From positions 1 through 23,187 of the forward strand of contig CAJAPL010000171.1 in the NCBI GenBank assembly GCA_903943625.1: DNA of 23,187 nucleotides. Direction: 5' to 3'. The stretch is from an uncultured bacterium (lineage in GTDB: Bacteria > Patescibacteriota > Gracilibacteria > Absconditabacterales > Absconditicoccaceae). Under the pieces are notes generated by a model. That model searched no databases. It saw only the letters and a program-made list of their open reading frames with translations, and was not told the origin of the DNA. Shown one piece after another: positions 1-23,187 of the stretch. Every line of letters begins with the position of its first letter. The first letter of the stretch is position 1. A program made the translations under genes and the position numbers.

Positions 1-5
1 AATTA

Positions 6-296
6 TTAATTTTTTCTATGAAAAAATCCTGTAACAAACAATATTCATATTACCAACAATATCATACCACCAAGCATTTGACGTAATACATAAAGTCATA
101 GTAGTAATAATATAATTCATACTATAGTATAAACCTTTTCTTCAGCAGAAGAAACTTTTCGTCGTCTACCAATTCATGTAGCGATTTCTTTTGATTCTTT
201 TTCTACAAACTTAGCTTCAGTTTGCATAGTCTTTTTCACAGTTTGAAATTTCTTATCAAAATTAGCTTTTTTAGGAGCTGGTTTTTTTGTTGGCAT
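6..296 (-). CDS. Small two-helix membrane protein, unrecognised
   Basis: A 96-residue protein begins MPTKKPAPKKANFDKK and ends in TAA. The first ~45 residues are Lys-rich and hydrophilic. They are followed by two hydrophobic segments, around residues 53-72 (begins VYTIVGIILL) and 74-91, so it is probably a small inner-membrane protein with a basic cytoplasmic tail. Reading it through needs TGA as Gly at several positions inside the membrane helices. Two consecutive CGA codons near residue 45 would read Trp-Trp at the membrane boundary under the code inferred here. It lies 93 bp downstream of ileS on the same strand and may be co-transcribed with it. I do not recognise the family. Confidence 0.75.
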
Positions 297-389
297 CCAA
301 AATTATTTAGATAGTAAAACAATCAGACAATATATAACAAAATATATTAACAATTCAACACAAAAAGCATCTCATACATCTTCTGGTTT

Positions 390-3300
390 CTAAATTCTAA
401 GACCAAGTTTGCTCAAAGGTTGTTTTACCTTTATATTATTTTTTGATCTAATGAATAATCAAAGTGAGATTATCCTTCTCACAACTCATATTTCATCAAG
501 CAATTTTTTATCTATATATTGCTCAGCGAAAATAGGTAATGTTTTTAAGTGCACAGAATCTCAATCTCCTAAAGCATTATTTTTAAAGGCTTGTAGTTTA
601 AGATAAATATATTCTGATATAAATGGAGCAAATCAAGAACATATTTTTATATACGCCTCCATTACTTCTAGTAATGTGTTATAAGCAGATAACTTATCCT
701 CGTTCATCCCTGATGCTCGGAATCTCCTTCTAGACCTCCTAATATATCGATTATTTAATCTATCAACAAAGCTCAGAACAGATTTAGCCGCACTATCAAG
801 AGCATAAGAAGTCATAAATCACTCTACCTCAATTCATACTTTATTAAGTTCAGCCAATATTCGTTTATCCAGTTCATTTTCAATTTTATAGGTTGGCAAA
901 GCCACAAACTGAAGATGCTTAATATCAGCATCACGAGAATCGTCAAAAAGATTTGCCCATAATTGTCTAAAACACGGACGATGAGATACAATTAAAACGG
1001 TTTTTCATTTTTCAGATTCCAAAGTTTTTTTATAAAATTTCAGAGAATCTCAATCAGGAGTTAAAGCCAAATCAGTTTTTATTTCAATTTTTTTTCAAGT
1101 GTATTCTTTTAATATTTCAACAAATTTTTCTGCTGTCTGCATAGTTCTTTTTAATGGAGAACTATAAATCACATCTGGGTTTATCTTTATCACATCCTCA
1201 ATAAATTTTTTATCATTCATGTGCTTCATTCATTTAGAAGACAGTCACGCATCATCATCCTTTCAATCTGCCTCAGGATGTCTAAGAAAATAAACGCTTG
1301 TTCAATTAGATTTGAAATTATCTACGTTAGCGTATGTTTCAAAAAAGTTATAAGAGTTTATTATCGCACTTGTAAAATCCTTATAAATCTGATCGACCCC
1401 TCTTTCAGAAAATCTCATCGGTTCAGCTCTAACAGCTGGTGAAGATAGAAGATAAAGTCTATAAGAATCAGCTCAATATCTTTCAAAAACATATTTAGGG
1501 TCAGGGTAATTTTTAAGACTCTTTGACATCTTGCGTCAATCTTCCGCTAATATAAGTCAATTTATAACAACATTATTAAATGAATTTTTTCATGTAATAG
1601 CATTTCATATAACGTGCATAGTCCTAAACCATCATCTTGTCTGATCCAGTCATTCAATAATATAATCCGCTGGATATACAAAAGGTTTCTTACTAGATTT
1701 TCAAATATATCATACTTGACCAAATGGCATAGATCAAGACTCAAATCGACAATCCATTACCTCTGTTATCCTGCGATATTCATTTCAATCAATATTGAAT
1801 CGATAATTATCAACGTATGGTTTATGTAAGTCCACTTCTTTATTATGATCATTATCTCGATAATAGATTTTCATCTTTCAATTATGCAAATGCATCTCTC
1901 TTCATTTGCTGTCGTAATCAAAATCTCTGATTCTTTTAAACATCATTAATGTTGCTTCCGAATGAGATACAGTAACAACAGTTTTTGTTTTAAAAGTATG
2001 GGTAGTGTCTAGAAGAAAATCTTCACATCTTTTGTATATATCAAAGATTGATTCGCTACTTGGTCATTGCTTTTTATCTTCCCATCTCAAAAGATTATCT
2101 GAATCATGGACGATATCTTGAAAATCTGGGAGGAACAATTCCATTGCTCTAAAATCTACATATATATTTTTTCAAAGCTCAAACCTATTCTTTTCTCACG
2201 ATTTAAGGACATATTGGTATAACGTTCACTCATCATAGAGCTTTTGATAAAATTCTAAAGTTTTCTCATATTTTTTTACAATACCCCTCATCTCAGTTTT
2301 TCAAAATGTCTTCTCTAAATATGGCAATATAGTTTCAAATGTTCTTGGTAATGGAGAAATTACAAATACAACATTTTCAAGATCATCAGATAAAAATTTC
2401 AAATCCTTTATCAGATTGATTGCGTTCTGTTTTCATTGATAATCAAGGTGGGCCTTTCAATAGCTATCAGCTAAATGGGTTTCATTATAACTAGTTTTAC
2501 CATGTCTGATGAAAACAAGTTTAGTTAGATTTTTAGATCAATTAATTGTATTTTTCCACAGCTCATCTAGATTTCACACAACGATTTTGTCTTGTTCATT
2601 TTTTACATTTTCCCAAACTGGCAAAGGAGAACCTCGATATCTATTTCTAGATAAATTCCAATCAGGTGCGGAGGTTAAAGTATCACGAAATCTATTTTTA
2701 ACGGTCTCGGGCACAAATCAGATTTTTTCTGCATTTGGCACAGTTATCTTTGTAAGTTCTTGCTCTTTTATAAACCGACTTGTGATTGCTTTGGATATCA
2801 AAGGAGTTTCACATCTCCGACAATGTGGATAAGAGTGACTATAAGATCTCTGGCCTATAAGCTTTTTTTCTTCTTTTAATCTAGTTATGACTTTTTTATT
2901 TACATCAAAAACTGATTCTCACTTGTAGTCATCTACTTGCTCTGTGAATTCTCAAAAATCATTAACTGGCATAAATAACCAGTTTTTGGAATCTTCTCTA
3001 GGTAAAATAGTAGCAACTGCTTCAAAATCTTCTTGCCCAAATCAAGGTGCCATATGCACTACTCAAGTACCATCTTCTGTACTTACAAACTCTCAAGTAA
3101 TAACTTGAAAAAATTGATCCTTATACCTTTGATTGATATCACTTTGATTTATGTATGGGAAAAGTGGCTGATATTTAATTCACTTGAGGTTCTCTCCTTT
3201 CAAAATATTAATCAGAATATATTCATTGGAATCTTTATAATACTGCTTAATTAAATTCTCTGCAATAACATAATATTCCTTAGCATTTTTATCATAAACC

Positions 3301-4514
3301 ATGTAATATTTTATATCTTTTCATACAGCCAAAAACATATTGCTGGGCAAAGTTCGAGGTGTCGTAGTCCAAGCAAGTATATTTACATCAGCCTTAGCCA
3401 TTTCATCTCAAAAATTTTGAGTATAAGGTAAAACGTTTTTTATCGTATGAAACGGGACAAAAGAGCTCAACAGATCTTCCCTATCTTCAATAATTATATC
3501 TTGTATTTTAAGTCAGAATCAAAGACCATTATCAGAGTCTATCATCTCAATATATTCAATTTTTGTATGTTTGTTTTTTTCTTGTATCTTTGGCAATCAC
3601 ACGATTTCAATATCAAAATAATAAGCAATCACATTGGTTTTTCAGAGATATTTTCTTGCTCACAAATAATTAGAAGATTTTATTTCTACTCCCAACTCTT
3701 CGGTAAGCTCTCTTTTTAATGCTTCTTCATTAGTCTCCCCCAAATCTACTTTGCCGCCAGGGAATGTTCGAAAATTCCATCTAGGGTCAAAAAGGGTAAG
3801 GTATCTTCACTTATCATCTCTAATAACAGCTTTAGTTGTATATACAAACCCATCGTCTGTTTTTTTATATTTTGCCTCTCCACCAATCTCGGCATTTTGA
3901 ATTTTAAATTTTATAGTAATCGCAGGATCCTGTCTGTCCTTATATCAATCATTCACTTCGTTATTTGCCAATGTCGTAGCACAAGACGGGCAACATCGTT
4001 GCACTTTAAATCATTTATAAACCAAATTCTGATTATACATATTTTGGAAAACCCAGATTACGGATTCCATAAAATCAAGGTCCATGGTGAAATAGGCGTT
4101 ATCCATGTCTGCTCGCCTACCAACATTATCCACAAACCATTTTCGCTCATCATTTACATTACTTACATAACTTCTACAAGCTTCAGTAAATTTTTGAACT
4201 CAAAGTTTTTGCTCAATATCTTTTTTTCAATCAATTCAAAGATCTTTTTCAACAGCCTTTTCAACTGGCAATCCATGACAATCTCGTCATCGGTCTCTCA
4301 CTACCCTATATCATTTCATAGTTCGATATCTTCATATCAGATCCTTCATCACAGAAACAAGCCCATGACCAAAATGCGGTGTTCATGAAGCAAATGGAGG
4401 TCAATCATAAGTGATTGATTGTAATTTTTCTGATCTTTGATCAACAGACTTTTTGAAAACATCGTACTTCTTTCGATAATCAAGCATATCTTTTATCAAA
4501 TCTTTCTGATTCAT
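390..4514 (-). CDS. ileS: Isoleucyl-tRNA synthetase with three embedded hydrolase domains
   Basis: This 1374-residue class I synthetase charges tRNA-Ile with isoleucine in the cytoplasm. Visible in order are: the N-terminal LDYWKKYDVFKKS segment; a HIGH motif as HFGH at residues 47-50 within PFASGTPHFGHG; GWDCHGLPVE; the editing-domain motifs TTTPWTLPSN and GTGVVHMAP (about residue 480); WNLSRNRYWG; DCWFESGSMPF; KMSKS at 995-999; and the anticodon-domain motif NNWYIRRSRRRFW. These mark the eukaryote-like IleRS type. Three extra domains interrupt it: Nudix (~206-369), histidine phosphatase 1 (~662-892) and histidine phosphatase 2 (~1070-1211). The usual length is about 1040 residues. The protein stops at KQPLSKLGLRI (TAG), so the C-terminal domain normally found after that point is missing. 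Trp in the motifs above is mostly CGA. There is no T-box leader. The ATG at 4514 gives an N-terminus of ordinary family length. Confidence 0.97.
881..1306 (-). other. Histidine-phosphatase (SixA/PGAM-like) domain 2 embedded in IleRS
   Basis: A second, shorter histidine phosphatase domain of about 140 residues splits the anticodon-binding region. It sits between FETYANVDNF and ENELDKRILAELN. Signatures are VYFLRHPEAD (catalytic H1079, with RHP in place of RHG), LSSKG, IYSSPLKRTMQTAE and VLIVSHRPCF (second histidine H1178). The compact size and SPLKRTMQTA pattern resemble SixA-type phosphatases. It differs enough from domain 1 that a recent duplication is unlikely. Confidence 0.9.
1840..2530 (-). 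other. Histidine-phosphatase (PGAM-like) domain 1 embedded in IleRS
   Basis: The insertion lies between DELWKNT and the IleRS motif DLHKPYVD, where the chain returns from CP1 to the catalytic core. It shows the signature LVFIRHGKT (catalytic H671), SPLPRTFET, an SSES acidic segment, and VSHSEAT (second histidine H851). The catalytic set of the histidine phosphatase superfamily therefore looks complete. At about 230 residues it is the size of a whole phosphatase domain. The substrate cannot be told from the sequence. Confidence 0.9.
3408..3899 (-). other. Nudix hydrolase domain embedded in IleRS CP1 region
   Basis: About 160 extra residues lie between the IleRS segment ending TIKFKI and the editing motif TTTPWTLPSN. 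They contain a perfect Nudix box, GX5EX7REUXEEXGU, with G254, E260, R268, E269, E272, E273 and G275. It is preceded by NFWTFPGG, in which the Trp is CGA; WxxPGG is usual at that place in Nudix proteins. All metal-binding glutamates are present, so the domain is probably an active hydrolase of a nucleoside diphosphate linked to another group. The boundaries are estimates made by eye. Confidence 0.93.
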
Positions 4515-4546
4515 ATATTCACTAAAATAATAAAATCGAGTTTGTC

Positions 4547-4574
4547 AAAATATTGAAGCGTTTTAGCGTCGCAA
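4547..4574 (-). promoter_or_regulatory. Candidate sigma70-type promoter for ileS
   Basis: On the minus strand TTGCGA (4574-4569) is followed after 16 nt by TATTTT (4552-4547). Transcription would start near 4540, giving a leader of about 26 nt. The match to consensus is moderate, but the spacing and leader length resemble the stronger promoters in this window. Confidence 0.4.
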
Positions 4575-4684
4575 AGCTTGTTATAAAAAAAGCTCGCTCA
4601 CTTTCAAGAATAAACAAAACAATATACACAAAACTGACCTTAATGCATGCTAGGTTGAATAATTTCAATAAAGACACTGGCATA

Positions 4685-4697
4685 TTATGTCACATAA
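4685..4697. repeat. 13-bp inverted repeat upstream of pilus promoter
   Basis: TTATGT-C-ACATAA is a perfect palindrome with a one-base centre. It lies about 45 bp upstream of the candidate -35 of the pilus operon and could be a regulator site. Short palindromes are common by chance in AT-rich DNA. Confidence 0.35.
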
Positions 4698-4740
4698 CAT
4701 AGACAATGTAAAGTTAATATTGATAAACTAAATCAAGCTT

Positions 4741-4768
4741 TTGCAAATTATCAATAAGGGTATATACT
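4741..4768 (+). promoter_or_regulatory. Candidate promoter for the pilus operon
   Basis: TTGCAA (4741-4746) is followed after 16 nt by TATACT (4763-4768), about 46 bp before the first pilus gene. The match to sigma70 consensus is moderate, and no Shine-Dalgarno sequence follows it. Confidence 0.4.
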
Positions 4769-4814
4769 TTAAAAGCACAAGTATTTTAGACTTTTTACTT
4801 TCTACTTTCTACTC

Positions 4815-5369
4815 ATGGGTCAATTTCGCTCTAGACGAGAATATATATTTAAATTTTTAGCAGTTGTTTTTATATTAGTTTTGGCTTGATATATATATTT
4901 TCAAGTATCTACTTACGTAACCAACCAAAAAGTGAAAAACAATCAGATAATATTAAATAAACAAAATAGCGACCTAGAAAAATATAAACAATCCACATGA
5001 TACAACAAATTATATCTTATAAGAGAGCTAGAAAAGTCATCTCAATCAATGCCACGATCAGAACATATTCCAAAAATAATATCAATATTGGAAGACCTCA
5101 AATCAATAGACCCATCGTGAACATGATCTAACGATTCTATTATTTTATCAGATTTCAAAGTAAATTTAAATGAAATTAGTTTAAAATGAAGAGTCTCCAA
5201 TCTTAAACTACTATATTTCACTTCTCCCACATGAAAATTCAAGGCTCTAATAGATAGATTTGAAGATTTAGACTTTATTGAGGATATGCAAATCAAAACA
5301 TATGATAAAATATCAGATAAGTATTTTGAATTTGTTTTAAATGCTAAAATCAAGAACAATGGAAAATAA
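4815..5369 (+). CDS. PilN-like type IV pilus assembly protein
   Basis: A 184-residue protein has a short basic cytoplasmic N-terminus, one membrane helix at residues ~12-30 and a Lys/Asn-rich coiled stretch. A C-terminal domain includes ISLKGRVSNL and LIDRFEDLDFIEDM. This architecture, and the pattern of a 'functional' beta-strand followed by a helix near the C-terminus, match PilN, which with PilO forms the inner-membrane alignment complex of the type IV pilus. Overall sequence identity is too low to be sure from motifs alone. Its position as first gene of a pilus operon, just before a PilO-like gene and pilC, supports the call. Its stop overlaps the next gene by 11 bp. A GspL- or GspM-type alignment protein is the main alternative. 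Confidence 0.65.
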
Positions 5370-6120
5370 AGACATTATAGATAATTTGCTACAAAGCTGA
5401 AGTATCGATACTCAAAAAAACGATCAGGAGGATATGCAAATATGAGAAATTAGAATAATATCAATCAGATATAGATTATATTCCATTATACTAATAATTC
5501 TGATTATAGTTTGAATATTCAATTATATTTTACCAAAACAGGAGAGTTATCAAAATTCCAAACAAGCTCTTCAGACTATAAGAACAGAAACAGATAGTTT
5601 TGCAGACAAACAAAAACAGCTACAAATAGATATAGATTTATCGCAAAAAATAGAGAACTGAGAAGAAAAGATACTAGCATGTATAAACGACCAAGCTTGA
5701 TGTGAACAACTAGATCCACAAGTAAAAAGTAATTTTTCAGAAGTAGTATCTTATCTACAAGCAAATAGTTTAAGTAGCAAAAAGATGTCCGTAGATGAAA
5801 AAATGATATTGAAAAACATAAATGAATACCTAACTAAAAAAGATTTTTCTTGATTATCAAAAAATTGAGGGATAAACAAGATTTCGATTTGAGATCCCAC
5901 GGAATTCAAAAGTAATTTATATTATGTAACAATTTATTTAAACATAACATTCCAGAACAAAGACTGATTATTATCTTTTATACACAACATAGAGAGAAAA
6001 ATAAATCCTCAAAAAGATTTACGTATTCTATATAAAATTGACGAAATATCTTATGACTTGATGGCCTATGAGCAGAAACAAAACGTCGATATATACCTAA
6101 AAGCATTTTATTACAAATAA
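5359..6120 (+). CDS. PilO-like pilus alignment protein
   Basis: A 253-residue bitopic membrane protein has a ~38-residue cytoplasmic tail, one helix at ~40-57 (YSIILIILIIVGIF) and a coiled-coil stretch at ~65-100 rich in Gln and Lys. Its C-terminal globular part (LYYVTIYLNITFQNKDGLLS) resembles the ferredoxin-like fold of PilO, with a beta-strand leading into a helix FIHNIERK. PilO pairs with PilN and links the pilus motor platform to the rest of the machine. Membership is inferred from architecture and from its place between the PilN-like gene and pilC. The ATG lies inside the preceding gene (11-bp overlap), which suggests translational coupling. Confidence 0.62.
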
Positions 6121-6138
6121 TAAAATTTATAAATTATC

Positions 6139-7263
6139 ATGGAACCACAGATAAGCGCAAACAAAAGACACTGAATAGACTGATGGATACTTGGATTTTT
6201 ACGCCAAGTAGACAAGTGAAGTTTTGGTAGTAAAGAAAAAGTTATATTTTTCAAACAACTAGCCTACCTAATAAACTGATGAGTCGCCTTATCTGAGTCT
6301 ATGAATATAATAGAGACAAGCTCTGACAACTATTCTGTAAAAGAAATAGCAAGAAGCGTAAATGCGCATCTAATACAGTGAAGAGAGTTATCATATGCAT
6401 TCACTAGATTGCCAGATTATTTTGATGAAAGAGATTATAGTATAGTAAAAGCTTGAGAGAAATCATGAAATATAGTAACCATACTTAAAGCCCTTGCGGA
6501 TGAATATACCTACATGAATGAAATAAAAAACAAGTATATTATAGCACTTACCTATCCCACAATATTAATAGTCATAACAATAGTAGCCATCATAGCACTA
6601 TTTGCTTTTGTTCTACCATGAATTTTTGAAATAGCCAATAGTTTCCAAAACGTTCAATTGCCAACGATTACGATTGTTTTAAAAAATATAGCAGATTGAG
6701 CAAAAGAAAATCGAAAATCAATGATATGGATATTCATATCAGCAGTGACTCTTTTGTTAATATTTTTATCTACGGATAGGGGCAAGAAAACACGGTTCTC
6801 TGTGATACTCAAAATACCTCTTTTCGGTAAGTTAACAAAATATTATTATCTTATAAAACGATGTAGATATACCAAAATAATGCTCCAATCATGAATGAAT
6901 TACATAGAAACATTCCAGCTTTTGAGAGATATATTGAATATACCAGTTTATCAAAATATGATAGAACAAATACTTGTATGATTGCAAAAATGAGAGACAG
7001 TTTACGATACCATAAAATACCAAACCTACCTTATACCAAGTAACGTTTCAGCTCTTATAAAAGTTTGAGAAGAAACAGCAAATTTGGAAAATTCCCTTGA
7101 AAATATTTTAAAAATGCATGAAGAAGAATTGGACAACAACATCAATCGTCTTGCAAAAGTTATAGAACCAGTTATATTGGTATTTATATGAGTAATAGTA
7201 GTTGTCATAGCACTTGGCGTATTTTGATTGATATTAAAAATCATGGAATGAGTATGAAACTAA
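6139..7263 (+). CDS. pilC: PilC / GspF-type pilus assembly platform protein
   Basis: This 374-residue polytopic protein is the inner-membrane platform on which the pilus ATPases act. It has two GspF domains. The first contains FFKQLAYLINGGVALSES and AGEKSGNIVTILKALADEY, followed by the helix YPTILIVITIVAIIALFAF. The second contains MLQSGMNYIETFQLLRDIL and KVGEETANLENSLENI, and ends in the helix VILVFIGVIVVVIALGVFG. KIPLFGKL between the domains is typical. By eye I count about 18 TGA and 5 GGN codons for glycine, the clearest local evidence that TGA is the main glycine codon. Several CGA and one CGG (KT[CGG]FSV) read best as Trp. It is slightly shorter than the usual ~400 residues. Its end overlaps the next gene by 16 bp. 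Confidence 0.95.
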
Positions 7264-7790
7264 AAAATATAAAAATTCCAAAAAAATTCTGATTTACGTT
7301 GTTGGAAATGCTTGTTGTATTGGTAATTATAAGCATAATTTTATGAATGACTATGTATTTAGGATCAGAGAATATCTTTAGATTAAGGTACAAGACTACC
7401 AAAGAAGATTTTTTATCAACATTTAACCTATTTTATACCAATTCACTAGAGTCAAATTATATAAATCAAAATCGTTTTGATAATCTAGATTTAGGACTAT
7501 TCTCTTGAAAGAATCGAATATCATACGCATATATTTGATCATCATTAAATCAAACATGAGAGAAAAAAACAAATTTACTTGAAATTTCTGATATCAAGAT
7601 AGATAGTTGAGTAGTGCAAAATCAGGTATCCATAAACATTAAACCATACAAATTATGATGTGATATAAAAGATATAACCAATCATACATGATCTAGATTA
7701 GATTTTAAAATAATAGTAAATAAAGTAAAAACATATTGTTTATACCTACTTTCTCAAAATTGCAAAATCAAAGAACAGATGTGCCCATAA
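7248..7790 (+). CDS. Type IV prepilin, FimU/GspH-like minor pilin
   Basis: A 180-residue prepilin has a class III signal: a basic leader, then KKFG|FTLLEMLVVLVIISIIL, with cleavage after the Gly and Glu at mature position 5. The Gly before the cleavage site is encoded by TGA, so the signal is invisible under the standard code. The hydrophobic helix is followed by LFYTNSLESN and a small beta-rich domain with cysteines near the C-terminus. It is the first of four minor pilins. Its position and LLEMLVVLVI helix suggest a FimU/GspH role in initiating the pilus tip. A second in-frame ATG two codons downstream is equally possible as the start. Confidence 0.85.
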
Positions 7791-7827
7791 TCGATTATTT
7801 AAGCTTTTAAGCGCTTATTTATATGGT

Positions 7828-7846
7828 CTCGGCAGCCGAGGTTTTT
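7828..7846 (+). terminator. Hairpin with T-run inside the pilus operon
   Basis: CTCGG-CAG-CCGAG (7828-7840) is an unusually GC-rich stem in this DNA and is followed by GTTTTTA. It looks like a weak intrinsic terminator or attenuator after the first minor pilin gene. The stem is only 5 bp plus possible G-U extensions, so read-through is plausible. Confidence 0.55.
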
Positions 7847-7880
7847 ATGTTAAGTAACAAGGTCTAAGTTCTATTTTATC

Positions 7881-7908
7881 TTGAATATTAGATCTCAAAT
7901 CTTATAAA
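7881..7908 (+). promoter_or_regulatory. Candidate internal promoter for pilV-pilW-pilX-like genes
   Basis: TTGAAT (7881-7886) and TATAAA (7903-7908) are separated by 16 nt. The predicted start is about 23 nt before the ATG at 7938, the same short leader seen at other promoters here. It follows the internal terminator-like hairpin. Confidence 0.5.
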
Positions 7909-7937
7909 TTTTTTAGTTTATAAACAACTATCTTTTT

Positions 7938-8540
7938 ATGAAATCAAAAGGGTTTACTCTCATAGAAATAATAATTGTAATAGCTGTATTTTCTATATGA
8001 ATAATGGCAGTTTTTTACTTAGTTACAAACAATCTAGAAAGACTAGACGAAACCAAGACTAGGAACATAGCAACTTTTTTGTCCAAAGAATGAATAGAAA
8101 TGGCTTTTAACGCGAGAGATGCTAATTTAGCCAAAGAACTTCCATGGAACTGTGTTTTTACTGATGATAATATAAATGATCCAGACCCCAAGCTTTGTAG
8201 TTGATTTTTTGCTTCATGAATCCAATGAAAGTACATTCAAATATCTTTTAATGCTTCCGAATATCCAAAGCTTATCTGGACACCTTTAAATACCTTTGAA
8301 AACAATAGAATTTACTACCATTCATGAAACATAAATTGAATCAACATGTCCCGATACAATAATGATTCTAGCTATTGAGAAGAAACGATTTTTGCAAGAT
8401 ATATAGTATTTACGTGAGTACAAGAAAATTGACAAGTCCTACCTACAGATAAAATACTTAAGCTTGAGTCACATGTATTATTTTCGAAATGAGCAAAGAC
8501 ATGAGAAGTGATATTAGAAAGTTTTATCGGAAATTATTAG
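7938..8540 (+). CDS. Type IV prepilin, PilV/GspI-like minor pilin
   Basis: A 200-residue prepilin has a very short leader, MKSKG|FTLIEIIIVIAVFSIGIM, with Glu at mature position 5. The SIGIMA turn in the helix, followed by a segment containing ERLDETKTRNIATFLSKEGI, is typical of PilV/GspI pilins. The remainder is a Cys- and aromatic-containing globular domain rich in TGA-encoded Gly. It is second in the minor pilin cluster, matching the FimU-PilV-PilW-PilX order known from other bacteria. It ends two bases before the next start. No Shine-Dalgarno sequence precedes the ATG. Confidence 0.85.
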
Positions 8541-8542
8541 AT

Positions 8543-9181
8543 ATGAATAGATCAAAGTGATTTACCCTCGTAGAAACACTTATAGTAGTAATCATCATAT
8601 GAATATTATCAGTGATTTTGATGAAAACATATACTTTCATATCAGAAATATCTTTTAGAATACAGCAAGAAAAAAACGTCACACAAGAAACATTGTTCTT
8701 GTCTCAAATAGTTCAAAATCTATCTGATAGAAACAGTATAGATTATGATAGATACAATGCTATATCAACATGATATCTTACATCTAGAAGCTGATTTGTA
8801 GATATATTGTATCTAAGCTGACAAGATTGAAAAATAGAAATTTATACCACATGAACATGCATAGATCCATGAACCAACATAGATATTCTAACATGATGAT
8901 ATGAGTGTTATATACAACTAATAAAAAACTTAGAAGTCTCTAATATTACAAATCCACAAACCATGTATATCTCCAGAACTATTTTCAAGATCATACCATA
9001 CGATTCATCTATAAATTATATAAATGATATCTCCCCATGTATAAATCCCATATCATGCATCCACAAACCATGATTTTTCATGATAGCAAAGGCATATTCG
9101 CCGACATACAATAAAGAACGATACAACAGAATACAGATACCAATCCAACAGTTCTTTAATTCAATAAATATTGATGAGTAG
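8543..9181 (+). CDS. Type IV prepilin, PilW/GspJ-like minor pilin
   Basis: A 212-residue prepilin begins MNRSKG|FTLVETLIVVIIIGI, with a TGA-encoded Gly before the cleavage site and Glu at +5. The helix continues into SEISFRIQQEKN and FLSQIVQNLSDRNSIDYD. That 'e..l..i...l' segment after the helix is characteristic of PilW/GspJ. A long C-terminal domain carries several Cys (CIDPG, YECYIQ, CINPISCIHKP) that could form disulfides outside the cell. It is third of the minor pilins and overlaps the following gene by 8 bp. Confidence 0.82.
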
Positions 9182-10109
9182 GAAATCATTCAGCAATCCA
9201 ATAACAAATAATAGATGAAATATAAGCATTTTAGTGATTTTTGTATTGATAGCATCTTCTCTGATATGAATCCTAACAACAAATTATATAAAAGATTTGA
9301 TGCAATATAACAACATAATTTATTGATATTATAAATCATATTATCTATCAAAAGCGTGACTTGAACTGTCTTTGGCAGAGATAGCGCAAAATTGAATATG
9401 ATTTGAAAATACAATAGGCACATGAGATAATATCATATCTTGAAATTTTATCTGTAAAAACTGCAATTTCTACGGCAGTATCTCATGAAATTCAAGTTAT
9501 TTTTCTAAAAGCCCACGAAAAGATAGTTGATGTAACAACCCTATTTTATTAAGTACTTGAGAGTCTTTTGTCCTACCACTTTTCAAACAAAAAAACAGTG
9601 GAACAAATTATCAAAAATTGAGCGACCCTCCAATTTATAAAAATATGGCTGATCAAATAACAAACATTAAATTTGAAAATATTTCTCCCAATAGAGAACT
9701 CACAATATGAATATTTGTAATGTCATGATTGGACATATTACAAGATGGAGTGTTTGTAAAAACAGGATCAACAAACAATCCAAACATAATAGACGATTTC
9801 TTGGCTGCATTCAACGCCTATGCCACAAACATATCAATATGAAGTTATACGCTCTTAAATGCTTATACTATTGATTCTTTATGATTAAACAGCTTCCTTT
9901 TATTTGGAAACACAACAGAAACCCAACAGGCAATATCTTTCTGCGTCAAAATAGAACCACTAGTATGATTGCCAAATATAATAACACTACCCACAAGTAC
10001 GTTTTACATAAAGAGCATATGAAACAACATAGAAAAAACCATATGATTAGAGGCATTTCTTAAACAACCCATACCAGAATTTCTTATTCACACATATCTT
10101 GGCTTATAA
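9174..10109 (+). CDS. PilX/GspK-like minor pilin
   Basis: A 311-residue membrane-anchored protein has an N-terminal NNRGNISILVIFVLIASSLI helix, followed by YYKSYYLSKAGLELSLAEIA. The latter closely matches the 'YLAEAGLE.AL' signature of PilX-type proteins. Like GspK and PilX, and unlike the three prepilins before it, it has no FTLxE motif. The protein is larger than the other minor pilins, as GspK usually is. Its central part has a CKNC pair and many TGA-encoded Gly. It is the last gene of the operon, ends in TAA, and is followed directly by a strong hairpin terminator. Confidence 0.78.
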
Positions 10110-10111
10110 AA

Positions 10112-10146
10112 AAATCTCCCATTCAGGAGAGATTTCTATATTTTTT
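10112..10146. terminator. Bidirectional terminator between convergent operons
   Basis: AAATCTC (10112-10118) pairs with GAGATTT (10129-10135) across a 10-nt loop that can pair further. On the plus strand it is followed by CTATATTTTTT. On the minus strand it is followed by a run of Ts. It separates the end of the pilus operon from the convergent gene ending at 10195. Confidence 0.75.
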
Positions 10147-10194
10147 AATTATAATTCAACAACTAAAGACTATCAGCTAAAGACCATATACTAA

Positions 10195-10758
10195 TTACAG
10201 TTTTCACATCAAATCTCATAGCTTATTTTCTTGTTCTTTCTTCGCATCTTTTGACAGCACTTCTCTATCTATAGTATCCAAAACTGCCTTCCATCTATTT
10301 ATTCTCATTGATCTCTCTTGGTCAATAGCATTTTTTTCGTTCTCATCCTCGGCCTTTAGCGCATGCAAGTTCATCTGTTCTTCTACATATATCTCATATA
10401 ATCTAAGTACCTGGAAAGACCATAACTCTGAAACTGTTTTTACAACACTCTGATCTCAACTCTTCACAGCTATATACAACTCTTTTCATCCTTTACTTTT
10501 TTCATCCTTTATTTCATAATCACTAGAGAAAGACCCTACTACAAGTCTCTGTAACAATTCTCGATCGAAATCATCCTTAAGTTCTTCTGGAGTAATATAA
10601 TCCAAAACAGGGAACAAAGAAAGATACTCAGTATACCAGGCCTGATCTTGTATTGATCATTCTATTTCTCAAAATAATTTTTCATATTTTTCTATTATCT
10701 GCTTCTTATCTTCTTTTTCTCTAAGTTCTGCTACAAACGCCTGAAAATCAAATAGCAT
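10195..10758 (-). CDS. Unrecognised cytoplasmic, charged protein
   Basis: A 187-residue protein begins MLFDFQAFVAELREKEDK. It is highly charged, largely helical in appearance, and has no signal peptide or membrane segment. Heptad-like runs of Glu and Lys near the start (KKQIIEKYEKLFGEIEG) and in the second half (HALKAEDENEKNAID) suggest coiled coils. It has one CGA, in DFD[CGA]ELLQRL, which reads naturally as Trp. It lies 98 bp downstream of the TraG-like ATPase on the same strand and is probably in the same transcript, ending at the bidirectional terminator. It could be a partner of that ATPase, but this is only a guess from position. Confidence 0.75.
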
Positions 10759-10856
10759 TTCTATTTTTTACAAAATAAATCACAAAGGGTAACCGTAAAC
10801 TAACCATAAATATATTTAAATATTTAGACATTTCAATAGAAACTTAAATACATATA

Positions 10857-13800
10857 TTATGCTTGAGCGGTCTTATCTGGGTTGATATTATTTGGTGGAT
10901 TATTGTTATCACTACTTTCAGGCAACTTATTTTCATCAACTCACATACCTAGTCTTGCTTGTATTTCAGCATCTACAAATTCTCTTTTCCTTCAATATTT
11001 TTTCGCAGAATATTCTTTAAGAATAGGAACTATTTTCTTATTTTGATAATCTTTAGAATATATCATATTCATACTAAAGACACGAGTCGTAGCGTTATCT
11101 ATATTGAGTTTTACATAAGCCTTATAATTTGCTATCCCAACTATATCTTGTCACGAAAGCACAGGGGCATATTCCTTTTCAAGAAATTCAGCATCCGGAG
11201 CTCAGACTTTAAATGATTGCATAGTCCCCACGTTACCAAAAACCGCAGCTTTTACATCATTTTTTCAGCCTCCAACATCTCACAATCACTTTGGTGGATC
11301 TAATTGTGCAATATATTGGTGGGCCATTATAAGACATAATCTATATTTTCTAGCTTCAGACAAGATATCAGCAAAAGTTCAAGAAACAAAATTCTGAAAC
11401 TCATCCACATATAGATAAAAATCCTTTCTGTCTTTTTCTTCCATTCTAGCTCTTGCCATAGCGGCTGTATATATTTTGGAAACTATAATCATACCAAGAA
11501 GCTGAGCATTGGATTCTCAGACCCTACCCTTACTCAAGTTGATAATCAATATTTTCCTATTGTCCATTATATCTTCAAACTTAAACGCTGACTTGGTTTG
11601 TCATATAATATTTCTGATAAGTCTATTTGTATTAAAAGATACAAATTTCGCAGAAAAATAAGGGATAATCTCTTGCTTCTCTCTATCTCACATAGCGTTA
11701 AATGTTTTTTCTCGTCGATTCTTTACGGTAGGGTTTGTTACTTTTTTTACTTTATATTCTCTATATCCCTCATCTGTAAATAATCTCACGACATCCAGCA
11801 GAGTCGGTCTATCTTCAAAATCTTCCAATAACGTAAGGCTTCCATATTTAAAGTATTCTTGTAATCTCGGTCAAAATATTTCAGGGCCAAACATCTTAAT
11901 AAATATTTCAGTTGCGTCATTTACTACTCTATCAGCCTCGTCTAGATTATTTATCTCATAAAGATTTAATCACATAGGTCTATCTTCATTTCAAGCATCA
12001 AAATAAACAATGTCTTTTGCTCTCTCTTTGGGGATATAGGCAAGGACATCTTCCGCTAAATCTCAGTGAGGATCTATCAAACATAAACCGTCGCCATTCC
12101 AAACATCTTGTCTAGCTAAAGTCTGTAAAAATACTGATTTTCAAGTACCAGATTTTCATATACAGTAATAATGTCTTGTCCTATCTTCTCTTTTCATATA
12201 AACAGGAGTTAACGTATTTCTATAAATATTAACTCACAAAAGCACTCAGTTTTTAAATAATTTATATCATTTATAATCTCTTTCTTTATAGAGTTTTACA
12301 AATTTCTTTCCTTCTTTTTCTATAATTTCTTTTCATTGCAAATCTGATTCTTTAAATTCTTCTATAGGCTTCAATAGTTCCTCTTTTCACACTCATTTTC
12401 ATACAGCTCGATGATTTTTGTAATCAATATCAAGGATGTCAGATAATTTCCCTCATTTGTAATTTTCCGCCAAAATTCATCCCATAACATATCCATTTTC
12501 TGGATCTCCAGTCATTACTGGTAAGTTTGAAGGACAAGCAAGCACTTTATATTGCATCCACTCAATTATTGGAGAACGATTGTATGTGCCATCAGGGAAA
12601 TGAAAAAGAGAGCTCAGCTGATTAACAGAAAAATAAGAATATTTACAAAAGAATCACGTAAGGTAAAATTTTGCTGCTATAGTCCAGAGTGGTTTAAAAA
12701 TAAATCAAAATACATCATGTTTTGTACCTGCTTCATTAAGTTGATTGGAGTATTCATCTCAATAAATATTATAGGCACTTATCAAACTATCTATATTGGA
12801 TTCCAGGTTTTCTTTTGAGTCAGAAGATGTGATTAAAATCAATGCAGACCTAAAAATAGGCAACCCCGCTTCTTCTCATATTGCGTTCATAGCGTCTTCC
12901 TTTGCTTTAACCATACGTACCATAGTGACCTTATCTGCTTCATCTTTTCATCACGACAAAAGTTTTTGTGAGGGTCAAAATATAAGAAACCCAAATATTT
13001 CCCAAGGCATCAATATATAATGTCGCCAAGGGGTATCTTTTATATCAAGATTTTTATAGAGTCTATCTGCAGCCTTTTTCATTTTCTCATTAAACCAAGA
13101 TCATTCAGGTTTTATGGGCATCAGTAGAGTAACTGTATCCGTGCTTTGGACTTTACTCATAGCATCTATAAGATTATTAATTGGGTCATCCGGCATCAAT
13201 TTAAACATCTTGATTGTATATATAGGATTTTCTTTAGGTTCCAGTACCGTTATATCACTATATTTCTTTCAGAAAAACTTCGGCTTTTTCATCTCCTCTA
13301 TAGAACAATTGGAGAATTGAGACGATATAGATCACTCTATTATTTTTACATATTCTGGTAAAGTGCCGACTATAAAATTTAACAATCATCACTCATAATG
13401 ATACATCATCACTATCTTTTGCTTTGCAAATATTTTATACATAATAGAATCCCAAGTGCTTAACTCTGTAATCTTATGAAAATTCATATAAACCTGCGAC
13501 ATACGTCAGACTTTCTCTTTCATGTCTTTTGCTAGTTCTTTATCCTGCTCACGATCGAGCTTATCATCTCATCTTGGAAGCATAATTTTCATATAAACAA
13601 ACCTACTCTGATTCATAAAAGAATACGTATATCTTAAACCATACTTTATAACCTTCCAACCAAGATAAATAAATATTAGGATTAAAAGGCCAGTAGAGAC
13701 ATAGTTTCATATTTGATTCCAAGAATATCAAAACATTCATCATGCATTACCATCAGTTTGGACAACAGTCTGAGTCACATTGTCAGAAAACTCGTCCTTT

Positions 13801-14015
13801 ACAGTATTCATAGTTAAATCGCCATTTTTATAATCTTTTTGAGTTTTTGACACAAAATTTTTTATATTCGACAATCATCACATTTTTGCGAAACATTCTG
13901 TTTTGTTTTGAGCCCAGGCCAAAGTAGTAAGTTTTGACAAATTATATTGTTGAGAAAAATCAGGCACCAATTGATTGGCGAGCATATTTTCACATTGTTT
14001 TGCTTCTATAGCCAT
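10857..14015 (-). CDS. TraG/VirD4-like membrane ATPase
   Basis: A 1052-residue protein has ~100 N-terminal residues and then a membrane helix at ~105-123 (VSTGLLILIFIYLGWKVI). A long middle region lacks obvious motifs. The C-terminal part is a conjugation-type hexameric ATPase: Walker A IGKSGTGKSVF (residues ~619-626, two of its Gly encoded by TGA), LIDPHGDLAEDVL, NWWEKTFNAM (both Trp are CGA), LIRNIIGQ, Walker B LYVDEFQNF (~866) and the sensor-like LIMAHQYIAQL. This pattern matches the type IV secretion DNA-pumping ATPase family common in candidate-phyla genomes. No relaxase or VirB4 is visible here, so the substrate is unknown: DNA export, DNA uptake or protein secretion. A TAA just upstream fixes the ATG, and a consensus promoter precedes it. 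Confidence 0.88.
10861..10877. repeat. 17-nt sequence shared by two gene 3' ends (copy 1)
   Basis: GCTTGAGCGGTCTTATC matches 20524-20540 at 16 of 17 positions. Here it encodes the last residues, DKTAQA, of the TraG-like ATPase. In the other copy it encodes DQTAQA near the end of a secreted protein. It is GC-rich for this genome. Confidence 0.5.
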
Positions 14016-14275
14016 AAATTATTCAAGATATAAAATGCATAACAATTATAGTTTAAAAGCTGTTTTTTGTCAAAAAAATCAAGTCAAAGCCCAAAGACAT
14101 CTTACGTTTTGGCATAAAAGATATATAGTTTAGTTTTTTTATAGTTAATGTTAATATATTACCCAAAATACGCGCAGTATAAGTTCGTCAAATTGTAATA
14201 CAAAAAAACACACGCTATGCCATGCCATTATTATAAAAGCTAAGAACTAAATATTTATAGGCTTATATATTAAAT
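14016..14275. other. Intergenic region upstream of TraG-like gene
   Basis: These 260 bp between murE and the TraG-like gene contain the consensus promoter listed separately. I see no tRNA, open frame or terminator of good quality in the rest. Confidence 0.55.
14045..14073 (-). promoter_or_regulatory. Consensus sigma70 promoter for TraG-like ATPase
   Basis: On the minus strand TTGACA (14073-14068) and TATAAT (14050-14045) are separated by exactly 17 nt, a perfect match to the housekeeping consensus. The predicted start near 14038 leaves a leader of about 22 nt with no Shine-Dalgarno sequence. Confidence 0.85.
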
Positions 14276-15583
14276 TTATTTTATAATATCCAATAGAACA
14301 TCCTTATCATTCCATTTTCTTTTTCAAAAATTTGTAAGTTGGACCGTTTCATGTCACTTACCAGCAAACATAACTATATCTCATGGTCTAGCTATATCTG
14401 TAGCGAGCTTTATAGCCAAGTATCTTTCAGGCACTATAAGAACTTGTTTGATTGTTCAGTCTTGATCTCTTATTTTTTCAGTTAGCTGATCAATAATCTT
14501 TACTCTGTTTTCTGTATCAGGATCATCATCTGTAGCTATCATAACATCAGCATAATTGTAGACTATAGTTCACATATCTGGCCTTTTCAATTTATCTCTA
14601 TTGCCAGGTGCTCACCAGACAACAATCAATTTCCCATCTTTTTTTATATCTTGGAGAAATGTTAACGTTTTTTCTAAAGCATCAGGAGAATGTGCAAAAT
14701 CAACAAAATAATTTATTCAATCTTTCTCGACACGCTCCATTCTACCAGACACTCATCTAAATCATTGTAAAGATGAAATCGCTTGCTCTATATCTAATCA
14801 TATCTGTACTGCTACACTAAGCGCAGACAAAATATTATAAACATTATAAGTTCCAGGCAAATATGTAACCATGTGATAACTTTTTCATAGATATAATATA
14901 TCAAATTCAGTGTTATCTATTTTTTCAATTATATTTTCCGCTCTAAGGATGGCAGAATTTTTAATCCCAAAAGTTATTTTTTTATCAAAAGCCATATCTT
15001 CCAATCGTTCTCTTCCTATTCTATCATCAGCTGGGAATACTGCATACTTATTTGGTTTCTTGTTTCTTAAAACATACTTAAAAAGTTTCTTTTTAGCATT
15101 TATATAATTATCCATATTCCCATGGTAATCTAGATGATCATGTGTTATGTTTGTTAACATAGCAAAATCAAAATCAACTCACTCAAATCTATACTGATCT
15201 ATACCATGAGATGAGACTTCCAATACTGCTATTTTACATCACTGAGATCTGGCGGTTGCCAAGATAGATTGTAAATCAAAAACATCAAGAGATGTCATCT
15301 TTTTTTCGTTTACTATCTCTTTATCTCATATTTTTATAGCTGCAGTACTCACCATAACAGTAGATGAGACTCTCTCACTTAACATCTTATGAATAAGGTT
15401 TACAACTGTTGTCTTTCAATTTGTTCAGGTCACTCAAATAATAAAAAAATCCCTTGATGGATATCAATAAATTAAATTTGCAATATGGGCCATGAATCTT
15501 TTCCAAGCTTGATATACAAAACTAGTTTTAATAGTATCATATATCCTATCGTAAGCTATTATTTTTTTTATTAATTCTTTCAT
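14276..15583 (-). CDS. murE: MurE-type UDP-MurNAc-tripeptide synthetase, short N-terminus
   Basis: A 435-residue Mur ligase that adds the third amino acid to the peptidoglycan stem peptide in the cytoplasm. Motifs in order: ATP loop GVTGTNGKTT (~residue 50), EVSSHGIDQYRF, NITHDHLDYHGN, GRMERV, FVDFAHSPDAL, WGAPGNRDKLKRPDMG and AGKGHETVQ. MurE is normally ~490 residues. Here the N-terminal UDP-binding domain is reduced to about 50 residues before the ATP loop. The specificity motif reads DDPD rather than the DNPR of enzymes that use diaminopimelate, and so is closer to the D(D/N)P(N/A) of lysine-adding enzymes. It lies 63 bp downstream of rsmE on the same strand and is probably co-transcribed with it. 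The CGT in ERV shows that CGT is still Arg. Confidence 0.93.
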
Positions 15584-15646
15584 ATAGAGAGTTATATTTT
15601 AAACAAAATAATACTAACAATAACAAAACGATTTTCAATTTCTAAT

Positions 15647-16357
15647 TTATAATCCCAAATTCTTAATCTCCCGCCCACCTATTATAGCAGCGGTTTCTGT
15701 TCTTAGAATATTTTCTCATAAAGATTTAATTCCAAAATTATTTCAAAACATTTTATAATCATTATCTGTCAATCATCATTCTGGTCATACTAGTCAATAA
15801 ATTTTTGATCAATTTTGATCATCTTTAAGCAACCACGATCAGTCTTGATCAATATGTTTATCAAACACAATCAATCTAGAATTTTCAAGCAAGGTTTTAA
15901 AATCATTTGAAAATTCAATCTTGGGCAGGCACCGTCCCCAAGATTGTTCTAGAGCTTCTTTTGAAATTTTTTCACATCTTTCAATCTTACTTTGGTTTGA
16001 TTCCTTTATAATAGACCTTTCGGATGGCCGAAAAACAATGTGATTTATACCAATCTCTGTAAGCTTCTGGACTATTATTTCTACCTTATCCCATTTATTT
16101 GGCATACAAACAATCATTCAATAAGTATTGCTTCAGAGTTGATTATATATTATATTCACAATATCTCAGATTAGTCCTTTTTCATCTCGGTTATGAATGT
16201 TTATTTCATATCTACAATCCGCATATCAATTTTTTTGGATAAAAAAACCATCTCCGATTTTGCTTCTCAAAACCTTCCTAAGCTGATACAAAACATTAGA
16301 ATCCTCAAGTATTATTTGATTTTTTTTTATTTGAAATTCACACACAAAAAGCTGCAT
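15647..16357 (-). CDS. rsmE: 16S rRNA (uracil-1498-N3) methyltransferase RsmE
   Basis: A 236-residue SPOUT-family methyltransferase modifies 16S rRNA in the 30S subunit using S-adenosylmethionine. An N-terminal PUA-like domain (MQLFVCEFQ to about residue 75) is followed by KWDKVEIIVQKLTEIGINHI, the PSERS segment, IERCEKISKEALEQS and the C-terminal knot motifs LVGPEGGLTDND and LGENILRTETAAI, all typical of RsmE. Length is normal (~240). Most of the Gly in the GPEGG knot are TGA. Two CGG codons read best as Trp (VF[CGG]PSERS and WG[CGG]CLP), but these positions are not strictly diagnostic. It lies between the unrecognised membrane protein and murE. The ATG at 16357 gives the normal N-terminus. 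Confidence 0.95.
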
Positions 16358-16400
16358 AAAAAACGTAAAAATGTAAAAACGCAATAACGTAAAATATTTT

Positions 16401-16430
16401 TATCTAAGTTTATCAATGTTTATCTAAGTT
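16401..16430. repeat. Three tandem 10-bp repeats upstream of rsmE
   Basis: TATCTAAGTT, TATCAATGTT and TATCTAAGTT follow each other without a gap, reaching the stop codon of the upstream gene (16430-16432). They lie 44-73 bp before the rsmE start. A 10-bp period puts the copies on one face of the helix, as in protein-binding sites. Related AACGTAAAA copies lie between this array and the rsmE start. Confidence 0.55.
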
Positions 16431-17887
16431 TACTGTATAACAAGATTATTTACAAATTCTATCCACGCAGGATCAATAATTTCTACCACAAAATTTCTAT
16501 CTCAAACTTTTTTCAGGATTATCTGATCAGATTCTTGGAATCACTTTTTTATATTACATTCATAAATTTTAATAGCAGGATTTGTCTGTAGGTTCTCCTT
16601 ATTTGGATAACTAATAACATTCATTTGTGTAAAACAACTTACTCATAATTGTCAAAAATCTTGCTCAACATTAGCCGAAGCAAAAGAAATATTTCTAGAA
16701 GGGAATATTATTTTATATCATCTAGTGCTAGATGTAAATTCCATCGTTTTGGATAAATTCACAGCAAATTGCTTAACTTTGGGATCTCGCTTCAAAATGG
16801 TTCATTGATTATTCACAACGCTCTGAGCTTGGTCCAAAGTCACGTCTTGCAACACTGCCTTGAACGAAGACAATGGATCTATAGTAATCGCACAAGAAAC
16901 TGCTCATGTTTGATAAGTTCATTTAACAAGGGCAATCAGATTATTATTATCTAATTTTATTTCAAACGAACTTGATTTTTCAAGTCTGATAGATCATTTA
17001 GCACAGATATTTGAGATGTTTGGCATTATATTATCGTTTACATAAGATTTATTTGGCAATATAATGTAATCGGCGAGTTTCATAATATCTGCCTCTGGGG
17101 CATCATTTATAAAATATCAGAATAAATTATCATTGGCAAAATACCAAGAATTTGTAAGTTGAAGCTTATAGAAACCGACTCAATTGGATGTAGTAAAATC
17201 TTTTTCAGAAGTTTGTGAAAATGTTTCATTTAATACACGGCAGTTCTGATCAGGATTATATGAATTACATTTAAAATAAGATATTGTAATAGGTTGGTTA
17301 GTCTCTAAATTTTTAACCACTATCTTTGAGTCAGACTTACTTTCCAGAGAATAACTATCAAAAAAATTTGTATCAAGAAATATTCAAGCTTCAGACAGAT
17401 ATTTTCCAGTAGACATACTTCATGTGTTTTGCGAAACTACTTCTCAACTAATATTGCTAACCTCCACCACAAAAACATCCCCAACAAGTTTCTCAATCGT
17501 TCACTTTACCCAAACATTTCACTGATAATCAGCTAAATTCAAGTTCCTACTTTTTAATCATAATACGTCTCAATCGAAAGTATGAATAGTATGTGTGTAA
17601 GAAACCAAGTTTCAATCAGAAAACATAGTTCAAGAAAGATTTACAACCTGACCAATTTTATAATCACTAACCAAAATATCACTTAGACTTCACGTTGTTG
17701 TCCCTCCAAAAAATTGTCTTATATCATCATATTTTTGAAAAAATATCAGCATCAAGACTATTATAGTTATAATAACTATTAAAAAAATAGAATAAGGCAC
17801 TCACTTCTTGTGCGGGTTTAATGACTTTCTAGGTTGGTAAATATTCTCATTCATCTTTCTTGTAAAATAATCTATCTTCTGTTCCAT
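16430..17887 (-). CDS. Membrane-anchored extracytoplasmic protein, unrecognised
   Basis: A 485-residue protein begins MEQKIDYFTRKMNENIYQPR. A ~30-residue basic cytoplasmic tail is followed by one strong membrane helix at ~33-52 (YSIFLIVIITIIVLMLIFF) and then ~430 residues rich in Ser, Thr, Asn and beta-prone stretches. This suggests a type II anchored protein with its bulk outside the membrane. Scattered Cys (ISYFKCNSY, NCRVL, NICAKG, VSCAITI, VSCFTQM, YECNIKK) could pair as disulfides. I see no catalytic motif and do not recognise the family. It is the first gene of the rsmE-murE transcription unit, divergent from the MscS genes, with its own promoter candidate. Confidence 0.8.
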
Positions 17888-17962
17888 TTGAGATAACTCA
17901 AAAAAATAAAAAACCAACTAAAAAATAAAAAAAAACCGACCAAAAACAACAGCAAAACGCAT

Positions 17963-17991
17963 ATTATATAACATATAGCATATAATGTCTA
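17963..17991 (-). promoter_or_regulatory. Promoter for the anchored protein-rsmE-murE unit
   Basis: On the minus strand TAGACA (17991-17986) and TATAAT (17968-17963) are 17 nt apart. The predicted start near 17956 gives a leader of about 70 nt, longer than elsewhere in the window. Confidence 0.6.
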
Positions 17992-18019
17992 TACCCGAGG
18001 GAGATAATAAAACATTATT

Positions 18020-18048
18020 TTGGATTTTTTTGGCTTTCAAGCTATAAT
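18020..18048 (+). promoter_or_regulatory. Promoter for the MscS pair
   Basis: TTGGAT (18020-18025) and TATAAT (18043-18048) are exactly 17 nt apart. The predicted start near 18055 leaves a ~23-nt leader before the ATG at 18078. Confidence 0.7.
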
Positions 18049-18077
18049 CTAATATGTTTTATAAAATACAAAAATAA

Positions 18078-18980
18078 ATGAACGGAGATAATGGGACAGC
18101 AGATGCAATATCCTCAGGATTATTTGGACTACAATGAAGTGAGGTCCGATGATATATACTCAAAATCCTATGATGAGTGATAGTAATCATCATAATGCTT
18201 TTGATATCCAAAATAGTCGCCTGAATAGTAAAAAGGAATATCTTAAAAAACAATACCATAGCAGATAGTAAACACATAGATAAAATAGCATCATTAATAT
18301 GAAACATAGTCTTTTATGTAATGGTTATTTTTTCTCTGTTTATATGATTTGAGATTATGTGATTTAATGTTGGATTGATTTTATGATGAGTATCATTTGG
18401 TGTATGACTTGCATTCAAAGAAATCTTATGAAATATGATAGCGGGGATAATGGTGCTTTATACAAAAGAAGTTAAATTGTGAGACATCGTGGAAATCAAT
18501 GCAGATCAAGTATATTTTGGAAGAATAGAAGAAATCACAATCAGATATACAATCATAAGGACACTTGACCTTAGAGAGGTTGTCATACCCAATATGACAC
18601 TTATATCAGTCCCCATCAAAACATTTAGTTCAGAGGATTTGGTGAAATTGTCAGTCCCATTATCCGTGCACTATAACACAGATATAGCACAGGCAATACA
18701 ATGCGTAACTGAGACTATAAACAGTTTTGAATTTGTAAAAGAAAAAGAAAATACAAAGGTTTTTGTTACAACCTTTGGGGCTAGTTCTATAGACCTAAAT
18801 TGATTGTTCTGTTTTGACCCTAAGTGCTGACTATTAACAGATTACGCAATATGAGCAGTCAATGAAAAGATAAATGCAGAATTTAAAAAGAACAACATAA
18901 ACATGCCATACAACACAGTTACTGTGAATTTTGATAAACCAGATGACAAAGCAGTCACTTTGAATAATTTAAATCAATAA
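18078..18980 (+). CDS. MscS-family mechanosensitive channel 1
   Basis: A 300-residue inner-membrane channel of the kind that opens under membrane tension to release solutes in osmotic downshock. Three helices are visible: ~25-50 (WGYILKILGGVIVIIIMLLI), ~68-92, and the pore-lining segment GVSFGVGLAFKEILGNMIAG with its Gly/Ala ridge. The beta domain follows (LGDIVEINADQVYFGRIEEI, VVIPNMTLIS). Many pore Gly are TGA. In GSEV[CGA]GYILK the CGA reads as Trp at the membrane edge. The start is fixed by an in-frame TAA directly before the ATG. An overlapping 30-codon frame at 18091 has a better-looking purine-rich upstream sequence but no conservation. It ends 5 bp before the second channel gene. Confidence 0.92.
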
Positions 18981-18985
18981 TAATA

Positions 18986-19828
18986 ATGCAACAAGAATTA
19001 TTACAAGCTATTTACAATTATATATCACAAAACTGATTAAAAATAATCTGAAAACTTTTTCTTGCTTGAATAATTTTTATATGAATCTGGATTTTTATAA
19101 AACGATTTACCCAAAGAGTAAAGGCAAGAATAGAACAAAACTCTACCCAATCAGATGAAAAATACACAAAAAAAATATCAAATCTGATTGGAAGTATGAT
19201 ATTTGTATTATTGATGATATTCAATGTATTGATTATATTTGGAGTAATATGATTTGATGTAGCAATACTTATGTGATGAATTTCACTTGGTATATGATTC
19301 GCAATGGAGACAACCATTTGAAACATGGTCTCATGAATAATGATACTTACAAACAAAAAAGTAAGATTATGAGATTATGTACAGATGACATGATCATTGA
19401 ACATAAGCTGAACAATAGATGAGATCAATATCAGATACACAGTGGTCAAAACCCTAGATAAAAGAAGGGTTATTGTCCCCAACATGATATTAGCAGCGAC
19501 ACCAATCAAAACACTTAAGGCAGAGCCACTCATAAGATGAGAAATAGATTTCATTTTACCTCGTCATGTAGAAATTAATCAGATAAAAACATTATTAACC
19601 GATACAATAAACCTAGAAGAAAAAGTTTTACACAAAGAGTACACAACAGTATTTATAAAATCCTTTGATTCTCGCTGAATAAATTTTAAATGATTCTTCT
19701 TTTTTAACCCAAAGTGATGAAAATGAAACTTTGTAATCTGATCAGAACTTAGGACAAAGATACAGACAATATTCAAAAAATACTGAATTTCTATCCCATA
19801 CGAACACATTACAATCACTACAGAGTAA
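18986..19828 (+). CDS. MscS-family mechanosensitive channel 2
   Basis: A 280-residue paralogue of the preceding gene. It has an N-terminal helix (KLFLAGIIFIGIWIFI), a second helix around 65-88, and the pore segment LMGGISLGIGFAMETTIGNM. The beta domain shows VRLGDYVQMTGSLNISGTID, INIRYTVVKTLDKRRVIVPN and a C-terminal alpha/beta part ending IPYEHITITTE. The pore helix and the VPNM strand align with channel 1, but the C-terminal halves differ considerably, so the duplication is old or the two came separately. Both probably share one transcript from the promoter at 18020. It ends in TAA, 42 bp before the next gene. Confidence 0.92.
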
Positions 19829-19870
19829 AAAGCAATTAAACCAAATTTGTTTTTATAAAAAGAATATCGT

Positions 19871-20476
19871 ATGACTGCAAAAATAAATATTCTAAAAACA
19901 TGAGACAAGAAACATCACTTTACACAAGATAATGTGCCTGCCTTGATTCATTATAAATGCAAAGAAGGATGATCTTATTATTCTATGGTACTTATATGAA
20001 ACCTAGCTCTCCAGTGATCTAAAATACTTATGTTTACAGGCTATCCACAGGCCAAGGAACAGTTTTATACTGAAACAAAAAAGATATCAAAAGATATAGT
20101 AGTAATACATAACCTAAAAGAAATCGTAAAGAACAAAAACAAAAAAGTAATTGTAATCCACAATGATGATCAAAAATTATGTTTAGCGGCCATTAAAAAA
20201 CTTGATGATATAGATGATCGTATTATTTTTATAAAAAATATAGATATATGTCACAAACCGCTATTAAAGGAGTGTATAAAGCACGAGAAAATTATTTTAT
20301 CTTGAGACATTGATGGATGCACCTCAAAAGATATCATATGTAAAAAGAAATATGCCTCAGTTATACTTTTTTCTCAGCCCAAAATAAAATTTCCATATAA
20401 ATTTGTTCCATTAGGAAAATTTATCTGATACATTCGATCTAAAAACAAAAAATGATACGTTAATAACGCACATTAA
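19871..20476 (+). CDS. Probable degenerate RecA-fold P-loop protein
   Basis: A 201-residue soluble protein begins MTAKINILKTGDKKHHF. The stretch CKEGGSYYSMVLIGNLALQG leading into SKILMFTGYPQAKEQF has the layout of a RecA/KaiC-like nucleotide-binding core: strand, loop, helix, then a strand ending at a Walker-like turn. The Walker A Lys and Ser/Thr are absent from the expected place. KKVIVIHNDDQ resembles a Walker B strand. Later strands (RIIFIKNIDI, KIILSGDID, ASVILFSQP) continue an alpha/beta pattern. I infer a catalytically altered ATPase fold; no specific family is recognised. It follows the two MscS genes on the same strand and may share their transcript. It converges on the gene ending at 20502. 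Confidence 0.78.
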
Positions 20477-20501
20477 ACTAGGCCATAAAAAGTTTATATT
20501 T

Positions 20502-22514
20502 CTACTTATCTTTCTTCCCCAAAGCTTGAGCGGTCTGATCTATTTCTTTCATCATCAGCTGGACGCCTTCCCAAAACGTAAGGTGTGTTTTTAAAAATGC
20601 AAAAACAATAGAGTTTAGCTTGATAAGCCTATCTTCTTGTAATAATTTTCCTGGATCTACAATATCAGACAATCATTTATTTTGCCCAAAAGCACTTGAT
20701 ACAATTATTTCATTTTGTGATACTTCATATAATTGGTCATAACTCAATCCATACTTATTTCTTTCACTAGCGTCATCTAAACTCTTTCAGTAAGACAAAA
20801 TAGATTTTTGAATCCCCTCGTTAAAGTTCTCCTCTTCCCTCTTGTCAGTTTTACTATCGCTATTGCCAAACAATGACTTAAACGAAGAGCTTATGCTGAA
20901 AGAAAATATCTTACCAAATTTATTTTTTGTTGTTGAACTTTCCAAAAACTCTTTGGTCTTTTTACTCACTAGTAGTTCGCCAGAGTCTCTTAAACTAATA
21001 AGTATAGATGAAACCTCATTATAAATCTCTTCTATGCTATAAACAGTTTTCCCATTCTTAGAAAATCATTTGTTTTGTACGGGCACCATACAAAATTTTA
21101 TCTTAAACGCTCCTGCTTTTAGTATATCGTTATAAGCAGGACTAGAAAATTCAGAACAAGTACATTTCACTATACACACAGCCTTATCTGCAATAGGTAG
21201 TCAATCACATTTATCTATACATCATTGAATAGCTTGTTGTGAAGCCTGATCATCTATATTAGCCAGCATCTCTACTTGGCTATCAATCTTGTTTATTATT
21301 TCTTGTTTATCTCAAGTAAGATTCACTATAGTTCATGAAACGAAGCTTTCTCATCATACAGTAATAGGGTCATTTCATTGATCTTTATTTTTATTCTCAT
21401 TTATTTCTTTTATCAATCCACTCAAATATTGTCTTATGATTTCTCAAGAATTCGCACTAATGGCACCAGATGATCATTGCAAATCCAGTCAAGTAACACA
21501 GACGTTTCAATTCAAAACATTACTATCATCATCTTGATTTTGAAGATAAGTATTTGATGAGTTGGATTCCAAAAACTTTTGAACTTCTTCATCCAATGTT
21601 CATTCCTCTAATAAAGGATTGTTTTTAGTATTTCAGTTACCATTGTTATTATTATTTGTATTGGTATTTGATCCAGAGCTAGGATTGGAGTTATTTCAAT
21701 TATTATTTCAGGATCCTCCACTTGGAAAATCTCATGGGTCATATGGAGAAAACCAATCAATAGTTCAGTCATATGGGATATCTGGATTTTCATCACCTCA
21801 TAAGCTATTTACATCAGGGAATTGGTAGTACAAAACCTGTGGTGGCGTCTTGGACGATTCGAATAAAATCTTTCCTATAACATCTATATCGTAAAGCAAA
21901 TCATAGTCAGCATCATCCAATTTCCCATTCCAAAAAATATCATCAGCGAAATTAATTTGATCAAAAGTACTTATACTATTATGGTTTATATATATCTGAG
22001 AATAAATATCATTAGCCTTGGTAGCACAAGTCTGACGTATATAGGGACTATCTTTATAATTGGTTATTTTATAAAAACATCACATAAAGATATAACAAGA
22101 TCTTAAATAGTCTTCATCTGAAGGGTACGTGGGCTTATTTTTATACGTGTTTGTAATGTTTTGTTTAAACGACCTTCTAAAACTATCATTTGAATTATAT
22201 AAAATATTTAACATATCTGTTTTATTCAAGTTACAACTGGAATTTTTCTGTTTCATATAATCCACGCTTCACTTTATCGCATTGTTTATAGATGACACTT
22301 CATTTGCTCTTGCCACTTCCAAAGATTTATAATAAAGATCTGTTATAATAGCCTTTCATCAGATCGTATGGACATAGTTATCATCAGTGATTTTGGCACT
22401 AGTCTCAGATAAAAAATCTCACAATGATCCAGCTTGTATACCAAAAACACCAAGTCACAAAACTCATAAAATAATAATCAGAATCAGGGATTTATTTATC
22501 TTTTGTCTGAACAT
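20502..22514 (-). CDS. Large secreted or membrane-anchored Cys-rich protein with Asn/Gly linker
   Basis: A 670-residue protein has an N-terminal hydrophobic helix (SLILIIILGVLGLGVFGIQA) that acts as a signal peptide or anchor. A first domain (~30-260) with several Cys is followed by a low-complexity Asn/Gly/Ser linker at ~266-299 and a region of ~120 residues. A Cys cluster around 421-452 follows (QGCIDKCDG, KAVCIVKCTC: pattern CxxxC...CxxxCxC), then a C-terminal Ser/Lys-rich helical part. The linker Gly are mostly TGA. It overlaps the preceding gene by 23 bp, which suggests coupling. I do not know the family. The layout fits an exported, disulfide-stabilised surface or secretion-system protein. 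An end segment DQTAQA also occurs at the very end of the TraG-like ATPase. Confidence 0.8.
20524..20540. repeat. 17-nt sequence shared by two gene 3' ends (copy 2)
   Basis: GCTTGAGCGGTCTGATC matches 10861-10877 at 16 of 17 positions. It lies within the last dozen codons of the secreted protein gene, in the same strand and reading frame relation as copy 1 (both encode D-[Q/K]-TAQA). Confidence 0.5.
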
Positions 22515-23187
22515 TTCTGAGTTTACCATATAAAGTATAAAACGGAGTCACTATTTTGTATAAACTCTTATCTCTAAGATACAGCAAATCTTCCTGATAC
22601 ATCATAAATCCCACATGCAAAGGGAATGTTACATCAATCTCACGCAACATTTTAATTCCCAGAGAAATAGCTCTCTGGCTAGCGTTTACCTCTCTATTAA
22701 ATTCATAGGCATTGTTTTTGAGGTAATCTACCGCCATTGTATAGTCTTTTTTTTCTTTTGCGGGAGCAAGATTTGGATTATTTAAAATGACATGATTATA
22801 ATATTTAACAAATAGTGCATAGTGCAAAAACTCGTTATAAACGAGATTCAAATACATATGATTCATACTGAATCCATAACCAAACAATCAACAAGACAAA
22901 ACATTAAAGTTATAATTTCAGTACCCAGTTTGACATTCATCGTAATAATTTTTATGTTTATAGGCTTCCTCATAAAGATTATCGTAGTCTAAGATATCAA
23001 GATCCTTTAGTAGTCTCTCAGAGGCCTTTGTATATGTTTGCATAGTTTTACACAATTTGGGATATTTTCATTCTGTATTATCACAAAATTTCACATTAAA
23101 TTTACTATTAGCATAATCATCAATCTGGCTCTCAATGCTTTTTTGGTCAAGATTAGGCGTAGTTAGTCCATAAATTCTCGATTGCTG
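22492..23187 (-). CDS. Partial gene, unrecognised, continues beyond the window
   Basis: The last 231 residues of a larger protein are present; the 5' end lies past 23187. The visible part begins QQSRIYGLTTPNLDQKSI and is rich in Tyr, Asn, Lys and Leu. It has several Cys (KFCDNTEG, KLCKTMQ, YDECQTG, LSCGLFG), which together with the secreted neighbour suggests an extracytoplasmic, disulfide-containing protein. A mainly helical second half (VYNEFLHYALFVKYYNH, SQRAISLGIKMLREID) ends in KDK and TAA. The following gene starts inside it (23-bp overlap), so the two are probably translated together and may interact. I see no catalytic motif. Confidence 0.75.

Follow-up and report, generated by a model that had tools for sequence, protein, structure and literature searches.

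Type-2 (eukaryote-like) isoleucyl-tRNA synthetases (IleRS), represented by the yeast and Thermus enzymes and by the family TIGR00392, are built from a catalytic core, an editing domain, a KMSKS motif and an anticodon-binding domain. All of these are shared by the predicted product of ileS on a 23,187-nucleotide stretch of DNA from an uncultured bacterium of the Absconditabacterales (the window), which differs in carrying three nested hydrolases and in having its DUF5915 domain on a separate gene. One oddity of this kind has been catalogued, NCBIfam NF040702 (ileS_w_GNAT), in which an IleRS likewise has an extra enzyme domain, an N-acetyltransferase; the window protein has no GNAT and cannot be assigned to that family (303.5 bits, cut-off 1999), and a GNAT-bearing relative, L122, also falls below the cut-off (248.9 bits). 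Aquifex leucyl-tRNA synthetase alpha-beta is a split synthetase, one enzyme from two genes, whereas here the enzyme is an IleRS, the cut lies between the anticodon-binding and C-terminal domains, and hydrolases are nested in the large chain. The nested histidine phosphatases (HPs) share the catalytic R, H, R, H set and, by profile, the fold family of the branch-1 enzymes SixA, PhoE and PspA, but they reside within a synthetase. Mycobacterial MutT1 is a precedent for combining a Nudix domain and an RHG histidine phosphatase in one chain and is reported to act on diadenosine polyphosphates, although the paper in question (PMC11784022), in its introduction, gives the activity of the HP part as unknown. 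MutT1 is a free protein with two adjacent domains, Nudix directly followed by HP, whereas in the window chain the two are separated by the editing domain. The literature searched, with searches not aimed at split IleRS, gave no description of a three-insert IleRS architecture.

The window gene is a single open frame of 1374 codons plus a TAG stop when TGA is read as Gly and CGA/CGG as Trp, as a first-pass annotation had proposed in calling it one uninterrupted frame. This code has already been published for Absconditabacteria (PMC8629427), and its use in the window gene is supported by alignment to 16 standard-code IleRS, in which the columns at CGA positions hold W in 174/223 cells, those at CGG positions W in 27/32, and those at TGA positions G in 332/575. 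The protein scores 791 bits against TIGR00392 (cut-off 621.4), and a Pfam search, which the annotation had suggested, recovered the synthetase domains (tRNA-synt_1 and Anticodon_1), NUDIX, and His_Phos_1 in three stretches (4e-24). The HIGH-like motif, editing domain, KMSKS and anticodon-binding domain follow one another in the IleRS order. The chain aligns to solved yeast-type IleRS as four pieces (residues 10-206, 377-666, 894-1059 and 1202-1370), and the three gaps between them therefore correspond to the three inserts (Table 1), in agreement with the annotation, which had placed three hydrolases at three sites between modules with all IleRS signatures in order. Judged from its best solved relatives, the chain would belong to the type-2 branch of IleRS.

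Table 1. Predicted features of the ileS large chain, in window coordinates.
Feature	Position	Strand	Basis
ileS large chain, predicted IleRS with nested Nudix, HP1 and HP2; 1374 aa, stop TAG	390..4514	-	Pfam, TIGR00392, alignment to yeast-type IleRS
IleRS catalytic core, first half, residues 1-208; HFGHG at residue 47	3891..4514	-	alignment and motif
Nested Nudix domain, residues 209-372; site A, between catalytic core and editing domain	3399..3890	-	NUDIX 229-322, 3.7e-13; gap 206-377 against yeast-type IleRS
Nudix box GGKVDLGETNEEALKRELTEELGV, residues 253-276	3687..3758	-	E269, E272, E273 conserved
Editing (CP1) domain and return to core, residues 373-655	2550..3398	-	Pfam, alignment
Nested histidine phosphatase HP1, residues 656-892; site B; R670, H671, R724, H851	1839..2549	-	Pfam, conserved residues
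IleRS catalytic core, second half, residues 893-1068; KMSKS at residue 995	1311..1838	-	alignment and motif
Nested histidine phosphatase HP2, residues 1069-1207; site C; SixA-like by profile; R1078, H1079, R1123, H1178	894..1310	-	Pfam, profiles, conserved residues
Anticodon-binding domain, residues 1208-1374; end of chain, without DUF5915 C-terminal domain	393..893	-	Pfam, alignment

The chain does not make up a whole IleRS, a point not visible to the annotation: the core, editing and anticodon modules are present but the C-terminal domain is not. Type-2 IleRS carry this DUF5915 domain in the same chain, and Pfam does not find it in the window protein. A first reading of the yeast-type alignment as loss of the domain was ruled out, as the domain (PF19302) is encoded in the same genome by a separate gene of 207 aa (contig G000:C162, about 4776-5396, minus strand). 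The IleRS is therefore split, with two genes jointly supplying the domains of one synthetase, and we infer that their products would form one alpha-beta enzyme. PF19302 occurs once per genome in 46/49 genomes of the order, adjoining ileS in 8 and located elsewhere in 38; all 20 of the 20 copies fetched are free open reading frames, and they match fused tails at E values of 4.5e-39 to 3.8e-47. In the database, 544 proteins match the small C-terminal protein, and among the 120 listed, lengths range from 204 to 252 aa, with 100 proteins at 205-207 aa. An intron was considered for the split ileS of two genomes (G414 and G416) and rejected, since there is no Rfam match at the gathering threshold and the gap holds separate genes.

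The residues expected to be catalytic are present in each insert of the window chain, as had been claimed from the letters: the Nudix box conforms to G-x5-E-x7-RE-U-x-EE-x-G-U, and HP1 and HP2 each have the R, H, R, H set of branch 1. Across 68 nonredundant sequences, the window included, the three Nudix glutamates (E269, E272 and E273) are kept in 67/67 readable rows, position 268 being occupied by R (34 rows) or K (33 rows), and the four HP1 residues are invariant (68/68). HP2 is looser, at 85-88% (R1078 in 59, H1079 in 60, R1123 in 58 and H1178 in 59 of the 68), so that any given catalytic residue is lost in 8 to 10 sequences. All four residues were found in 11/15 of the clade HPs sampled; of the remaining four, one is a truncated extract. 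Mean pairwise identity is only 38-43% in the inserts compared with 63-74% in the synthetase segments, and because catalytic residues stay invariant or nearly so in domains that are otherwise far more diverged than their host, these comparisons support a selected function for the nested inserts.

The nested domains are most likely working tethered phosphohydrolases. Our more specific proposal, in which confidence is about evenly balanced, is that ileS supplies the large chain of a predicted two-gene IleRS whose Nudix and two HP domains would be tethered phosphate-cleaving enzymes that clear nucleotide or phosphate by-products beside the synthetase. The Nudix domain would cut a nucleoside-diphosphate-linked compound, either a damaged NTP or a dinucleoside polyphosphate such as Ap4A, itself a side product of synthetases; HP1 would cut a phosphomonoester; and HP2 may, in some lineages, be on its way from a catalytic to a scaffolding role. 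The solved HPs nearest to one nested HP are broad phosphatases that indicate no substrate, and a search of the window's own genome (88% complete) for HPs gave no matches outside the pieces within ileS. The synthetases belong to the most strongly conserved enzymes; even so, this one is divided between two genes and has three other enzyme domains inside, and similar nesting is found repeatedly across an entire bacterial radiation. It offers a testable case for how enzymes acquire nested partners, for the tolerance of an essential enzyme to repeated insertion, and for the fate of synthetase by-products in bacteria with small genomes.

Nested HPs turn up repeatedly across Patescibacteria: they were found in the IleRS of 33/60 and the ValRS of 10/60 class genomes, with one further case in AlaRS and one in UvrB. 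End-to-end fusions (L232-L234 and L236-L238) were left out as not nested. ValRS had been chosen as a negative control; its own nested HPs disqualified it, and a role specific to IleRS was accordingly dropped. Outside the clade, all four catalytic residues are kept in 64/65 HPs of IleRS, 14/16 of ValRS, and the single examples in AlaRS and UvrB. A tree of 54 hand-chosen domains of 108 groups 15 ValRS and AlaRS HPs in one clade (95/97) and pairs the UvrB HP and the IleRS HP of genome G429 as sisters (99/92). Nested HPs mostly group with one another and not with free HPs sampled from the same class. These groupings suggest that nested HPs have spread partly by copying between host proteins within a lineage. 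For the Nudix domains, a common origin of fused and free forms could not be upheld from a tree that lacked resolution, with weak support and long branches meeting. We tentatively suggest, with somewhat less confidence than we attach to the clean-up role itself, that a spreading family of working phosphatase domains resides in the IleRS and ValRS of Patescibacteria and hops to other hosts, and that Absconditabacteria may have gone furthest, with a two-gene IleRS and three hydrolases coupling tRNA charging to nucleotide clean-up.

The main rival, possible though less probable, is that the inserts are active small enzymes with unrelated jobs, for which the synthetase merely provides insertion-tolerant loops and steady expression. 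It would account for the variety of domains found in synthetase loops (Nudix, HP, GNAT, serine hydrolase, CYTH-like and Y1_Tnp), for the HP nested in UvrB, and for patchy presence, with a minimum on the IleRS tree of 14 changes in HP at site B, 5 in Nudix at site A and 3 in HP at site C. The UvrB insert and the transposase-like Y1_Tnp domain in IleRS also have no obvious tie to aminoacylation by-products, which counts against clean-up. However, the hosts are far from random: in the 60 class genomes, HP matches in frames of at least 1000 aa all lie within IleRS or ValRS, save two, and in 126 genomes of the phylum those in frames of at least 990 aa do so throughout. That the hosts are mostly synthetases would suit protection in cis, in which the nested enzymes undo modification of the synthetase or its tRNA, or destroy toxic aminoacyl-adenylate analogues or the marks of kinase toxins. 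The GNAT and serine-hydrolase inserts found beside HP and Nudix may resemble immunity enzymes against nucleotide antibiotics; we regard such protection as unlikely.

A purely structural role, with the inserts as non-catalytic spacers or tRNA-binding modules and HP2 perhaps tied to the detached C-terminal domain, seems unlikely as well. Within the order, it is the chains carrying the clade's HP2 that lack the C-terminal domain, HP2 is eroded yet not removed in L139, and it is the insert that most often loses catalytic residues, all as such a role would have it. Against this stand the constancy of the HP1 and Nudix residues in the nonredundant set and the intact sites of nested IleRS HPs outside the clade, and since the separate C-terminal gene is retained, HP2 need not replace that domain.

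An assembly or annotation artefact, which the fragmented draft (216 contigs) might have suggested, is refuted by recurrence, as the full layout runs through one frame in 21/49 genomes of the order, including UBA6263 and Tobar13m-G42, and through many database proteins, and GC is similar in the IleRS core and the inserts (0.29-0.32). The same GC values give no support to a recent foreign source of the inserts. Among the best 120 of 7920 database matches, one of which is the window itself, PF00300 is present in all and PF00293 in 99. From these comparisons of sequence, the three-insert layout is a property of the whole Absconditabacteria clade and not of one genome. The first-pass annotation had called for a search of relatives, where a chimeric contig or three separate genes would have undone its case; near relatives instead share the layout, and its argument for selected function over assembly error gains from this recurrence as well as from the conserved catalytic residues in diverged inserts.

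The layout is not kept everywhere. In L130 the catalytic residues of HP1 are gone, and L131-L134 and L139 have no HP1 at all; together these make up 6/32 clade members on the tree. No inserted domain was seen in the unsplit relatives L123, L124, L128 and L129 of the same order. Given these members and the uninserted relatives, the nested domains are dispensable, and HP1, as read from these genomes, is selected yet not indispensable. The hydrolases and the split are both hidden by the database names shown among the matches listed: 'class I tRNA ligase family protein' is used for the nearest large chains, and the separate C-terminal proteins go under 'DUF5915 domain-containing protein' or 'isoleucyl-tRNA synthetase'.

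The ileS large chain of the window was expected from the sequence to be one uninterrupted frame with a Nudix domain and two histidine phosphatase (HP) domains built into the synthetase, and both expectations were confirmed. The window is the entire 23187-base contig C171; the draft genome to which it belongs totals 1.01 Mb over 216 contigs and is 88% complete. The frame runs unbroken to its stop codon (Table). The genetic code used is borne out at columns aligned with 16 IleRS translated under the standard code, where CGA positions correspond to W in 174/223 aligned cells, CGG positions to W in 27/32 and TGA positions to G in 332/575; both reassignments have already been published for Absconditabacteria (PMC8629427). 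The protein scores 791 bits against the ileS profile TIGR00392 (cut-off 621.4), and Pfam recognizes tRNA-synt_1, NUDIX (229-322) and Anticodon_1 (1216-1368), with His_Phos_1 matching in three segments. Since its best solved relatives, yeast-type IleRS, align to the chain in four pieces (10-206, 377-666, 894-1059 and 1202-1370), the insert positions can be assigned: Nudix between catalytic core and editing domain (site A), and the HPs, HP1 and HP2, at sites B and C. HP2 is SixA-like by profile (7e-13), under the SixA family cut-off.

Coordinates in the window and inserted domains at further ileS loci of the Absconditabacterales
Feature or locus	Position	Strand	Content	Basis
ileS large chain	390-4514	minus	single frame, 1374 aa, stop TAG, read with TGA=Gly, CGA/CGG=Trp	
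Pilus-like genes	4815-10109		type IV pilus-like, divergent from ileS	by eye
MscS-like channel genes	18078-19828		two in tandem	by eye
L122	site A		GNAT	Pfam
L125	site B		HP	
L127	site B		two HP	
L130			Nudix + HP2; HP1 present, catalytic residues lost	
L131-L134			Nudix + HP2, without HP1	
L135			Nudix only	
L139			Nudix; no HP1; HP2 remnant, 66 aa	

The same layout recurs in other Absconditabacteria, where the first-pass annotation had advised looking for it. Forty-eight of the 49 genomes of the order match the window chain, 21 of them in a single frame along its full length; in others ileS is interrupted by contig ends or has a different layout. UBA6263 and Tobar13m-G42, with 68% and 61% identity to the window over the best segment, both have the window layout. 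A database search matched 7920 of 8000 scored candidates to the window protein, and among the best 120 of these 7920, the window itself being one, the HP profile PF00300 is present in 120 and the Nudix profile PF00293 in 99.

From these 120 we drew 68 sequences of <85% identity. R670, H671, R724 and H851 of HP1 are invariant in the set, and E269, E272 and E273 of Nudix are kept in 67/67 rows (one row is gapped), position 268 being divided between R (34 rows) and K (33); for HP2 the counts are R1078 59/68, H1079 60/68, R1123 58/68 and H1178 59/68. The window has the catalytic residues of all three inserts, as the earlier reading stated. Mean pairwise identity is 0.43 for Nudix, 0.39 for HP1 and 0.38 for HP2, against 0.63-0.74 for the synthetase segments; the inserts thus drift with catalytic residues mostly retained. 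Because the set comprises the most window-like sequences it is biased to intact members, and exceptions appear in the order-wide survey.

In that survey, 20 further order loci (L122-L141) revealed a mosaic (Table). No inserted domain was found in four of the 20 (L123, L124, L128 and L129), all with the C-terminal domain, and none was seen in L126, which is cut by a contig end. Within genus g322 (L130-L134), HP1 shows decay and loss, its catalytic residues being gone in one species and the domain absent in four. In a tree of 82 IleRS cores built by a quick method, inserts excluded, the chains with Nudix and HP2 (or an HP2 remnant) form a single group of 32 (SH-aLRT 100), hereafter the clade. 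With insert states assigned by us, the minimum changes on this tree are 14 for HP at site B, five for Nudix at site A and three for HP at site C.

Clade chains stop after the anticodon-binding domain, with tails of 0-3 residues, and the C-terminal domain, PF19302 (DUF5915), lies on its own gene. A profile search of the 49 order genomes found one copy each in 46 and no match in G387, G402 and G426. It adjoins ileS in eight of the 46 (G379, G380, G390, G395, G401, G407, G409 and G410) and lies away from it in 38, including the window's genome (contig C162, E 1.4e-21) and G408 (65% complete), which has no ileS match. All 20 copies fetched from these 38 genomes are free ORFs matching an HMM of fused tails (E 4.5e-39 to 3.8e-47). 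The window genome's copy matches 544 database proteins; 100 of the best 120 are 205-207 aa (range 204-252), named, where names are shown, DUF5915 domain-containing protein or isoleucyl-tRNA synthetase. As G426 carries a clade-type large chain (L138), its second gene is lost or missing from the draft. The two gene products would form an alpha-beta assembly. Within the order it is the chains bearing the clade's HP2 that lack the C-terminal domain, an association falling on one tree branch; elsewhere, L009 and L047 have an HP at site C and retain the C-terminal domain. In G414 (L139) and G416 (L141) ileS is cut again, after CRFESGAMPFGQEHY, which with the separate C-terminal gene makes a three-piece IleRS; the halves are separated by a UMPH-1 5'-nucleotidase gene in G414 and by DUF559 and DUF4357 genes in G416.

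Nesting extends across the phylum. From the matches listed in a 379-genome search we took 24 genomes for IleRS frames >1110 aa (L041-L064), together with 16 of roughly the usual length (L065-L080). Each of the 24 long frames, picked for length, contains an inserted segment >130 aa: HP in 19 and Nudix in four, besides a serine hydrolase in L053 and Y1_Tnp in L049. L058 has a CYTH-like domain, taken to be a triphosphate tunnel enzyme, which matches the solved protein NE1496 at 7e-12. L054 resembles L058 by eye only, and the transposase-like Y1_Tnp occurs in the IleRS frames of L049 (G334) and L154 (G443), of the same family. Of 60 class genomes, 33 show HP nested in IleRS, 10 in ValRS and 36 in at least one of the two, counts that could miss HPs under the E-value cut; the only other hosts in frames of at least 1000 aa are AlaRS (G440) and UvrB (G429). 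In 126 phylum genomes, HP frames of at least 990 aa are IleRS in 16 and ValRS in three (both in one, total 18), at an E-value cut under which the window's own HP falls. In G429 (L170, L171, L235), UvrB holds HP together with a serine hydrolase, IleRS a Nudix and an HP, and LeuRS two Nudix domains. One IleRS (L168, G242) and one ValRS (L144, G440) have three nested HPs each, and two ValRS (L152, L153; G405, G421) have a ~100 aa insert near site B without Pfam match. End-to-end fusions also occur (L233, L234, L237, L238), with HP behind a dehydrogenase-like and Nudix behind an EPSP-synthase-like protein (hosts named by eye).

In an alignment of nested with free HPs, the complete catalytic set of four residues was present in 64/65 IleRS HPs outside the clade, 14/16 from ValRS, the single AlaRS and UvrB HPs, 11/15 sampled from the clade (a truncated extract accounts for one of the misses) and 19/20 free HPs. 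A profile search of the window's genome (88% complete) found no HP outside ileS; Nudix occurs there in five places, ileS being one. In a careful tree of 54 domains, our choice from 108, the 15 HPs of ValRS and AlaRS fall into a single clade (95/97), within which the AlaRS HP lies, and the UvrB HP of G429 has as its sister the IleRS HP of its own genome (99/92). When all 108 were placed in a quick tree, the free HPs for the most part clustered apart, with at least five fused/free changes. On these groupings, which come from trees where many branches are weak and 20 free HPs were sampled, copying between hosts within a lineage is likely.

As nearly every host is a synthetase and phosphate-cleaving families are abundant in the nested set, we favour nested domains that, tethered to the synthetase, would clear nucleotide or phosphate by-products, both activity and substrate being predictions. 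Mycobacterial MutT1, which shares the pairing of Nudix and HP with the window's ileS, is reported active on diadenosine polyphosphates; the introduction of that paper calls the activity of its HP part unknown (PMC11784022). A strong rival is that the synthetase is a mere carrier, for which it speaks that UvrB is also a host, that non-phosphatase inserts occur and that HP1 is dispensable. For one nested HP the closest relatives of known structure are broad phosphatases, which does not settle the choice between clean-up and carriage. The nested architecture was not found in the open-licence literature searched for it. The pilus-like genes beside ileS (Table) adjoin it in the same arrangement at L007 and L008, again by eye.
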